Assembly: GCA_023957215.1 (NCBI GenBank)
Contig: JAMLHH010000004.1
Location: 1 to 64,000 of the forward strand
Direction: 5' to 3'
DNA length: 64,000 nt
DNA from: Chitinophagales bacterium
GTDB lineage: Bacteria; Bacteroidota; Bacteroidia; Chitinophagales; JADIYW01
Position numbers and translations under genes: made by a program. Under the pieces are notes generated by a model, which worked only from the letters and a program-made list of their open reading frames with translations, did no database searches and had not been told where the DNA came from. Positions 1 through 64,000 of the stretch are shown in pieces. Every line of letters starts with the position of its first letter. Positions within the stretch are counted from its first letter, which is position 1.

Positions 1-140
1 CTATGATGGCTAATAGTGAGAGTACTTATTATATGACTGATAAGCTATTTATTGCTCATATTGAAGAAAGTTATTCTTCCCAACACTACTTCTTCGTTTC
101 TACTTATTATCAGAATATTTGGCAACCTCCAAAGATTTAA
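1..140 (+). CDS. C-terminal end of a small DUF6660-like protein (5' end outside window)
   Basis: An open frame enters from the left edge and stops at 138-140, giving 45 visible residues that end in NIWQPPKI. Small proteins with an IWQPP-type C-terminus commonly sit directly upstream of CzcA-type pumps in Bacteroidota (DUF6660 family); I assign it from this tail and its position, not from a full domain. It lies on the same strand about 90 bases before the pump gene, so it is probably the first cistron of the metal-efflux operon. Its function is unknown. Confidence 0.5.
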   Translation, partial: MMANSESTYYMTDKLFIAHIEESYSSQHYFFVSTYYQNIWQPPKI

Positions 141-232
141 TTTGAAGATTTTTTTGCATTGTTTTTTCTTGATATTCTTTATCGGGAAAAATGATGTTTT
201 GAATGGATTTTTAAATTATTAATTGCTTTGTA

Positions 233-3200
233 GTGTTAGATAAAATAATATATTTTAGTATTCATAATAAAATAATTATAGGAATATTAACTATTCTTAT
301 GGTGATTTGGGGAGTAGGTAGTGCCCTACAACTTCCTATAGATGCAGTGCCTGATATTACAAATAATCAGGTTCAAATTTATACATCATGTCCTACATTG
401 GCTAGTCAGGAGGTGGAACAATTGGTTACTTTTCCTATCGAACAAAGTGTTGCAAATCTTCCGGATATTGAAGAAGTAAGGAGCGTTTCTAGATTTGGCT
501 TGTCAGTGATTACAGTCGTTTTTAAAGAAAAAGTGGACATTTACTTTGCTCGGCAGTTGATTAATGAAAAATTAAAGGATGTTTCTGAAAAAATCCCTTC
601 AGATATTGGTGTCCCTGAATTAGCTCCAGTAAGTACGGGATTAGGTGAAGTTTATCAATACATCATACATCCAAAGGCTGGAAGCGAATCTAAATATGAT
701 GCCAAAGAATTGCGTACAATGCAAGAATGGATTGTAGCTAGGCAATTAAATGGCACTCCTGGTGTGGCGGAAGTCAATAGTTTTGGGGGAGAGGTGAAAC
801 AATATGAGGTAGCTGTCAACCCTTATCAACTTCAATCAATGGGTATAAGTATTAGTGATATTTTTATGGCATTGGAGATGAATAATCAAAACACTGGTGG
901 AGCTTATATAGATAAAAAGCCTAATGCATATTTTATTAGAAGTGTCGGAATTATTGGTTCTATTGAAGATATAAAAAATATTGCTGTTAAAACATCAGGA
1001 AGTGTCCCAATATTTATTAAAGATATTGCTGAGGTGCGTTATGGAAGTGCTGTTCGATATGGTGCTTTGACCTACAATGGAGAAGTGGATGCTGTAGGTG
1101 GGGTCGTCATGATGCTCAAAGGTGAAAATAGCAATGAGGTAGTAAAAAGAGTAAAAGCCAAATTGCCTACAATTCAGAAATCTTTGCCTGAAGATGTGGT
1201 AATTGAACCATATCTAGATAGAACTGATTTAGTCAATAGAGCAATTAAGACAGTTGAAAAAAATCTTTTAGAAGGAGCTTTGATTGTTATTTTTGTTTTA
1301 GTTGTTTTTCTAGGAAATTTACGTGCTGGGTTGATAGTTGCATCTGCTATCCCATTGTCTTTACTTTTTGCATTGGGAATGATGAATGTTTTTGGTGTAA
1401 GTGCCAATTTAATGAGTTTGGGAGCTATTGATTTTGGTTTGATAGTAGATGGTGCTGTTATTGTAGTAGAAGCAACACTTCACCATTTGGGTTTGAGAAA
1501 GTTTTCAGGCCAATTGACACAAAAGGAAATGGATGAAGAGGTGTATTTGTCTGCTTCAAAAATCAGGAAAAGTGCTGCATTTGGTGAGATTATTATTTTG
1601 ATAGTCTATATTCCTATACTCAGTTTGGTAGGTGTAGAAGGTAAAATGTTTACTCCAATGGCAAAAACGGTTGGATTTGCTATTCTAGGGGCCTTGATTT
1701 TGTCTTTGACTTATATACCTATGATGTCTGCTTTGGTATTACCCAAAAAGATATCTTCTCAGCCCACTTGGAGTGACCGCATGATGTCCAGTTTGTACAA
1801 GGTTTATTTCCCTTTGTTGAAAGGAGCAATTCGAATGAAGTATATGATTATTTCAATGACTTTGGCTATTTTTTGTCTTACTCTTTTTTTATTTAAAAAT
1901 ATGGGAGGAGAATTTATCCCTCAGTTACAAGAAGGAGATTTTGCTTTTCATTGTTTTTTACCACAAGGAAGTTCTTTAAGTCAGAGTGTTGAAACATCTA
2001 TGAAGGCTTCTCGTATATTGCGTGAGTTTGATGAAGTGAAAATGGTGGTGGGCAAAACAGGTTCTGCTGAAGTGCCTACTGATCCAATGCCTCCGGAAGC
2101 GACTGATTTGATGGTGGTGCTAAAACCTCAAAGTGAATGGACATCAGGACTTTCTTATAATGAACTGGGTGATGCTATGATGGAGAAATTGGAAGTCATT
2201 CCTGGAGTGTTTTTTGAAAAAAATCAGCCTATCCAAATGCGTTTTAATGAATTAATGACTGGTGTTCGTCAAGATGTTGCAGTGAAGATATTTGGTGAAA
2301 ATATGGACACCTTGGCGAAGTATGCAAATGATATTAGCAAAATAATTGACCAAGTTAATGGAGCAACAGAACCTCAAGTCGAAAGAGTCAGTGGACTTCC
2401 ACAAATCAATGTAGAATATGATAGATTAAGAATGGCCAATTATGGACTACAAATTGAAGATGTCAATATGATACTGAGTACGGCATTTGCGGGCAAAAGT
2501 GCAGGAGTCGTATTTGAGAATGAAAGGAGATTTGATTTAGTTGTCCGTTTGGATAGTACATATAGAGTAGGCATTGACGATGTAAGTAATTTAATGGTGC
2601 CGACTCCTTCGGGGCTTCAAATTCCGATTTCTCAGATAGCTCATGTAAAATATAAATTGGGGCCCGCACAGATAAGTAGAGAAGATGGCAAACGTAGAAT
2701 TGTCATAGGTTTCAATGTCAGCGATAGAGATGTTCAAAGTGTAGTGGAAGATGTACAAAATAGATTAGAGGATTTGAAGCTGCCTTCGGGATACTATGTT
2801 ACTTATGGAGGTCAATTTGAAAATATAAAAGCTGCAAGCAATCGCTTGATGATTGCTGTTCCTTTAGCACTTTTACTGATTTTTGTATTGTTATATTTAA
2901 CCTTCCATTCTTTCAGGCAGGCTGGATTAATTTTTACAGCTATACCTATGAGTGCAATAGGTGGTGTCTTTGCTTTATTCTTGAGAGATATGCCATTCAG
3001 TATTAGTGCTGGGATTGGATTTATTGCATTATTTGGTGTGGCAGTATTAAATGGAATTGTTTTGATAGGCACTTTTAATCAATTGGAAAAAGAAGGAGTC
3101 AATAATCTGATTGAGAGAATATATCAAGGTACTCAAATAAGATTAAGGCCTGTGCTAATGACTGCAATGGTTGCTTCTTTAGGATTTTTACCTATGGCTT

Positions 3201-3385
3201 TAAGCACAAGTGCAGGTGCCGAAGTTCAGAAGCCTTTAGCAACTGTGGTAATAGGAGGCTTAGTGAGTGCCACATTCTTGACTTTGTTTGTATTGCCATT
3301 GTTATACTTGCTTGTTTATGGTAAGAGAAAAGAATTTTTAGAAAATAATCAAATGATAGTGAATCATGAAGACAATGAATCATGA
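233..3385 (+). CDS. czcA: CzcA/CusA-type heavy-metal efflux RND transporter, inner-membrane pump
   Basis: Proton-driven RND pump of the heavy-metal efflux class, moving metal ions from the periplasm or inner membrane to the outer-membrane channel. It is 1050 aa, the usual length for an unfused CzcA; many Bacteroidota relatives carry a fused TolC domain, which is absent here. It begins with a cytoplasmic tip and a first membrane helix followed by PIDAVPDITNNQVQI, typical of the family. The TM4 signature DFGLIVDG is at residues 400-407, and D400, D406 and E413 keep the spacing of the CzcA proton-relay residues. The two halves each have a large periplasmic loop and a helix bundle. The start is GTG. 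It overlaps the channel gene by 20 bases. The metal (Co/Zn/Cd or Cu/Ag) cannot be decided; the TM4 motif is closer to Co/Zn/Cd pumps. Confidence 0.95.
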   Translation: MLDKIIYFSIHNKIIIGILTILMVIWGVGSALQLPIDAVPDITNNQVQIYTSCPTLASQEVEQLVTFPIEQSVANLPDIEEVRSVSRFGLSVITVVFKEKVDIYFARQLINEKLKDVSEKIPSDIGVPELAPVSTGLGEVYQYIIHPKAGSESKYDAKELRTMQEWIVARQLNGTPGVAEVNSFGGEVKQYEVAVNPYQLQSMGISISDIFMALEMNNQNTGGAYIDKKPNAYFIRSVGIIGSIEDIKNIAVKTSGSVPIFIKDIAEVRYGSAVRYGALTYNGEVDAVGGVVMMLKGENSNEVVKRVKAKLPTIQKSLPEDVVIEPYLDRTDLVNRAIKTVEKNLLEGALIVIFVLVVFLGNLRAGLIVASAIPLSLLFALGMMNVFGVSANLMSLGAIDFGLIVDGAVIVVEATLHHLGLRKFSGQLTQKEMDEEVYLSASKIRKSAAFGEIIILIVYIPILSLVGVEGKMFTPMAKTVGFAILGALILSLTYIPMMSALVLPKKISSQPTWSDRMMSSLYKVYFPLLKGAIRMKYMIISMTLAIFCLTLFLFKNMGGEFIPQLQEGDFAFHCFLPQGSSLSQSVETSMKASRILREFDEVKMVVGKTGSAEVPTDPMPPEATDLMVVLKPQSEWTSGLSYNELGDAMMEKLEVIPGVFFEKNQPIQMRFNELMTGVRQDVAVKIFGENMDTLAKYANDISKIIDQVNGATEPQVERVSGLPQINVEYDRLRMANYGLQIEDVNMILSTAFAGKSAGVVFENERRFDLVVRLDSTYRVGIDDVSNLMVPTPSGLQIPISQIAHVKYKLGPAQISREDGKRRIVIGFNVSDRDVQSVVEDVQNRLEDLKLPSGYYVTYGGQFENIKAASNRLMIAVPLALLLIFVLLYLTFHSFRQAGLIFTAIPMSAIGGVFALFLRDMPFSISAGIGFIALFGVAVLNGIVLIGTFNQLEKEGVNNLIERIYQGTQIRLRPVLMTAMVASLGFLPMALSTSAGAEVQKPLATVVIGGLVSATFLTLFVLPLLYLLVYGKRKEFLENNQMIVNHEDNES

Positions 3386-4643
3386 AATGTTGTATCCAAA
3401 AGCGAATGGTTTTAAATTGGTTTTATTTCTAATTTTTAACTTGTTTTTTGCTGTGACTTTAAAAGCTCAAAATGTATTATCAATTGATGATGTATTGAGG
3501 ATTGGTAAGGCAAATAACTTGAATATTAAAGCAAAAGAAATTGATATTCAAGCAGTAAAGAGTTTAAATAAATCTACAAGAGAGTTGCCTAAGATGAATA
3601 TCAACTTTGAATATGGGAATACCGATGATTTTGAATTAAATGATGGTGTTTCTCTGTCCCAGACTATTCCTTTTCCCAATATTTTTGGAATAAAAAAATC
3701 ATTGATTGCTGAGCAAACTAAAGGGAAAGAATGGGAAAAGCAATTGTCAGAAATTGAATTGACTAAAGAGCTTCGTCAGTCTTATTATCTTCTTCAATAC
3801 CTTCAATTCAATGCTATTCAGCTCAATAAATTAGACAGCATTTATCTAGATTTTATCAGAGTAAGTCAACAAAGATTTCAAGCAGGAGATATTAGCAAGA
3901 TAGACGAGAAAACGACAAGTATTAAACAAGGAGAAGTAAAGTTGATGATGAGACAAAATGCATTGATAATTCAGAATTCTTACAATCATCTGAAAAATCT
4001 GATGCAAATGAATGAAGATTTTGAAATTGCTATGCCAAAAGAATTTCTGCCGCTGCAAATCAATGACTTGTTAGATAGTAGTCAATTTGATCTTCACCCT
4101 CAACTTCAAATATTAGCTCAGGAAATTAAAATTCTTGAAGGAACTCAGAAAGTAGAGAAAGCAATGAATTTGCCTGATTTTACTTTTGGCTTTAATAATG
4201 TTTCTAGAATGGGATGGCATGAGAAAGATGGAATTAGTAAATGGTATGGAAGAAGTCAAAGATTTAATTCATTTGATATAGGAGTCAATATCCCTCTTTC
4301 TATAGGTGCTACAAAATCAAAAATTCAATCCTTAGAGTTGAAAAAGCAATCTTTGGATTTGATGAATCAATGGCAGAAAAGCCTGATGCAGACTGAATTG
4401 TCAAATGAATTGAACCAATATAAGTTATACTATGAGCAGTATCAATATTTGAAAGAAATTGTTCAACCTTATTCACAGGAATTAATTCAATCCACTTTGT
4501 TAGCCTATAAAACGGGAGAAATTTCTTATGTGGAATATTTGCTGGTCATAGAAACCACTTTTAATGCTGAATTGAATTATTTGAAAAGTATTTTACAACT
4601 CAATGATTCAGTAATTAATATTAATGCACTTTTAAATCAATAA
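3366..4643 (+). CDS. TolC/CzcC-family outer-membrane efflux channel
   Basis: Outer-membrane component of the tripartite metal pump. It is 425 aa with a signal peptide (a long hydrophobic stretch around residues 17-34 ending LKAQ) and the long alpha-helical, Gln/Leu/Lys-rich body typical of TolC-like proteins, in two repeated halves. The start overlaps the end of the pump gene; a second ATG three codons in and a third at codon 8 are alternatives. The adaptor gene follows after five bases, so the three form one operon in the order pump-channel-adaptor. Specific residues for metal choice are not evident. Confidence 0.9.
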   Translation: MKTMNHEMLYPKANGFKLVLFLIFNLFFAVTLKAQNVLSIDDVLRIGKANNLNIKAKEIDIQAVKSLNKSTRELPKMNINFEYGNTDDFELNDGVSLSQTIPFPNIFGIKKSLIAEQTKGKEWEKQLSEIELTKELRQSYYLLQYLQFNAIQLNKLDSIYLDFIRVSQQRFQAGDISKIDEKTTSIKQGEVKLMMRQNALIIQNSYNHLKNLMQMNEDFEIAMPKEFLPLQINDLLDSSQFDLHPQLQILAQEIKILEGTQKVEKAMNLPDFTFGFNNVSRMGWHEKDGISKWYGRSQRFNSFDIGVNIPLSIGATKSKIQSLELKKQSLDLMNQWQKSLMQTELSNELNQYKLYYEQYQYLKEIVQPYSQELIQSTLLAYKTGEISYVEYLLVIETTFNAELNYLKSILQLNDSVININALLNQ

Positions 4644-4648
4644 TATCA

Positions 4649-5869
4649 ATGAATAATAAATTATCTATTTACCTATTCTCATGGTCAATCCTGTTTTTTG
4701 TATCGTGCCATAGCCATCAAGATGAGCATGGTCATGAACATGAAACAACTGCTACAGCATCTCTCCAAACTGACGAAAATGCAAATTCTTTTCAGACTTC
4801 TTTGACTGAAGAGCAAATCAAGTCAGTTGATTTACAATTTGACTTTATTAAACAGAAGGAATTGACTAGTACATTGAAGTTGAGCGGTATTTTGAATGTC
4901 CCTAATAATAAAAAGGGGAAAGTAACGGCATTGTTTGGTGGAGTCATTCAGACTTTAAATGTCCAAGTTGGGAGTTATGTTAGCAAGGGCCAAGTGATTG
5001 CTACTATTTCTAATCCTCAATTTATTCAGATACAAGAAGAATATTTGTCCGTGCTGAATAAATTAACATTTGCAGAGCAAGAGTTTCAACGTCAGCAGCA
5101 GTTAAATGATAACGATGCTGGTGCAAAAAAGAATCTTCAGAATGCTACTTATGAATTGGCTACCTTGAAAACTAAAAAAATGTCTTTGCTGAAACAGATT
5201 CAGCTAATGGGTGTTTCTACAAATTCTACTCAACTTCAAAGCACTATTGCTATTTTAAGTCCATTGTCTGGATATATTAGTGATGTGTATGCAATGATAG
5301 GGAGTTATGTTGATGTTTCTTCTCCAATAGCTGAAATAGTAGATAATAATTCTTTACATCTTGATTTGCAGGTGTTTGAAAAAGATTTGTCCAAAATTAA
5401 AGTAGGACAGATTATCCATTTTACACTCACCAACAATCCTGGTAAAACTTATGATGCTAAAGTGTTCAGTATTGGCTCTTCTTTTGAAAACGAAAGTAAA
5501 AGTATAGCTGTTCATAGTCAAGTGATTGGAGATAAAACTAGGCTAATTGATGGAATGAATGTGATTGGTATTGTCAATGTTGGCAATGAACTTTCTCAAG
5601 CTGTTCCAGATAATGCTATAGTAGAAGCAGAAGGAAAATACTTTGTTATTGTTAAAATGCAAGAAAATGAGATTCCGGCAGATGAAAAGGAACATGGTGG
5701 TGTATGGTTCAAAAGGGTAGAAGTCTTCAAGGGAGTTTCAGATTTGGGATATACTGCGATTACTCCAATTACCGAACTATCATCTCAAGATGAAATTATA
5801 ACTAAAAATGCATTTTTTGTTTATGCTAAAATGAGTAATAGCGGAGGAGAGCATGCTCATGCTCACTAA
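4649..5869 (+). CDS. Periplasmic adaptor (membrane fusion protein) of the metal efflux system, His-rich lipoprotein
   Basis: CzcB/CusB-type adaptor that joins pump and channel. A lipoprotein signal ends in FVSC (Cys20), so it is probably anchored to a membrane by lipid. Directly after the Cys is a His/Asp/Glu-rich stretch (HSHQDEHGHEHE) and the protein ends in GGEHAHAH, both plausible metal-binding tails. The centre shows the two biotinyl/lipoyl-like half motifs (VQVGSYVSKGQVIATI and YAMIGSYVDVSSPIAEI) around a helical hairpin, followed by beta-barrel strands. At 406 aa it is normal for the family. Last gene of the operon. Confidence 0.9.
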   Translation: MNNKLSIYLFSWSILFFVSCHSHQDEHGHEHETTATASLQTDENANSFQTSLTEEQIKSVDLQFDFIKQKELTSTLKLSGILNVPNNKKGKVTALFGGVIQTLNVQVGSYVSKGQVIATISNPQFIQIQEEYLSVLNKLTFAEQEFQRQQQLNDNDAGAKKNLQNATYELATLKTKKMSLLKQIQLMGVSTNSTQLQSTIAILSPLSGYISDVYAMIGSYVDVSSPIAEIVDNNSLHLDLQVFEKDLSKIKVGQIIHFTLTNNPGKTYDAKVFSIGSSFENESKSIAVHSQVIGDKTRLIDGMNVIGIVNVGNELSQAVPDNAIVEAEGKYFVIVKMQENEIPADEKEHGGVWFKRVEVFKGVSDLGYTAITPITELSSQDEIITKNAFFVYAKMSNSGGEHAHAH

Positions 5870-5897
5870 GTAATAAAATAACTAGGAGCTATGTGTG

Positions 5898-6866
5898 TTA
5901 AACTCCTCTTTTTTTAATTTTTTCCATAATGATAGAAGTGATTTCCAATGCTTTATATCCGTGGTCAATATTAACAATAGGTTTTTCATCATTAATGATA
6001 GCGTGTGCAAAGCTGTCCATCTGATATTTTAAAGTGTCATATTCCTGAGGGCTAATAGGCTGAAAAGTGATAAATTTCTTTTCTTCATTGATGATAGTCG
6101 GAATTGCACCAGTGGAGGTTTGACTATCTATGTATGTATAATCTGCTTTTTGCTTAATAAAATCTATCTCGTATTTTTTATGATGTTCATACATCGTCAT
6201 GGTTCTTTGCTTATGCGAGATAGAGTAACCAGCATTGAGATGGGCAACACAACCATTGTCAAACTCAATCCTAGCAAATATTGTATCCGTATATTGTCCT
6301 AATATAGTAACTCCTGATGCATGAATGTATTTGATATTGGCATTGACAAGATTTAATATTAAGTCAATATCGTTGATGATAAGTTGAAAAACAGAAAATT
6401 CAGTCAGCTTCTTAGAATTGAACATTGCAATTCGGTGGGTCTCTATCAATAAGGGGTTTGTAGAGAATGATTGGATATGAGTAAAAATAGGGTTAAAGCG
6501 TTCTATATGTCCAATTTGTACTTTAATATTAGCTTCTCTAGCTAGCTCTGTTAATAATTTGGCTTCAGAAATATCTTCTGTGATAGGTCCTTGAATGAAG
6601 AGATGCTTGCTTTTGAGTAAAACCTTTTTAGCATAGCGAAAGTGTGAATTTGCCGGAGTTACAATATCTATTACATCGACATGATTGATTAATTCTTCAA
6701 AGTCTTGATAAATTGGAACATTATAGTCTTCTTGAATTCTCTTGAGCTTCTCTATATCTTTATCATAACAACCGATTAATTCGAAAAAGGAAGAGTTATT
6801 AAAATATTCCAAATGAATGCTTCCTTGTCTTCCAATACCAATTATTCCTACTTTGAGTCTTTGCAT
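5898..6866 (-). CDS. Gfo/Idh/MocA-family oxidoreductase
   Basis: NAD(P)-dependent oxidoreductase with an N-terminal Rossmann fold. The nucleotide motif GIIGIGRQGSIHL begins within the first ten residues, and EELINHVDVIDIVTPANSH matches the family's second conserved segment (usually TP..H). IGHIERFNP resembles the sugar-ring site region of Gfo/Idh enzymes. I start at the ATG giving MQRLKVG; an in-frame ATG five codons upstream is possible but adds residues before the usual family start. It lies convergently with the efflux operon and divergently from mtaB. The substrate is unknown; some Bacteroidota relatives act in UDP-sugar or inositol chemistry. Confidence 0.85.
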   Translation of the reverse strand: MQRLKVGIIGIGRQGSIHLEYFNNSSFFELIGCYDKDIEKLKRIQEDYNVPIYQDFEELINHVDVIDIVTPANSHFRYAKKVLLKSKHLFIQGPITEDISEAKLLTELAREANIKVQIGHIERFNPIFTHIQSFSTNPLLIETHRIAMFNSKKLTEFSVFQLIINDIDLILNLVNANIKYIHASGVTILGQYTDTIFARIEFDNGCVAHLNAGYSISHKQRTMTMYEHHKKYEIDFIKQKADYTYIDSQTSTGAIPTIINEEKKFITFQPISPQEYDTLKYQMDSFAHAIINDEKPIVNIDHGYKALEITSIIMEKIKKRGV

Positions 6867-6920
6867 AACTCTAAAATACAAATCTATGTATGTTATTCTT
6901 ACCTTAAAATATGCACAATG

Positions 6921-6952
6921 TTTATAAATGAAAAATTCTTTAAGTAATTTTG
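6921..6952 (+). promoter_or_regulatory. Candidate Bacteroidota promoter of mtaB
   Basis: TAATTTTG at 6945-6952 fits the Bacteroidota -7 consensus TANNTTTG exactly, with TTTA 20 bases upstream as a weak -33 box. The -7 box ends only five bases before the mtaB ATG, which predicts a transcript with almost no 5' leader. Confidence 0.45.
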
Positions 6953-6957
6953 CATAA

Positions 6958-8280
6958 ATGAATAGCGGAAAAACAGTTGCGTTTTATACATTAGGTTGTA
7001 AATTGAATTTTTCTGAGACTTCTGCCATAGGACGTTCCATGGAATCTGCAGGTTTTCAGATAGTTGACTATGATTCTCCTTCAGATGTATATGTGATAAA
7101 TACTTGTTCTGTAACAGATAATGCAGATAAAAAATGTCGTTATTATGTTCGTAAAGCGTTGAGAAACAATCCTGATGCTTATGTTGTAGTGATTGGATGT
7201 TATGCACAATTGAAGCCCAATGAGATAGTAGAAATCAAAGGTGTAGATTTAGTTTTAGGAGCTGCAGAGAAATTTAGATTGCCTGAAATTCTCCATGATT
7301 TGAGCAAGAATGCATGTGGGCAGGTCATTGCTTCTAATATTAAAGCAGCAGATTTTTTTGTAAGTGCATATTCTGTGGGTGATCGAACAAGGTCTTTTTT
7401 GAAGGTACAAGATGGCTGTGATTATAAATGTTCATTTTGTACAATTCCATTAGCTAGAGGGCAAAGTCGTAGCGACTTGCCTGAAAATGTGATTGCCAAT
7501 GTGAAAGATTTAGCTAGCAAAGGTGTAAAGGAAATAGTCTTAACTGGTGTCAATACTGGAGACTATGGAAAAGGATTGGATGATGAATGGAATTTTTTAA
7601 AATTGATTCAAGAGTTAGATGAAATTGAAGGTATTGAAAGGTTTAGAATTTCTTCCATTGAGCCTAATTTGTTAAGCAATGAAATTATAGAATTTTGTGC
7701 TCAGAGCAAAAGATTTGTACCTCATTTTCATATGCCATTACAGTCGGGTTCGGATGAGATGCTTGCTTCAATGCGTAGGAGATATAAAAAGGATTTATAT
7801 GCCAACCGTGTGAGCTATATCCGTCAGCTGATGCCAGATGCTTGTATTGGAGTGGATGTAATTGTTGGGTTTGCAGGAGAGTCAGATGAATATTTTGAAG
7901 AAACAGTTGCCTTTTTAAAGTCAATGGATGTTTCTTATTTCCATGTATTTACTTTTTCTGAACGCGCTAATACCAAAGCATTAGAATTGGATAATGTTGT
8001 TCCTCAAAAGGTGAGAGAAGAACGTAATGCTAGATTATCTATTCTTTCCGAGAAGAAACGCAGAGAGTTTTACCAAAGATTTATTGGTAAAACAATGACG
8101 ATATTGCCTGAAGATGAAAATAAAAATGGGTTAATGTATGGTTTTACAGATAATTATTTGAAAGTAGCCATACCTTATGATGAACAATTAGTTAATCAAT
8201 TGGTCAAAGTAGAATTGTTAGGCTTCACAGAAGATGGATATCTAGAAGGTAAGGTTTTGGTTAGTCAACTTGCTATGTAA
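6958..8280 (+). CDS. mtaB: tRNA (N6-threonylcarbamoyladenosine37-C2)-methylthiotransferase MtaB
   Basis: Radical-SAM methylthiotransferase that turns t6A37 of ANN-decoding tRNAs into ms2t6A. It is 440 aa, normal for MtaB. The N-terminal MTTase domain has three Cys (C14 in TLGCKLN, C50 in NTCSVTD, C81 in IGCYAQLKP) for the auxiliary cluster. The radical-SAM motif CDYKCSFC (C154, C158, C161) binds the second 4Fe-4S cluster, and the C-terminus carries a TRAM-like segment. TLGCKLN favours MtaB over MiaB or RimO, which have TxGCQMN or LGCxKN forms. Single gene with its own promoter and a strong terminator. Confidence 0.95.
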   Translation: MNSGKTVAFYTLGCKLNFSETSAIGRSMESAGFQIVDYDSPSDVYVINTCSVTDNADKKCRYYVRKALRNNPDAYVVVIGCYAQLKPNEIVEIKGVDLVLGAAEKFRLPEILHDLSKNACGQVIASNIKAADFFVSAYSVGDRTRSFLKVQDGCDYKCSFCTIPLARGQSRSDLPENVIANVKDLASKGVKEIVLTGVNTGDYGKGLDDEWNFLKLIQELDEIEGIERFRISSIEPNLLSNEIIEFCAQSKRFVPHFHMPLQSGSDEMLASMRRRYKKDLYANRVSYIRQLMPDACIGVDVIVGFAGESDEYFEETVAFLKSMDVSYFHVFTFSERANTKALELDNVVPQKVREERNARLSILSEKKRREFYQRFIGKTMTILPEDENKNGLMYGFTDNYLKVAIPYDEQLVNQLVKVELLGFTEDGYLEGKVLVSQLAM

Positions 8281-8284
8281 ATTT

Positions 8285-8320
8285 GAAAAAGCTGTCCGAA
8301 AATTCGGACAGCTTTTTTTA
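8285..8320. terminator. Bidirectional rho-independent terminator
   Basis: Perfect stem AAGCTGTCCGAA / TTCGGACAGCTT with a tight loop, A-rich on one side and T-rich on the other, between the convergent ends of mtaB and the FISUMP gene. It can stop transcription from both sides. Confidence 0.9.
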
Positions 8321-8342
8321 GGTTATTTTACCAATTGTTTTT

Positions 8343-10082
8343 CTAATCTTTTACACAACGACAAGAAAGACCGACTGCTCTTGATTGAAAAAGCTCGGTT
8401 AATTTACTGTTATTATAAGCTAATCCATAATAAAAGGCATCTGTATTTGCTGAAGATGGAGTTGGTGTAGAACTCCACCAATAACCAATTTCACCAAAAG
8501 AATAGAATGATGGATAAGTTCTAATGGATCTCCATCCTCCGGGCAATCCGGTAAATCCACTCTCATTAGTGGCGTTGGTCTTTGGAGTTTTCCAATCATC
8601 CGTTGTAGATTTCATCTTATCTCCCGCATAGCCTTCTCCACCTAAATAATTGCGCAAGGTAAGCCATTCTATATTTGTGGGAATATGCCATCCATTCGGA
8701 CACAAATTACCTGTATTCACCGCAAACCAATTATATAGTTTGCCATAAGGCTGGTTATATGCCGAGTTATTTTCATAATAAGCCCAAGCAGGAGTGTTTT
8801 GTTTACTTAAGAAGATAGCTCTCCAATCGTCATCATTTGTTACTTCAGCAATATTTCCCTCATATCTCAAGTTCTCGGCAAACCATGTCTGATTTCCTAT
8901 TGTTACGACTTTATATTGCTCTCCATCTCTCGTATCAATAAAAATACCTGATTCAGGGTCGTTTGTATCTTCTTCTTCATCTGCCCATTCATAATATATT
9001 TTCAGACCGGCAATTTCCAACATTTTTTCATCTGCATGATACACATAAGTATATCGAGCAGTAGAATCTATTTGAGTGTATTGAGGCTGTACGACAATAT
9101 CGTTTGAATTCATTTTGCCATCAATTAACTTTTTACCCTGTATATGCTTTGAAGATATCAGCTGACTTCCTTGTTCGGGAATACTATATGCATCCGTCAG
9201 ACCAAAAGATATGATCCAATCTGCAAAACTATATTTGTATTTCGCCAACTTTTGTGCATGTAAGATATCAGAAGCACTAAGTTGTGAATTTGGAAGTAGG
9301 TCATATTGCATCTGGAATGAATAATCTTCAAATCCTATTGGATTTAGCCCTAAAATAGCCTGATTGACCTTGCGAATTAGATCTTTAGGAACTCCATCTA
9401 CATTTTGATATGTAGCCTGTATATTATAATCTTGTCCAACAGTTGGTATGATATTATAGTCTTGGACATAGTTTTTTAAAGAATAATTTTTTATCAAACC
9501 ATTTTCATAAGCTCCTATCTGAATTTCTAAGGTATTCTTTCCTGATATTAAGCCTGTACTCTTAATCTGTGAAAGTATTCCTGAGCTATTATAAGTATAT
9601 TTGAAATCTTTATTTAACATCGGCCCATTGGAGCCGGCAATACCTAAAGTATAATTATTTACACCACTTTCAATTTTATCACCATTCACATTTAAAATTA
9701 TTTTATTGAAATTAAGACTACCATTATAAGTAGGATCGGCGCTCAAGTCAAAATTATAATTATTTTTTTCATTAGAACTATTATAATAGGTATAGATAGA
9801 CACACCTCTTTTGACAGCGACTCTTTTTAATATTTCGCTTGAATAGTGATAGTCCACACTCATCAGTTCATCTGTATCAAAAGGGAATGAGTTAGGACTG
9901 ACTGTTTGCTCTACCCTAACAATTCTGACCTTTCTATCATCATTGGATGTAGGATTGCCATTACCGGAGTCCGTAGATCCCGGATTTTCTGTTGTAGGAG
10001 GTTGTGGAGTAGTTGGTGGGAGCAAATCTTTTTTACATGCTATTATTCCCAACAACAGTGTGAAATAAATTAACTTCTTCAT
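8343..10082 (-). CDS. FISUMP-domain lipoprotein
   Basis: Exported lipoprotein of 579 aa. The signal ends in GIIAC (Cys16) followed by KKD, which matches the usual Bacteroidota lipoprotein pattern. A Pro/Thr/Gly/Asn-rich linker covers about residues 20-48. The middle is a beta-rich region without a family I recognise. From about residue 383 the C-terminus is a FISUMP domain (Fibrobacter succinogenes major paralogous domain): GNQTWFAENLRY, LYNWFAVNTGNLCPNGWHIP, GLPGGWRS, WWSSTP and the closing SCRCVKD are its landmarks. A second protein with the same domain lies at 53.6 kb. Role unknown; probably at the cell surface. Transcribed towards mtaB, sharing its terminator. Confidence 0.85.
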   Translation of the reverse strand: MKKLIYFTLLLGIIACKKDLLPPTTPQPPTTENPGSTDSGNGNPTSNDDRKVRIVRVEQTVSPNSFPFDTDELMSVDYHYSSEILKRVAVKRGVSIYTYYNSSNEKNNYNFDLSADPTYNGSLNFNKIILNVNGDKIESGVNNYTLGIAGSNGPMLNKDFKYTYNSSGILSQIKSTGLISGKNTLEIQIGAYENGLIKNYSLKNYVQDYNIIPTVGQDYNIQATYQNVDGVPKDLIRKVNQAILGLNPIGFEDYSFQMQYDLLPNSQLSASDILHAQKLAKYKYSFADWIISFGLTDAYSIPEQGSQLISSKHIQGKKLIDGKMNSNDIVVQPQYTQIDSTARYTYVYHADEKMLEIAGLKIYYEWADEEEDTNDPESGIFIDTRDGEQYKVVTIGNQTWFAENLRYEGNIAEVTNDDDWRAIFLSKQNTPAWAYYENNSAYNQPYGKLYNWFAVNTGNLCPNGWHIPTNIEWLTLRNYLGGEGYAGDKMKSTTDDWKTPKTNATNESGFTGLPGGWRSIRTYPSFYSFGEIGYWWSSTPTPSSANTDAFYYGLAYNNSKLTELFQSRAVGLSCRCVKD

Positions 10083-10438
10083 AATTGTTAGTTTTTATTG
10101 TTTGATAATATTTTAATTTCCAATCATCATGTGAGAGATTCTATATTTCTTAAACAGTTTATATTTATAAACCTGTAGAAACAGTGAATTTTTCTTTATG
10201 ATATAATTTAATATAGTCTGAGGAAAGTTAAAAAGGGTTGCTAACTGACGGCGAGAATCGTTCAATAAAAGTTGAAGAGAAAATACATTTTCTGAAATAA
10301 GGATTTTACCCTCCCCCCCCATATATTATGAAAAGACATCATAAGTAATCACAACTTTAATTTAAAGTTAGATGAATTATTTCAAAATAACAATCTTTTT
10401 AACACCCGAGAAATACAAGGTGCATTGTTTTTAACAAA
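10083..10438. other. Intergenic stretch without convincing gene
   Basis: AT-rich sequence between the FISUMP lipoprotein and the SGNH gene, both on the minus strand. It contains a run of eight or so C at about 10312-10320. An open frame of 69 codons on the minus strand crosses it but has no recognisable features, so I do not call it. The stretch must hold the FISUMP gene's promoter, but I cannot point to a clear box. Confidence 0.5.
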
Positions 10439-11530
10439 TTAATTCTTATTGCTGATGAGATTGGTAATCAGATGACCCATCTTGGTACTGTATATCTTCG
10501 CACCTTTAAGATTAAGATGGTGGTAGTTATAACCATTTTCTAAAGCATAAAACTCAGGATAGACCCTTGGATCAGCCAAATTGATTTTACTGTCTTCCGG
10601 CAATTGCTCGTATATAGCCATCAGCAATTGGTAACTTGTTCTCCCTTTGGGTGGCATGACAAAAATCAATTGGATACCTCTCTCCTTACATCGTTGATAC
10701 AAATCCAAATAAGTCTTTAAATAAAGCGGAATAGGTTTCTGCTCGGGATCAAAAGTTTCAAACTCTTTCGTCCACCTATGCTCAAGACTATCCCGTTTTG
10801 CCTGATTTTCCTGATAATCTATTTTAGAAAGGTTGTTGTTTTCCATTTTGCTGATGATTTCTTCCGTCAGGTCATCTCTTTGTGACAGATAAGCCTCCTC
10901 ATCATCATAAGGGAAAAATCCGTCTTTATTTTTACCGAGATAAATAGAATCTGCCGGTACAGGTTTTAATCTAAACTGTAACAAATCACCCATCATTTGG
11001 ACTTTGACAGCATTTTCAGCAAGAGAAGTCAAATAAAATCTCGAAAATTGTTTTTTAATCTTTGGAGGAAGATCCATTTGATACAATACCCTGATTGAAA
11101 AAATCACACTTTTCAGGTTTTGCCAGTAATCCCATTCTTTGGTGTGCAAAATACCTTTGTAAAAAAGCGGATCGGAAGAAAGACTCAAAAAGATATATTT
11201 TAAATCGCCCGTATCTCTTTTCAGAATATTTTCCGTCACCCAAACCTGTAAAGGCAGATTATATCCATCATTCCCGAGATTAAAAGAACGCAAATCCACT
11301 CCTTTACTCGAAGCTATACTGTCTATGGTATGTGGGTCTATATGTCTATATTCCAAAGAACCTCCTATATAAACACCATTAAATTGATCGGGATGGTCAA
11401 GAAAATATTTCGATTTAGTATAAAAAGTGGAATCGCCCCAGCCAAAAGTAGTCAACATATTGCCGAATAACATGGCAATCAGAGTAGATATGACGACTAA
11501 AAGAATGATATTTCTAACTAACTTTTTCAT
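10439..11530 (-). CDS. SGNH/DltD-like O-acyltransferase partner protein
   Basis: Membrane-anchored, extracytoplasmic SGNH-hydrolase-like protein of 363 aa, with one N-terminal helix (about residues 7-28). YIGGSLEYRHIDP (Ser58) resembles the nucleophile block of AlgJ/AlgX/DltD-like proteins, and the C-terminal NYHHLNLKGAKIYS contains the His expected near the end of such domains. It directly follows an MBOAT gene with a one-base overlap, the standard arrangement in which the MBOAT protein passes acetyl groups across the membrane and the SGNH protein puts them on an exopolymer. Which polymer is acetylated is not visible here. Confidence 0.8.
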   Translation of the reverse strand: MKKLVRNIILLVVISTLIAMLFGNMLTTFGWGDSTFYTKSKYFLDHPDQFNGVYIGGSLEYRHIDPHTIDSIASSKGVDLRSFNLGNDGYNLPLQVWVTENILKRDTGDLKYIFLSLSSDPLFYKGILHTKEWDYWQNLKSVIFSIRVLYQMDLPPKIKKQFSRFYLTSLAENAVKVQMMGDLLQFRLKPVPADSIYLGKNKDGFFPYDDEEAYLSQRDDLTEEIISKMENNNLSKIDYQENQAKRDSLEHRWTKEFETFDPEQKPIPLYLKTYLDLYQRCKERGIQLIFVMPPKGRTSYQLLMAIYEQLPEDSKINLADPRVYPEFYALENGYNYHHLNLKGAKIYSTKMGHLITNLISNKN

Positions 11531-13035
11531 TAAAACTGGAAGTAAACAAACTCATTTTGATTAAACACGCCAAACCAGATAATAGACACCATCAAAAACA
11601 AATAGATGGACCAACGAACGACCTTCTTTTTCTCGCAAATCTTATCTTCTATCAATTGATCTCCCACAATTCCCTCCGTAAACATCAAGACCAAGACAAA
11701 GAAAATTCCTATAAAAAAGTTGATTTCCCCTTTATGAGAAATGGTCTCATGCCAAAATCCCGCTTGATTCAATTTAAAGAAATTGGTATATAATTTTCCC
11801 GCTACCTCCGCCCATGAAGTATTGATTCCTTGCGCATGTAAATGATCCATGACGGTCTGTACCCTAAACAATAAAAATCCAAACATGAGGATAAAAAAAG
11901 TGATGACACGGTGTACATTTCCTGTCAAAATCTTTTCAGACCACTTATAAGTATTACTCGGCTTGATTTCCCTCACGACATTGTACTGCCACAAATAACG
12001 GATAGCCATCATTACCCCTATCAAAGTAAAAGAAAGTATCATCGGCCAGTTAGCTCCATGCCAAAGACCGCATATCGCCAAAACAAATATGACATTAAAA
12101 ACAACTCTCAATCCCGTAGATTTATAGGCGCCAAGGTAATAAAATACATAGTCCGTTAACCATGTGGACAAAGAGATATGCCATCTCGTCCAAAAGTCAG
12201 CCAAATTTTTAGCAAAAAACGGTCGTTTAAAGTTCTCCACCAACTTGATACCCATCATACGTGAAGCACCTATTGCAATATCCGAATATCCCGAGAAGTC
12301 ACAATATACCTGTATAAAAAACAAGGTCGCCCCCAAGATAATCGTCCAGCCGCTTGCATACTGATAATTATCAAACACCTGATTGACATAGGGAGATAAT
12401 CTGTCTGCAATGACCACTTTCTTAAACATCCCCAATCCCATTTTGATCAGTCCGTTTTTCATCCTTTCGTATTCAGGACTTGCCTTTTTTCTCAACTCGG
12501 GAATCAACTGGTTAGCCCTCGGTATCGGACCGGCTAAAAGTTGTGGCCAATAAGAAACGAACAATGTATAAAAGGCAAAATTTTTCTCAATGGGAGTAAT
12601 GCCTTTATAGACATCTATCGTATAAGCCAAGGAGTGAAAAGTAAAAAATGAGATACCGACCGGCAAAATAATATTGTTAAACCACGGTTCGGGTACGGGA
12701 TATGAAAAACCTATCCACTGAAATAGCTCTCTGAAATTGTCATCCATGAAGTTGAGATACTTAAAGATGACCAGTTGCAAAATATTCAGTGTAATACCCA
12801 AAATCAACCACATCTTTCGTTTCTGATGCTCCGTATTTTCTGCTATTTTTTTGGCACTGTACCAAGAAATTCCGGTGCTAAACATCAATAGAAAGATGTA
12901 CTTAGGGTCATAACACATATAAAAGAACAAACTCGATACAAGGGTAAAAAACCACCTATATCTCTGAGGCAGTATAAAGTATATACTTAAAAATACCGGG
13001 AAAAATATTAAAAACTCTATCGAATTAAAGAGCAT
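11530..13035 (-). CDS. MBOAT-family O-acyltransferase (AlgI/DltB-like)
   Basis: Polytopic inner-membrane acyltransferase, 501 aa, with about ten hydrophobic segments. NLADFWTRWHISLSTWL and the later GLWHGANW (the family's catalytic His at about residue 325) are classic MBOAT signatures; LNFMDDN and GISFFTFHSLAYTIDVY are also typical of AlgI. It supplies acyl groups across the membrane for polysaccharide O-acetylation. Translationally coupled to the SGNH gene downstream. A plain AlgI-type name is safer than DltB, since no dltA/dltC is nearby. Confidence 0.93.
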   Translation of the reverse strand: MLFNSIEFLIFFPVFLSIYFILPQRYRWFFTLVSSLFFYMCYDPKYIFLLMFSTGISWYSAKKIAENTEHQKRKMWLILGITLNILQLVIFKYLNFMDDNFRELFQWIGFSYPVPEPWFNNIILPVGISFFTFHSLAYTIDVYKGITPIEKNFAFYTLFVSYWPQLLAGPIPRANQLIPELRKKASPEYERMKNGLIKMGLGMFKKVVIADRLSPYVNQVFDNYQYASGWTIILGATLFFIQVYCDFSGYSDIAIGASRMMGIKLVENFKRPFFAKNLADFWTRWHISLSTWLTDYVFYYLGAYKSTGLRVVFNVIFVLAICGLWHGANWPMILSFTLIGVMMAIRYLWQYNVVREIKPSNTYKWSEKILTGNVHRVITFFILMFGFLLFRVQTVMDHLHAQGINTSWAEVAGKLYTNFFKLNQAGFWHETISHKGEINFFIGIFFVLVLMFTEGIVGDQLIEDKICEKKKVVRWSIYLFLMVSIIWFGVFNQNEFVYFQF

Positions 13036-13075
13036 ATCAAGGTCTTTCTTCTATTTTGTATTGCGCTCAAAAGTA

Positions 13076-13083
13076 CAAAAATA
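13076..13083 (-). promoter_or_regulatory. Candidate -7 box of the MBOAT-SGNH operon
   Basis: Read on the minus strand this is TATTTTTG, a full match to TANNTTTG, about 40 bases upstream of the MBOAT start. No good TTTG -33 box is visible at the expected distance. Confidence 0.35.
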
Positions 13084-13124
13084 AAACTATCTAAAATAGA
13101 TTAAAATAAACCAATTGCATTAAT

Positions 13125-13132
13125 TATATTTG
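13125..13132 (+). promoter_or_regulatory. Candidate -7 box for the 13.2-kb lipoprotein
   Basis: TATATTTG matches TANNTTTG fully and lies about 50 bases before the ATG of the next plus-strand gene. The -33 region is weak. Confidence 0.35.
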
Positions 13133-13184
13133 CATATATATTCTATAATTAGATTAATAGTTTTTAAATATTTTTAACTATAAT

Positions 13185-13715
13185 ATGTTTCAAAAAAGAA
13201 CAATTCTCATACTTACCACCATTTTATCTATTTTATTTTTTTTAATAAGTTGTAAAAAAGCAGAGTCGCCTTATTATATCAAATACAGTTATGACAATGG
13301 AGAAACTTGGAGTTCTACCACTGCAAATGGTTTTATTCAGAACGATTCACTGCTATTGACCGGACAAAAAAGAAAAGACGGTTCCAATATCGTTATTTTC
13401 ACCAATAGTGATACTCCCAAAACCTACAGGTTGGCATTAGACGGAGTAGATTTGACGGACTTAAATTCTATTGATCCCAATTCTTTGGATATGGAATCTA
13501 TCGTCGTCATCAATCCAAACGGTTCCAAAAAAGGTGAAAACAATCTCGTTTCATTAAGTGGCACACTGATCATTGAATCCATCGATACAAAAGGTAAAAA
13601 AGTAGAAGGTTCTTTCAATGGTCGGTTTGTAAAAGGAATCAACATCAACAATCCCAAAACGATAATAGGTGAATTTGTCGTCAAGTATAAAAAAGTGGGA
13701 ACTTTCGGTATCTAA
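13185..13715 (+). CDS. Small lipoprotein of unknown function
   Basis: 176 aa. The N-terminal signal ends in FLISC (Cys23) followed by KK, a clear Bacteroidota lipoprotein signal. The mature part is predicted beta-rich, with SYDNGETWSSTTANG near the start and a KGKKVEGSFNGRF segment near the end that resembles small lipoproteins with a lipocalin- or DUF-type beta fold; I do not recognise the family. Monocistronic, convergent with the amidase gene, whose end lies 24 bases away. Confidence 0.75.
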   Translation: MFQKRTILILTTILSILFFLISCKKAESPYYIKYSYDNGETWSSTTANGFIQNDSLLLTGQKRKDGSNIVIFTNSDTPKTYRLALDGVDLTDLNSIDPNSLDMESIVVINPNGSKKGENNLVSLSGTLIIESIDTKGKKVEGSFNGRFVKGININNPKTIIGEFVVKYKKVGTFGI

Positions 13716-13739
13716 TCTTCTACCGAAATGATGAAAACA

Positions 13740-14624
13740 TCAATCTCTATATCTCTTTAAAATTTCATCATACGCATCAATCCTTCTGTCACGGAGGAAA
13801 GGCCAGATTCGTCTCACGCTTTCAGAACGTTGCATATCTATCTCTATGACCTGATTTATTTCGTCTCGGACAGGCGCTCTGTAAAGTATTTCGCCTTGCG
13901 GACCGCAGACAAAACTTTGACCCCAAAATGAGATACCTTTGGTGACACCACTCCAATCCGGCTCGCATCCTACTCTGTTAACCGACACCAATGGCAGCCC
14001 ATTAGCAACCGCATGACCGCGTTGCACGACCTCCCAAGCTGTATGTTGCCTTTCTTTTTCGTCATCAGTATCCGTACTCTCCCAACCTATCGCAGTAGGA
14101 TAAATCAAAATCTCAGCTCCCGCCAATGCCATTAATCTGGCAGCTTCGGGATACCACTGATCCCAACAGACCAAAACACCCAACTTGCCGACAGAGGTTT
14201 CTATCGGATGAAATCCCAAATCACCGGGCGTAAAATAAAATTTCTCATAATAGCCCGGATCATCCGGAATATGCATTTTCCGGTATTTTCCGGCAATACT
14301 CCCATCTTTTTCAAAAACAACCGATGTATTGTGATACAATCCACTCGCCCTCTTTTCAAACAAGGAGCTTACCAAAACCACTTGTTGTTCTTTGGCAACC
14401 TTGCTAAATATTTCGACATCCTCTCCGGGAATCGGTTTTGCACTATCAAACATATCTACATCTTCGACTTGGCAAAAGTAGATATCGGTATGTAATTCTT
14501 GCAGTATCACTAATTGCGCACCTTTACGGACACACGCTTCAATACCTTTTATACTCTTTTCGATATTACCGATACGGTTTGTATCACAAGTATGTTGAAC
14601 TATTCCAACTTTTAATGTTTTCAT
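13740..14624 (-). CDS. aguB: N-carbamoylputrescine amidase
   Basis: Nitrilase-superfamily carbon-nitrogen hydrolase that converts N-carbamoylputrescine to putrescine, CO2 and ammonia in the arginine decarboxylase route to polyamines. 294 aa, as usual. The catalytic triad is visible: E43 in LQELH, K116 in YRKMHIPDDPGY, C153 in LVCWDQWYPEAAR. IPDDPGYYEKFYFTPGD and the C-terminal INQVIEIDMQRSE fit AguB rather than other nitrilases. No agmatine deiminase (aguA) gene is next to it, although the two are often neighbours. Confidence 0.93.
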   Translation of the reverse strand: MKTLKVGIVQHTCDTNRIGNIEKSIKGIEACVRKGAQLVILQELHTDIYFCQVEDVDMFDSAKPIPGEDVEIFSKVAKEQQVVLVSSLFEKRASGLYHNTSVVFEKDGSIAGKYRKMHIPDDPGYYEKFYFTPGDLGFHPIETSVGKLGVLVCWDQWYPEAARLMALAGAEILIYPTAIGWESTDTDDEKERQHTAWEVVQRGHAVANGLPLVSVNRVGCEPDWSGVTKGISFWGQSFVCGPQGEILYRAPVRDEINQVIEIDMQRSESVRRIWPFLRDRRIDAYDEILKRYRD

Positions 14625-14759
14625 AGACTGATGTGTTAGATATAAAAAATTTTATCACAAAGTAACTAAAAACCATAGGAGCAAAGAATAATTAGATGTA
14701 AGCTAAGTGAATGACAGGACGAAAATCTGCTATTGAGCAAATTCAGAACAATTTACCCT

Positions 14760-15140
14760 TTATTCATCTTCTTCATCATCTTCATCACCCAAATCAGATT
14801 CTACATCAGCGATATCTTCGGCTTCGTCCATATCGTCATCATAGCTTTCTTTGTCGATTTCATCATCAAAACGTCCGATGGTATCGCTTGCATCTGCTCC
14901 CAAATCATCGTCTTCTTCCAAGTCGAAATTATCAACCATCGTTTGGAGCTGAATACTTACTTTTACCAAATAGGATGTATCGTCTGTTTCGATTGGAACA
15001 GCCGAAACCATTTCACCTTTTAGGTTTTTAAATTTAATAATCGCTTTTTTATATCCATGCGGATACTTCTCGGCTAACAATTGCAAAACGTCGTCAGGGA
15101 CGTTTTTATAATCCACAATAATTTTTTTCTTAGGTGTCAT
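14760..15140 (-). CDS. Conserved acidic protein of unknown function
   Basis: 126 aa. The first 80 residues are a compact domain (TPKKKIIVDYKNVPDDV, LLAEKYPHGY, AVPIETDDTSYLVKV) that I know as a small conserved Bacteroidota protein without an assigned role. The last 45 residues are almost entirely Asp and Glu (about two acidic residues in three), suggesting a disordered tail that might bind basic protein surfaces. The pattern of a conserved folded head with a poly-acidic tail is real; function is not inferred. Confidence 0.75.
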   Translation of the reverse strand: MTPKKKIIVDYKNVPDDVLQLLAEKYPHGYKKAIIKFKNLKGEMVSAVPIETDDTSYLVKVSIQLQTMVDNFDLEEDDDLGADASDTIGRFDDEIDKESYDDDMDEAEDIADVESDLGDEDDEEDE

Positions 15141-15392
15141 TGTCTCAAATTGCGACAGTAAATGTATGTCTAAAACTTCTAATTATCCAAATGCTTTTTC
15201 ATCTTTTATAAAAATATTGTTTCAATAGATTTTTGCAAGGTAATTTCAAAGAATATATACATCAGATTATAAAGTGAATAACACAGCTCGTTAAGATTTT
15301 GACTCTATTTTTTTCAAAAGGTTTTTACGCCCCGCTCTTTTTATATCGGCAATAATTTATTACTTTTATTCATACTAATATGATTGCATACA

Positions 15393-15414
15393 ATGAACAC
15401 TACTTTAAAGTCAT
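15393..15414 (+). pseudogene. Displaced original start of the secreted esterase gene
   Basis: ATG and six further codons reading MNTTLKS run straight into the left end of the IS element. If the element and one copy of its target duplication are removed, this frame joins the 17-kb esterase as MNTTLKSFIICSLLFLVFYS, a better signal peptide than the present one. The fragment alone codes for nothing useful. Confidence 0.8.
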
Positions 15415-16987
15415 CCCAATAATCGCAATGGCAACATTAAGGATACAATTTTCCTTTACAACTCAAAAATGCAGTAACGGAATGCCTTTTTCGGATTTTA
15501 TATGCTGAAACCGTGGTTTTTAAGCATAAAATCCCTTACCCAGATTGGGGGAAATTTTCTTTTGCCCGTAAAAAAGTTGTTTAGATAATGAGAGGGCGGT
15601 ATTTTTTGGAACTGAACAGTACCAGAACCGTTTGGCGGGCATGGCGTACAAACTTGGCACAGACGCAAATATATTTCATAAAGACTCGTTTGGTACGATG
15701 TTGTATTTCAATGCCCTCTACTCTGTTTTTCACTAAAACAGACTTTATCCATTCAAAGATATTACTGCAAACGGCCATCAGACCGATGTAAACCGTGTTG
15801 GTGTCTAAATCCATAAAAGGCAAACGATGAATATTGAAGTCATTAAGAAGGTTTTTATTGTTGTTCTCAAGAGATCGTTTCCTCTTTTGTTGTAAAACTT
15901 TATCACGTCTAAAAGTTGCTCATTTCCATATTATTGGTGATTATTCCGTAATAAAAGTGTAGCTGTGTTCAGGAAAAGATTGGGATGGCACCTGTTATCC
16001 TGTAGTTACCACAACCCTGTACTTCGCTGCCAGTACAAAGAAATGGGACATCATGTAACATTTTGTGTTCTTTGGTTTTCGTAAATTTCTTCCATTTCTG
16101 ATTTTCTCTTCTGAAATTTAGATAATTTTAAAACTGTCTTTTCGAGCGATGATTTCGATTTTAAAGTGTTGTGCGATTCTTCCAAAGCAACAATCACCTT
16201 TGACGGATAAACGTGTTTTATCGGAAGGTGACGTCTTCAATTTTATTATCACTTTCAAATTTTAATGTTTTCCAATGTGTTCTTGTTTTGTTTTGGATAA
16301 TATTTTAAGTTTTCTGTTTTCAAAATAAACGGTATTATTCCCAATATTTGCAAAACAGGGATGATAGGCTCTGGTCATTTTATTGCAAGGGTTTCATATC
16401 TTGTTTATTTGTTGTTTAAGACGACGTTGTCAAAATCCAAAACGCCAGTCTTTTACATCCGGCTTTAACAATCCTAAATTCACACAAATACCTGCCAATA
16501 AGCTGTTTATGTTTTTGTTATAATTGATTTGATGCATCGTGTTGTTTTCTGTAACAACTATTTTATTCAGTACTTTAATTTCTGAAAAGCATATTCCACC
16601 GTATCATGAAGGAGATTGAATCTTTCATGTTTTGTGCAATTTGTTCTTTTAGGTGCTTTAGATCCGAAACAAATTCACCGTTGCAAAGTGAATTTTTAAG
16701 TAGAGAAAGAATGATGTCCGAATACGCATATTTTGCTCTATAATTGCGAAAACCCAATGTCCTGTCAATTAGACTATGAACATTACTTTGTTTCAACAAA
16801 GAATTGATGAAATTTAAACCTCCAAAAGGAGTGATGTTTTGAGAAGAATGTCTAATTTTATCCACGGTACATATTTTTAGTGTCGTAACTTTAAATATAC
16901 ACCTTTTAGGTGAAACCTAAAAGTCTCGTAGTCCTTTTATTTTAAAGGGATTACAGAGGTTTTTGTTTTTCCGTTGCGATTATTGGG
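15415..16987 (-). mobile_element. IS1380-family insertion sequence, copy 1 (degenerate centre)
   Basis: About 1.57 kb bounded by inverted repeats: left CCCAATAATCGCAATGG, right CCGTTGCGATTATTGGG. The duplicated target is GTCAT (or TCAT; a shared G makes it ambiguous) at 15410-15414 and 16988-16992. About 430 bases at the left end and about 410 at the right end match copy 2 (27.8-29.4 kb) almost perfectly, while the centre (about 15,850-16,570) is full of small insertions, deletions and substitutions relative to copy 2. The element interrupts a plus-strand gene after its seventh codon. Confidence 0.92.
15581..16865 (-). pseudogene. Broken IS1380-family transposase
   Basis: Corresponds to the 428-aa transposase of copy 2. 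Only the N-terminal ~80 residues (upstream end of this interval) and the C-terminal 80 residues stay open; between them several frameshifts destroy the reading frame, including the region carrying two of the DDE residues. Whether this is true decay or poor consensus is discussed under findings. Confidence 0.88.
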
Positions 16988-18302
16988 GTCATTCATAATT
17001 TGTAGCCTCCTCTTTCTCGTTTTCTATTCCAAATTGGATGCCCAATGTCCGCAAAGATATTTGGAGCAAGCTTTTAGCAATGTAAAAATTACGCCGGCAG
17101 TACATTACGGGGAAAATAAAAAATCTATTGACGGGAAAAATAATTTTTTGGTATATGATATGTACCAGCCCAAAAATGACACTGCTACCAAGCGACCTTT
17201 GGTAGTACTGATTCATGCAGGCGGATTTACCGATACACCGCCTATCAACAGGAAAAGTCCCGAGATAGTCGAAATAGCGACAGATTTAGCCAAAAAGGGA
17301 TATGTCGTCGTATCAGCAGATTACCGGCTTTTTCATGGTGAAACAACTTACAATAAAATTGCAACTACCGTCATATCTGCGTTTTTAGATATCAATGAAC
17401 TTTTATGTTACTTTAGAGATTCGTATGAAAACGGGAATCCTTTCAGAATAGACACATCACAAGTCTTCATAGGCGGAAGTTCGGCAGGGGCATTGCTCAG
17501 TGTCAATTTTGCTGCCTTTATACACCACTTAGACGATATTCCCGGCTATTGGCAACCATTTGTACAAAAGGTCGCAGAGATGGATAATATAGAAGACGTG
17601 CCAAGTCTGTTAGCAAATAAATTTTGTGGTCTCCAACCCAAAGGCGTTATTTCAATATCCGGTGATTTTGTAGATACAAGTTTTATACAGCCGACGAATG
17701 TAGAATTTCTCATTATACACGGAATGTTAGACAATCAACTACCTTACAACATAGGCAATGCACTTTCAAATCCCGACTTACCGGATGTTTACGGCCCGGG
17801 GATTTATCTCCCTATTTTCGACAAAATGGGCATCATGTATGAAGCAGATATCTATCCGGAGTCCTATCATGTGCCGGTATTATTACCTTTTACGGAAAAT
17901 TTACCATTGACCTTGGAAAAACTGTTTGGAGAATTGACTATTTATGACATTCCGGTTTTAGACAGTACAAAAAAGCATATCTCTTCCTTTCTGTATAGGT
18001 TGATGGGTAGCCCTCCAAGTCAATGTATTACTGCCACCAGGATAGCTTCTCATGTCATCAACGGAGCTTTAAAAATCTACCCCAATCCTTCAAACGGTCA
18101 GCTTTCCATACAAGTTCCTAACGAACTCTTTCATAAAAATCTCACCTTAGAGATTTTTGATATCAGTGGGAAAATTGTTTTAGAACAAAAACAATTCGTG
18201 AACGACAATATGACCTTACATCTCAACAAAGGAATATATTTTGTAAAAATTTCCGACGAGCAGGATTCTAAAATATATACAGACAAATTTTTGGTGGACT
18301 AA
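16974..18302 (+). CDS. Secreted alpha/beta-hydrolase (esterase) with T9SS sorting domain; start supplied by IS end
   Basis: 442 aa as read from a TTG inside the right inverted repeat of the IS. N-terminal signal peptide (SFIICSLLFLVFYSKLDAQ), then an alpha/beta-hydrolase of the carboxylesterase/lipase type: LIHAGGF (oxyanion hole, residues 79-85), GGSSAGA with nucleophile Ser170, late His in YPESYHVP. The C-terminal ~75 residues (LKIYPNPSNGQLSI ... KGIYFVKI) form a type A T9SS sorting domain, so the enzyme is exported through type IX secretion. The original ATG lies 1.6 kb upstream, beyond the IS. The body is intact, and residues 1-5 (MRLLG) now come from the IS end. Whether it is expressed is unknown. 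Confidence 0.85.
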   Translation: MRLLGSFIICSLLFLVFYSKLDAQCPQRYLEQAFSNVKITPAVHYGENKKSIDGKNNFLVYDMYQPKNDTATKRPLVVLIHAGGFTDTPPINRKSPEIVEIATDLAKKGYVVVSADYRLFHGETTYNKIATTVISAFLDINELLCYFRDSYENGNPFRIDTSQVFIGGSSAGALLSVNFAAFIHHLDDIPGYWQPFVQKVAEMDNIEDVPSLLANKFCGLQPKGVISISGDFVDTSFIQPTNVEFLIIHGMLDNQLPYNIGNALSNPDLPDVYGPGIYLPIFDKMGIMYEADIYPESYHVPVLLPFTENLPLTLEKLFGELTIYDIPVLDSTKKHISSFLYRLMGSPPSQCITATRIASHVINGALKIYPNPSNGQLSIQVPNELFHKNLTLEIFDISGKIVLEQKQFVNDNMTLHLNKGIYFVKISDEQDSKIYTDKFLVD

Positions 18303-18437
18303 GAAAAGAAGTCTATCCAAGGCATAGATTCTATCTTTAGAGATATCTGTTACAATATGCTCAATCGGATAACGTTATTAATTTGTCGGTAAAATTGTTA
18401 TATTTAAAATCTTATTTTTTATCTAAACACATAAAGT

Positions 18438-19100
18438 ATGCTTATAAGTAGATTGCACATCATTACTCAAGATTTAGAAAATTTCTCTCATATAGACCAA
18501 ATAAGAGTTGCATGTGAAAGTGGTGCAGATTGGATACAGTTAAGAATCAAAGATACGGTATATGATAAGTGGAAACAGATAGCAGAAGCTTCCAAAAATA
18601 TCTGCAAAGAATATGGAGCCAAGTTGATAGTAAATGACAGTGTACAGTTTGCTATCAATATCAAAGCAGACGGTGTACAATTGGGTTATGATGACATGCC
18701 GGTACATTCTGCAAGGATGCTCTTAGGTGATGAAGCCATCATCGGAGGAAGTGCCAACACTTTGGAAGAAGCGATCAAAATCTACAATGAAGGGGCCAAT
18801 TACATCATAGTAGGACCTTATAAGTTTACACCCAATAAAAAGGAAATGCATCACCTATTGGGAGTGGAAGGTTATGATGAGATGATAGACAATTTACACA
18901 ACAGGGGAATTGATATACCCATTATTGCCATTGGAGGTATCAGGCGAAATGATTTAAGTTCTCTTCTGACCACCAAAATTCACGGAGTGGCAGTTTCATC
19001 GGCTATTTTTTCAGACAAGCATCCGTCAGAAGCAGTCAAATACTTTATCCATGAGATTGAAGAATCCAAAACACAACCGCATTTAGAAAGAATATCATAG
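18438..19100 (+). CDS. thiE: Thiamine phosphate synthase
   Basis: Joins HMP-PP and HET-P (thiazole phosphate) into thiamine phosphate. 220 aa TIM barrel. Landmarks: IQLRIKD (diphosphate-binding Gln/Arg/Lys), LIVNDSVQFAINIKADGVQLG, YIIVGPYKFTPNKKE (the VGP.F.T.TK motif in a slightly changed form) and IPIIAIGGI. No other thi genes are adjacent. A TenI-type regulator is an alternative, but the conserved LIVNDS and GVQLG plus TPNKK segments favour a real synthase. Confidence 0.88.
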   Translation: MLISRLHIITQDLENFSHIDQIRVACESGADWIQLRIKDTVYDKWKQIAEASKNICKEYGAKLIVNDSVQFAINIKADGVQLGYDDMPVHSARMLLGDEAIIGGSANTLEEAIKIYNEGANYIIVGPYKFTPNKKEMHHLLGVEGYDEMIDNLHNRGIDIPIIAIGGIRRNDLSSLLTTKIHGVAVSSAIFSDKHPSEAVKYFIHEIEESKTQPHLERIS

Positions 19101-19182
19101 TTTTCTATTAAAATAGAGTTTTTATAGTTTTTATTTATTAAATTATAAATAGAATATGATGAAGTTCATACATGAAAACTAT

Positions 19183-19190
19183 TATCTTTG
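19183..19190 (+). promoter_or_regulatory. Candidate -7 box of the cytochrome c peroxidase gene
   Basis: TATCTTTG is a full TANNTTTG match 13 bases before the ATG at 19204. Because it lies downstream of an in-frame ATG at 19156, it argues that translation starts at 19204. Confidence 0.45.
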
Positions 19191-19203
19191 TAAAAAAAAT
19201 GTA

Positions 19204-20274
19204 ATGAGGAATATATTCATATTAACAGCAATAAGTTCGTTTTTATGGACTTCTTGTGGCAATTTTGACGAGCAGAACAAAAAAGACAAAGAACTTTTCG
19301 AAAGTTCACAATACGACTTGGCCATCAATGATGTGAAAGACGGTCTTTTCAAACCTATTGCCAACGAAAAAGATATAGATTTGAGCGCAGACCCCAAAGT
19401 CAATTTGGGCTATCACTTATTTTATGATCCGAGATTATCAAAAAATTCAAGCATCAGTTGTAATTCATGCCATAATCTTGAAACTTTTGGCGTTGATAAC
19501 GAACCCACCTCTCTTGGAGATGACGGAGTGACACGAGGAGGCAGAAACTCCCCTACCGTCTTAAATGCAAGTTTACATTTCAAGCAATTTTGGGATGGTA
19601 GAGCAGAAGATGTCGAGGCTCAGGCCGGTATGCCTATCACCAATCCGGTAGAAATGATGATACCGTCTGAAGACTTTTTGGTACAAAGATTAAAAGGCAT
19701 TGATCTTTATCAAAGACTATTTAAAAAAGCATATCCTCAACAAGAACAAGCAATCACTTATAAAAATATTCAAGACGCCATCGGTGCATTTGAAAGGAAG
19801 CTTTTGACTCCGTCCCGATTTGATGAATACTTGAATGGAGACATGAATGCTTTGACTTTACAAGAAAAACAAGGTTTGATGAGCTTTGTCAACATCGGAT
19901 GTACACAATGCCACTCAGGTGCTTTATTGGGTGGAGGTATGTTTCAAACTTTTGGTGTCTATCACAAATATTGGGAGTTAACCAAATCACCAAAAATTGA
20001 TGATGGTTTGTTTGACATTACCAAAGACGAAGCACAAAAAAATATGTTTAAAGTTCCTTCATTGAGAAATGTCGAGCATACTTATCCATATTTCCATGAC
20101 GGGCAAGTCAAATCTTTAGATGAAGCCGTCAGAATCATGGCTAAAGCCCAGCTCAATTATGATATTTCAAAAGAAGAAACAGATAATATTGTTGCATTCT
20201 TAAAATCACTCACCGGTGAGCTACCGGCTTCTACCAAGGTAGTTCCGCAGTCAATCGCAGCATTACAAAAGTAA
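19204..20274 (+). CDS. Di-haem cytochrome c peroxidase (lipoprotein)
   Basis: Periplasmic CCP/MauG-family peroxidase that reduces hydrogen peroxide with electrons from small cytochromes. Two c-type haem sites are visible, CNSCH and CTQCH, in the usual N- and C-terminal domains; SPTVLNASLHFKQFWDGRA, TNPVEM and YPYFHDGQV are typical of the family. Starting at MRNIFILT gives a lipoprotein signal ending in LWTSC, which is much better than the extended start 48 bases upstream. About 356 aa, normal. A rho-independent terminator follows, shared with the convergent sdh operon. Confidence 0.93.
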   Translation: MRNIFILTAISSFLWTSCGNFDEQNKKDKELFESSQYDLAINDVKDGLFKPIANEKDIDLSADPKVNLGYHLFYDPRLSKNSSISCNSCHNLETFGVDNEPTSLGDDGVTRGGRNSPTVLNASLHFKQFWDGRAEDVEAQAGMPITNPVEMMIPSEDFLVQRLKGIDLYQRLFKKAYPQQEQAITYKNIQDAIGAFERKLLTPSRFDEYLNGDMNALTLQEKQGLMSFVNIGCTQCHSGALLGGGMFQTFGVYHKYWELTKSPKIDDGLFDITKDEAQKNMFKVPSLRNVEHTYPYFHDGQVKSLDEAVRIMAKAQLNYDISKEETDNIVAFLKSLTGELPASTKVVPQSIAALQK

Positions 20275-20292
20275 TCTCTCAATGTAACCTAT

Positions 20293-20327
20293 AAAAAAAG
20301 CCGCTCAAGTTTTGAGTGGCTTTTTTA
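20293..20327. terminator. Bidirectional rho-independent terminator
   Basis: A-tract, stem GCCGCTCAA / TTGAGTGGC (one G-T pair), then a T-tract. It lies between the convergent ends of the cytochrome c peroxidase and sdhB. Confidence 0.88.
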
Positions 20328-20343
20328 TAGTACTATATGATTA

Positions 20344-21111
20344 TTAATCTCTTGCTACCGTCAAGCTTGCGCCAAGGTATTCATTATTGAGTTTTGCAAT
20401 ATTCAATACTGAAATTTCTTTAGGACATACCGCTTCACAAGCCCCGGTGTGGGTACAACTACCAAAACCTTCTTTGTCCATTTGATCAAGCATATTCAAA
20501 GCTCTTGTGGCTCTTTCCGGTTGACCTTGTGGCAGATTAGCCAATTGGGCAACTTTTGCAGACACAAATAACATGGCAGAAGAGTTTTTACAAGCTGCCA
20601 CACACGCTCCACAACCAATACAAGCAGCCGAATCAAATGCCGCATCCGCTTTTTGTTTTGGAATAGGAATAGCATTTGCATCTTGTGGAGTACCTGTATT
20701 GACAGACACATATCCACCTGCTTCTATAATTCTATCAAATGCAGAACGATCCACTACTAAATCTCTGATGACAGGAAAAGCTTTTGCTCTCCACGGTTCT
20801 ACTACGATGGTATCACCATTGTTAAAAGCCCTCATGTGCAATTGACAGGTAGTAGTACCATGCCAAGGGCCGTGCGGACGACCATTGATATACATAGAAC
20901 ACATACCACAAATTCCTTCACGACAATCATGGTCAAATGCCACAGGTTCTTTTCCTTCGTTGATTAATTTTTCGTTTAATACATCAAACATTTCCAAGAA
21001 AGACATTTCAGTAGAGATACCGTCTATTTTGTAGGTTTCAAATCCTCCTTGTGCTTTTGAATTTTTTTGTCTCCACACTTTAAGTGTTAGAGAAAGATTT
21101 TTATGTTCCAT
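20344..21111 (-). CDS. sdhB: Succinate dehydrogenase/fumarate reductase iron-sulfur subunit
   Basis: 255 aa electron-transfer subunit. The 2Fe-2S ligands are in [19 protein letters not shown], and the 4Fe-4S and 3Fe-4S ligands are in [15 protein letters not shown] and [15 protein letters not shown]. It is the last gene of sdhC-sdhA-sdhB, 25 bases after sdhA. The arrangement and the single cytochrome b subunit place it with the type B di-haem enzymes of Bacteroidota, which reduce menaquinone. Confidence 0.97.
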
Positions 21112-21136
21112 TCTATTGGATTTATAACATTAATAA

Positions 21137-23113
21137 TTATTTGTAAGAACGTTGTTTGACTTCGATATACTCATAAGTCAAAGGTTCTTTATGTAATTCC
21201 CAATTTTCATCTCCTTGGTGTTCCCAAGCAGATACAAAAGCAAAGTCTTTGTCATTTCTAAGTGCTTCACCGTCTTCAGTTTGATGTTCCAAACGGAAGT
21301 GACAGCCACAGCTTTCATCTCTATTCAAGGCATCTATACACATCAACTCGGCTAATTCAAAGAAATCTGCCACACGACCGGCTTTTTCCAATTCGGGATT
21401 AAGGCTGTTCATTTCGCCCGGCACTCTCACATCTTTCCAGAACTCTGCCCTTAGAGCTTTGATTTCTTGGATAGCATCCTTTAAATCTTTTTCATTACGG
21501 GCAAGACCACATTTATGCCACATGATTTGTCCCAAAGCTTTGTGATAATGGTCAACAGATTTTGTTCCCTTGATATTCAGCAATTGTTCTAATCTGCCTC
21601 TTACATTTTTTTCTGCTTCATCAAATGCAGGATGATCCGTAGGAATGGCGTTGGTTCTAATTTCTTTTGACAAATAACTACCTATTGTATAAGGTATTAC
21701 AAAATAACCGTCAGCAAGACCTTGCATCAAATCGGATGCACCCAATCGGTTAGCACCGTGGTCTGAGAAATTACACTCACCTAATGCATATAGACCCGGT
21801 AAAGTAGTCATCAATTCGTAATCTACCCAAAGTCCACCCATTGTATAGTGAACAGCCGGATAAATACGGAAAGGCACTTCATAAGGGTTTTCGCCGGTAA
21901 TTTTTTCATACATGGCAAACAAGTTGCCATATTTACTTTTTACCACATCTTTACCCATTTCCGTGATTTCTTCTTTGCTTGGATTGTGCATACCTTTTTT
22001 GTGAGCCTCAGTTTTACCGTATCTCTCAATAGCTGATTTGAAGTCCAAATAGACCGCTTGTTTGCTGGAACCCACTCCATAACCGGCATCACATCTTTCT
22101 TTTGCAGCTCTAGAAGCCACGTCACGAGGTACTAAGTTTCCAAATGCAGGATATCTTCTTTCCAAATAATAATCCCTTTCTTCATCAGGAATATCATTCG
22201 GTTTTCTGTTGTCATCTTTTTTCTTAGGCACCCATATACGACCATCATTTCTCAAAGACTCTGACATCAAAGTCAATTTTGATTGATAGTCACCTGAAAC
22301 AGGAATACAAGTCGGGTGGATTTGTACGTAACAAGGATTACCGAAATAAGCGCCTTTTTTATGTGCTTTCCATGCAGCAGTCACATTAGAACCCATTGCA
22401 TTTGTGGACAAGTAAAATACGTTGCCATATCCACCTGAACACATCACGACGGCATGTCCAAAATGTCTTTCCAATTCGCCGGTAACCAAATTTCTTGCAA
22501 TGATACCACGAGCTTTACCATCTATCACTACTACATCCAACATCTCATGGCGTGAATACATAGTAACTGTACCCAAAGCCACTTGTCTTTCTAATGCAGA
22601 GTAAGCACCAAGTAATAACTGTTGACCGGTCTGACCTTGAGCGTAAAAAGTTCTTTGAACCAATACACCACCAAAGGATCTGTTAGCCAACATACCGCCA
22701 TATTCACGGGCAAAAGGTACACCTTGAGCCACACATTGGTCAATGATATTGGCACTCACTTGTGCAAGTCGGTAAGTATTCGCTTCTCTTGAACGGTAGT
22801 CACCACCTTTTTCTGTATCGTAAAACAATCTATAATCTGAATCACCATCATTTTGATAGTTTTTAGCGGCATTGATACCACCTTGTGCAGCGATAGAGTG
22901 TGCTCTTCTCGGAGAGTCTTGAAAACAAAAAGCTTTTACTTTATAGCCCATTTCTCCAAGCGTTGCCGCAGCAGAAGCTCCTGCCAGACCTGTCCCGATG
23001 ACAATGACTTCTAATCGTCTTCTGTTTGCCGGACCTACTAAACTAACACTTGCTTTATAGTTATCCCATTTTTGATCCATACGACCTTCCGGAACTTTTG
23101 AATTTAATGTCAT
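21137..23113 (-). CDS. sdhA: Succinate dehydrogenase/fumarate reductase flavoprotein subunit
   Basis: 658 aa. FAD-binding motif [18 protein letters not shown] near residue 40; the covalent-FAD site is [14 protein letters not shown] with His72. [12 protein letters not shown] and [20 protein letters not shown] are active-site and FAD signatures. It oxidises succinate to fumarate on the cytoplasmic side. Lies between sdhC and sdhB in one operon. The family also includes fumarate reductases working in the opposite direction; the sequence cannot decide. Confidence 0.97.
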
Positions 23114-23134
23114 ATTCTTTCTTTTAATTCAATT

Positions 23135-23818
23135 TTATTTAATCAGACCTATAAATGTCAATATCGGCATCAGTGCAAATAAAGTACAAACGATAATTGC
23201 AAAATATTTTCCCGCACATTGGATGGTGGAGAAATATTTTTTGTTGACAAGTCCGAACGTTCTAAATGCGGCTTGGAATCCGTGCATCAAGTGATAAAAC
23301 AAGGATGCAACACCCACTAGATAGATTACTACTCTAATCGGATTTTGAAAAGCAGCGACTATTACTTGATATGTATTGAATTGATCAATATCATGGTTGA
23401 CAAACTCCGCTACTTTCGTAGGATACCAAAAGTCACGCAAGTGTACGACCAAAAACAACAAAATAAGTGTTCCCAATAAGCCCATAGAGCGACTGTACCA
23501 AGTAGAACTTGTAGGCGCAATGGCGTACTTAACAGGTCTTTTTTGTTTGTTTAAGATAGTAATTCTAATTCCGGTAGCAGCGTGTGCTAAAAGTCCTAAG
23601 ACCAATACTACTTCCATGATGTGTATGACCCAGTTGGTGGCCATAAAGTTTGCAGCTACATTGAACGTATGTCCTTTATCACTCGGATTAAAAATATTAA
23701 TAAAAATGAGTGAGTTAATGGCAACGTGTACAACAAGGAAACTTATCAGGAAAAATCCGGTAGCTCCCATTATTGATTTTCTACCGACTGATGAAGTAAA
23801 AAAATTTCCGTTTGACAT
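23135..23818 (-). CDS. sdhC: Succinate dehydrogenase cytochrome b subunit
   Basis: 227 aa membrane anchor with five hydrophobic segments and well-spaced His residues (for example in FLVVHVAINS, LLAHAATGIR, FLVVHLRDF and FYHLMHGFQAAF) suited to bind two haems b. It matches the b558-type SdhC of Bacteroidota and epsilon-proteobacteria, where one subunit replaces SdhC plus SdhD. First gene of the sdh operon. Confidence 0.95.
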   Translation of the reverse strand: MSNGNFFTSSVGRKSIMGATGFFLISFLVVHVAINSLIFINIFNPSDKGHTFNVAANFMATNWVIHIMEVVLVLGLLAHAATGIRITILNKQKRPVKYAIAPTSSTWYSRSMGLLGTLILLFLVVHLRDFWYPTKVAEFVNHDIDQFNTYQVIVAAFQNPIRVVIYLVGVASLFYHLMHGFQAAFRTFGLVNKKYFSTIQCAGKYFAIIVCTLFALMPILTFIGLIK

Positions 23819-23839
23819 ATTTTATATATTAAATCTGTA

Positions 23840-23847
23840 CAAAAATA
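23840..23847 (-). promoter_or_regulatory. Candidate -7 box of the sdhCAB operon
   Basis: On the minus strand this is TATTTTTG, a full TANNTTTG match 21 bases upstream of the sdhC start. The -33 region has no clear TTTG. Confidence 0.4.
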
Positions 23848-24135
23848 GCCTTAAAGTCACGAAAAAGTTAAAATCACCCTGAAAAAAGTAGCTTGTAAAG
23901 ACTACTTTATATTGATTCTATATAAGAGGAGAGGGGATTTAAAAATGAGACATTGCATCAATCACTATAACAAGGAAACAATACACCTTATTTGCTGACC
24001 ACGATCATAATCCTTCGTCTTGTCGGAGAGCAACAAAAGAGATGTCACTACTATCATCTGGCAATAATACATAACTCTAACTTCACAAAATTTGATGATT
24101 GATTCCATTTTATCAAATAAAAAGTTTTAAAAAAA
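23848..24135. other. Divergent intergenic region with a hairpin and a possible 17-codon frame
   Basis: Holds a 7-bp hairpin AAAGTAG...CTACTTT at about 23885-23908. Just after it, a purine-rich AGAGGAGAGGGG is followed by a 17-codon frame starting at 23945 whose product contains two Cys and three His. I do not call it a gene: it has no paired terminator or antiterminator like the two leaders downstream. The rest is AT-rich with no visible feature. Confidence 0.4.
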
Positions 24136-24170
24136 TTTGTTTATTAGAAAAAATAAACTTTACCTTTATC
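24136..24170 (+). promoter_or_regulatory. Candidate promoter of the Cys-leader/tRNA-Cys/peroxiredoxin unit
   Basis: TTTG at 24136-24139, 21 bases of spacer, then TACCTTTA at 24161-24168: a -33/-7 pair of the Bacteroidota type with one mismatch in the -7 box. It would start RNA about 30-35 bases before the first leader peptide. A 5-bp hairpin (TGCGA/TCGCA) lies in the short untranslated part. Confidence 0.5.
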
Positions 24171-24207
24171 TCCGAAATGCGAGAAAATCGCAAATTCAAA
24201 CAGAGAA

Positions 24208-24300
24208 ATGAATAACAATTTTACTATATACAAGCACACAGGCAAGACTTCATATATGATGTCATGTTGTTGTATGTGTATGATGCCTTCAGGCATTTAG
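24208..24300 (+). CDS. Cys/Met-codon leader peptide 1
   Basis: 30-codon frame preceded by a purine-rich CAGAGAA. Residues 17-26 read MMSCCCMCMM: four Cys and five Met codons in ten. Its Cys codons are at 24265-24279. The stop codon is the first three bases of a strand that can form an antiterminator with the following terminator, so a ribosome that reaches the stop would block it and one stalled on the Cys codons would not. This layout, not the peptide, suggests the role: a sensor of charged tRNA-Cys (and perhaps tRNA-Met). Too short for family assignment; expression is inferred. Confidence 0.6.
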   Translation: MNNNFTIYKHTGKTSYMMSCCCMCMMPSGI

Positions 24301-24372
24301 TATCTGGTGAAATAAAGAAAATTAAATTAGAAGATATAAAAAATCCACCGATACTATCTGGTGGATTTTTTA
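24298..24372 (+). promoter_or_regulatory. Attenuator 1: antiterminator/terminator switch
   Basis: Terminator: stem AATCCACC / GGTGGATT (24342-24349 with 24360-24367) followed by a T-run. Antiterminator: 24298-24309 (TAGTATCTGGTG) pairs with 24346-24356 (CACCGATACTA) over 11 base pairs with one bulged T, using up the left arm of the terminator. The two structures exclude each other. A small hairpin ATGCC-TTCA-GGCAT (24283-24296) overlaps the end of the leader frame and could act as the pause hairpin. Confidence 0.65.
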
Positions 24373-24423
24373 TTTTAAGGCAGTTTGAAAATGAAAAGAG
24401 AAGTAAAAAATAGGGGGGTAAAT

Positions 24424-24504
24424 ATGTATGCTAACATTTACGAAATGTTTAACTGCTACTGTTGTTGCTGTTGTATGACTATACAAAGACATTGCCGCAT
24501 ATAA
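24424..24504 (+). CDS. Cys-codon leader peptide 2
   Basis: 26-codon frame behind a strong purine block AGGGGGG. Residues 11-17 read CYCCCCC: six Cys codons in seven (24454-24474), with another Cys at residue 24. An in-frame ATG 33 bases upstream would give a 37-residue form. Codons 23-26, just before the stop, overlap the antiterminator strand of the next switch, so translation to the end would favour termination and stalling at the Cys run would favour read-through into tRNA-Cys and the peroxiredoxin. A second frame (ATG at 24428) also runs here but lacks this logic. Confidence 0.65.
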   Translation: MYANIYEMFNCYCCCCCMTIQRHCRI

Positions 24505-24557
24505 GCTGAATACAATATTATGTATAAAGGCGTTGCGGTAATCGCAACGCCTTTTTT
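24491..24557 (+). promoter_or_regulatory. Attenuator 2: antiterminator/terminator switch before tRNA-Cys
   Basis: Terminator: 12-bp stem AAAGGCGTTGCG / CGCAACGCCTTT (24526-24537 with 24543-24554) and T-run. Antiterminator: ATTGCCGCA (24491-24499) pairs with TGCGGTAAT (24534-24542), nine pairs with one G-U, which takes the top of the terminator stem and its loop. The antiterminator strand starts about 17 bases after the last codon of the Cys run, right for exposure by a stalled ribosome. The antiterminator is shorter than the terminator stem, so switching strength is uncertain. Confidence 0.6.
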
Positions 24558-24608
24558 ATTTCAAATTCAATAAAAACAAAATTAAAACTGATTATAGATT
24601 AACAACAA

Positions 24609-24680
24609 GGTACTGTGGCCGAGCGGTCGAGGCGCAGCTCTGCAAAAGCTGATACACCGGTTCGAATCCGGTCAGTACCT
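24609..24680 (+). tRNA. tRNA-Cys (GCA)
   Basis: Cloverleaf drawn by hand: acceptor GGTACTG / CAGTACC, D-arm GCC..GGC, anticodon stem CAGCT / AGCTG with loop CTGCAAA and anticodon GCA at 24642-24644, T-arm ACCGG-TTCGAAT-CCGGT, discriminator U73 as expected for tRNA-Cys. CCA is not encoded. It is 52 bases downstream of terminator 2 and 45 bases upstream of the peroxiredoxin, on the same strand. Confidence 0.97.
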
Positions 24681-24725
24681 CAGAAAATCATATTTATTTA
24701 TTAACCATTAAAAACAAACAAAAAA

Positions 24726-25364
24726 ATGGCAACATTAAGATTAGGGGACATTGCTCCCAATTTCAAAGCACAGACATCCGATGGGGAAATCGACTTCTAC
24801 GAGTATTTAGGAGACAGTTGGGGTGTCTTATTTTCACATCCTGCCGACTTCACTCCTGTTTGTACAACAGAATTAGGTGAAACTGCAAGGCTAAAAGAAG
24901 AGTTTGCAAAGAGGAATACTAAAGTGATTGCACTTAGTGTAGATTCAGCAGACAGTCATCGTGAATGGATCAAAGATATCAATGAGACACAAAACACAAC
25001 TGTCAATTATCCGATTATAGACGATTCTGACAGAAAAGTTTCAGAATTGTACGACCTCATCCATCCCAATGCCAATGCAACTTTTACAGTTCGTTCGGTA
25101 TTTATTTTAGATCCCAACAAAGCTATTAAGTTGATTATTACCTATCCGGCTTCTACCGGCAGAAACTTCAATGAAATACTAAGAGTTATCGACAGTTTGC
25201 AATTGACCGCTAACTATCAAGTGGCCACTCCGGTCAATTGGGAACATGGAGATGAAGTAGTGATTTCACCTTCTATTAAGGATGAAGAAGCTACAAAGAA
25301 ATTTCCTAAAGGATTTACAAAAATCAAAGACTATTTAAGATTAACTCCACAACCCAATCTGTAA
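24726..25364 (+). CDS. 1-Cys peroxiredoxin (Prx6 type)
   Basis: Thiol peroxidase reducing hydrogen peroxide and organic peroxides. 212 aa, the length of Prx6-type enzymes. Peroxidatic Cys46 in SHPADFTPVCTTEL; the PxxxTxxC and later Arg (TVRSVFILDP) are present; the extended C-terminal domain (ATPVNWEHGDEVVI) is diagnostic of the Prx6 group. Following tRNA-Cys on the same strand without a visible promoter, it could be co-transcribed and thus depend on the two cysteine attenuators upstream. A strong hairpin terminator follows. Confidence 0.95.
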   Translation: MATLRLGDIAPNFKAQTSDGEIDFYEYLGDSWGVLFSHPADFTPVCTTELGETARLKEEFAKRNTKVIALSVDSADSHREWIKDINETQNTTVNYPIIDDSDRKVSELYDLIHPNANATFTVRSVFILDPNKAIKLIITYPASTGRNFNEILRVIDSLQLTANYQVATPVNWEHGDEVVISPSIKDEEATKKFPKGFTKIKDYLRLTPQPNL

Positions 25365-25373
25365 TGCTTCAAC

Positions 25374-25407
25374 CCCGTAGCTTACCTTAAAGAAGGTGAG
25401 CTACGGG
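25374..25407 (+). terminator. Rho-independent terminator after the peroxiredoxin
   Basis: 15-bp stem CCCGTAGCTTACCTT / AAGGTGAGCTACGGG (one G-T) with an AAAG loop. The following T-run is interrupted, but the stem is strong. Confidence 0.75.
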
Positions 25408-25538
25408 AAGTTTACTCTTCTCTTTGGGCTTAAAATTTAAAAAGTTTCTGACACTACTTTATAAATATAAGACCTTTTCTACTTGCACATAGAAGAGAGA
25501 GCATCTAATCGGGACATGAAAAATATAATAAGGAAGAC

Positions 25539-26909
25539 ATGAAAACACATCTACCAATCCTATTGAGAAAACAGCTAAAAAAAAGTGTTCTCTTTTTATT
25601 ACTCTCAGGTTTTACAACACCCCAATTGCATGGGCAAGAGAAGGATTCCATCCTACCTGAAAATAGCTTTGGCATTTCGGCAATATTACGTTTCGGATCA
25701 GAAATCAGAGATGGTTCTTACAGACCATTATATGAGTATGAGAAACCGGCAGCTTTTATCAGTAATCGAATGAGACTGACATTTGATTATTCTTATAAAG
25801 ATATTTTGTCTCTTAGAATTGCGCCTCAGCAGGTCGGATTGTGGGGGCAAGCAAGTATGATTATGGGTATAGAAAACAGTGGCAACAGAATTGCACTTTA
25901 TGAAACTTGGGCGCAACTCAAACTCAATTCTGATTGGAAATTAAAATTAGGACGGCAAGTGATAGCCTTAGATGACGAGAGAATTTTCGGAGAATATGAT
26001 TGGGCGCAAGGCGGTTTAGTACACGATGCTATTTCTATTCATTATAATAAAAATAAATATCAGTTAAAAGGGTTTTTCGCTTTTAATCAGAATTATAAAG
26101 CACTCTATAATAACAACTTAGCGAACATTAGCGGAAGTTTGTTCTCAACAAGTGATGCATTACCGTATAAATGGATGCAAACACTTTGGTCTGGTATTGA
26201 TGTGGGAAAAGCCTCAAAACTTAGTTTTCTACTATCCAACTTAGGGTTTCAAAACGCCGATTCCTCAGCAGATACAACAGCAAAGACTTATTTTACTCAA
26301 ATTTATGGCACAAATTATTTTATAGAACGGGAGAAATTTTCAGGAAGAGTTTCAGCTTATTATCAAGGAGGAGAAAACTCTTTGGGTATCAGAAATCAAG
26401 GATTTAATATAGCCGTATCAGTAGATTATAAAGTGAATGGCCAGTGGAATATTGGTTTGGGCAGTGATTTTGTTAGTGGTTCGGATATTGGAAGTACACA
26501 ACATAAAAACAAGGTTTTCAGTTCTGCATTTTCTTCTATTCATAACTTTTATGGAAGTATGGATTATTATTATGCAGGAAGTAGTCACAACACTGCCGGT
26601 ATTTCGGACACCTATTTAAAAGCAAGTTTTAATGGGAAGCAAGGCTATAATATTCATCTTACATTACATCAGTTTGTCACTCCCAATGAAATTATAAATT
26701 CAGAAAAAAGATATAACAAAGACTTGGGTCGTGAGTTAGATTTATCAGTTATCTATAAAATCAACAAGTTTGCAACCTTTGCCGGAGGCTATTCATTTTA
26801 TCTCAATACTTCTACTTTGAGTTATTTGAAAAGTGTACCTCATTCTCCAAAATATCAGCAGTGGGCATGGTTTGCATTAATTATCAATCCGACATTATTA
26901 AAAACCTAG
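25539..26909 (+). CDS. Alginate-export-family outer-membrane beta-barrel protein
   Basis: 456 aa with a signal peptide (hydrophobic stretch LLRKQLKKSVLFLLLSGF, cleavage near LHGQ) and many alternating amphipathic strands ending in aromatic residues, as in porin-like barrels. ALYETWAQLKLNSDWKLKLGRQVIALDDERIFG and GEYDWAQGGLVHDA are landmark segments of the alginate_exp family (AlgE-like). Despite the family name, alginate is not implied; many Bacteroidota members are general outer-membrane channels. It has its own spacing from the peroxiredoxin and appears monocistronic. Confidence 0.82.
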   Translation: MKTHLPILLRKQLKKSVLFLLLSGFTTPQLHGQEKDSILPENSFGISAILRFGSEIRDGSYRPLYEYEKPAAFISNRMRLTFDYSYKDILSLRIAPQQVGLWGQASMIMGIENSGNRIALYETWAQLKLNSDWKLKLGRQVIALDDERIFGEYDWAQGGLVHDAISIHYNKNKYQLKGFFAFNQNYKALYNNNLANISGSLFSTSDALPYKWMQTLWSGIDVGKASKLSFLLSNLGFQNADSSADTTAKTYFTQIYGTNYFIEREKFSGRVSAYYQGGENSLGIRNQGFNIAVSVDYKVNGQWNIGLGSDFVSGSDIGSTQHKNKVFSSAFSSIHNFYGSMDYYYAGSSHNTAGISDTYLKASFNGKQGYNIHLTLHQFVTPNEIINSEKRYNKDLGRELDLSVIYKINKFATFAGGYSFYLNTSTLSYLKSVPHSPKYQQWAWFALIINPTLLKT

Positions 26910-26973
26910 TTTTGAGTCCATCTTGTATTATCTCGTCTAAATTCCAAATACTAAATCAGGGTAAAAATTTACT

Positions 26974-27508
26974 CCTATGATTGCCGCTCCGTCACCAACC
27001 ATTATAACTCTTTTACAAACCGTCCGCTGTTTCTATATTCAGGTGGTCGGTGGCGGAACACCGACCACGGGAGTGTTTTAGAATTGCATTGTTATATCGG
27101 GAAATCGGTATTGTTCTCCAATAGTTGATATTCTCATTCTCCTATGGTTGGTGTTCCGTCACCAACCATTATAACTCTTTTACAAATCGTCCGCTGTTTC
27201 TATATTCAGGTGGTCGGTGGATGAACACCGACCACGGGAGTGTTTTAGAATTGCATTGTTATATCGGGAAATCGGTATTGTTCTTCCATAGCTGATATTC
27301 CCATACTCCTATGATTGGCGCTCCGTCACCAACCATTATAACTCTTTTACAAATCGTCCGCTGTTTCTATATTCAGGTGGTCGGTGGCGGAACACCGACC
27401 ACGGGAGTGTTTTAGAATTGCATTGTTATATCGGGAAATCTGCATTCTTCTTCCATAGCTGATATTCCCATACTCCTATGATTGGCGCTCCGTCACCAAC
27501 CATTATAG
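26974..27508. repeat. REP/BIME array: three 167-bp units plus a partial fourth
   Basis: The unit begins CCTATG at 26974, 27141, 27308 and 27475, exactly 167 bases apart. Each full unit holds two palindromes in opposite orientation: type A, GGTTGGTG-TTCCGT-CACCAACC (perfect at 27146-27167, with two mismatches in the other units), and type B, TGGTCGGTG-GCGGAA-CACCGACCA (27044-27067, 27211-27234 with a changed loop, 27378-27401). This two-palindrome layout is that of a bacterial interspersed mosaic element. The last partial unit ends ten bases from the stop codon of the RAYT gene. Confidence 0.92.
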
Positions 27509-27808
27509 TTTCCTCATTCACATAATCCCTATATCATGAATGATCTCAAAAATATCTTTCCCAGATTCATAAAATTCAGCAGAACTCCATTTGTAATCTT
27601 TAAAATCTTTTACTAACTGCCAATGTTCTTGAATAGGATTATGGTGTATATATTGTAGCTTTTGCATAAGAATTGGGTAGTTTTTAATTACTATCCATTT
27701 AGATCTTCTTTTCCAAACATTATAAATTTTATCTCCTTGCGATGATTTGTATTTATCTAGAATGTCTTGTTGTTTATTCGCTATTAAATTCTTTATGATT
27801 TTTTGAGA

Positions 27809-29382
27809 CCCAATAATCGCAACGGCAACATTAAGGATACAATTTCCCTTTACAACTCAAAAATACAGTAACGGAATGCCTTTTTCGGATTTTATATGCT
27901 GAAACCGTGATTTTTAAGCATAAAATCCCTTACCCGGATTGGGGGAAATTTCTTTTGCCCGTAAAAAAGTTGTTTAGATAATGAGAGGGCGGTATTTTTT
28001 GGAACTGAACAGTACCAGAACCGTTTGGCGGGCATGGCGTACAAACTTGGCACAGACGCAAATATATTTCATAAAGACTCGTTTGGTACGATGTTGTATT
28101 TCAATGCCCTCTACTCTGTTTTTCACTAAAACAGACTTTATCCATTCAAAGATATTACTGCAAACGGCCATCAGACCGATGTAAACCGTGTTGGTGTCTA
28201 AATCCATAAAAGGCAAACGATGAATATTGAAGTCATTAAGAAGGTTTTTATTGTTGTTCTCGGAATCGTTTCCTCTTTTGTTGTAAAACTTTATCACGTC
28301 TAAGTTGCTCATTTCCATATTATTGGTGATTATTCCGTAATAAGTGTAGCTGTGTTCAGGAAAAAGATTGGGATGGCTTTCTGTTATCCTGCTTCTAGTT
28401 ACCACAACCCTGTACTCTTTCTCACCCTGAAATGGAGCGTATCTTATGTTTGCCACTTCTTTGTTTTCGTAATTTACTTCTACATTTTCCCAGTTTTTCT
28501 CTTCAATGCAAATGCTTCTAAAACCTGCACTGGTGACGTTTCTGATGTAAAAATGTTCGACATTTTCTTCCAAAACGGCAATCACGCCTTTTTGGTAGGA
28601 TGCTGCATCACCTCGGAAGGATTTAATACTGATACTATTGTCTTTCAAATTTTTAAAACAATTTTCCAGTGCTTGTTCTTGGGCATACTTTGCGGGTGTA
28701 TTTCCGTTTCTGTTTTCAAAATAAACGGTGTTGCTTCCAATATTTGCAAAACAGGGATGATAGGCTTTGGTCATTTTGTACGAGGTTTTCGCATCTTGTT
28801 TATTGTTGTTCAAGACGACGTTGTCAAAATCCAAAACATAGTCTTTTACATCCGGCTTTAACAATCCTAAATTCACACAAATACCTGCCAATAAGCTGTT
28901 TATGTTTTTGTTGTAATTGATTTGATGCGTAGTGTTGTTTTCTGTAACAACTATTTTATTCGGTACTTTTAATTTCTGAAAAGCATATTCCACCGTATCA
29001 TGAGAAGGAATTAAGTCTTTCATGTTTTGTGCAATTTGTTCTTTTAGGTGCTTTAGATCCGAAACAAATTCACCGTTGCAAAGTGAATTTTTAAGTAGAG
29101 AAAGAATGATGTCCGAATACGCATATTTTGCTCGATAATTGCGAAAACCCAATGTCCTGTCAATTAGACTATGAACATTACTTTGTTTCAACAAAGAATT
29201 GATGAAATTTAAACCTCCAAAAGGAGTGATGTTTTGAGAAGAATGCCTAATTTTATCCACGGTACATATTTTTAGTGTCGTAACTTTAAATATACACCTT
29301 TTAGGTGAAACCTAAAAGCCTCGCAGTCCTTTTATTTTAAAGGGATTGCAGAGGTTTTTGTTTTTCTGTTGCGATTTTGGGG
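27809..29382 (-). mobile_element. IS1380-family insertion sequence, copy 2 (intact)
   Basis: About 1.57 kb. Left end CCCAATAATCGCAACGG; right end CTGTTGCGATTTTGGGG, which is one base shorter in the AT part than the right end of copy 1. The target duplication TGAGA is at 27804-27808 and 29383-29387. It encodes one complete transposase and sits inside the RAYT gene. It has the same orientation as copy 1, 12 kb away. Confidence 0.95.
27974..29260 (-). CDS. IS1380-family transposase
   Basis: 428 aa DDE transposase. Catalytic candidates: Asp in YVLDFDNVV, Asp in KSFRGDAASY, and Glu in the YxxRGxxE-type block FYNKRGNDSENNNK, followed by LPFMDLDTNTVYIGLMAVCSNIF, the usual IS1380 C-terminal helix. 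GTG start just inside the right inverted repeat. The frame is complete, so the element could be active. Confidence 0.95.
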   Translation of the reverse strand: MDKIRHSSQNITPFGGLNFINSLLKQSNVHSLIDRTLGFRNYRAKYAYSDIILSLLKNSLCNGEFVSDLKHLKEQIAQNMKDLIPSHDTVEYAFQKLKVPNKIVVTENNTTHQINYNKNINSLLAGICVNLGLLKPDVKDYVLDFDNVVLNNNKQDAKTSYKMTKAYHPCFANIGSNTVYFENRNGNTPAKYAQEQALENCFKNLKDNSISIKSFRGDAASYQKGVIAVLEENVEHFYIRNVTSAGFRSICIEEKNWENVEVNYENKEVANIRYAPFQGEKEYRVVVTRSRITESHPNLFPEHSYTYYGIITNNMEMSNLDVIKFYNKRGNDSENNNKNLLNDFNIHRLPFMDLDTNTVYIGLMAVCSNIFEWIKSVLVKNRVEGIEIQHRTKRVFMKYICVCAKFVRHARQTVLVLFSSKKYRPLII

Positions 29383-29662
29383 TGAGAGGTAAACTTTAAA
29401 AAGTCCCTTTGAAATGCCTCTTGTGTTTCTTTATCTGTTAGAGTGACTAAAAGATGTATATGATTAGGCATTATCACAAATCCATGAAGTTGTATTCTTT
29501 CTTTTTGGACACAAAATTTCAAACTGTCTATAATGATTTGCTTATGTTCATCATTATCCAACAATCGTTGCCATTTGTTAATTGTTGCTGTATAGAAATA
29601 AGTATCAGTATAGTATGAATACATATAGCTAATATACAGTTTTATTGTGTAAAAAGTCTATT

Positions 29663-29780
29663 TGGTCGGTGGCGGAACACCGACCAAAGGGGTGTAAAAT
29701 TCTTTTTAAATAAAGCAACTGTATTACACAACATGAATTAGATAAAATACTTCAATTGGTCGGTGGCGGAACACCGACCA
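29663..29780 (+). repeat. Two REP palindromes upstream of the RAYT gene
   Basis: TGGTCGGTG-GCGGAA-CACCGACCA occurs at 29663-29686 and 29757-29780, each followed by AAGGGGTG or AAGGGGGTG. They are identical to the type B palindromes on the other side of the RAYT, so both flanks of the transposase carry its presumed substrate. Confidence 0.9.
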
Positions 29781-29786
29781 AGGGGG

Positions 29787-30195
29787 TGAGCAATTAAAAA
29801 CCGCGTGAGGGGCAAAGTGGAGAATCACTCATTTTTGCTACGCAAAAAGACCACAGACCACAGTTTGACAGACCACCGTATTCGCTGTTATCGCTAAACA
29901 ATTGAAAAAAAATGAGAAGTCGAAACGGTGACCCTATCTTTTTGGGAGTATTGAGACTAATAGTAGTGAGTGGTTCGATTGACTCACCAACTATATTGAG
30001 ACCTATCAGAGTTACAATGTATATTTTGAGCAAAAATGTGTCCCATTACACATTACTCACATACTCAATACTCACAAAAGACACGCCCAAAATCAAATCA
30101 TATTTTCACCACAGAATTGAAAATTTAACCTTTATAAAGTGGGATAAGTTTTAAGTTTAAAATGAATAAGTTATCTTCGAAGAATAATTAGAAAC
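29787..30195. other. Intergenic stretch, no convincing gene
   Basis: Between the REP pair and the DUF3127 gene. Open frames of about 80 codons on both strands have no features and overlap each other. Short CACAGACCACAG-type and TGAGTATTG-type direct repeats occur, but I see no organised element. Confidence 0.5.
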
Positions 30196-30203
30196 TATAT
30201 TTG
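30196..30203 (+). promoter_or_regulatory. Candidate -7 box of the DUF3127 gene
   Basis: TATATTTG matches TANNTTTG fully, 27 bases before the ATG. No clear -33 box. Confidence 0.4.
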
Positions 30204-30230
30204 TAATCAAAATAAAAAGGATAAAAATCT

Positions 30231-30632
30231 ATGGATATTACGGGTAAAATCATTAAAATGATGGATGTGGTAAGTGGAACAAGTGCAAATGGTGCTTGGC
30301 AAAAAAGAGAATTTGTCATTGAGACAATGGATCAATATCCAAAGAAAGCTTGTTTTTCTACTTGGGCGCAAAGAGTGGATGATTTGAATAATTTTAATGT
30401 GGGTGATGTAGTCAGAGTATCTTTTGATGTATCATCAAGAGAGTTTAATGAAAGATGGTACACTGATTTAAGAGCTTGGAGAATAGAAAATGCAAATAAT
30501 CCAAATGGTGGAAGTGGTTTTGAACAACAGCAACCGACACCAAGTTACAATCCAAGCAGTAGTCAAGAACCTACTTCTAATTTTTCAAGTGATGCCGGTG
30601 GCGCAATAGAAGATGATGGGCTTCCATTCTAA
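30231..30632 (+). CDS. DUF3127 protein with SSB-like acidic C-terminal tip
   Basis: 133 aa. Residues 1-90 are the DUF3127 domain: DITGKIIKMMDVVSGTSANG, WQKREFVIETMDQYPKKACF, VGDVVRVSFDVSSREFNERWYTDLRAWRIE, with the strand pattern of an OB fold. A Gly/Gln/Pro/Ser-rich linker follows (about 90-125), and the last residues are EDDGLPF. This overall plan (OB fold, flexible linker, acidic DD.LPF tip) copies that of single-stranded DNA-binding protein, whose DDDIPF tip recruits repair proteins. The domain name is well supported; nucleic-acid binding is inference. Confidence 0.88.
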   Translation: MDITGKIIKMMDVVSGTSANGAWQKREFVIETMDQYPKKACFSTWAQRVDDLNNFNVGDVVRVSFDVSSREFNERWYTDLRAWRIENANNPNGGSGFEQQQPTPSYNPSSSQEPTSNFSSDAGGAIEDDGLPF

Positions 30633-30685
30633 TAAATACAACGAATACCCATTATAGCTTTTACGAAGTAATCAGACTTCATCGT

Positions 30686-31417
30686 ATGCGAATTATATTT
30701 TTACATCATGCAGGTGGTGACAGATATGCATGGAGGAATTATAAAGGGATTTTTCACCATACTGTCGAGCAAATTTATTTAGAGCTACCCGGACGTGGTG
30801 ACAGATTTGGCGAGTCTTTGCTCACAGATATTTATAACATGGTGGATGATATCTATCTGCAAATACAAAACTATTTAGATCCACCTTATATCATAGTCGG
30901 TAATAGCATGGGTGCTTTAAATGCCTATCTATTATCTCAAAAATTACAAAATAGTCATCAAACTTTACCGGCTCATTTGTTTCTTGGCTCTCGCCCGTCT
31001 CCAAGTGCGAAATTGAGTATCCCAAAGATTGCAGACAGAGAAACTGAATCTTTTTGGGAAGGCATCAAATCTTACGGCGGTGTCCCTACTGCCCTACTCC
31101 AACACAAGGAAATCATGCAGCTTTACGAGCCGATACTAAGAGCTGACTTTAGAGCTTTGGAAAATTTTGAGTTGCGAAAAACAAACGGCTTATTAGACGT
31201 ACCTGCTACGATAATGATAGGCAAGGAAGATAGATTTAGCATGGAAGAAGTGAAGCTTTGGCAAAATTTATTTACTCAAACTCCCACATTTTTGGAAATG
31301 GAAGGTGGTCACTTTTTTATGTATGATGATGCAGAATTAATCGCCCAAATGATAGATGAGGTCATAGATAACCACGATCAAAAAATTGTTTCTTCGAGTA
31401 TTTTCGGATTTAATTGA
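30686..31417 (+). CDS. Type II thioesterase-like alpha/beta hydrolase
   Basis: 243 aa. IIFLHHAGGDRYAWRNY (oxyanion loop), YLELPGRGDRFGE (the LPGRG.R..E motif diagnostic of GrsT/TEII thioesterases), nucleophile Ser74 in GNSMGALNAY, Asp in GKEDRFS and His in EGGHFFM. TEII enzymes normally clean misprimed carrier proteins of NRPS/PKS assembly lines, yet no synthase is visible in the window. It may work with fatty-acid carrier proteins or with a distant cluster. Only five bases separate its stop from the end of convergent accC. Confidence 0.85.
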   Translation: MRIIFLHHAGGDRYAWRNYKGIFHHTVEQIYLELPGRGDRFGESLLTDIYNMVDDIYLQIQNYLDPPYIIVGNSMGALNAYLLSQKLQNSHQTLPAHLFLGSRPSPSAKLSIPKIADRETESFWEGIKSYGGVPTALLQHKEIMQLYEPILRADFRALENFELRKTNGLLDVPATIMIGKEDRFSMEEVKLWQNLFTQTPTFLEMEGGHFFMYDDAELIAQMIDEVIDNHDQKIVSSSIFGFN

Positions 31418-31421
31418 TTAT

Positions 31422-32777
31422 TCAGTCTTTGGGCATTTTGCCAAAATCAAAATCTTCTAAGAATTTGGTTGTAAAGTTACCCGAGCCAAATTTCTCATCG
31501 TCCATCAAAGCTCTGTGAAAAGGAATCGTCGTCTTGATACCTTCTATTTTCATCTCCTTTAAAGCCCGTTTCATTCTTTGCAAAGCTTCTTCTCTCGTAT
31601 CACCTTTGCAAATCACTTTGGCAATCATAGAATCATAAAAAGGAGGAATGACATAACCGGTGTCCGTGTGTGTCTCAATTCTTACACCATAACCATTGCT
31701 CAAATGTAAAAAATTGATTTTCCCGGGACTCGGCATAAAGTTATTATGTGGATCTTCGGCATTGATTCTACATTCTATTGCGTGACCCTGTGGAAAATAA
31801 GCTTCTTTTTCTAACTTTTTACCACCTGCAATTTCAATCTGGAGTCGTATCAAATCCAAACCGACGACTTCCTCAGTCACCGGATGTTCTACTTGAATGC
31901 GTGTGTTCATTTCCATGAAGTAGAAGTTTTCATACTTATCGACTAAAAACTCTACCGTCCCTACACTTTCGTATTGAATAGTGGCTGCGGCTTGTCGCGC
32001 TGCTTCACCTAATCTATTGCGCAACTCTTCATCCACAAAAGGTGAAGGGCTTTCTTCTGCTAATTTCTGATGTCTTCTTTGTACGGAACAGTCTCTTTCC
32101 GACATGTGACAAGTATTGCCATATTGGTCTCCGGCGATTTGGATTTCGATATGTCTCGGTTCTTCGATATATTTTTCCAAATACAAACCATCGTTGGAAA
32201 ATGATGCCCCTGCTTCCGTTTTTGCAGTATTGAAAGCTTGTATAAAATCATCTTCACTCCATACGATACGCATACCTTTACCTCCACCACCGGCAGTCGC
32301 TTTTAGGATGACAGGATAACCTATTTCTTTTGCGGTTTTTTCACCCTCTACAATATCTTCTATCAGACCGTCAGAACCCGGCACTACGGGGACATTGGCA
32401 GCCCGCATGGTTTCTTTAGCAGTGATTTTATCGCCCATTTTGTGAATGTGTTCGGCAGTCGGACCTATAAATTTGATACCTTGTTTTGCACAAGCATCCG
32501 CAAAATCAGCATTTTCTGCTAAAAACCCATATCCCGGATGGATGGCATCAGCTCCTGTAATTTCAGCAGCAGCTAAGATATTGTGTATGTTTAAGTAGGA
32601 GTCTTTACTTCTTGGCGGACCGATACAAACGGATTGGTCAGCAAGTTTGACATGCATACTGTCTCTGTCAGCGGTGGAATAAACAGCAACTGTAGGAATA
32701 TCCATTTCCATACAGGTGCGGATGACTCTCAACGCAATTTCACCTCTATTGGCAATCAGTATTTTTTTGAAAGACAT
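31422..32777 (-). CDS. accC: Acetyl-CoA carboxylase, biotin carboxylase subunit
   Basis: 451 aa, as in E. coli AccC. ATP-dependent carboxylation of biotin on Acc[17 protein letters not shown] at the N-terminus, [12 protein letters not shown] (ATP-binding glycine loop), [25 protein letters not shown] and the closing C-terminal domain are all present. It follows accB after two bases in the yceD-rpmF-efp-accB-accC cluster. Confidence 0.97.
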
Positions 32778-32779
32778 GT

Positions 32780-33289
32780 CTATTTGCTTGGATCAATTAA
32801 AAACAGACCTTGGTCATACTCTATTGATGCAGCATTATCCACAAGTACTTTCACGATTGTGCCATCGTACTCGGATTCTATATCATTGAATAGTTTCATT
32901 GCTTCAATGATACCAATCACATCTCCTTTTTTGATAGTGTCACCTACTTTTACAAAAGGTGGTTCTTCAGGTGATGATGATCTGTAAAAAGTTCCTATCA
33001 TAGGAGATTTTACGGTAATATAATTAGAACTGTCTCCACTGACAGGTGTGGCTTCTTTCTTTTCTTCAATTGCATTGATGGCAACAGGTGCAGAAGTCGC
33101 AACCGGTGCTTGTGCAGTGGTAAATATTGGATTAGGTTGAGGGCTTGTTACAACATTTTGCACTGTACCTTTCGGGTGGTAATCTTTGTGGCGGATACTG
33201 ATTTTAAAGTCACCCTCTTTGATTTTTATTTCACCCACATTGGTGGTATTCACCAATTCTACCAGTTCCTTGATAGCTTCTATATCCAT
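32780..33289 (-). CDS. accB: Biotin carboxyl carrier protein of acetyl-CoA carboxylase
   Basis: 169 aa: an N-terminal dimerisation segment, an Ala/Pro/Val-rich linker (about 60-85), then the biotinyl domain with [20 protein letters not shown], in which Lys of EAMK is biotinylated. MKL rather than the canonical MKM is common in AccB. Directly upstream of accC. Confidence 0.96.
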
Positions 33290-33314
33290 TCCGTAATGTG
33301 TTGATTGATTTTTA

Positions 33315-33869
33315 TTATTTGGCTCTTTCTACATAAGAGTTGTCGGTCGTATTAATTTTGATTTTATCGCCTAAATTGACAAACAAAGGTATCATAATCT
33401 CAGCACCGGACTCTACCGTACAAGGCTTCATCGCATTGGTAGCCGTATCACCTTTTACACCGGGTTCGGTGTAAGTCACCTCTTGAATGACAGTCATGGG
33501 TAATTCACAAGTCATCGGCAGTTCATCTTGTGCGTTAAAAGTAATGTCGCAGTTCATCCCTTCAATCAAAAGTTTAGGATTGTTGATGATTTTCTCATCT
33601 ATCGGAATTTGCTCAAAGGTTTCATTATTCATAAAATAATAGATATCACCTTCCGGATAAAGGTATTGATATTGTCTTTTTTCGACCCTTACTTCTTCAA
33701 TTTTCGCATTGGAAGGAAAAGTATTTTCCAATACTCTTCCGGTGGTCACACTTTTCAATTTGGTACGGACAAATGCTGCACCTTTTCCCGGTTTTACATG
33801 TAAAAACTCAACTACCTGATAAATATCGTTGTTGAATCTGATACACATTCCATTTCTAAAATCTGCCAT
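33315..33869 (-). CDS. efp: Translation elongation factor P
   Basis: 184 aa three-domain factor that relieves ribosome stalling at polyproline. HVKPGKGAAFVRTKLK carries the loop-tip Lys (K in PGKG) that is the modification site in Lys-type EF-P. The C-terminal end VNLGDKIKINTTDNSYVERA is typical. 26 bases upstream of accB; in many Bacteroidota it is neighbour to accB/accC as here. Confidence 0.96.
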   Translation of the reverse strand: MADFRNGMCIRFNNDIYQVVEFLHVKPGKGAAFVRTKLKSVTTGRVLENTFPSNAKIEEVRVEKRQYQYLYPEGDIYYFMNNETFEQIPIDEKIINNPKLLIEGMNCDITFNAQDELPMTCELPMTVIQEVTYTEPGVKGDTATNAMKPCTVESGAEIMIPLFVNLGDKIKINTTDNSYVERAK

Positions 33870-33969
33870 ATTTCAAATTATAGGTTGTAATATACGCTTT
33901 TAAATACAAAAAAACTACCGAAGATTCTTGGTAAATTTCGGTAGTCTTATTTCACTTAAAAAAGTTGAA

Positions 33970-34164
33970 TTATTCTGCTTCTGTTTCAGCTTTGATAAAA
34001 AGCTTGCCATTATAATATACATCACCATCTACTTCATAAGCGCGATGTGGGAGGTGTGCTTCTCCGGTCGTCTTACAAGTATTGACATTAGGAGCCTCTA
34101 TTTTATAATGTGTCCTTCTTTTGTCACGGCGAGTTTTGGACTGTTTTCTCTTAGGATGTGCCAT
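33970..34164 (-). CDS. rpmF: 50S ribosomal protein L32
   Basis: 64 aa. [20 protein letters not shown] is the L32 N-terminus. The zinc ribbon is reduced: only one Cys is left in [16 protein letters not shown], so this is a non-zinc (C-minus) form, as in many Bacteroidota. Directly after yceD with a two-base gap. Confidence 0.96.
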
Positions 34165-34166
34165 TT

Positions 34167-34703
34167 TTAATTGTTTTTACTTTTTAATTTATTTAATTTC
34201 TCCCATCTGGGATCTATTGTTTCATCTATAATTTTATCCTCTAAGGATGTATTCAAATACTTAATGACATTCGGATCACAACTTTTACCTACATCTTCAC
34301 AATGTTTGGAATAGGGAACAGAAAGCAGTGCAAAATCATACAGATATTCGGTGATATCGATCTCCGGCTCATCCGGTTTGATAAAAATAATTTCCAAATC
34401 CTCATCTACCAACTCATCTGCATCTTTGTCAAATTTGACATAAATACGATGGGTGCTTTGGATGGGCAAATCTATTTCAGAAATACATCTGTCACATTCT
34501 GTATGTATCACTCCGTGCAACTCAAAATCCAAGATATATGGGGTGTTAGATTTATCAAATACTACTTTGACATCTACATCACCCTTTTGGATCATCGGGT
34601 CTTCATTAAGTTTAAAGAACTCTTCGTTGAGATGATAGTTGAAAAAATGTTTCCCGTTTTTCAACCCAACATAGGGTATCGTATATTTCTCCAGCCGATT
34701 CAT
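34167..34703 (-). CDS. yceD: YceD/DUF177-family protein
   Basis: 178 aa; conserved [15 protein letters not shown] in the middle and [13 protein letters not shown] at the C-terminus, as in YceD (large rRNA accumulation protein D). In bacteria and plants it is needed for 23S rRNA accumulation or processing. The yceD-rpmF pair is one of the most conserved gene pairs in bacteria. First gene of this minus-strand cluster. Confidence 0.88.
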
Positions 34704-34868
34704 ATCTCACCACCCTCCTTTTTTAAAGGAAGGCAAATTTACAACATTTTTTCTTATGAAAGAATTTTTATGTCTGATGTTGGTTATTAAATTGATAAAA
34801 AAGGGTGTATAAGCTGAAAATTTGAATATTTACGATTGAAAGTAAACTGCTGACAGGCTTTTACAATA

Positions 34869-35573
34869 TCAAAAAAGAGCTTTGTTCTCCAAATAAATCT
34901 GATTTGCAAGTTCTAATTTTCCCTGAGTGCCGATATCCACCCAAATATCTTCTTGATGCTGAAAAGCATAAATCGCTTGATTTTTACAGATATCTATATA
35001 CCAATCTGTGATAGAAAATTTCCCCTTTCTTGTAATATGGTTAAAGATTTCGGGTTCTATAATATGATAGCCACTAAATGCAAAAGCTTGACCTTTCAGA
35101 CTTTCATCATCCCGTCCTAACAAGCGGTTCTGCTCATCAAACAAAAGTTTTCTTTTGGACACCCTATCTCTCACTGCAAGCGTAGCGATACCACCTTGCT
35201 TTTTATGAGCAGCCAAGAAAGCATCAATATGGATATTGGTCAAAACATCAGCATTGGCGACTAAAAAGGCTTGTCCATCTTCAAAAAACCCTTGCGCTTT
35301 CAGTAAACCGCCCCCCGTCTCAAGCACTTCATTTCTTTCATCTGAAATAGATACATTCATTCCTTCTCGGTGATAGTTATTCAAAAAAGCAATAATAATA
35401 TCGGGCAAATAATGCACATTGACAATCACATCTGTCATACCAAATTGATGAAATCTGTCCAAAATAATTTTTAATATCGGTTGACCTCCCACTTCCACCA
35501 TCGCTTTGGGAACAGTATCTGTAATCGGTCGTAAGCGAGTACCCAATCCGGCAGCAAATATCATGGCTTTCAT
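34869..35573 (-). CDS. Nucleotidyltransferase, MurU-like (NDP-sugar synthesis)
   Basis: 234 aa sugar-1-phosphate nucleotidyltransferase. AMIFAAGLGTRLRPITDTVPKAM contains the G.GTR..P.T..PK signature; ANADVLTNIHIDAF holds the metal-binding Asp; a second GRKGKFSITDWYIDI segment follows. Its short length and its coupling to an AmgK-like kinase suggest MurNAc-1-P uridylyltransferase (MurU), which makes UDP-MurNAc in cell-wall recycling. It overlaps the upstream kinase gene by one base. Confidence 0.85.
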   Translation of the reverse strand: MKAMIFAAGLGTRLRPITDTVPKAMVEVGGQPILKIILDRFHQFGMTDVIVNVHYLPDIIIAFLNNYHREGMNVSISDERNEVLETGGGLLKAQGFFEDGQAFLVANADVLTNIHIDAFLAAHKKQGGIATLAVRDRVSKRKLLFDEQNRLLGRDDESLKGQAFAFSGYHIIEPEIFNHITRKGKFSITDWYIDICKNQAIYAFQHQEDIWVDIGTQGKLELANQIYLENKALF

Positions 35574-37003
35574 CAGATGAAATTTCCTTTTAGCTCTTGT
35601 TCTATATGATGAATTTCTATCTCCACACCGTATTTGTCACGGATATATTGACAAGTTGCTTCCGCGCAGTACACGGAACGATGTTGTCCACCGGTACAAC
35701 CAAAATTAATCTGTAAATTTTCAAAACCACGTTCTAAATAATTTTGAATATTGATGTCTATCACTTTATATACCGACTCTAAAAATTCATCTATTTTACT
35801 TTGTGTTTTCAAGAAATTAATCACTTCTGTATCTTTTCCTGTCAGCTGTTTGTACGGTTCATATCTTCCCGGATTGTGTAATCCTCTACAATCGAAAACA
35901 AACCCTCCTCCGTTTCCGCTTTTATCTTTCGGTATTCCTCTTTTAAACGAAAAACTATTAACCGCTATTTTTAACTTTTTAGGAGCAGTCTGCCATGCTT
36001 GTTCTTGAAACTTTTCGTGATGAATCAGTGCCGTCAAAACTTTATATATTTCTGATAGTTCTATGGGTAAATTCACGTTTTTCATAAACCAATCTACATT
36101 TTTCAATGCAGGTGGAATACTTTCAATAAAGTGGCTACGGCCTTCAAAAAGCCCTCTAAAACCATACGCACTCAACACTTGCAACATCCGAATCAATAAG
36201 AATCCGTAGTACCTATTTCTAAATGCTTCTATATTTAAGTCCGGAATTTTCTCTTGAACCTTTTCTATATAAAACTCCAACAGTTGCGCCCGGTTTTCCA
36301 TTGGTATTTGCGCGCCGGCTTGCCATAAAAGAGAAGCGGCATCATACTGCAAAGCACCTTTTCGTCCTCCTTGAAAATCTATGAAGAAAGGTTCACCATT
36401 TTTGATCATCACGTTTCTGGACTGGCAATCTCTCATCATAAAATATTGATGTTTTTCCTCCAAAAGCCATTTCGTCAATGCGTGAAAATCTCTTTGCAGA
36501 CTCGGTTCGTGAAAAAACACTCTCAAAGGTCTGACGAAGTAATATTTAAAGGAATTTAAGTCCCAAAACATACTCGTCCGGTCAAATACTTGCACCGGAT
36601 AACAAATCTCAAAATCAAAGTTTTTTGCACCATCAATTTGAAGTTTGACTAACGCTGACAAGGTTTTTTTATACAAAGACTCCACCTCTTCCGTAAAAGG
36701 TTTTCCTTTCACCAAATCATACAAAGCAAGACCTCCCAAATCCTCTTGTAAGTATATCAATCCGTCATCTGATATTTCATATATTTCAGGGACATTGACA
36801 CCATTTGACTTGAAATGACGGGCCAGGTAAATGAAAATTTCGTTTTCCTTTTTATCGTAATTTGTAGCACCGATAGCAGAAAAGCTTTCACTTGACAAGC
36901 GATAATACACTCTGTCAGACCCTGCCTGCGGCAGAGTCTCTACTTGTGCAACTTCTTGATGAAAATGCCGGGAAAATAAACTTTTTAATACATCAATACC
37001 CAT
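35573..37003 (-). CDS. AmgK-like sugar kinase fused to a RapZ C-terminal domain
   Basis: Aminoglycoside-phosphotransferase-fold kinase, residues about 1-340 in the chosen frame (LPQAGSDRVYYRL, YFMMRDCQSRNVMIKNGEPFFIDFQGGRKG with catalytic Asp and metal-binding DFQ), as in the MurNAc/GlcNAc anomeric kinase AmgK. From about residue 345 a RapZ C-terminal domain follows: FVFDCRGLHNPGRYE, NFGCTGGQHRSVYCAE, EIHHIEQE. In E. coli that domain binds glucosamine-6-phosphate and regulatory RNA. I start at the ATG (MGIDVLKSLF); a TTG 48 bases upstream gives a longer form. Works with the nucleotidyltransferase gene, coupled by overlap. The fusion is known in Bacteroidota; the regulatory meaning is inference. 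Confidence 0.88.
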   Translation of the reverse strand: MGIDVLKSLFSRHFHQEVAQVETLPQAGSDRVYYRLSSESFSAIGATNYDKKENEIFIYLARHFKSNGVNVPEIYEISDDGLIYLQEDLGGLALYDLVKGKPFTEEVESLYKKTLSALVKLQIDGAKNFDFEICYPVQVFDRTSMFWDLNSFKYYFVRPLRVFFHEPSLQRDFHALTKWLLEEKHQYFMMRDCQSRNVMIKNGEPFFIDFQGGRKGALQYDAASLLWQAGAQIPMENRAQLLEFYIEKVQEKIPDLNIEAFRNRYYGFLLIRMLQVLSAYGFRGLFEGRSHFIESIPPALKNVDWFMKNVNLPIELSEIYKVLTALIHHEKFQEQAWQTAPKKLKIAVNSFSFKRGIPKDKSGNGGGFVFDCRGLHNPGRYEPYKQLTGKDTEVINFLKTQSKIDEFLESVYKVIDINIQNYLERGFENLQINFGCTGGQHRSVYCAEATCQYIRDKYGVEIEIHHIEQELKGNFI

Positions 37004-37118
37004 TCGGTTGTCTTTTACTTGCGATAAAAATCCTTTTTCAAAGTACAACAAACGTAAGAAATTATAAAACTTACTGATTCTATTTGATTAAAAAGTGACA
37101 GATTTATCACTTGTTAAC

Positions 37119-37518
37119 TTACAGTTTTTGACACAATTCGATGAGAACACCTCCTGTATATTTAGGATGAAAAAAGCATGCCAATTTATTCAAAGCTCCG
37201 AGATACGGCTTTTCTGTCAAAGGTTGATGGCCACTCCTCACGCATTCTTTTCATCTCCGCCTTGATATCATCCACCGCAAAAGCTACATGGTGAATCCCC
37301 GGACCTTTTTTGCTTAAATACTTAGCAATATTGCTTTCCGGTGAGGTCGCTTGCAACAATTCCACTTTGGTAGAGCCGAGTTGATAGAAAGTAGCTATTA
37401 ACTTTTGGCTTGAAATTTCTTCTGTATGAAATGGAGTCGCAGCCAATATTCCGTTAAACATCTGTACGGCATCTTCCATATTGTTAACAGCCACACCGAT
37501 ATGATCTATTTGTTTCAT
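37119..37518 (-). pseudogene. mce: Methylmalonyl-CoA epimerase, frameshifted near its end
   Basis: Glyoxalase-fold epimerase interconverting (R)- and (S)-methylmalonyl-CoA in propionate metabolism. The first 96 or so residues (IDHIGVAVNNMEDAVQMF, ELLQATSPESNIAKYLSKKGPGIHHVAFAVDDI) are normal. The frame then runs into an early stop. One base out of frame, the expected ending continues: GHQPLTEKPYLGALNKLACFF, then HPKYTGGVLIELCQ. Removing one base (the A at about 37233) would restore a normal ~132-residue enzyme. Either a sequence error or a real lesion; the missing part includes a metal ligand (Glu in LIELCQ). Confidence 0.9.
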
Positions 37519-37676
37519 TTCGTATGCAAAGTAAGAGAAAAATGGAAAATTTGGAAATTCGGGAATGTGGGAGTGAGTTGGTTATAATACGATGAGCTCA
37601 TTTTAGATGAATATAAACAAAAACATCTTTAATCCTATGCTTTCACATAGGTGCTTCGTCAGTTCACTCCTCCATC

Positions 37677-39464
37677 TTACTCCACCACCACTCTTCTTGT
37701 AACAACTCCTTCTTCAAAGTATAAATTGACAAAATAGAGGCCTTTGCCATACTGACTTAAATCCTTTTTGAAAGTCTGTTTGCCATAGAGATTTTTCAGT
37801 TCTTCAGATGATATGACTTGTCCCAATACATTGACGATATCCATTCTCGCTGTTTTGACTTTAGTAGCAATGATCTCAATAGAGAAATAGCCGTCGTTAG
37901 GGTTGGGATAGATGGTGAAAGCATCAATTCCCACTTCTTTTTCATCCACAGAAACAGACAAAATTTCCATACTTTCTGACATACTTTTACAACCATAAGG
38001 ACTCGTATATTCTACTGAGTAAATACCTTTTCTATTTACCGTGAAAGTTTTATCATTGGCTCCTTGTATAGGTTTTCCATTCAAATACCATTGGTTATCA
38101 GTATTATAATTTGAAGTAAGGACATCATTCTTCTTTGTAATAACCGGCGGCTTAGGTATGGCTCTTATAGAAAGAGACAAGGTTCGTGCGACACCGCTAC
38201 CGCAATCACTCAATGCCACCACTCGCAAAGTACCACTGGTAATTGGCGTCAAAGTAATAGTGGTTCCATCACCAATGGGCTGGCCTTCACCGGTATATGT
38301 CCACAGATATCCTTTTGCACCACCTACGGGATTTATTGTATATTTCTGGGTCATACCACTACAATATGATGTCTCACCTTTAATAGGACCGGGCTGAGAA
38401 GTCGGCGCACCATCTTTCACTACTATTTTTAAAGTCCTTGCAGGGCTTTCCCCACAATCATTATGTGCTATTACACTGAGTGTGCCATTACTTAAAGGCT
38501 TAAATGATATTGTTCTCCCTGTTCCTGTGATTGTCTCACCTCCTGTATAAGACCAAGTATAACTCTTCACATCAGCATCTGCATCTACAAAATAAGTCTG
38601 ATTAGTCCCTTTACAAACTGTTGCTCCACCTTGAATAACGCTTGGTCGCAATGGGATAGGTGTTACTTTTATTTGTAAAGTACTTGGAGTACCTAATCCA
38701 CATTTATTTTTACCTGATACAGTTAATGTACCGCTTGTGGTAGGTTTTAAAGTAATATTTCTTCCTGTACCTGAAGGCGTTCCTTTACCACTATATGACC
38801 AAATGTAAGTATCCGCTCCGACAATTGCAGGAACTTGATATTTAATCTCTTCTCCATTACATAAATTTGTTTTACCACTAATTGCATCGGCTCGCGCTGG
38901 AAGGCTACTTACGGTAATTTTTAAGGTTCGGGAGGCGCTAACACCACAAGAATTTTCCGCTATCACTGTCAAGACACCATCACTTGTAGGTTTTAAAGTA
39001 ATACTTCGTCCGGTGCCTGATGGGTTGCCATTTCCACTATAAGACCAAGTATATTTCTCAGCACCGCTGACAGCAGCTACTTGATATGTTTCTGATGTAC
39101 CATTACAAACACTCGCATTACCGCTGATTGCTTCGGGACGTGATGGCTTAGATAATATCTTTACAGCCAATGTCCGAGAAGTACTCACACCACATGAATT
39201 TTCTGCAACTACTGTTAATGTGCCATTACTTGTAGGCTTAAACGATATCTTATTACTTTTTCCGGTTGGTGTACCAGATCCGCTATAAGTCCAAGTATAA
39301 GTTTCTGCATCTTTTACCTCCGGAACTGAGAAGCTGACTGTCTCACCGGAACAAATGTTATCAGAACTAGCAGTAATAACTCCCGGACGAGCCGGAGCTT
39401 TGATATTACTGACCACAATAGCATTGCTGACCGTCGAATTACCACAATCATTAGAAACAACCAA
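37677..39464 (-). CDS. C-terminal part of giant secreted M43 metallopeptidase (frameshifted): PKD-like repeats and T9SS domain
   Basis: This frame continues the upstream gene in the +1 phase; its open frame in fact reaches back to about 39600, through TLCANESVVLTTSLTGVNYQ and a first Ig-like module. It holds five further PKD-like repeats of about 82 residues (each with C.G....Y.V......Y.WSYSG.G.P.G.GR.I.. and N.CG), one Ig-like module, and a type A T9SS sorting domain (FTIYPNPNDGYFSIEI ... KGLYFVNLYFEEGVV). Alone it has no signal peptide, so it makes sense only as part of one protein. Confidence 0.88.
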   Translation of the reverse strand: MVVSNDCGNSTVSNAIVVSNIKAPARPGVITASSDNICSGETVSFSVPEVKDAETYTWTYSGSGTPTGKSNKISFKPTSNGTLTVVAENSCGVSTSRTLAVKILSKPSRPEAISGNASVCNGTSETYQVAAVSGAEKYTWSYSGNGNPSGTGRSITLKPTSDGVLTVIAENSCGVSASRTLKITVSSLPARADAISGKTNLCNGEEIKYQVPAIVGADTYIWSYSGKGTPSGTGRNITLKPTTSGTLTVSGKNKCGLGTPSTLQIKVTPIPLRPSVIQGGATVCKGTNQTYFVDADADVKSYTWSYTGGETITGTGRTISFKPLSNGTLSVIAHNDCGESPARTLKIVVKDGAPTSQPGPIKGETSYCSGMTQKYTINPVGGAKGYLWTYTGEGQPIGDGTTITLTPITSGTLRVVALSDCGSGVARTLSLSIRAIPKPPVITKKNDVLTSNYNTDNQWYLNGKPIQGANDKTFTVNRKGIYSVEYTSPYGCKSMSESMEILSVSVDEKEVGIDAFTIYPNPNDGYFSIEIIATKVKTARMDIVNVLGQVISSEELKNLYGKQTFKKDLSQYGKGLYFVNLYFEEGVVTRRVVVE

Positions 39465-39574
39465 TGTATATGTCCCCGCAGTTGTAGCAGTATAATTCTT
39501 CTTATTTTCTCCACTAATATTACTACCATTCTTCCTCCATTGATAGTTAACACCTGTAAGAGAAGTCGTAAGAA

Positions 39575-42500
39575 CTACACTTTCATTTGCACAAAGGGTA
39601 TATTTCCATTCGCAGAGATGGCCGGTTTATCGGGTACTGTTTTCACCGTAACTGCAAAAGTTCTTTCAGTGCCTGCTCCACAATCATTATTGGCAACTAC
39701 ACTCAAAGTGCCACTACTAGTGGGTTTGAATGACACACTAGTACCTTTTCCAGACGGGCTTCCACCTCCTGAGTATGACCATGTATATGATGTAGCGCCT
39801 GAAACAGCAGCAATAGAGTAACTTATGCTTGTCCCGCTACATACATTATTTGCACTTGCTGTAATAACTCCCGGACGTGCTGGAAGCGGATTGACTTTGA
39901 TTGATAGTGTTTTTGCGGTACTGGTACTACATCCATTCTTGGCTTTTACACTTAAAGTGCCGTTACTTGTAGGTGAAAATGTTATACTTCTACCGATACC
40001 GGATATATTGCCTCCTCCACTATACGTCCATTCATAAGATGTAGCACCGGATACAGCAGGTACTGAATAAGTCTGTGCCGAGCCACTACAAACCACCGTA
40101 TTGCCGCTGATATCTTTAGGTGTCGTTACTGATGAATTTGATACTTTAATGGCTAACGTTTTAGCAGAACTATTTCCACAACTATTTTTAGCAACGACTT
40201 TTAGTGTCCCGCTAATTGTAGGTGAAAGTTTGATAGAGCGCCCGGATCCTGATAAAGTACCATCGCCGCTATACGTCCATTCGTAAGATGTAGCATCTGT
40301 AACAGTAGATACTGAATAGGTTTGAGATGTACCACTGCAAACTTCGGCATTTCCCGTAATATCTGTAGATAAAACCGGTATTGCTATGACTGTCACCGCT
40401 AAGGTTCTTGCACTTCCTGAACCACAGTCATTATTGGCAACTACACTCAAAGTACCACTGCTTGTAGGTGAAAAAGTAATACTTCTTCCGGTACCGGACG
40501 GATTACCTCCTCCACTATACGACCATTGATATGATGTAGCGTCTGATACAACAGGAATAGAGTAGCTTACATTAGTGCCACTACATATATTATTTGCACT
40601 TGCTGTAATAACTCCCGGTTGAGCAGGAAGAGGATTTACCGTTATCGCCAAAGTCCTAACGGCACTCATCCCACAATCATTAATAGCCGATACACTTAAT
40701 ATGCCACTGCTTGTAGGTGAAAAAGTAATACTTCTTCCGGTACCGGACGGGCTACCACTTCCACTATACGACCATTGATATGATGTAGCGTCAGCGACGA
40801 CCGGTATAGTGTAAGTTTGAGAGGTTTCACTACAAATTGTAGTGTTGCCGCTAATCACACTTGGTTGCTTCGGCAAATTGCTTAGAGTTAAAGTGATATT
40901 GGCAGACTTTGAACCGCATGTATTAGAAACTGTAACGGAATATGTACCTGCTTTCGTCACATTTATAGACGATGTTTTTTCACCCGTATTCCAACTATAA
41001 TTACAGTTTTCACAATCTGTATAAGATGTCAAGCGAACAACGTTACTATTACATACCACATCACCCCAACTATCGCTTATAATTTCGAGTTCTGTAGGAG
41101 GATTGCAAATTACTCCCTGCTGATTAATGATATGTGTTTCTCCATTATTTAAAGTAATCTGACAAGTTCGTGGAGAAGATGAAGTATTGGCGGAAACCGA
41201 TACACTAATATCCCTATCTCCTGAACCACTTGTCCTATTAAAGCTTACCCATGAACAATTAGATTGACTGAAACTCCACGAACAATTAGACTCTGCATCA
41301 ACTTCTAATGTATAAGAACCTCCCGCAGCACTAATACTTTTTGCAGAGGGATAAAAATAGGGGTCACATCCATTTTGAACAATTGTATGTTTTTTCCCAT
41401 TGACGGTTAAAATACAAGATCTTTGCTGATAAGTATTATTTTCATCATAGTCATAGAAAATTTCAGCTTGACCAATATATGGCGGAGAACCTACTCGAGT
41501 AGTTTTCCCTGTTGGATTTCTAATATTTACAAAATCACATCCCGAACCTTTAGTAACTCTATAATTACATTCAGGTTGTGTTGTATGAATCACTAAAGAT
41601 TCATCCGTATTACTTCCACCTCTTGATCTAGCATAATAGACCTCTGGGAAATAATTAAATATATCACAGTCAACGGACTGAGATGTATGTGTTACACAAA
41701 TAGTAAAGTCATCCCTACTTGGTCGAGTTGAATTGTAATTATATTCATAAACCCTTACATAGTAGGTTTGCCCAACTGTTAAATCATTCCATGTATTACT
41801 AACAGATGAAGGTGTGCCTTTTGGGTCATAACAGCCAAGTGTGTTTGCGCTTCCATAAGCACACTTAGACCTCAACTCTATTACAGCATCAAAATTACTA
41901 GCATAATTAGATACAGTTACAGTATGGCTACTTGCTTGGGCAACAAATTTATAATATACATCTAAATCATCTAGTGAAGGATCACAATTACAACCACTAC
42001 ATCTATTAGCACCATAGGAAGAAGTCGCTCCTCTTACAGTGCCGTTAAGACAAGAGCCATTAGATACAATTAATGTGGCATTCTCACAATCATCATTTTG
42101 AGTAGTAGAGCCACAAGATGAAGTAGTAACCGATCTCGAACTACTATAATTACTTGCATCACCATTAGGGCATACTGCTCTCACCTGCCAATTATATGAC
42201 ATTCCACAGTTCAGCCCCGGAATATTTATAGATGTACTGGAGGTAGTATATGAGGAGTTATTGAACCTCACTTCATATTTTTGAGCCCCTGATACTTGCG
42301 ACCAACTCAATGTTACTGAAGTTTGAGATGAAGACTGAGATAAACCGGAAGGGGTAGATGGGGTACATGTCGAAGTCGCTCCTCTAATCGTTATTGGAAC
42401 ATACTCTTGATTGTTGTTTTCGTTTGACTCATTGATTGTTTCTGCACCATCTGCCGAAAAGAAAATATAATAGGTTCCCGGACTAAGGTTTGCCGGTAAT

Positions 42501-43804
42501 TTTACAGTTTTAGTAATAGTAGTTGTAGAACTACTTGCAGGTAAGGAAGCCGAAACATAATATTCATCTAAGTATGTCGCACCATTACCGGGTCTTGTAT
42601 CGACATTTGAAGAAATATGAAAAGAGGTATAATGTGGCGAAGCAGTAGCTCCGCCAATATTATTCACTTTAAATGACAAACTCACATTTGCACCTGCATC
42701 AGTTGTTGTTGGTGAAACAGAAATGGAAGATATAGTTAAATCTGGTAGAGCTTGAATGGGGGGTGTACAGGCTTTAGAGTTTAAAAGAGTCCATCTAGGA
42801 CTTCCAATTGTCATTAGCCAATTCATCATTCGTGAAATTTGATCTGGTGTAAATAAAAGTTGATCTTTTTCAAATTCAAAGCAATAATTCATATAGTTAT
42901 ATCTACTATTATTCCATTCTCCAAGTCCACCGCATGGTTTATTTAATGCACATCTGTCCATTGATCTGTGAGGAGGGGTATCGCAAATCATATCGCCATG
43001 AATATTACAATCACTTTCAAGAGGACAAGCGTCAGAATTTGCATCTTGACCATTTCGAGCTTCATCATGAAAAGTATGAAATAATCCCAAATAGTGTCCA
43101 GTTTCATGGGGAATAGCTATAATAGATTTGTTATTAAAGTTTACAATTGCCTCTCTTTTTAATACTACGCCATTAACAACATCCGTTTCCCATGGCAAAG
43201 TCCCAAAACCACCAAAATCACCATCCTCTGTACCTGGAACACAAAGTGTTTCAACAACCCATATGTTAAAATAATCCTTTTCAGGCCAAATGAATTTTTC
43301 TTTCATTTTCTGAGATGTAATGCCTTTACATTTTCCTTTGTATTCACTTCGATCATTCATTACAATTGTTCCATTAAAAGAAGATAGCAGAGAGTTAAGT
43401 TTGTTACCATCCCATCTAACAACTCCATTTGTAGGGTTACCTAAAGGATCTCTTTCTGCAAAGCAAAACTGAATTCCAGTAGGTGCAAAGCTCTCATTTA
43501 AAAACATAATAGCATTCTTAATGTTATTTATATTAAAGTTTTTCAGAGCATCATCATCTCCATTATACACCCAATGAACGACAATAGGTATAACATAAGC
43601 TCTTCTTGCATTAGAATCAATTTTTATATTTTCTTTAGCTTTCTGAATTTCATTTATCATAGAAAGAAATCTTTCTTTGTAATTCAAATCTGTATTCATC
43701 ATTTGTTTGTGAATATCTTCAGTCCCACATTGAATTTCTCCTTGAACATTTAAAGAAGAAATTAATAACAAAACCATTAATAGTATTCTATTGAGTGTTT
43801 TCAT
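39575..43804 (-). CDS. N-terminal part of giant secreted M43 (pappalysin-type) metallopeptidase
   Basis: 1409 codons to the premature stop. Signal peptide (ILLMVLLLISSLNVQG); M43 metalloprotease domain with the zinc motif HETGHYLGLFH at about residues 233-243 and the NYMNYC Met-turn; a CARDB domain (about 350-470); a fibronectin III domain (about 480-570); a C-rich adhesion-like module; a BACON domain (GCDPYFYPSAKSISAAGGSY ... GDRDISVSVSANTSSSPRTC); then PKD-like repeats. Secreted and probably surface-attached. It stops in IPFVQMKV where the repeat pattern should go on; the true ending is in the downstream frame. Intact length would be about 2040 aa. Confidence 0.9.
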   Translation of the reverse strand: MKTLNRILLMVLLLISSLNVQGEIQCGTEDIHKQMMNTDLNYKERFLSMINEIQKAKENIKIDSNARRAYVIPIVVHWVYNGDDDALKNFNINNIKNAIMFLNESFAPTGIQFCFAERDPLGNPTNGVVRWDGNKLNSLLSSFNGTIVMNDRSEYKGKCKGITSQKMKEKFIWPEKDYFNIWVVETLCVPGTEDGDFGGFGTLPWETDVVNGVVLKREAIVNFNNKSIIAIPHETGHYLGLFHTFHDEARNGQDANSDACPLESDCNIHGDMICDTPPHRSMDRCALNKPCGGLGEWNNSRYNYMNYCFEFEKDQLLFTPDQISRMMNWLMTIGSPRWTLLNSKACTPPIQALPDLTISSISVSPTTTDAGANVSLSFKVNNIGGATASPHYTSFHISSNVDTRPGNGATYLDEYYVSASLPASSSTTTITKTVKLPANLSPGTYYIFFSADGAETINESNENNNQEYVPITIRGATSTCTPSTPSGLSQSSSQTSVTLSWSQVSGAQKYEVRFNNSSYTTSSTSINIPGLNCGMSYNWQVRAVCPNGDASNYSSSRSVTTSSCGSTTQNDDCENATLIVSNGSCLNGTVRGATSSYGANRCSGCNCDPSLDDLDVYYKFVAQASSHTVTVSNYASNFDAVIELRSKCAYGSANTLGCYDPKGTPSSVSNTWNDLTVGQTYYVRVYEYNYNSTRPSRDDFTICVTHTSQSVDCDIFNYFPEVYYARSRGGSNTDESLVIHTTQPECNYRVTKGSGCDFVNIRNPTGKTTRVGSPPYIGQAEIFYDYDENNTYQQRSCILTVNGKKHTIVQNGCDPYFYPSAKSISAAGGSYTLEVDAESNCSWSFSQSNCSWVSFNRTSGSGDRDISVSVSANTSSSPRTCQITLNNGETHIINQQGVICNPPTELEIISDSWGDVVCNSNVVRLTSYTDCENCNYSWNTGEKTSSINVTKAGTYSVTVSNTCGSKSANITLTLSNLPKQPSVISGNTTICSETSQTYTIPVVADATSYQWSYSGSGSPSGTGRSITFSPTSSGILSVSAINDCGMSAVRTLAITVNPLPAQPGVITASANNICSGTNVSYSIPVVSDATSYQWSYSGGGNPSGTGRSITFSPTSSGTLSVVANNDCGSGSARTLAVTVIAIPVLSTDITGNAEVCSGTSQTYSVSTVTDATSYEWTYSGDGTLSGSGRSIKLSPTISGTLKVVAKNSCGNSSAKTLAIKVSNSSVTTPKDISGNTVVCSGSAQTYSVPAVSGATSYEWTYSGGGNISGIGRSITFSPTSNGTLSVKAKNGCSTSTAKTLSIKVNPLPARPGVITASANNVCSGTSISYSIAAVSGATSYTWSYSGGGSPSGKGTSVSFKPTSSGTLSVVANNDCGAGTERTFAVTVKTVPDKPAISANGNIPFVQMKV

Positions 43805-43989
43805 TAAAGATAATATTTGTTTTATGCTTAATTTTATATTAGTGGTATGAGAATATATATTTGCAATGTATTCATGGACAAGAATTAAAATCAGAAAATG
43901 CTATCATAAAAAAATCTAAAATTCATGCAAGACGGATTTAGCTGTTTTTAAATTGTTTTTTAGATTTTTGAGTCTAACTAATGGTGAAA

Positions 43990-44418
43990 TCATACGCGAT
44001 AAAGCGAATTTACACGAGTTTGTTTTGCCTTTGCGATATCATGAATCAAGTCATGGATTTTACTTTCACTGATGCCTTTCGCGCTGATATTTAGTGCAAC
44101 TCCACCATGAGAAGTGACTGCAATGACATACAATCTTGTCAGCCACCATAAGGCTATCAAAATTGCTCCTACACTCAATCCTAAGAAAATAGCTCCTGAA
44201 CCCAAATAAAGTCCGGCAGCAATACACAATATTCCCACAATAAGTAACCACAACTTGCTTTTATATCTCACTTCTACTGTACTGATATTCTCTAAAAACA
44301 TATCTATATAATAGGATTGTCCTGAGAGGATTTTTTCCATCCATATACGCCGGTTGGTCAGTACCACTTCATTATTATTTGAGCGTAAAAGTTCTTCTTC
44401 GTTTTCTAATAGTTTCAT
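43990..44418 (-). CDS. Small membrane protein with a bacterial PH-like domain
   Basis: 142 aa. NEVVLTNRRIWMEKI and SYYIDMFLENISTVEVRYKS resemble the first half of a bacterial pleckstrin-homology domain; two adjacent membrane helices (about 56-95) interrupt it, and LYVIAVTSHGGVALNISAKG, then IHDLIHDIAKAK complete it. The typical role of such proteins is structural or regulatory at the inner membrane. Last gene of the tubulin-like operon, 27 bases after the previous gene. Confidence 0.65.
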   Translation of the reverse strand: MKLLENEEELLRSNNNEVVLTNRRIWMEKILSGQSYYIDMFLENISTVEVRYKSKLWLLIVGILCIAAGLYLGSGAIFLGLSVGAILIALWWLTRLYVIAVTSHGGVALNISAKGISESKIHDLIHDIAKAKQTRVNSLYRV

Positions 44419-44445
44419 AGTTTAAGCTTTTTTTGTTTAAAATAA

Positions 44446-45978
44446 TTATTTTTTGACCGCTTCCGGCTTGAAATGAATACTTACTGTTCCAAGTTCTTTT
44501 CCGGCATCTAAATAGCTTTTAATATTTTCGGCACCACTCAATACTTTGCAGATGACTTTGTCATTCATAATGCTTTTAAATTCTAAAGTAGCCAATTTAT
44601 TCTTTACGGTTATTCCATTTGGCGATTGGTAAATATCCATAGGTTCAGTCACCATGAAATAAATTTTTTGACTCCCTGAAGTATTTTTAGAAAACAAAGA
44701 AAAGCCCCCAGAATGCTTAGGTCTATCACTAAAATACGCTGCATTATCTAAAGCAACTTCTTTAGGAACTCCTTTTTTGTTAGCATTACTAATTTCCAAT
44801 AGCTTAGATTGAATAGGAAACAGCATAAGTATATACGATTCAAAAAACTGTCTTGTTTTATTTGATATATCATCTAAGGCAAAATCACTCGTTTCACTTG
44901 TATTGGCTCTTCCACCAATCAAATTAATATACTGTTCGTGTGTAGTTGAAGAGTTGTTAGCATCTTGAACCGACAAATTTGCATTTACATTCATCTCATA
45001 ACCGGAAAAGGGCTGACGGGTGGCAATAACGGTTCCTGACTTTAACTCTAAATGAGCCTTAGATATATTCAATTCGAGATTAGCTTTTTTATCAAAAGGT
45101 GCATTTTCCCATTCTTCTTTTGTAGAAAGACTAAAACGAGAAGATCCCAAAAAGGCATTCAGATATTCACGGATAAAAAAAGCAGCCTCAGGTCGTTGGG
45201 TACTTGTCTCAGGGATATTTACCGCAAAATAGTTAGTTCCACTGATAGGTAGATCATCTGCTTGAAAATAATAAGCCATTGGAATCTGGTTGACAAAATT
45301 AACAGCATCATTAATCCTACCTTCCGCTCCACTGAAATAATTAAGATCCGTAGTAGAAATGTTTTCTTTCTGTGAACCCACCATAATGCTTTCTACATTA
45401 TTGTTCATGTCTAATCTTGCGATACCGACAAGTCGTAAAATACTGGCTTTTTTATACGTTCTATCCATAGAGCTTTGTGGTTGGGCAGAAAATGAAAAAT
45501 TTGCCCAAGGTGAAAGATTAGATTTGAGGGTATTGGGTCTATAAGCATTATCAATCGCTTGCAGATAAATTTTAAATCCAATGGAATAGCCTGCATTTTC
45601 AAATATTTCATCCACCATTTCAAGCTTGACAAGTTTCATAAGTTTGTTAGACTCAGTATATATAGTTTTACTCAGGTAGTCTTCAAGCTTTCGGGAGTTT
45701 GTCGCAAAAACCAATGATTGATATGGAGGAAAAGATAGTCGTTGTCTTGTTTTTTTAACAATTTCTTCTTGTGCTATTTTAACTATTCTATCTCTGTCAA
45801 TTTTACTGACATTCCCATTATATTTAATTCGAATATATTCACTTTCATCAGTAATAATTTCTCCTTTTATCTGACTGCCATCTTTCAAGTAAATAACATC
45901 TTGAGTTGTGTTTTGCCCAAACATAACGTTAATAAATAGCGAACTCAAAATCAGTATAAGCAATATATTTTTTTTCAT
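44446..45978 (-). CDS. Exported protein of unknown function in tubulin-like operon
   Basis: 510 aa with the start chosen at MKKNILLILIL, 45 bases inside the longest frame, because this gives a clean signal peptide (cleavage near MFGQ) and removes overlap with the preceding gene. After the signal, DVIYLKDGSQIKGEIITDESEYIRI is a small beta motif frequent in Bacteroidota exported proteins, where it precedes many different domains. The rest is long and mixed alpha/beta with no family I recognise. The C-terminal IYFMVTEPMDIYQSPNG may be an SH3-like strand. Probably periplasmic. Confidence 0.7.
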   Translation of the reverse strand: MKKNILLILILSSLFINVMFGQNTTQDVIYLKDGSQIKGEIITDESEYIRIKYNGNVSKIDRDRIVKIAQEEIVKKTRQRLSFPPYQSLVFATNSRKLEDYLSKTIYTESNKLMKLVKLEMVDEIFENAGYSIGFKIYLQAIDNAYRPNTLKSNLSPWANFSFSAQPQSSMDRTYKKASILRLVGIARLDMNNNVESIMVGSQKENISTTDLNYFSGAEGRINDAVNFVNQIPMAYYFQADDLPISGTNYFAVNIPETSTQRPEAAFFIREYLNAFLGSSRFSLSTKEEWENAPFDKKANLELNISKAHLELKSGTVIATRQPFSGYEMNVNANLSVQDANNSSTTHEQYINLIGGRANTSETSDFALDDISNKTRQFFESYILMLFPIQSKLLEISNANKKGVPKEVALDNAAYFSDRPKHSGGFSLFSKNTSGSQKIYFMVTEPMDIYQSPNGITVKNKLATLEFKSIMNDKVICKVLSGAENIKSYLDAGKELGTVSIHFKPEAVKK

Positions 45979-45988
45979 ATTTTTCTTT

Positions 45989-47134
45989 TTATTCTTTTTT
46001 AGATGGTGTTGTAAACGTATCAAAGAGATTACCTATGCGATCTCCCCATGCTTTTTTTCTTCTTTCCTGAACTTCTTTCGGAGTTCTATTAATGGGTACA
46101 CTTTTTGATTTACCGGACAGTATTACTACCTTGTCACTTCCAGGTGATGCAACTCTTGGTCCCATAACATGTATTTTATACACTCCATCTTCCAATTCGA
46201 GTCCATAAACCGGAAGAGTAGCTCTCGTTTCTCTTTTAGTTTGCTGATTAACAATTACTACTGGTTGACCCTCCAAAAAATCTGCACCTATATATAAATC
46301 TAAAGTTCCTTTTTGTTTATCTAACTGTATATTCAAAGTGTATTCGCCATTATCGCCAACTAATTTTTTCATCTTCCTTGTTTCGTAATCACTAGCTTCT
46401 ACTTTTATATCATGATAGCCTGGGGAAACCGGAATTGGAATCCCATTTATAAAATCAACTTCTTCTTCATCTATAAAAAGCTTAGATTTTATTGGATAAA
46501 TACTCGTTATAAAATGTGGCTTATTACTGACTTCTTTTATTGGTTCTTCTTTTGATGGTTTAACTAAACTGTAGCCTTTTAGTGGGTTGTTTGAGTTTTT
46601 AGCCAATCCAAAATCAATTACTTTATATTCTCCCTTGACCGATAATACTTCCAACAGCATATTCACTTCCACTTTGTTTTCTTCTACTTTTTTATTTTCG
46701 GTTGGCGATACTGATAAAAATCTGTCAAATGAAACCAGCAAAACTTTTTGATTAACTTCATTTACATATAGTTCACTTGTTGTTATATTTTGAGGATAAA
46801 TTTCAATCTCATTTTTGGTTTGTGTCAGCATTTGTACATAATCTCTTATAGAATAAAAATCTTTATTTAATCCGACCATTTGTAAATCGTTACCTATCAT
46901 TTTACTATCGTCGCCACCGTAATAGTCATTCATAAATTTATAAGTAATATCTTTTCGCTCTGAATAAGTTAGATTCAAATCAATAAGCATATCGATCACT
47001 GTATAATAGTTTTCTACGAAACTTTCCGCTCCATCCTTATAGGATTTGATATGGTACTCAGTCAATGCTTCTTCAGCATTGGCAGTTAGTGCTATGCCAA
47101 TAAATAGAATTAAGATAAATCTAAGTTTTTTCAT
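45989..47134 (-). CDS. Exported protein with PEGA-like beta domains
   Basis: 381 aa; signal peptide MKKLRFILILFIGIALTANA. N-terminal alpha-helical part to about residue 200, then KLFIDEEEVDFINGIPIPVSPGYHDIKVEASDYET, which has the pattern of a PEGA domain (short surface beta sandwich: small loop, P-x-pair, G.H.I.V...Y), and a second such module (VVIVNQQTKRETRATLPVYGLELEDGVYKIHV). Lies four bases after the preceding gene. Function unknown. Confidence 0.7.
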   Translation of the reverse strand: MKKLRFILILFIGIALTANAEEALTEYHIKSYKDGAESFVENYYTVIDMLIDLNLTYSERKDITYKFMNDYYGGDDSKMIGNDLQMVGLNKDFYSIRDYVQMLTQTKNEIEIYPQNITTSELYVNEVNQKVLLVSFDRFLSVSPTENKKVEENKVEVNMLLEVLSVKGEYKVIDFGLAKNSNNPLKGYSLVKPSKEEPIKEVSNKPHFITSIYPIKSKLFIDEEEVDFINGIPIPVSPGYHDIKVEASDYETRKMKKLVGDNGEYTLNIQLDKQKGTLDLYIGADFLEGQPVVIVNQQTKRETRATLPVYGLELEDGVYKIHVMGPRVASPGSDKVVILSGKSKSVPINRTPKEVQERRKKAWGDRIGNLFDTFTTPSKKE

Positions 47135-47138
47135 ATCA

Positions 47139-47909
47139 TTATTTTTTCACTTTATCAATAGCTGAAATTAACCATCCAGCATTCATTGTTTTTCTCATAT
47201 AATAATCCACTGTAATATTCCAGTCTCCTATATTTTCAAATACATATTGAATAGAGTTGATTTGATTAAAAACAATATCTCCATTCTTAATATAGTCTCG
47301 AAAAGAACTCATAGAACTATATGATTCATCATTAGAGTATTTCATCATATCTTCTTTTGCTAACAGTGCTTTAGACAATTCGGAAAATCCAATTTCATTG
47401 TTTACCGGATTGATACTGGATTTACTTTCGGAAATATTTTCATCAAATATTTTTCCGTTTATTTTTGAAATGACCCATTTATACCCTACTTGTTCATCTC
47501 CAATATAGTTCATTTTCAAGGTCAGAAATAAAGGCTCATTTTTATATGTAAACCGGCATTTTGCATATACTATCCAATCCTTTTCATCTTTAGAAAGTAT
47601 GTAGTTGACAGTATCTTTACCGACTTGTGCAATAAAATTTTTTGTAGAGGAATCGTTTACAAAAGCTGTGTCATGTCTATTTAGCAAACAAGACAAGTTG
47701 AATGCTCGACTTATCTTTTCTCCGGGTACAACAATGGGTTCTGTAAAATTAAATCTATCTACAAATTGCTGCATTTTGAATGTCTGCAAATAAAATTTTT
47801 TAGCTAAGAACTTTTCAAAATTTTCCGGTTCTCCCGTGTCTTGAGAACTTGCATTCCGAAAGAAAAACAAACTCAGTATTATTGTCAATATGGTAGTATT
47901 AAGTTTCAT
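47139..47909 (-). CDS. Exported protein of unknown function in tubulin-like operon
   Basis: 256 aa; signal peptide with hydrophobic TTILTIILSLFFFRNASSQ. Mature part KFYLQTFKMQQFVDRFNFTEP, WIVYAKCRFTYKNEPLFLTLKMNY and a C-terminal NITVDYYMRKTMNAGWLIS suggest an NTF2- or DUF-like cone fold, but I do not recognise a family. Tight spacing: one base from the gene before it and four to the next. Confidence 0.68.
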   Translation of the reverse strand: MKLNTTILTIILSLFFFRNASSQDTGEPENFEKFLAKKFYLQTFKMQQFVDRFNFTEPIVVPGEKISRAFNLSCLLNRHDTAFVNDSSTKNFIAQVGKDTVNYILSKDEKDWIVYAKCRFTYKNEPLFLTLKMNYIGDEQVGYKWVISKINGKIFDENISESKSSINPVNNEIGFSELSKALLAKEDMMKYSNDESYSSMSSFRDYIKNGDIVFNQINSIQYVFENIGDWNITVDYYMRKTMNAGWLISAIDKVKK

Positions 47910-47910
47910 T

Positions 47911-48723
47911 TTAGCTTCGTCCGTAATCTTCTACATAAATATCTCCTAATTTCAATATAAATTCAACATTACCAAGCACTTCAACTCTTTCTAATATAAT
48001 TGTGACTCTCTTACAGGTAACATCTCTGATATTAAACTCCTGATTTCTATCGTATTCCGTACTGGATGTTTTTGTTTTTGCTTGAAATAGCTGACAAAAC
48101 GTAGCTTCTGCATAATAATTTCCATCAGTTCCTTTTTTGAAATCACTGGCAAATCCAATATCATAGGCTGTATATTTTACAGATTTATAGTTGTACACTA
48201 CCATTTTTATTCGATTTAAATAAGCTCTAATCTTATGATAAGCTTTCGCATTTGGTGTTTTAATAGAAGTAACTTCAACCGTTTTGCTCTCATCTAAAAA
48301 TAAGGCAACAGCACTGTTTATAGCATCATTTCTCTCTTGATTAGAATATTGAGGATCGCCAATCTTATTAATCAAACCCATCAAATCTTCAATTGCATTG
48401 GCTGCTTCTTTCTTAAAGTTTTCTTTCTGTTCGTCAGTTAATACTAATGAGTTAGTTTTCTCATCAGAATTATTAGCTTCTTTTTTCTGAAGACTCTCAT
48501 TAGTCACCTTATTTTTGCTCTCGTTATCCATCTCTTGAAGCTTTAAAAAGAGCTTGAATTTTTCAAATAAATCATCTTGGTTTTGCTGTGCCGGAGTAGA
48601 ATTAGTCTTTTCCTGCATTTGCATAAAAGCCTTAAACTTTTCAAAAAGATCTTCCTCTTGTTGCTGTGCAGAAACAAAAGAGGCTATAAAAAAAAGAGTG
48701 AGAAAAAATAAATATCGTATCAT
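47911..48723 (-). CDS. Exported protein with a duplicated DLFEKFK motif
   Basis: 270 aa; signal peptide MIRYLFFLTLFFIASFVSAQ. The following 55 residues contain the same stretch twice: DLFEKFKAFMQMQE and DLFEKFKLFLKLQE, separated by a Gln/Asn/Ser-rich spacer, both likely amphipathic helices. The C-terminal 150 residues look like a folded alpha/beta domain (SIKTPNAKAYHKIRAYLNRI, RVEVLGNVEFILKLGDIYVED). No family recognised. Overlaps the preceding gene by four bases (ATGA). Confidence 0.7.
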   Translation of the reverse strand: MIRYLFFLTLFFIASFVSAQQQEEDLFEKFKAFMQMQEKTNSTPAQQNQDDLFEKFKLFLKLQEMDNESKNKVTNESLQKKEANNSDEKTNSLVLTDEQKENFKKEAANAIEDLMGLINKIGDPQYSNQERNDAINSAVALFLDESKTVEVTSIKTPNAKAYHKIRAYLNRIKMVVYNYKSVKYTAYDIGFASDFKKGTDGNYYAEATFCQLFQAKTKTSSTEYDRNQEFNIRDVTCKRVTIILERVEVLGNVEFILKLGDIYVEDYGRS

Positions 48724-49475
48724 AGTTCTCTAACCATTAATTCCACATATTTATTACCGTCTGTCTGTCCTCCTTGTTGTACAAAAACCTGTTTTCCCGA
48801 CCCTGTTAATCTTGTGACATAATCTTTTGCACCAAATCGCCTCATAATACTACCGTTATTATCCACTATATTGACAAATGCCTGAGAGGAGCTAAAAAAT
48901 TTGGTGTAGTTTTTAATCATATCTCCTTTTTCACAATTGGGTATTTGTTTATCCGACACTTTACTCAAAAAATCATCAATAGATGATGCAGAAATCTGCT
49001 TACAGGCAGATTCCTTTTGAGCAGGTGTTACGACGGGTGCAGTGGAATTGTTTACCGTTTTATCATCAGATTTATTAGGTTGTCTGGACTGTGTAGGCTG
49101 TTGAGTTTCAGGAGTTGTTGTTTTTTGCGCTTCGGATATTTCTTCAATTTTATCTTTGATAACAGGAACTATACCCGACTCTTCAACTACTTCCTTTACT
49201 TTCTCCACTGTTTGAATACCGGCCTTTACCGTTTTCTTGGCTTTTGAAAACCAGTAATAGGTATAGCCACCGGCTCCTAAGAATAGTATAAGAATCGGCA
49301 ACATAATTAACATTGGTTTGGACAGTTTCATCTTTTTCTTTCCTCCCATCTCAACCAATTCTCTTCCACATTCCGGACAAACAAAGTCGGCCGCAATGGG
49401 AGTCTCTATCGGCAACTTACTGTCTGCATTCTTGCAATTGCCTACATTTATACAAATTCCTGTTCTTTGACTCAT
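48720..49475 (-). CDS. Zinc-ribbon transmembrane protein in tubulin-like operon
   Basis: 251 aa. N-terminal cytoplasmic zinc ribbon with C8, C14, C33 and C36 (GICINVGNC and FVCPECGREL). One membrane helix (about 54-76, KPMLIMLPILILFLGAGGY). A low-complexity, coiled-coil-prone Lys/Glu/Gln linker to about 155, then a C-terminal globular domain that ends in NKYVELMVREL. The topology places the ribbon in the cytoplasm next to the tubulin-like protein and the last domain in the periplasm, so it is the natural link between the two compartments. Six bases after the tubulin-like gene. Confidence 0.72.
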   Translation of the reverse strand: MSQRTGICINVGNCKNADSKLPIETPIAADFVCPECGRELVEMGGKKKMKLSKPMLIMLPILILFLGAGGYTYYWFSKAKKTVKAGIQTVEKVKEVVEESGIVPVIKDKIEEISEAQKTTTPETQQPTQSRQPNKSDDKTVNNSTAPVVTPAQKESACKQISASSIDDFLSKVSDKQIPNCEKGDMIKNYTKFFSSSQAFVNIVDNNGSIMRRFGAKDYVTRLTGSGKQVFVQQGGQTDGNKYVELMVREL

Positions 49476-49481
49476 AGAAAA

Positions 49482-52400
49482 TTAATTTTTTAGAATTTCA
49501 ATAGATTTTTTTACTGCATTATAGAAGCGGATATATGTAGAATCATTAGTATTGTTTTTACATTCCGGCAGAACGATTTCTTTTACATCATTAACAATCT
49601 GTTTTTGTAATTCTGTACGTTGTGAAATGTGTAGAAACTCTCCTCTTAGTTTATCCTGCACTTCTGATTTAATATCAGCAATAATTTCATCTGTCAGATT
49701 ATTTACAGAATCTGTCAACTTCCCTCCTAAAGACAGTAATCCTGATGGCAGTCCTAATTCATCAACCTGTGCAATTCCATAAACTTGTTTTCCGGTACCA
49801 TCTCCAATATCTTGTCGCTGAATAATATTTAATGCTTTTGCTAAGACGAGGTATGGAAGCGCATCATCAATCAACTGTTTCTTCTGCTGAGCTATTTCGG
49901 CAGCGCTTAGTAAAAAGAGTTTTGGGAAACTTGTACCATCGCCCTCCATGTGCAATACTAACTGAGAAATCTCCTTATCTGTCTGTCGAAGTACAGTTTC
50001 GTATTTCTGTTTCAGAAAAGTCACCTCGTTTACAGCTCTGAGCGGAAAACAATATGCCATACTCATTATACATATTTCATTCTTCTTTTCACTCTTGTCA
50101 TCAAAGATGATTGTCTTCCCTCCCGGAATAGCATTTACAAAAGCATTTTTAAGCTTTTCAACAAAATCTTTCTTCTCCTCTACAAAAGGTAAGCTAATGA
50201 CTACGTTTTCAAGTTTTATATTTACGCCCGGGCGAGGTGCATCATTATTTTCTATAAATTTCTGTACCTCACCATTCTCGAAATTGATAAAACATCCACT
50301 ATACTTCACTATATTTCTAACAAAATCATTGAGTGCTGATTGATCATTACCAAACTGTTCGTGTAGTTTTTCAACAATGTTTACTCCGATGATTTTGTCT
50401 TTCTTTGAAGTAATCAGCTCATTGTGGGCTGCAATGGAATGATGCTTACAAGTGTTTTCTAACACATCTAAAAAATAGTCATCAGACACTCGCTCATTGA
50501 GTTTGGTAAAAGTTGGTTCATTGCCTATTCTATCAACAATTTTATTACGTATATCAGATGTCTGTCTTTTTTGAATATTTTCATCTTGTAATATTCGATT
50601 GTTAAACTGCTTTACTTTTTCAACTTCATAATACTTGACTATTGCCTCTTTAAAACTATCTTCATTCAGTTGCGTATCATCACATCGTGAGGCAATTATT
50701 TTTTCTGCTTGTGTAATAATAGAGTTGATTTTTTCAGAAAATCTTGTAATTTCCGAACTAAGTATTAAGAGTTGATTGATAATTTCAGCCATTAATTCTT
50801 TCGAAAAAGCCCAAGCTTCCTGATAAGTCTTTTGAGTATAAAGTGCTTGTAAAATAGTTCCGTGCGCTTCAAAAATCTTTTTTCTTTTTCCTAAAATATC
50901 ACTTATAACACTGGTTTGAGACCATGCAATTTCATTCTTGTTTTTATTGACAATATTCTTTTCAATCTCTTCGGATATTTGATTGAGTTTTACACTCATG
51001 TTTCCCAGCCTTGTTTCAGAATGTCCAATCAGAACCTCAATTATCTTAGAAATTTCAGCTACCGATCGTTGTCCCGTTTTCCACTCTTCAAAAAGGCTCT
51101 TTTCAATTTTTTCAGCGATCTCTTTAGCGATTTCTTTTTTTGCAAGTCTTTTTATTTTATAAAACTCCGAAACACCTACTTTTCTGAAATTCTTCTCATA
51201 TCTTTCTTCACAAAATTTTGAAAGTTGATTTAAAGGAGTGGTTTTATCATTGGAATTTTCCCATGCTGTCGTTTTCAATATTGGAACGATGGCATTCCAG
51301 TCTTCTAAAATCGTTTTCCAGTTTTGACTTTCATCACCTTTTAAAATGGGTAAGGATAGGGTAAGATGGTCATCCGAAAGATTATAATTTCGGATAGTGT
51401 TTTTATCGTTTATAAAGCTATGATAGTCTTCGTTTCTCGGTTGATCTCTATATCCTAAATCATCACTCCAATTATTATATTTGAACTGTAGAAGTACCTG
51501 TTTTGTGAAATTATATGTGAAATACTCAACAATTTCTTCTTCCGGAATTTCTATTCTCTTTATGCCAAACGATAAAAATCTCTTAGAACGAACAGGGATT
51601 TTGCTATCTGATGATTTTGCATTTTCATCATATTCTTTCCAATCGGAAATGTTTTCAAAATTCTCAGTTCTATCAAAAGCCTTTTTTGCATCGCTACCGG
51701 ATGTCAGGCTCAATTTCTGAAACAAAAAATCTGACACTATTCCCGGCAACTGCTCTTTTGTATCAACTATTACACCATTCTCATTGGTATTTGTAAATAA
51801 ATAGCATCCGTTAAAGAAATCTCCACTACCATCCAGATTGACTCTATCTGACTGACCTGTTACATCATGAGGACTGAATCTTCCAACAGAGATAGCATTT
51901 AGCTCCGTCAATGCCGCATAACCATTTGCGTGATAATATCCTTTATCCCAGCCTGGCTTAGGAGTTTGTTCCGGAACTAATACATAAACAAATATTTTAT
52001 ACTTTAATCCTGAACCAATATTAGAACGATAGGTTTTACGAACTTGGGCTATTGTATCTATAATCGAACCACTACCCGTTCCTCCAGCGAGCCCTGTAAA
52101 TATATGAAAAGATACATCGTTTTGACCTGTTTTCTTTCGTACTGCCTCCACCTGATTTTGGAGGATAGATAAAAACTCCGGAATCTTACAAGAAAACAAA
52201 AATCTGCCTAATCTTCTTCTTTGAGCAGCAGCTCCGTCATCAGCCACATTCCCTACAATATTATCCCAAATTTTTCTATTTCCAATCCAATGTTTTATAC
52301 CGGGATAATTATCTACATTGTCTAACTGAGCTTTTAGACTTGCACCTCTAATAAACAACTGACTATCTTTTCCCAATTGCGCATTTTCACCTAAAACTTT

Positions 52401-52580
52401 CCAAGATGGGTCATTGGGATCCATCATCTCCTGGCTTGAATCTACATAAAGATATCCAAGAGGTAATTTTCTTCTTTCCTCTTGATTATACTCTGCAAAA
52501 ATTTTCTTTCTGAATGATTTAAGAATAGCTCCTCCTGTTCCACCTAATCCAATAACCACATGATTGTCTGCAATCGTCAT
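49482..52580 (-). CDS. Large tubulin-superfamily GTPase (Tubulin_2-like)
   Basis: 1032 aa. N-terminal tubulin/FtsZ-type nucleotide domain: GLGGTGGA at residues 11-18, a YVDSS segment, then GLAGGTGSGS at about 164-173, the tubulin signature loop (GGTGSG). KIFVYVLVPEQTPKPGWDKGYYHANGYAALTELNAI follows. After about residue 330 there is a long mostly helical, charged region with coiled-coil character (about 450-720) and a C-terminal domain (LPYLVLAKALNIIQRQDIGDG). It is far longer than FtsZ (~400 aa) and fits the FtsZ-like family that Pfam calls Tubulin_2. Predicted to bind GTP and probably form filaments; activity not shown here. It starts a seven-gene, almost gap-free operon. Confidence 0.85.
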   Translation of the reverse strand: MTIADNHVVIGLGGTGGAILKSFRKKIFAEYNQEERRKLPLGYLYVDSSQEMMDPNDPSWKVLGENAQLGKDSQLFIRGASLKAQLDNVDNYPGIKHWIGNRKIWDNIVGNVADDGAAAQRRRLGRFLFSCKIPEFLSILQNQVEAVRKKTGQNDVSFHIFTGLAGGTGSGSIIDTIAQVRKTYRSNIGSGLKYKIFVYVLVPEQTPKPGWDKGYYHANGYAALTELNAISVGRFSPHDVTGQSDRVNLDGSGDFFNGCYLFTNTNENGVIVDTKEQLPGIVSDFLFQKLSLTSGSDAKKAFDRTENFENISDWKEYDENAKSSDSKIPVRSKRFLSFGIKRIEIPEEEIVEYFTYNFTKQVLLQFKYNNWSDDLGYRDQPRNEDYHSFINDKNTIRNYNLSDDHLTLSLPILKGDESQNWKTILEDWNAIVPILKTTAWENSNDKTTPLNQLSKFCEERYEKNFRKVGVSEFYKIKRLAKKEIAKEIAEKIEKSLFEEWKTGQRSVAEISKIIEVLIGHSETRLGNMSVKLNQISEEIEKNIVNKNKNEIAWSQTSVISDILGKRKKIFEAHGTILQALYTQKTYQEAWAFSKELMAEIINQLLILSSEITRFSEKINSIITQAEKIIASRCDDTQLNEDSFKEAIVKYYEVEKVKQFNNRILQDENIQKRQTSDIRNKIVDRIGNEPTFTKLNERVSDDYFLDVLENTCKHHSIAAHNELITSKKDKIIGVNIVEKLHEQFGNDQSALNDFVRNIVKYSGCFINFENGEVQKFIENNDAPRPGVNIKLENVVISLPFVEEKKDFVEKLKNAFVNAIPGGKTIIFDDKSEKKNEICIMSMAYCFPLRAVNEVTFLKQKYETVLRQTDKEISQLVLHMEGDGTSFPKLFLLSAAEIAQQKKQLIDDALPYLVLAKALNIIQRQDIGDGTGKQVYGIAQVDELGLPSGLLSLGGKLTDSVNNLTDEIIADIKSEVQDKLRGEFLHISQRTELQKQIVNDVKEIVLPECKNNTNDSTYIRFYNAVKKSIEILKN

Positions 52581-52657
52581 ATTTTCTAATGTTTTTCTTT
52601 TAATAAGCCTTCAGTCTGTATCTACAAAAACTATCGTTTAAAGTATTTTTCATTAAA

Positions 52658-53248
52658 TTATCGCACTTTCCATCCATCATCAAAAAGAGCCATGTTTTCA
52701 AGCCTATCTTTAGCTTCTGTAGATAAATTTTTTCCAAATGGAGTTAAATTGGTTCTTACTATTGTATAATACACATCTGCACCACCTAATTCTTTATAAG
52801 TTTGTACTCCTGTAATCTCACCAAAGTCTATAGTGCTGGTTCTTAAAGTAAAGTTGTCTTCATCTTCACTTTTTAAATACTGTTTACCTTTTTCAGTCAA
52901 GGTAACATTCATCAATACCCAAATAAGAATACCTTGTTCTCTTTCTTTTTCTTCTATATTAATCAGACCATCCGCTTGTAATTGATCTAATTTATCTTTT
53001 TCATCACTATAATGAGCACCGCCCCACAAACCTACCGGTGGGATAAAACCACTTTGTTCATAATACTGCCTAATATAATATTCTTTCGGCAACTTCGTAG
53101 TTTCATCATAGGGCAAACCTTCAGCTTCGACGATTAATTCTTTAGCCTTTTTATGTGATAAATTCTTACTATCACAAGCTGATAAGCTTATAATAGAAAT
53201 TAACAGTACTAATATATTTATCCCCATATTTATTATTTTACAAATCAA
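52658..53248 (-). CDS. Lipoprotein of unknown function
   Basis: 196 aa, with a lipoprotein signal ending SLSAC (Cys25). The first codon is TTG; an ATG at codon 8 gives a shorter signal without its only Lys, so I keep the longer form with doubt. The mature part has HKKAKELIVEAEGLPYDETTKLPKEYY and VTLTEKGKQYL, which looks like a winged-helix-style strand-helix fold also seen in some plasmid-borne lipoproteins; no family called. It lies 77 bases upstream of the tubulin-like gene and may belong to the same transcript. Confidence 0.65.
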   Translation of the reverse strand: MICKIINMGINILVLLISIISLSACDSKNLSHKKAKELIVEAEGLPYDETTKLPKEYYIRQYYEQSGFIPPVGLWGGAHYSDEKDKLDQLQADGLINIEEKEREQGILIWVLMNVTLTEKGKQYLKSEDEDNFTLRTSTIDFGEITGVQTYKELGGADVYYTIVRTNLTPFGKNLSTEAKDRLENMALFDDGWKVR

Positions 53249-53270
53249 TAAACTTAAACCTTATGCCATA

Positions 53271-53534
53271 TCATTCACTCTTCCTAGTATTTTTTTCAAT
53301 TGCTAAGAATACTTGTATTAATTCACTAAAAGCGATAAACACCAAACTAAATAGTATAATAGAAACACCTGTAATCAGTTGCATTAGATCATTTTCTGAA
53401 AAATAATGTCTAGGTTTCATGGGTTCTAAAATCCCTTCATAAACGGATAAATAAGCCCCTATTAACACACCCAAATAGCTCACATATTTAATAATAGTGG
53501 ATAGCATTTTCAAAATTGGAAAATCATTGTTCAT
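53271..53534 (-). CDS. Small two-helix membrane protein
   Basis: 87 aa with two hydrophobic helices (about 12-32 and 46-72) joined by a loop containing EPMKPRHYFSENDLMQ. The short, membrane-only design resembles small accessory proteins. No family recognised; between two lipoprotein genes on the same strand. Confidence 0.6.
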   Translation of the reverse strand: MNNDFPILKMLSTIIKYVSYLGVLIGAYLSVYEGILEPMKPRHYFSENDLMQLITGVSIILFSLVFIAFSELIQVFLAIEKNTRKSE

Positions 53535-53554
53535 ATATTTGCTTTTTTAAACCC

Positions 53555-55543
53555 TTAATCTTTTACACAACGACAAGAGTATCCATGATTTTTAGGATCT
53601 ACACCTCTGTCTATAGATGAGTTCTTATGGTACAAGTTTCTTGCCCATGCTATATCAGCTGTGTTTTCAGTAGAACTCCACCATAACCCATTGAGTGAAA
53701 TATTCATAAATGAGCCGTTAGGTAATCTGTAACCTCCCGGCAAGGCAGAGAACCCGCTTTGATTAGTAGAGTTGTCATTGGTTTCCCAACCTCTAGCACT
53801 TTTTAATTTTGATCCAATACTTTGAGCTTCACCTCTCCAACCAAAAACTTCTGTTTCTGATGATGGAAGTCCAAGTGTTTGTTCTAATTTTGTCCAATCA
53901 TCATCCGTCGGTATATGCCAACCATTCGGACATAATTTACCGGAATTAACAGCGTGCCAATTGTATAAGTTTCCTAAATATGAATAGCTAATATCGTTAT
54001 TATAAAGTACCCAAGCACCGGAATTCAAGTTTGACCATGAGGTATTATTCGTAACATTAGGAATATTAGAACCATCGTTGTATTTGGTTGTTTTTAGGTT
54101 TTCTGCCATCCAAGTTTGTGAACCTATTCGTATCGTTGCGTATTTGTTACCTTCAATATCGGATACACTTCCATCCAGCAGATCTAAATTAAAAAAGGTG
54201 TTTTTATTAATTTGATTTAATCTATCTGCAATATGCTGTATGATTTCGTCATTCTCGGTTTGAGCAGTATGGGATATTAACATGTTTATTTGAAAAATCT
54301 TACCTATTGTAACGTTCGGTTGATTTGCTTGAATACCCATAGCACTACTTTGCGCTACAATGCCATCACCCTCACCCAATCCACCATTACCTACACTTGC
54401 TATCGGATAATACGAAGTGGAAGATGGAGCTGGGTTTTTATTTAGATTAGTTAAAAACGCAGAACCAACGTCCAAATCTCTTAGTCCTTTAGAATTGTTA
54501 AAAAAGTTAAGTAAATTATATGCTTTCACGAGTTTGGTGCTACTTACTAAAATGACACCACCAATTGCATTTCTAATTGAAGCTAATGAAGCTCCTTGAT
54601 GTGGAGTCCCAATTGTAGTAAGGCTTTTAACAAATTGCGCTGCTCCATGATTTTCTATCGCGCTTCTTGATACTAGACCGCCCATGCTGTGACCGATGAT
54701 ATCTACTTCAGCACCATTTGTTAGGGTTTTAAGAAAGCTCGCTAATTTTTCACCATTATCATCAATTGCCAACCCCGAGTTATAACCAAAAGTTACAATA
54801 TGAGTATAACCGGAAGGAAGAAGCTTTTTATAAATCTTTTCTACAAACGTAGTCCATGCATTTGAAGGACTACTTATCCAACCATGAACTAAAATCAAAA
54901 CTTTATCAGTCTTTTTTAACACTGGAAGATTAGAAAACAACAAGCCTCCATTACCTATTTCGATTTTCTTTATTCCCATTTCATTCGTAGGCAGAGATTG
55001 TTTACTTTTTAATATGCTTACAAAGAATTCTGTCTCTGGCAAGTCCAATCTTGCATTTTCTGCTACACGTTGATTATTAAACTTTTCAAAATTCAAATAG
55101 TCTAATCTCGCTATAATTTTATCTTTTGTCTCAGACCAGAAAAGAGGGAAATAGCTATCTCCATTAGATATAAATATACTTATTTCATCAGGGTTTGTAT
55201 AGCCCTTAGGTTTCGACATTTCAATCAAAACGTCTTGCTTAAGAGAATCTACTGCTATTTGTATCGTAAAAGGTCTGCCCAGTACTTCAAATGCCGGATT
55301 GGGGACACTTAAAGGTTCATCCCCTGTATATCCAACCGATACTACTTCATCTTCATCAAGTGCATCTTTAGGAAAAACAAGTTTTAAATCATTATTGACT
55401 GAAATAGTTCCCCCTTCCTTGGTGATAGTCTGAGTTATCCATACATTCTCATCAAGCACATCTGAAAGTCTCTTATCCTTCTTACAAGAGGAAATAAAAA
55501 CCACAAGAATTGTAAATAAAAAGTACTGAAAAGTCTTTTTCAT
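53555..55543 (-). CDS. Surface lipoprotein: alpha/beta-hydrolase (lipase-like) fused to FISUMP domain
   Basis: 662 aa. Lipoprotein signal ending FISSC (Cys20) then KKD. N-terminal beta region (residues 30-200), then an alpha/beta hydrolase with LILVHGWISSPSNAW (oxyanion loop), VDIIGHSMGGLVSRSA (nucleophile Ser at about 285) and GTPHQGAS (lid region); the triad is plausible. The C-terminal ~190 residues are a FISUMP domain (GSQTWMAENLKT, LYNWHAVNSGKLCPNGWHIP, LPGGYRLPNG, WWSSTEN, YSCRCVKD). Probably a membrane-anchored lipase or esterase. The FISUMP tail has the same ending SCRCVKD as the protein at 8.3 kb. Confidence 0.87.
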   Translation of the reverse strand: MKKTFQYFLFTILVVFISSCKKDKRLSDVLDENVWITQTITKEGGTISVNNDLKLVFPKDALDEDEVVSVGYTGDEPLSVPNPAFEVLGRPFTIQIAVDSLKQDVLIEMSKPKGYTNPDEISIFISNGDSYFPLFWSETKDKIIARLDYLNFEKFNNQRVAENARLDLPETEFFVSILKSKQSLPTNEMGIKKIEIGNGGLLFSNLPVLKKTDKVLILVHGWISSPSNAWTTFVEKIYKKLLPSGYTHIVTFGYNSGLAIDDNGEKLASFLKTLTNGAEVDIIGHSMGGLVSRSAIENHGAAQFVKSLTTIGTPHQGASLASIRNAIGGVILVSSTKLVKAYNLLNFFNNSKGLRDLDVGSAFLTNLNKNPAPSSTSYYPIASVGNGGLGEGDGIVAQSSAMGIQANQPNVTIGKIFQINMLISHTAQTENDEIIQHIADRLNQINKNTFFNLDLLDGSVSDIEGNKYATIRIGSQTWMAENLKTTKYNDGSNIPNVTNNTSWSNLNSGAWVLYNNDISYSYLGNLYNWHAVNSGKLCPNGWHIPTDDDWTKLEQTLGLPSSETEVFGWRGEAQSIGSKLKSARGWETNDNSTNQSGFSALPGGYRLPNGSFMNISLNGLWWSSTENTADIAWARNLYHKNSSIDRGVDPKNHGYSCRCVKD

Positions 55544-55553
55544 AGTGAAAAGT

Positions 55554-56210
55554 TTATTTAGATATTTCTAATGGTAAACCTTGATTTTCTATATTTATCC
55601 GAAAACTATAGTAATCAATAAGTTCAGAAAAACCATCTTTATCATAAAAGACTCTTCCCTCTCCATTTGCTATTACATCCGGATCTCCGTCATTGTCAAC
55701 CATAAATAAAGCAGTATGCAAATCTTCTATACCTCCATTCACTTTTTTCCCAGAGCAAACTTGAACATGCTTAGTTACATATCCATTATTTTTATGAGTT
55801 ATAACTTCTGCAAAAACTGAAAACTGATTGTCTTTTCCTACAATATATGAACCATATCCCTCACCAAGATTTGTCTGATATTTCCTTAAAAACAAAGTCA
55901 GTTTTTTATTGTCTTGTTCAGAAAATGTATAAAACACATCATTGTACTCTTTGCCAATAATGTCATACGAAATAGTACTTGCCATCAAAATGTCCGGAGA
56001 CATCATATAGGAACCATCTGTCAACATAGGCGGATTATCACCTCCATAAATCGGCATACCTAGTTCTTTCATAATATCTATAATATAATCTGGTACGATA
56101 TTATTGATATCCTTTGTCAGACCGTTTTTATCTAGCTTATCCTTACCACAACCTGCAAATAGTATTAAGATAAACAGGAGTAATGGCGAAAATTTCAATA
56201 TGTTTTTCAT
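55554..56210 (-). CDS. Lipoprotein of unknown function
   Basis: 218 aa; lipobox FAGC (Cys21) followed by GKDK. Mature part with DYIIDIMKELGMPIYGGDNPPMLTDGSY and ALFMVDNDGDPDVIANGEGRVFYDKDG; the latter has an Asp-rich, EF-hand-like or integrin-like loop (DNDGDPDV). No family assigned. It is ten bases upstream of the FISUMP lipase gene, likely in its operon. Confidence 0.68.
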   Translation of the reverse strand: MKNILKFSPLLLFILILFAGCGKDKLDKNGLTKDINNIVPDYIIDIMKELGMPIYGGDNPPMLTDGSYMMSPDILMASTISYDIIGKEYNDVFYTFSEQDNKKLTLFLRKYQTNLGEGYGSYIVGKDNQFSVFAEVITHKNNGYVTKHVQVCSGKKVNGGIEDLHTALFMVDNDGDPDVIANGEGRVFYDKDGFSELIDYYSFRINIENQGLPLEISK

Positions 56211-56270
56211 GGTACTTATAATTTAATTTTAATTAGATATATTTAAAGTGCTATATTTTCAATAAGTAAC

Positions 56271-56717
56271 TTATCCCTTTTCCACCTTAGTTGCTATAAA
56301 GAAAACAGACTTAACACCGAAAAAACTATACGTCCAAGTGGTACCAGTTAATTCAATTTTATCTCCTCGCTTAAATGTAAAAATCACATCTGATATAGAT
56401 TTATCAATTAAGACTATTTGTCCATTTAAGTCATTTGAAAATTGCGCCTTCGTTCCTTGTCCACCTCTTTCAACACATTGAAACATTACATAACTCTTCG
56501 TTTTTTTAGGGTATTTATACGCACCTTTCCATGGTCCAGCCTCCCAAAAGTCAGCTTCAATGGTAACAGGACAGTCTTTATATTCAGATGCAAATGATAC
56601 ATTGAGAACTTTCGAATAATTTTCAACTATTGGTTGAGGACAATTATCCGATGAAGACTGAGAATAAACTTGTGAAGCAAAAAGGCTTAAGATAATTATA
56701 ATTGCTATTTCTTTCAT
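56271..56717 (-). CDS. Small exported protein of unknown function
   Basis: 148 aa; signal peptide (IAIIIILSLFASQVYSQ). Mature part with TIEADFWEAGPWKGAYKYPKKT, then VFTFKRGDKIELTGTTWTYSFFGVKSVFFIATKVEKG, suggesting a small beta barrel. No family recognised. Confidence 0.62.
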   Translation of the reverse strand: MKEIAIIIILSLFASQVYSQSSSDNCPQPIVENYSKVLNVSFASEYKDCPVTIEADFWEAGPWKGAYKYPKKTKSYVMFQCVERGGQGTKAQFSNDLNGQIVLIDKSISDVIFTFKRGDKIELTGTTWTYSFFGVKSVFFIATKVEKG

Positions 56718-56741
56718 AATATTGTATCTCTTTTAAAATCA

Positions 56742-56765
56742 GGGAGCAAAATTTCTATCGCTCCC
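56742..56765. terminator. Hairpin between two minus-strand genes
   Basis: Stem GGGAGC / GCTCCC with a 12-base loop in an AT-rich stretch after the 56.85-kb gene. Could be a terminator, but the T-run is weak. Confidence 0.3.
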
Positions 56766-56847
56766 CTTCACAAACTAGTAGTCTCTATGAAAAAACTACT
56801 CCGGGCGAACCCTTATCTTTATTACTTTTATAATCTTATATATTTTA

Positions 56848-57399
56848 TTATTCATTGAGTGAAATAATGGAAAAAATCTGTTGGGTTATTTTTCTTTGTT
56901 TACTCCATTTTTTTCCATTTATTTCAAATTTCAATTTTTGATTTTCTTGTTCGACTATTATATTTAATGGCTCACTATCATTAATAATATTTACTATCTG
57001 ATTCTTCCCAACTATAGATGTATAACGGCTTATCCATCTACTTTTCTTTTTCTCAATAAACAATCTATTAGTTAAGAGTTCTATTTTTTCTTTTGATGTT
57101 TCCAATGATATTGATTTAGCCAAAATGGGTGCTTTATCAACTATCGAATAATTAATAGTTACAGAATCCTGTGATGTTTTATAGGTCAAATCAAAATTAA
57201 GCACAGCTTTTTTATTGTGAGCAGGATATTCATAAAGAGAGTAAATGTGATATAATGTACCATCTTCTTGAACTAGCGTTGTATAGTATGACTGTATTTT
57301 TTTAGCATACAAGCTATAACTTAACATAAAAAGCATCAATAAAAGGATTGACTTGAAAGGCAACCCTTTTATTTTGCTTGTGCTTGGGCTATTCACCAT
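56848..57399 (-). CDS. Exported protein of unknown function
   Basis: 183 aa; N-terminal SKIKGLPFKSILLLMLFMLSYSLYAK looks like a signal peptide or anchor. Predicted mostly beta strands (YYTTLVQEDGTLYHIYSLYEYP, AVLNFDLTYKTSQDSVTINYSIV). No family recognised. It overlaps the end of the TRL-like gene by 11 bases, so the two are translationally linked. Confidence 0.6.
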   Translation of the reverse strand: MVNSPSTSKIKGLPFKSILLLMLFMLSYSLYAKKIQSYYTTLVQEDGTLYHIYSLYEYPAHNKKAVLNFDLTYKTSQDSVTINYSIVDKAPILAKSISLETSKEKIELLTNRLFIEKKKSRWISRYTSIVGKNQIVNIINDSEPLNIIVEQENQKLKFEINGKKWSKQRKITQQIFSIISLNE

Positions 57400-57703
57400 A
57401 TACGACTACTGTATATTTTGCATAAAACCCAAGATAATTTTTCACTTGTTCATCTACGTGATGAATTTTAGTAATTCCGGCAGACTTGGCTGCTGCTTGA
57501 ATACTAGCATCACCCATACCAATCCATCCTAAAATGGATGTCGCAGTTGCAGTTCCCACTTTACTTGACCCAGAATTTGAAGTAACTGCAAAAGGTGCTT
57601 TCGCATCGGTGTAAACAAACCCTGTTACCGGACTCTTAACTGCGGCACAGCTACTGAGTAAAGTTACGATAAACAAGCTCAGAAATAATGTTTTGAATTT
57701 CAT
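57389..57703 (-). CDS. TRL-like family lipoprotein
   Basis: 104 aa; lipobox LLSSC (Cys19). The whole mature sequence follows the TRL-like pattern: SPVTGFVYTDAKAP, then VGTATATSILGWIGMGDASIQAAAKSAGITKIHHVD and a short beta tail. Such proteins are small surface lipoproteins, and the name only refers to a tRNA-linked locus in enterobacteria. Role unknown. Confidence 0.85.
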   Translation of the reverse strand: MKFKTLFLSLFIVTLLSSCAAVKSPVTGFVYTDAKAPFAVTSNSGSSKVGTATATSILGWIGMGDASIQAAAKSAGITKIHHVDEQVKNYLGFYAKYTVVVYGE

Positions 57704-57787
57704 ATAAAAAAATTAAAAGGTTAAATCCTACTCATCTGGCTTTTCGGAATCGCCCCTGCCGGAATCCCTTGACAGGAAAGGGTATTT

Positions 57788-58488
57788 TTATTTCTTAAAA
57801 TCAATTACATAAGCTAATGACAGACCAAAGGCTCTATTTCTCATACGAAACCCATCTTCTGTATAGGGTGATACGTTTAGTATTCCCTGATTGTAAAATA
57901 AGCCTACTTTAAAATCGCTAATCCTTACCCCAGCTTGAATCATTAATCCTAAATCCATTCTTTTTAAATCATCTTCATCTTCATTACTACCTATATCCAT
58001 CTTTTCTTTATATTTATTTGGTTGATAGAATTCAATCTCCTTTTTCGCTACATTCTTACTCTTATAATTATAACTTAAGCGATACCCAAAACAGGACCGA
58101 GCCCTCCATAAAGCCCTATTTTATCATTTATCTTTTGTTTAAAACTCATGAGTATAGGTAGTTCCAAATAAGTGATATTGTCCTTATGTATAATTTTCTT
58201 AAAGATCTCGGAGCTGTGTTTCTCTTTATATCCCTTAGTAGAAATTAAAAGTCCAGTTTGGATTCCTATATTTTCTTCCAAATCAAAACCAATTAAAAAA
58301 CCGATATGCCCACCTACTCGCACTTTATAATTTTCCTCTTTAGCGTAATTTCCCTCTTTATCTTTCTCAGACATATTAGAAATATTCATACCGCCAACAA
58401 TAGAAATCTCCTGTGCTGAAGCAGTGGTTGTAAAAAAACTGATAAGAAGAACAAGAATCCCTCCATAGATTTTAAGAGTTGTTTTCAT
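57788..58488 (-). pseudogene. Porin-family/outer-membrane beta-barrel protein with single-base frameshift
   Basis: Signal peptide (LKIYGGILVLLISFFTTTASAQ) then an outer-membrane beta-barrel of the PorT/outer-membrane-protein-beta-barrel type: SIVGGMNISNMSEKDK, GGHIGFLIGFDLEENIGIQTGLLISTKGY, YLELPILMSFKQKINDKIGLYGGLGPVLG. The frame then ends at 58074. One base over, the barrel continues as YRLSYNYKSKNVAKKEIEFY and reaches MDLGLMIQAGVRISDFKVGLFYNQG to the final strand AFGLSLAYVIDFKK. The missing base falls in a TTTTGGG run. Restored length is 233 aa, typical of the family, so this is probably a sequence error or very recent lesion. Confidence 0.87.
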
Positions 58489-58717
58489 ATTTTATTATTT
58501 ATTAACTTATGGAAGACAAAACTAAGAGGTCAGTTTTATATGAATATTATTATTTATGTTTATTTTGCTCATTGCACGGCTAAATTATTCATATCGCGAG
58601 GCTGAGATGAATGCTTCATTTTAATTTACTCTATAATTCAGTAGATTCACACCGCATTTGTTGCGGAAAAGGAATAAAGCACTTAATTTTACATACAATT
58701 TTTATCATCAAAATGAT

Positions 58718-59068
58718 ATGTTGCAAATAGGAAATAAAATAAAGAAAATAAGAGAGTTTAAAGGGATTACCAGAGAGTATATGGCGGCACATCTCGATGT
58801 ATCATTAAGTCATTACGGACGGATAGAGCGCGATGAGACTCCTCTTACCTTGGATAAGTTACAGCAAGTGTCCGAAGCCTTAGATGTCAACTACTTAGAC
58901 ATTTTGTCTTTTGATGAAAAACAGGTTTTTAACTTTATCAATCATGGCAATCATTCTTCTCAGGCTTATGTTTTAAGTCAAGAATATAATTATCCTCCGC
59001 ATATCATTGAAAACTTAATTCAAAGGATTTCCGAATTGGAAAAGTCAATTTCCGAGTTGAAAAGATGA
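58718..59068 (+). CDS. XRE-family HTH transcriptional regulator
   Basis: 116 aa from the ATG giving MLQIGNKIKKIREFKG; a TTG 60 bases upstream extends it but the extra residues are not family-like. HTH_3 domain at about residues 1-60: KIKKIREFKGITREYMAAHLDVSLSHYGRIERDETPLTLDKL. The C-terminal ~35 residues are helical and Leu/Ile/Glu-rich (IENLIQRISELEKSISELK), a likely coiled coil for dimerisation. Divergent from the porin-family gene, which it may regulate. Target operator not identified; a CCGCA/TGCGG hairpin lies just upstream. Confidence 0.9.
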   Translation: MLQIGNKIKKIREFKGITREYMAAHLDVSLSHYGRIERDETPLTLDKLQQVSEALDVNYLDILSFDEKQVFNFINHGNHSSQAYVLSQEYNYPPHIIENLIQRISELEKSISELKR

Positions 59069-59189
59069 AATGATTCTCACTATTTTACAGAAAATAGAAG
59101 CAAGTTTGAAGAAAGAGAAAGAATAGTACTGTTGTATTTTCTCTCAAGACAGTTGTTTACACAGAAAAATTTGTCAATTCATCATCCGA

Positions 59190-59828
59190 TTATTCCTCTT
59201 TCAACTTATCCTTGAAAACTTTTTTCAGTTTGTCCACTTTTTTTGAAACTACAAAAGTACAGTAAGGTTGACTTTTATTATTGTTGTAATAATTATGATG
59301 ATAATTTTCTGCTACATAAAAAGTACTTGCCGGCTGTACATCTGTTACAATAGAACGGTCAAAAACTTGGGCTTGCTCTAAAACAGCAATTGCTTTTTCA
59401 GCAATCTCTTTCTGGTGAGTATCTTTATAAAAAATGACAGAACGATACTGCGTACCGATATCATTTCCCTGTCTGTTCAAAGTAGTAGGATCATGAGTGG
59501 TGAAAAATACTTCCAAAATCTCTTCTAAACTTATCACCTCCGGATCAAATTCTATACGACTGACTTCTGCATGCCCGGTCATTCCTGTACACACTTCTTC
59601 ATAAGTCGGATTTTCAGTTTGTCCACCCATATATCCCGGCTGTACTGAGACTACACCATTTAATCTTTGAAAAACTGCTTCGGTACACCAAAAGCATCCA
59701 CCACCTAAAGTTATAATTTCATTCATAGAATTAGATTTATTTTCTTGTATTGAGCTAAAAGTCGTCTGTTGTGAATCTGCTCGCTGACAACTCCAAATCA
59801 ATAGCAATGATAAAAGTAAGTATCTCAC
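59190..59828 (-). CDS. msrA: Peptide-methionine (S)-S-oxide reductase, lipoprotein form
   Basis: Repairs oxidised methionine (S form). 212 aa. Catalytic Cys45 in GGGCFWCTEAVF, followed by YMGGQTENPTYEEVCTGMTGHAEV and THDPTTLNRQGNDIGTQYRSVIFY. The N-terminus has a lipoprotein signal ending LIWSC (Cys14), so this MsrA acts outside the cytoplasm, probably on envelope proteins. MsrA proteins without a signal start at MNEIITLGGG; this one has both, so the internal ATG could also give a cytosolic form. Confidence 0.95.
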   Translation of the reverse strand: MRYLLLSLLLIWSCQRADSQQTTFSSIQENKSNSMNEIITLGGGCFWCTEAVFQRLNGVVSVQPGYMGGQTENPTYEEVCTGMTGHAEVSRIEFDPEVISLEEILEVFFTTHDPTTLNRQGNDIGTQYRSVIFYKDTHQKEIAEKAIAVLEQAQVFDRSIVTDVQPASTFYVAENYHHNYYNNNKSQPYCTFVVSKKVDKLKKVFKDKLKEE

Positions 59829-59880
59829 TGTAACAATAACATGGTTTTAGAACATTAGTTTTCTATCGATATAGATTCTT

Positions 59881-59916
59881 CTACTCCTTTAGTCGGAACT
59901 ACGTCACTAACCATTG
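59881..59916. repeat. Degenerate REP-like palindrome
   Basis: CTACTCCTTT..TCGG....CGTCACTAACCATTG follows the type A REP with flanks (CTCCTATGRTTGG...CCGTCACCAACCATT) from the 27-kb array with several changes. No other copies are visible nearby. Confidence 0.45.
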
Positions 59917-59925
59917 ATGTTCAAC

Positions 59926-60903
59926 TTAATTTTTTACTGCTTCTATTTCTTCACTATTCTGACCGGACAGACTATCCAAAAACTTCATAGCATCATGAAC
60001 ACTTTCTACGGCTACTTCATCTTGTGGAGTATGTCCCACTCCGTCATAAATGATAGACTGCATATTTTTCATTCCTTTAAATCCATCTAACTGCACAAGT
60101 GGAAGCAGTGCATCTTGTTTTCCCCAAAGTAACAAAGTAGGCGTTTCCACTTTTCCCGGTTGCAGGATAGGGTCTTTTCTGACTTGCCGTACACGCTGTA
60201 CAAAAGATTTTCTATTCCCATCTCTCAATGCCATATCATTATACATTTCTACTTTCTCAGGTGTAATCAGCTCATCTTTTTCATACGCTTGCTTCAAAGT
60301 TCTTTCAGTCAAGAAGCCGGGATCCAAATCAGAAAAAGCGGTAGATATGATAGGTATCATCGACAAAGTAAATGCAGAAAACAGTTTGATATTATAATCT
60401 TGAATAGGAGAACCTGCCGGATCGAGTAACAATAAAGCTTTTACCTTTTCGGGATGATAATAAGCATACTTCCACGCTATTTCTCCTCCCAAAGAGTTTC
60501 CACCTAAAACAAAGTGAGATAGATGTAATCGTTCAGTAAACTCTTGGATAAAATCTACGTAATACTGCAAGGAGTAATCTTCTGTGGGACTCGGGCCGGT
60601 CAAACCAAATCCGGGAATATCCATTCGTATTACCTGATACTTCTTTTTAAGCGTATCTGTCCATTGGTCAAAGGTTTGAAGAGAAGCACCTGTCCCATGT
60701 ATCAAAACAATCGGCTCTCCTTGACCTTCTATTCTGTAATGCACATCCATCCCTTGCAAGTCCATAAACTGTGAATATTCATTGGTGTACTTATCTTTCA
60801 GCACGTCCAATGAAATAGGAGCTTTTCTCAAAATAAAATAACCCACTATATTAATGACGACCAATATGAGCATCAGTCTAAAAAGTATTTTCAGTAGTTT
60901 CAT
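59926..60903 (-). CDS. Alpha/beta-hydrolase, membrane-anchored
   Basis: 325 aa. One N-terminal membrane helix (LLKILFRLMLILVVINIVGYFIL), then a hydrolase with VLIHGTGASLQTFDQW (oxyanion loop), GGNSLGGEIAW (nucleophile Ser), GKQDALLP (acid) and YDGVGHTPQDE (His). Resembles broad alpha/beta-fold esterases such as haloalkane dehalogenase-like or epoxide-hydrolase-like enzymes; no specific substrate can be inferred. Confidence 0.85.
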   Translation of the reverse strand: MKLLKILFRLMLILVVINIVGYFILRKAPISLDVLKDKYTNEYSQFMDLQGMDVHYRIEGQGEPIVLIHGTGASLQTFDQWTDTLKKKYQVIRMDIPGFGLTGPSPTEDYSLQYYVDFIQEFTERLHLSHFVLGGNSLGGEIAWKYAYYHPEKVKALLLLDPAGSPIQDYNIKLFSAFTLSMIPIISTAFSDLDPGFLTERTLKQAYEKDELITPEKVEMYNDMALRDGNRKSFVQRVRQVRKDPILQPGKVETPTLLLWGKQDALLPLVQLDGFKGMKNMQSIIYDGVGHTPQDEVAVESVHDAMKFLDSLSGQNSEEIEAVKN

Positions 60904-61066
60904 AAGTTTTTATTTAAATAAAAACGATTTGAAGAGTGTCAAAGTATGGAGTCCTCTCAAGATCTCTATGCAATTTACAACTTAAAGCACATAAAGTGAT
61001 TGATTTGCCATATTTATTAGATTTATATTAATATGCATATAAGAATAATTTTTTACCTTATTATCG

Positions 61067-61074
61067 TATTTTCG
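61067..61074 (+). promoter_or_regulatory. Candidate -7 box of lepA
   Basis: TATTTTCG differs from TANNTTTG at one place and ends four bases before the lepA ATG, again suggesting an almost leaderless transcript. Weak on its own. Confidence 0.3.
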
Positions 61075-61078
61075 CACC

Positions 61079-62872
61079 ATGCAAAACATTCGCAATTTTT
61101 GTATCATAGCACATATTGACCACGGCAAGTCCACTTTGGCCGACAGGCTTTTGGAATATACCAAAACCATTTCAGAAAGAGATATGGAAAACCGAGCTTT
61201 AGATGATATGGATCTTGAAAAAGAACGGGGTATCACCATCAAAAGCCACGCAATACAGATGCAATATCTTGCAAATAATCAGACTGAATACATTTTTAAT
61301 CTGATTGATACTCCCGGTCATGTGGATTTTTCTTATGAAGTATCCCGTTCATTGGCTGCATGTGAAGGTGCACTTTTGTTGGTAGATGCCACACAAGGCA
61401 TTCAGGCACAAACCATTTCTAATCTCTATTTGGCACTCGAAAATGATTTGGAAGTCATACCTGTGGTCAATAAAATAGACATGGAAGGTGCGATGATAGA
61501 AGAAGTGAAAGATCAAATTGTAGATTTAATAGGTTGTAGCAGAGAAGAAATAATCGAAGCAAGTGGTAAATCAGGTATCGGTATAGAGGAAATTCTCGAA
61601 GCAGTAGTAGAAAGAATCCCTGCTCCCAAAGGTGATCCTGAAGCTCCTCTACAAGCATTGATTTTCGACTCCGTTTTTAACTCTTACAGAGGGGTCATCG
61701 CATACTTTAGAATTATCAATGGTACGATAAAAAAAGGTGATAAAATTAGATTTGTTGCGACCGATAAAGAATATGAAGCAGATGAAGTCGGTGTGCTCAA
61801 AATGAGTTTAGAACCCAAAGACACCGTCAGCGCCGGCGATGTAGGTTATGTTATCACAGGTATCAAGGTTTCAAAAGATGTAAAAGTGGGTGATACCATT
61901 ACTCTAAAAGATAATCCTTGCAAAGATGCCATCAAAGGTTTTGAGGATGTCAAACCGATGGTATTCGCAGGTATCTATCCCATTGACACGGAAGAATTTC
62001 AAGAATTGAGAGATTCATTAGAAAAATTACAACTCAACGACGCCTCCTTGGTTTGGGAGCCTGAAACTTCCTTGGCATTGGGTTTTGGTTTTAGATGTGG
62101 CTTCTTAGGTCTTTTGCACTTAGAGATTGTACAAGAAAGATTAGATAGGGAATTTGACTTAGCAGTCATTACTACTGTGCCTAACGTCACCTACTATGCT
62201 TATCTGAAAGACGGCACAAAACTGACTCTCAACAATCCTTCCGATATGCCCGACCCTACCTCACTCGACCGTATAGAAGAACCTTATATCAAAGCTCAAA
62301 TCATCACCAAGCCGGACTATATCGGCGCTTTAATGAAGCTTTGCATGGACAAACGCGGCGTCCTTTCCAATCAGGTGTATCTGACAGAAACAAGAGTGGA
62401 ATTACAGTTTGAAATGCCACTGGCTGAAATTGTCTTTGATTTTTACGACCAACTCAAATCCATATCACGAGGTTACGCCAGCTTTGATTATTACATGACA
62501 GATTTCAGACCGAGTGATTTGGTCAAATTGGACATCAAGCTCAATAGCGAACCTGTAGATGCACTTTCAGCATTGATACACAAAGACAAAGCTTATGATT
62601 TTGGTCGTAGATTGTGTGAAAAACTGAAAGAACTCATCCCCCGGCAACAATTTCAGATAGCCATACAAGCGGCTATCGGAGCGAAAGTCATAGCCAGAGA
62701 AAATATTTCCGCTTTACGTAAAGATGTGACTGCTAAATGCTATGGTGGCGATATTTCGAGAAAAAGAAAGCTTTTGGAGAAACAGAAAAAGGGTAAAAAA
62801 CGAATGAAACAAGTCGGTAACGTGGAAGTTCCCCAAAAAGCATTTATGGCTGTTTTGAAACTCAATGAGTAA
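61079..62872 (+). CDS. lepA: Elongation factor 4 (LepA)
   Basis: 597 aa GTPase that acts on ribosomes to remodel or promote stalled or misassembled complexes. G1 [16 protein letters not shown]2 [12 protein letters not shown]3 [13 protein letters not shown]4 NKIDME (residues about 130-135) and the unique LepA C-terminal domain ending [24 protein letters not shown]. Length and motifs are standard. The stop is followed by ten bases to the convergent PLP gene. Confidence 0.98.
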
Positions 62873-62882
62873 TCAGGTCATT

Positions 62883-64000
62883 TTAGTTACCACCCTCAAA
62901 GGTTTTCCATTGTCCTACGATTTGATGGGACTGATAGAGCAAGATTTTACTAAAATAAAGTAAGGCATCTCCTTCCCAAGGATTGGTAAAAACATAGTCG
63001 CCCACCTGCAAATCACTTTTTTCCGAACTGCTGAGGATGCTCTGATTGGGCAAAATATTTTTGACAGATTTTGACTCTCCATCCCAAAAGGAATTGCGGT
63101 GTAATCCTGTCGGAGAAACAGTTTCACCAGCCCAGCCTCCTCCTAACATAAAGTAAGAAACACCCAGATTGGGATTCCACCAATTGACAAGTTTGGACAA
63201 ATTTTCTACATGCGGCAGTTTCGCATTTCTTATCATTTTCAGAATAGGAGTCACTAAAAACAAGGCTGTCTCATGTCCCTCATCATACAATTCTGAAAAG
63301 TCATAAGGTGCTACAAATCCTGATCCCGTTGCAATATCGTTGACCCACATTTTATCGGGATAATCACGGTAACGAAAATATGTTTTTGAACCGCCACTGT
63401 TTAAAGTCATTTGAGAAACTTCATCTTCGGTATATGTTGTAAGTAAAACATTTACAAATTCGTTATATCTGTCTTGTGTCCGTTTAAAAGCTTTTGCAAC
63501 AGATTTTTCTTTATTGATATAGAAAGGTACGTAAGGCACATGACCATCATACCCCATCAATCCGGTCAACTTTAAAAAATCGGAATTTGAATGTATTATT
63601 TTGACAATCTCACCCAACTTTTCAGGTGTATCAAAGCCACCACGTTGAAGACCTACATTGATTTCGATAGATATTTTTATACGTTGGTTTTGTTCTTTCG
63701 CTAAGGTCAAATACGCTTGCAATCTTTCTTCCGTATCTATCAACCATTGGACATTTTCCCATTTTGACACTTTTGTCAAACGTCTTACTGCATCAATCGG
63801 AAGTGGCTTCCCCAACAACATATCCAAATTGTCAGTACTATCTTTTTCCAATAATTCCTTTATAAAAGGCTCTGAAAAAACCATTAATTTATTGGTGTGC
63901 GCCTGTTGCATGATATAGCCTATCAAATCGAGCGAGGGCAATGATTTTGTGACTATACGCAATTGGAATTTTTTGCCGATATTTTTTTGAATATTATCAA
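62883..64000 (-). CDS. Alanine-racemase-fold PLP enzyme (DSD1/threonine-aldolase-like), N-terminus cut by window
   Basis: At least 371 codons; the frame runs off the right edge, so the residues listed here begin in the middle of a TIM barrel. Barrel motifs: KISIEINVGLQRGGFDTPEKL, GLMGYDGHVPYVPF, MTLNSGGSKTYFRYRDYPDKMW (the SGGS phosphate loop), TGSGFVAPYDF. These fit the alanine-racemase-fold family that includes D-threonine aldolase and D-serine dehydratase. The PLP-binding Lys would lie upstream of the window. The metal-ligand H and C of DSD1 at the C-terminus are not evident here. Substrate unknown. Confidence 0.75.
   Translation of the reverse strand, partial: DNIQKNIGKKFQLRIVTKSLPSLDLIGYIMQQAHTNKLMVFSEPFIKELLEKDSTDNLDMLLGKPLPIDAVRRLTKVSKWENVQWLIDTEERLQAYLTLAKEQNQRIKISIEINVGLQRGGFDTPEKLGEIVKIIHSNSDFLKLTGLMGYDGHVPYVPFYINKEKSVAKAFKRTQDRYNEFVNVLLTTYTEDEVSQMTLNSGGSKTYFRYRDYPDKMWVNDIATGSGFVAPYDFSELYDEGHETALFLVTPILKMIRNAKLPHVENLSKLVNWWNPNLGVSYFMLGGGWAGETVSPTGLHRNSFWDGESKSVKNILPNQSILSSSEKSDLQVGDYVFTNPWEGDALLYFSKILLYQSHQIVGQWKTFEGGN

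Follow-up and report, generated by a model that had tools for sequence, protein, structure and literature searches.

Attenuation in the enterobacterial trp and his operons relies on leaders that contain codons for the sensed amino acid, and on antiterminator and terminator structures that are mutually exclusive. In the Escherichia coli trp leader, untranslated RNA terminates. The leader described here is likewise rich in codons for one amino acid, and encodes a competing antiterminator that shares a strand with the terminator. Unlike the trp and his leaders, it has no clear protecting 1:2 helix, and the untranslated state is therefore predicted to be ON.

Cysteine has its own leaders. Poly-Cys leader peptides precede the cys operons of mycobacteria (Actinobacteria), for which no conserved terminator hairpin emerged from a comparative study (PMC1262725). 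Canestrari et al. (2020; doi 10.1111/mmi.14498) announce cysteine-responsive attenuation in their title, and the leaders, as that work is cited in PMC13236596, are leaderless short ORFs. In the Rhodobacterales, the uORFC-8-2 motif upstream of cysS (cysteinyl-tRNA synthetase) contains two tandem Cys codons and an intrinsic terminator, and ribosome-mediated attenuation has been proposed (PMC8632094). The Salmonella mgtCBR leader carries two attenuating short ORFs, which respond additively to different signals, ATP and proline (PMC3641672). For F. psychrophilum, unspecified leader-peptide candidates have been described (PMC9723704). A search of part of the literature turned up no account of Cys attenuators from Bacteroidota, of two attenuators for one signal arranged in series, or of a tRNA gene preceded by attenuators built from its own codons.

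The window (the whole 64,000-nucleotide stretch of DNA that was analysed) contains two such modules, followed by genes for tRNA-Cys and a 1-Cys peroxiredoxin (prx; Table 1). We conclude, with a probability of roughly 0.83, that module 1 senses Cys-tRNA shortage and attenuates transcription by way of the ribosome, as the first of two such attenuators in series on a transcript that yields tRNA-Cys and the peroxiredoxin. As in Actinobacteria, a run of Cys codons occupies a short frame before cysteine genes. Unlike in Actinobacteria, the leaders here show clear intrinsic terminators with competing helices, and their targets extend to prx and tRNA-Cys. The combination of Cys codons and an intrinsic terminator resembles uORFC-8-2, which has only two tandem Cys codons, targets cysS, and belongs to a different phylum. 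Unlike in mgtCBR, both modules here have Cys runs, each with its own intrinsic terminator.

Table 1. Features of the two modules and of the genes behind them (positions in the window)
Feature	Start	End	Strand	Basis
Promoter candidate, Bacteroidota type: TTTG (24136-24139), 21 bases, TACCTTTA (24161-24168)	24136	24168	+	consensus match
Leader peptide 1, MNNNFTIYKHTGKTSYMMSCCCMCMMPSGI; start ATG 24208, stop TAG 24298-24300; Cys codons 24265, 24268, 24271, 24277; Met codons 24256, 24259, 24274, 24280, 24283	24208	24300	+	reading frame, codon listing
Small hairpin ATGCC-TTCA-GGCAT, possible pause site	24283	24296	+	local fold
Antiterminator 1 left strand, TAGTATC(T)GGTG, T24305 bulged	24298	24309	+	pairing check
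Intrinsic terminator 1, A-rich / U-rich base	24336	24373	+	hairpin finder
Antiterminator 1 right strand, CACCGATACTA (terminator 5' arm top + loop)	24346	24356	+	pairing check
Leader peptide 2, MYANIYEMFNCYCCCCCMTIQRHCRI	24424	24504	+	reading frame, codon listing
Antiterminator 2 left strand, ATTGCCGCA	24491	24499	+	pairing check
Intrinsic terminator 2	24526	24558	+	hairpin/fold
Antiterminator 2 right strand, TGCGGTAAT	24534	24542	+	pairing check
tRNA-Cys (GCA), the genome's second copy; other copy on contig C17	24609	24681	+	
1-Cys peroxiredoxin (AhpC-TSA + 1-cysPrx_C)	24726	25364	+	domain match

The first-pass annotation had placed the elements of module 1 exactly to the base: the leader; its Cys codons up to 24277; and an antiterminator helix of 11 pairs with one bulge, all 11 of which were verified. 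The left strand of this helix starts at the leader 1 stop codon, and the helix competes with the terminator stem-loop (-17.2 kcal/mol). Spacer-arm pairing amounts to -14.3 kcal/mol, a value matched by 0.4% of shuffles that keep base composition and by about 1% of those that keep dinucleotides, and the fold of the whole leader beats 200 of 200 shuffles (z -3.8). The small hairpin (-4.8 kcal/mol; local fold p ~0.009) does not overlap the antiterminator; its position is not conserved, and it is not a constant part of other modules. An Rfam scan of the window matched the tRNA only, with no family at the modules.

The promoter candidate agrees with the consensus at 9 of 10 positions, which 1% of shuffles equal, and the prx leaders of the congeners contain perfect matches to the Bacteroidota promoter consensus. 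Because its 3' end lies 39 nt before the leader 1 ATG, no leaderless ORF is expected, unlike in the mycobacterial poly-Cys attenuator as cited. The upstream gene sdhC is divergent from the modules, and terminator 1 therefore ends no gene.

How ribosome position might govern folding was evaluated by walking a ribosome, with its front edge assumed to lie 16 nt beyond the first base in the P site, along each leader. In module 1, the nascent antiterminator keeps a probability of 0.98 wherever the A site was tested as far as Met26 (24283). The value drops to 0.81 at Pro27 and 0.27 at Ser28, and is 0 with the A site on Ile30 or the stop codon. In module 2, the corresponding values are 0.95-0.96 over the Cys run and the next Met, and approximately 0 from Gln 24484 onward. 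All Cys codons of the run thus lie on the ON side in both modules: a stall at the regulatory codons would free the antiterminator strand, and a ribosome at the stop codon would cover it. This fall from 0.98 to 0 across the end of leader 1 supports the cysteine attenuation and ribosome-position logic first proposed from the sequence alone. The antiterminator of module 1 also forms with no ribosome at all (0.98), so that read-through is the predicted outcome when the leader is not translated. In full-length RNA at equilibrium, the terminator is always preferred over the antiterminator, so the switch must be kinetic, with the antiterminator forming first. Antiterminator 1 takes chiefly the loop and top four pairs of terminator 1.

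These calculations suggest the following course of events, in which we infer that the ribosome stalls, that the antiterminator is kinetically trapped, and that the response becomes steeper. With plentiful Cys-tRNA, the ribosome would reach the stop codon and mask the antiterminator left strand (24298-24309), terminator 1 would fold, and transcription would stop. With the ribosome stalled on the Cys codons, this strand would stay free to pair with its partner (24346-24356) once the latter is transcribed. Such pairing would precede the existence of the terminator 3' arm, allowing polymerase to pass. Polymerase past module 1 would face the same test at module 2, and two gates in series would be expected to give less leakage and a steeper response.

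Computation shows the components of the switch, where they lie and how they pair, as well as its targets and how far it is conserved. Of the 39 leaders compared, 36 had a terminator together with a competing helix, with the intrinsic terminator located before genes; no terminator was obtained for three members of one genus (G655, G610, and G743). The left strand of the competing helix starts 3 to 23 nt after the Cys run ends in these 36 leaders, of which 26 individually reach p<0.05 against dinucleotide shuffles, close relatives not being independent. Spacers pair better with their own terminator arm than with swapped ones (means of -17.6 vs -11.0 kcal/mol; 22 representatives, permutation p=1e-5). 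The pairing strands vary widely: GGTGAGG/CCTCACC, GGCGGACAGGG/CCCTTCCGCC, CTGCCGAAG/CTTCGGCAG, and TAGTATCTGGTG/CACCGATACTA. Strands that vary widely yet remain paired represent the kind of covariation that bears on the refutation proposed by the first-pass annotation, namely relatives that conserve the frame and lose the pairing. Such relatives were not found as a rule; there are a few weak members, and some leaders, including G001_prx, G038_cysM, and G667, score no better than shuffles.

Judged by these sequence comparisons, module 1 belongs to a family of predicted poly-Cys attenuators in the Bacteroidota. A search with the cysteine synthase gene located leaders with CCCC to CCCCCCC before cysM in this genome (contig C56, MLQMLKVIANTCCCCITTDRRGI) and its two congeners, as well as in further families within the order and the phylum. 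The cysM operons, the commonest target, encode a PALP-type cysteine synthase, a Prok-JAB protease, a ThiS-like carrier, and a ThiF-rhodanese protein, which we read as the CysM-Mec-CysO-MoeZ (sulfur-carrier cysteine synthase) pathway known from mycobacteria. Other leaders stand before prx or prx-cysM. The arrangements seen include leader-cysM; leader-prx-cysM (G032, G045); leader-prx-leader-cysM (G271, G285); leader-leader-prx-cysM-mec-cysO-moeZ (G436); leader-cysM-mec-cysO-moeZ-tRNA-Cys-prx (G038); leader-cysM-mec-cysO-moeZ-tRNA-Cys (G126); and, in this genome, leader-leader-tRNA-Cys-prx. The tRNA-Cys gene is a leader target in the last three of these genomes, and lies beside prx only in G000 and G038 among the matches listed. 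Targets that raise cysteine or charged tRNA are cysM-mec-cysO-moeZ, here and in relatives, and tRNA-Cys here; prx is tied to the cysteine attenuators by association only.

In support of the attenuator reading, the only short frames of this genome with four consecutive TGY codons outside longer frames are leader 2 and the cysM leader. A scan for five TGY codons across the order yielded an excess of chance matches in coding DNA, with no convincing leader plus terminator in the 30 loci inspected. Since most prx genes lack a leader, a first wide survey of them turned one up only for congener G001 (record L136).

The first-pass annotation left a puzzle: either the two modules act in series, or genes between them have been lost. 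Tandem leaders with nothing between them also occur in G051, G029, and G436, and in all of these pairs, as here, the first module has a convincing promoter-like site and the second has none beyond shuffles. In this genome, a scan of the 110 nt preceding leader 2 returned no promoter-like site, and visual inspection revealed none from terminator 2 to the tRNA-Cys gene. Recurrent gene-free tandems with a promoter-like site before the first module only favour two gates on one transcript, and most likely the two modules act in series. Loss of a gene that once separated modules 1 and 2 is improbable. It has a counterpart in G271 and G285, where prx sits between two leaders, but nothing was found in the 50-nt gap here, the tandems of the three other genomes are equally gene-free, and the congeners G001 and G002 have a single Cys leader and terminator directly before prx. 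Read-through of module 1 does not lead only to leader 2, as first thought: it also reaches the tRNA-Cys and peroxiredoxin genes beyond.

One might instead regard module 1 as a decayed or redundant duplicate, serving as a constant or weak terminator ahead of module 2 as the sensor. The pairing, positional logic, and promoter candidate of module 1 are all intact, as are the first modules of the other tandem pairs, which makes this unlikely despite two points in its favour: the interrupted Cys run (CCCMC, vs CCCCC in module 2), and the lack of a module 1 ortholog in two congeners. Indeed, no exact counterpart of module 1 was found in relatives, the single module of these congeners being at a different genomic place. 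This absence also counts against reading module 1 as an attenuator, as do several other points: it has four Cys codons only, interrupted by Met; its antiterminator takes chiefly the loop and top of the terminator; the terminator wins at equilibrium; the untranslated leader is predicted to be ON; and some family members score like shuffles.

The same Met codons raise the question of what is sensed. In a general sulfur amino acid sensor, module 1 would answer to Met and Cys and module 2 to Cys alone, the signals being integrated as in Salmonella mgtM/mgtP. All five internal Met codons of leader 1 come before the ribosome begins to cover the antiterminator, and Met is unusually common beside such runs in some members, with 12 of 30 leaders carrying it there. 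Nevertheless, most leaders have no Met by the Cys run, some Met codons may be start sites, and the commonest target is cysteine synthesis, so that sensing of both amino acids appears doubtful. (Met within three codons of the Cys run occupies 18 of 178 positions, an apparent excess found mostly in this genome's family.) Very improbable is the view that the signal for these Cys- and Met-rich peptides is not Cys-tRNA but oxidants or a metal, either zinc or copper. Although the peptide is thiol-rich and a peroxiredoxin lies downstream, the leader peptides vary widely in sequence outside the Cys run, and also in run length, and the cysM operons are the commonest target.

Sensing of Cys-tRNA by both modules leads to a broader reading, held tentatively and at a little below even odds: the tRNA-Cys gene would be attenuated by its own codons. 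Charged tRNA-Cys, read twice in series, would set the transcription of a tRNA-Cys gene. The loop would thereby close on the sensor, as part of a cysteine attenuator regulon that spans the Bacteroidota and takes in the peroxiredoxin.

Several elements look new: the occurrence of such a family, equipped with intrinsic terminators, in the Bacteroidota; the serial arrangement of attenuators for one signal; and the position of a tRNA-Cys gene behind Cys-codon attenuators. Such a family would extend cysteine attenuation to another phylum, and would name a regulon comprising sulfur-carrier cysteine synthesis, peroxiredoxin, and tRNA-Cys. It would link the supply of cysteine with defence against peroxide, no regulatory protein being needed. 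Moreover, naturally repeated pairs of attenuators for the same amino acid would make the sharpness of attenuation testable, one module against two.

The ancestry of the unit was considered separately. Two groupings of its prx were rejected: with congeners G001 and G002, as vertical descent would predict (p=0.02); and with G038 and G072 (p=0.005). Upstream of sdhC in G001 and G002, no module, tRNA, or prx was found. Two transposase-like ORFs that share an N-terminus, one full-length and the other truncated, flank sdhCAB and the modules (16575-16865 and 27974-29260, both on the minus strand), and are possibly linked to arrival of the tRNA-Cys/prx unit.

Some further features were noted in passing. 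Directly 3' of the peroxiredoxin gene (25374-25407) is a strong hairpin, CCCGTAGCTTACC...GGTGAGCTACGGG, without a T tract. In G272 (L382, 2005-4080), tRNA-Cys is followed by genes for a TauE/SafE-type sulfite exporter and a metallo-beta-lactamase/rhodanese protein, with no Cys leader found. Leaders a and b of G029 (L297) have nearly the same pairing core (CGGAAAGG/CCTTTCCG), such that each might pair with the terminator of the other; this shared core suggests duplication or cross-talk. Finally, in G271 (L217, reverse complement, ~2440-2720), a long run of CATCAACCCT-type repeats separates the second Cys terminator from cysM, and the run is shorter in G285.

Follow-up and report, generated by a model that had tools for sequence, protein, structure and literature searches.

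Tubulin-like proteins of the FtsZl1 family

The closest described relatives of the locus presented here belong to the FtsZl1 family, which was named by Makarova and Koonin (2010, PMC2875224) and corresponds to the Pfam family Tubulin_2 (PF13809). According to that paper, FtsZl1 proteins are about 1000 aa long and are composed of a tubulin-like N-terminus, a helical middle, and an additional C-terminal part. Their operons encode many membrane and exported proteins, with OmpA-type proteins in some of them. The authors proposed a role in membrane remodelling, whereas a reviewer of the paper preferred transport or signalling. More recently, the family was described as a divergent and sparsely distributed group (PMC9871819, 2023). 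No experimental paper on Tubulin_2/FtsZl1 proteins was found in the literature searched, and a sequence search for a solved structure of a family member returned only trace similarity to tubulins. Described in 2010 and absent from that experimental literature, this class is indeed poorly characterized, as the earlier note on this DNA had stated.

Organization of the operon

The window, i.e. the whole stretch of 64,000 nucleotides that was analysed, carries seven ORFs on its minus strand between positions 43990 and 52580 (Table 1). All seven almost gap-free genes of the earlier note were found where it had placed them, with gaps of 1–27 bp and a single 4-bp overlap. The tubulin-like gene is followed after 6 bp by the gene of a zinc-ribbon protein with one transmembrane (TM) segment, hereafter the anchor, which overlaps by 4 bp the gene of the exported protein P3_W. 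The genes of P4_W, P5_W, P6_W, and a 142-aa protein then come after 1, 4, 10, and 27 bp, respectively. The 10-bp spacing holds if the ORF listed as 525 aa starts at an internal Met, most likely its true start, giving a product of 510 aa with a signal-peptide-like beginning (MKKNILLILILSSLFINVMFG). Two genes lying upstream in the same orientation, encoding a lipoprotein-like and a membrane protein, are uncertain members of the operon, and their products do not resemble the membrane proteins encoded upstream in relatives. Promoter and terminator scans gave hits no more numerous than in shuffled sequences.

Table 1. Features of the tubulin-like operon (positions in the window).
Feature	Position	Strand	Basis or remark
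Tubulin_2/FtsZl1-family protein, 1032 aa	49482–52580	−	PF13809 match, AlphaFold2 model, PDB fold matches
T1 loop GLGGTGG, residues 11–17, predicted nucleotide-binding	52530–52550	−	nearly every position at least 90% conserved, alignments A1/A6
T4 signature GLAGGTGSGS, residues 163–172	52065–52094	−	nearly every position at least 90% conserved, alignments A1/A6
Zinc-ribbon/one-TM anchor, 251 aa	48720–49475	−	next after the tubulin gene in 17/17 relatives with DNA downstream of it; hhalign to family
Four-cysteine ribbon C8-x5-C14 ... C33-x2-C36	49368–49454	−	all four Cys invariant in 14 aligned homologues
TM segment, about residues 54–75 of anchor	49251–49316	−	hydrophobic stretch
Outer (periplasmic) head of anchor, possibly an NTF2-like fragment	48723–49040	−	P3 domain profile, about 24% probability, suggestive only
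P3_W, 270 aa, predicted exported; conserved domain about 91–270, two DLFEKFK in N-terminal extension	47911–48723	−	
P4_W, 256 aa, predicted exported	47139–47909	−	adjoins P3_W homologues in six other loci
P5_W, 381 aa, predicted exported, weak PEGA-like part	45989–47134	−	PEGA, E 0.095
P6_W, predicted exported	44446–45978	−	N-terminal 50–60 aa similar to NCBIfam NF047433, a common exported domain (E 6e-8, under its cut-off)
Small protein, 142 aa, two TM segments, PH-like by DUF6232	43990–44418	−	PF19744, E 4e-4, below cut-off
Possible upstream members: a lipoprotein-like protein (196 aa) and a membrane protein (87 aa)	52658–53534	−	orientation, 77 bp before the tubulin gene

The tubulin-like protein

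The 1032-aa protein is the product of the sole Tubulin_2 gene in its genome. Its place in the tubulin superfamily, already claimed in the earlier note, is unambiguous, since residues 8–363 match PF13809 with an E-value of 1.1e-64 (219.4 bits, cut-off 27). The tubulin-like domain (about 1–363) precedes a long helical middle (about 424–760) and an alpha/beta C-terminal part. In an AlphaFold2 model of moderate confidence (pLDDT 69, pTM 0.46), long helices span residues 507–554 and 565–632, and a further domain extends to residue 1032. The top PDB fold matches of this model are tubulin-superfamily proteins (best E 1.3e-4, with low TM-scores), and the matches include CetZ2 (4b45), TubZ (4xcq), and BtubA (2bto).

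The T1 and T4 loops are conserved across the Bacteroidota branch, and the core of T4 (AGGTGSG) fits the superfamily motif GGGTG(S/T)G. These two loops make GTP binding by the 1032-aa protein plausible. The catalytic T7 region is not assignable, so that hydrolysis and FtsZ-like filaments are uncertain. As stated in the 2010 paper, T7 is equally hard to assign in the family at large, where the polymer-forming elements after T4 are not identifiable (PMC2875224).

A conserved unit in Bacteroidota

Nineteen loci were compared, 15 Bacteroidota loci from a scan of genome contigs and four (L066, L068, L073, and L074) from order- and phylum-level searches; DNA downstream of the tubulin gene is present in 17. 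Each of these 17 continues, on the same strand, with a gene for a zinc-ribbon/one-TM protein, a linkage that persists with tubulins down to about 29% identity. The anchor of the window aligns with this family over residues 2–81 (hhalign, 98.9%, E 3e-17). Recurrence of the tubulin–zinc ribbon order in all of these relatives indicates that the operon is not a product of chance. Together with the invariant cysteines and the position of the anchor gene, directly downstream on the same strand, it supports a coupling of the tubulin to the membrane. Within the Tubulin_2/FtsZl1 family, it is this Bacteroidota branch, with its constant zinc-ribbon anchor, that is new.

The gene order is conserved beyond the anchor as well. 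Two exported proteins, P3 and P4, follow it in 15 of the 17 loci, and a third, P5, in 14; the contig of L017 stops short of P5. A Cds6_C NTF2-like domain (PF24125) was found in all 10 P5 members scanned, and the sixth gene is variable, encoding TPR proteins, Sel1 proteins with a barrel, or proteins with PEGA and FGE-sulfatase domains. In Mangrovibacterium marinum DSM 28823, the locus is complete and includes the usual trio (L005). The window is without this P3-P4-P5 trio. The anatomy of a tubulin–anchor–exported protein system is well supported in this branch, and no such partners were seen for those Tubulin_2 proteins of the order that are more distantly related.

Several observations were made in passing at these and other Tubulin_2 loci. 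In a Prevotellaceae locus (L006:10847-14055), the P5 gene is present three times in tandem. Beside a Tubulin_2 gene, a protein of about 1355 aa with a calpain-type protease domain (PF00648) is encoded at L053:6229-10296 (E 1e-24) and L062:5796-9860 (E 5.5e-21), and similar ORFs occur in L061 and L063. The L053 protein has a T1-like motif at its start and a weak Tubulin_2 match at residues 470–555 (E 0.0016), as though the protease interrupted a tubulin-like domain. In the same locus, a vWA protein is encoded two genes before the Tubulin_2 gene.

The outer parts of the anchors differ among relatives, being MORN-like in 5 of 14 and Ig-like in 2. The L073 anchor is fused to PBP_like_2 (E 7e-28) and OmpA (E 9e-17) domains. 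Domains of these families do their work in the periplasm or at the peptidoglycan, which fixes the orientation of this anchor. In the window anchor, similar charges flank both sides of the TM segment, and its orientation is therefore taken from relatives: its outer part would lie in the periplasm, as in those with OmpA/PBP or MORN heads. The route from cytoplasm to periplasm through the zinc-ribbon protein, as drawn in the earlier note, is in this way largely supported by the gene order and by the OmpA/PBP-bearing anchor.

A proposed membrane-anchored tubulin arm

Our main reading, to which we give a probability of about 0.5, is that this Bacteroidota branch forms a tubulin arm that is anchored in the membrane and whose partners in the envelope can be exchanged. 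First, the cytoplasmic tubulin-like protein would bind GTP via T1 and T4, and would assemble or switch shape in a GTP-dependent manner by means of the tubulin domain and the long helical middle. Second, the zinc-ribbon protein, as gene order strongly suggests, would tether it to the inner membrane, probably by direct binding, with the ribbon facing the cytoplasm and the outer part in the periplasm. Third, the outer head of the anchor may dock the exported proteins, either the usual P3-P4-P5 or the other set of the window, and in one relative it may attach to the wall itself by its OmpA domain. The nucleotide state inside the cell would then position or remodel an envelope structure, and the system would have an envelope-shaping or envelope-organizing role in which the adaptor is constant and the outer cassette exchangeable.

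The strongest competitor, possible although clearly the less probable of the two, is a GTP switch working without filaments, in which a monomeric or oligomeric nucleotide sensor would send signals to the periplasm via the zinc-ribbon protein, or receive them from there. The unidentifiable polymer-forming elements noted above would agree with it, and so would the transport or signalling role put forward by the reviewer of the 2010 paper; ligand-binding outer heads (PBP_like_2) and an NTF2-like P5 fit sensing. However, a long helical middle joined to a tubulin fold is more typical of assembly, and a search of the operon revealed no output such as a kinase or a transcription factor.

The exported proteins of the window

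The tubulin arm proposed above would have outer partners of another kind in the window. At BLAST or profile level, no homology of the window's exported proteins to the usual P3 to P6 was detected. No Pfam family matched P3_W, P4_W matched neither Pfam nor PDB entries, and a PDB profile search with both families gave nothing convincing. For P5_W, no convincing homologue was found among 198 genomes, and for P6_W beyond its N-terminal part no relatives were found in the phylum. Several labels of the earlier note need to be toned down. The duplicated DLFEKFK is real, but it sits in an N-terminal extension absent from the homologues of P3_W and is thus little informative. The PEGA-like character of P5_W is weak (PF08308, 13.1 bits, with the cut-off at 20.8), and the PH-like assignment of the 142-aa protein also falls below its cut-off (21.1 against 27.4 bits).

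When 230 ORFs were searched with a profile of the P3_W domain, the best non-members were ORFs of the same operons, although weakly so, at 54% at best: the anchors of L066 and of the window, and the N-terminal parts of neighbouring exported proteins. This pattern of weak scores hints that the head of the window anchor and the exported proteins may share an NTF2-like domain. Like P3_W, the anchor head gave no Pfam match. A single-sequence fold of the P3_W domain reached a pLDDT of only 43, and the Cds6_C domain was not detected in the window's exported proteins.

Homologues of P3_W were found in six loci. In L066, a tubulin and an anchor are followed by homologues of P3_W and P4_W, in this order (E 1e-12 and 3e-13), the tubulin being very different from that of the window. 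In the other five (L083–L087, from four genomes), the two are again adjacent, and none of these genomes has Tubulin_2. In the loci scanned, these tubulin-free pairs adjoin LRR or TPR proteins. Apart from the window, just one locus was thus found to have this cassette beside a tubulin. In the tubulin tree, the window nevertheless stands beside the trio-bearing L005–L007 (support 88/92), which makes replacement of the outer cassette the likeliest history of the locus, with moderate support. The window's exported proteins were regarded in the earlier note as partners of the GTPase, and as new ones. As fixed partners they are not supported, showing no detectable relation to the usual trio and being present, as the P3-P4 pair, in Tubulin_2-free genomes. 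Novelty applies to the exported proteins themselves, but not to the protein class or its membrane and periplasmic gene company, which the 2010 paper already describes (PMC2875224).

These data also bear on a second alternative, in which tubulin and anchor alone form the unit and the exported proteins are passengers, a co-transcribed but unrelated cassette. The tubulin-free P3-P4 pairs would agree with it, as would the want of convincing relatives for P5_W and most of P6_W. It is nonetheless improbable, given that P3-P4 recur behind a tubulin and an anchor in L066 despite the very different tubulin, that the other branch keeps the trio almost without exception, and that the genes are almost gap-free.

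Distribution and genome setting

Tubulin_2 has a patchy distribution, with matches above cut-off in 22 of 398 genomes of the order, and two species of the same genus are without it. About 23 kb of the window, from about 37.5 to 61 kb, shows only short, scattered, and non-colinear DNA matches to these species and is accessory content. A simple empty site in the sister species was considered and rejected, as the flanks match rearranged places with no clean insertion site. Hallmarks of mobile elements were examined through tRNA genes and viral contigs; no relatives were found in the latter, a weak test with few and short patterns. Next to the operon, the window encodes two large secreted-type proteins with PKD_6 repeats (37677–43804), one ending in a type 9 secretion sorting domain (37677–39464) and the other carrying an M43 metallopeptidase domain (39575–43804). 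An alpha/beta-hydrolase (lipase-like) fused to a Fib_succ_major domain is encoded at 53555–55543.

Patchiness and the missing colinear DNA would agree with an anti-phage or other conflict system. That the operon is one is very unlikely: no tested gene matched PADLOC at E 0.01, the operon has no effector-like domain, and the weak test on viral contigs found no relatives. The defence role considered in the earlier note has nothing pointing to it.

The genome itself, scored 100% complete, gave no PF00091 match. Such matches were found in 58 of 61 genomes searched, including all 50 other relatives of at least 90% completeness, and the other two misses were 57% and 75% complete. FtsZ is encoded in both sister species (G001:C1:580537-581019 and G002:C12:142822-143304). 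The simplest and likelier reading is an assembly gap or missing contig, because the draft consists of 70 contigs and the 1.66 of 2.88 Mb (58%) searched yielded none of the genes that form the division cluster in the sister species; the orthologue of the TonB-type gene adjoining that cluster in the sister species lies elsewhere in this genome. That the host has truly lost FtsZ, with the membrane-anchored Tubulin_2 system and its periplasmic partners substituting for it or assisting it in part of constriction, is hardly credible, as a missing contig fits the draft and patchiness suggests an accessory gene, even though FtsZ is otherwise so constant in these relatives.

Comparison with known systems

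A widespread tubulin branch has been without a known function since its description in 2010. The constant one-pass zinc-ribbon partner turns a vague idea of membrane remodelling into a concrete pair, and the exchangeability of the outer cassettes hints at a way in which a tubulin of the cytoplasm might serve various tasks in the envelope. The tubulin–anchor–exported order points to an uncharacterized machine that would connect a filament or switch inside the cell with its envelope.

Compared with TubZ, CetZ, BtubA, and eukaryotic tubulins, the fold of the window protein matches, but with low TM-scores, other C-terminal parts, and another gene company. With FtsZ, it has in common the superfamily fold and the nucleotide-binding signature, and attachment to the inner membrane via a partner would be a functional parallel. 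Unlike FtsZ, it is much longer, has an accessory distribution, and retains only a trace of PF00091 (E 0.005, 17.5 bits, below the cut-off of 33). Within its own branch, the window differs in that the Cds6_C domain of the usual P5 was not detected in its exported proteins. As a difference from other FtsZl1 loci, its operon yielded no kinase, no P-loop GTPase, and no vWA protein, the last a usual but not obligatory partner of the family; in the parts of PMC2875224 searched, no description was found of a constant zinc-ribbon anchor followed by an exported trio or alternative cassette. It is nevertheless FtsZl1, as described there, that the window protein resembles most closely, sharing the T1 and T4 loops, the helical middle, the C-terminal domain, a length of about 1000 aa, and an operon rich in membrane and exported proteins.
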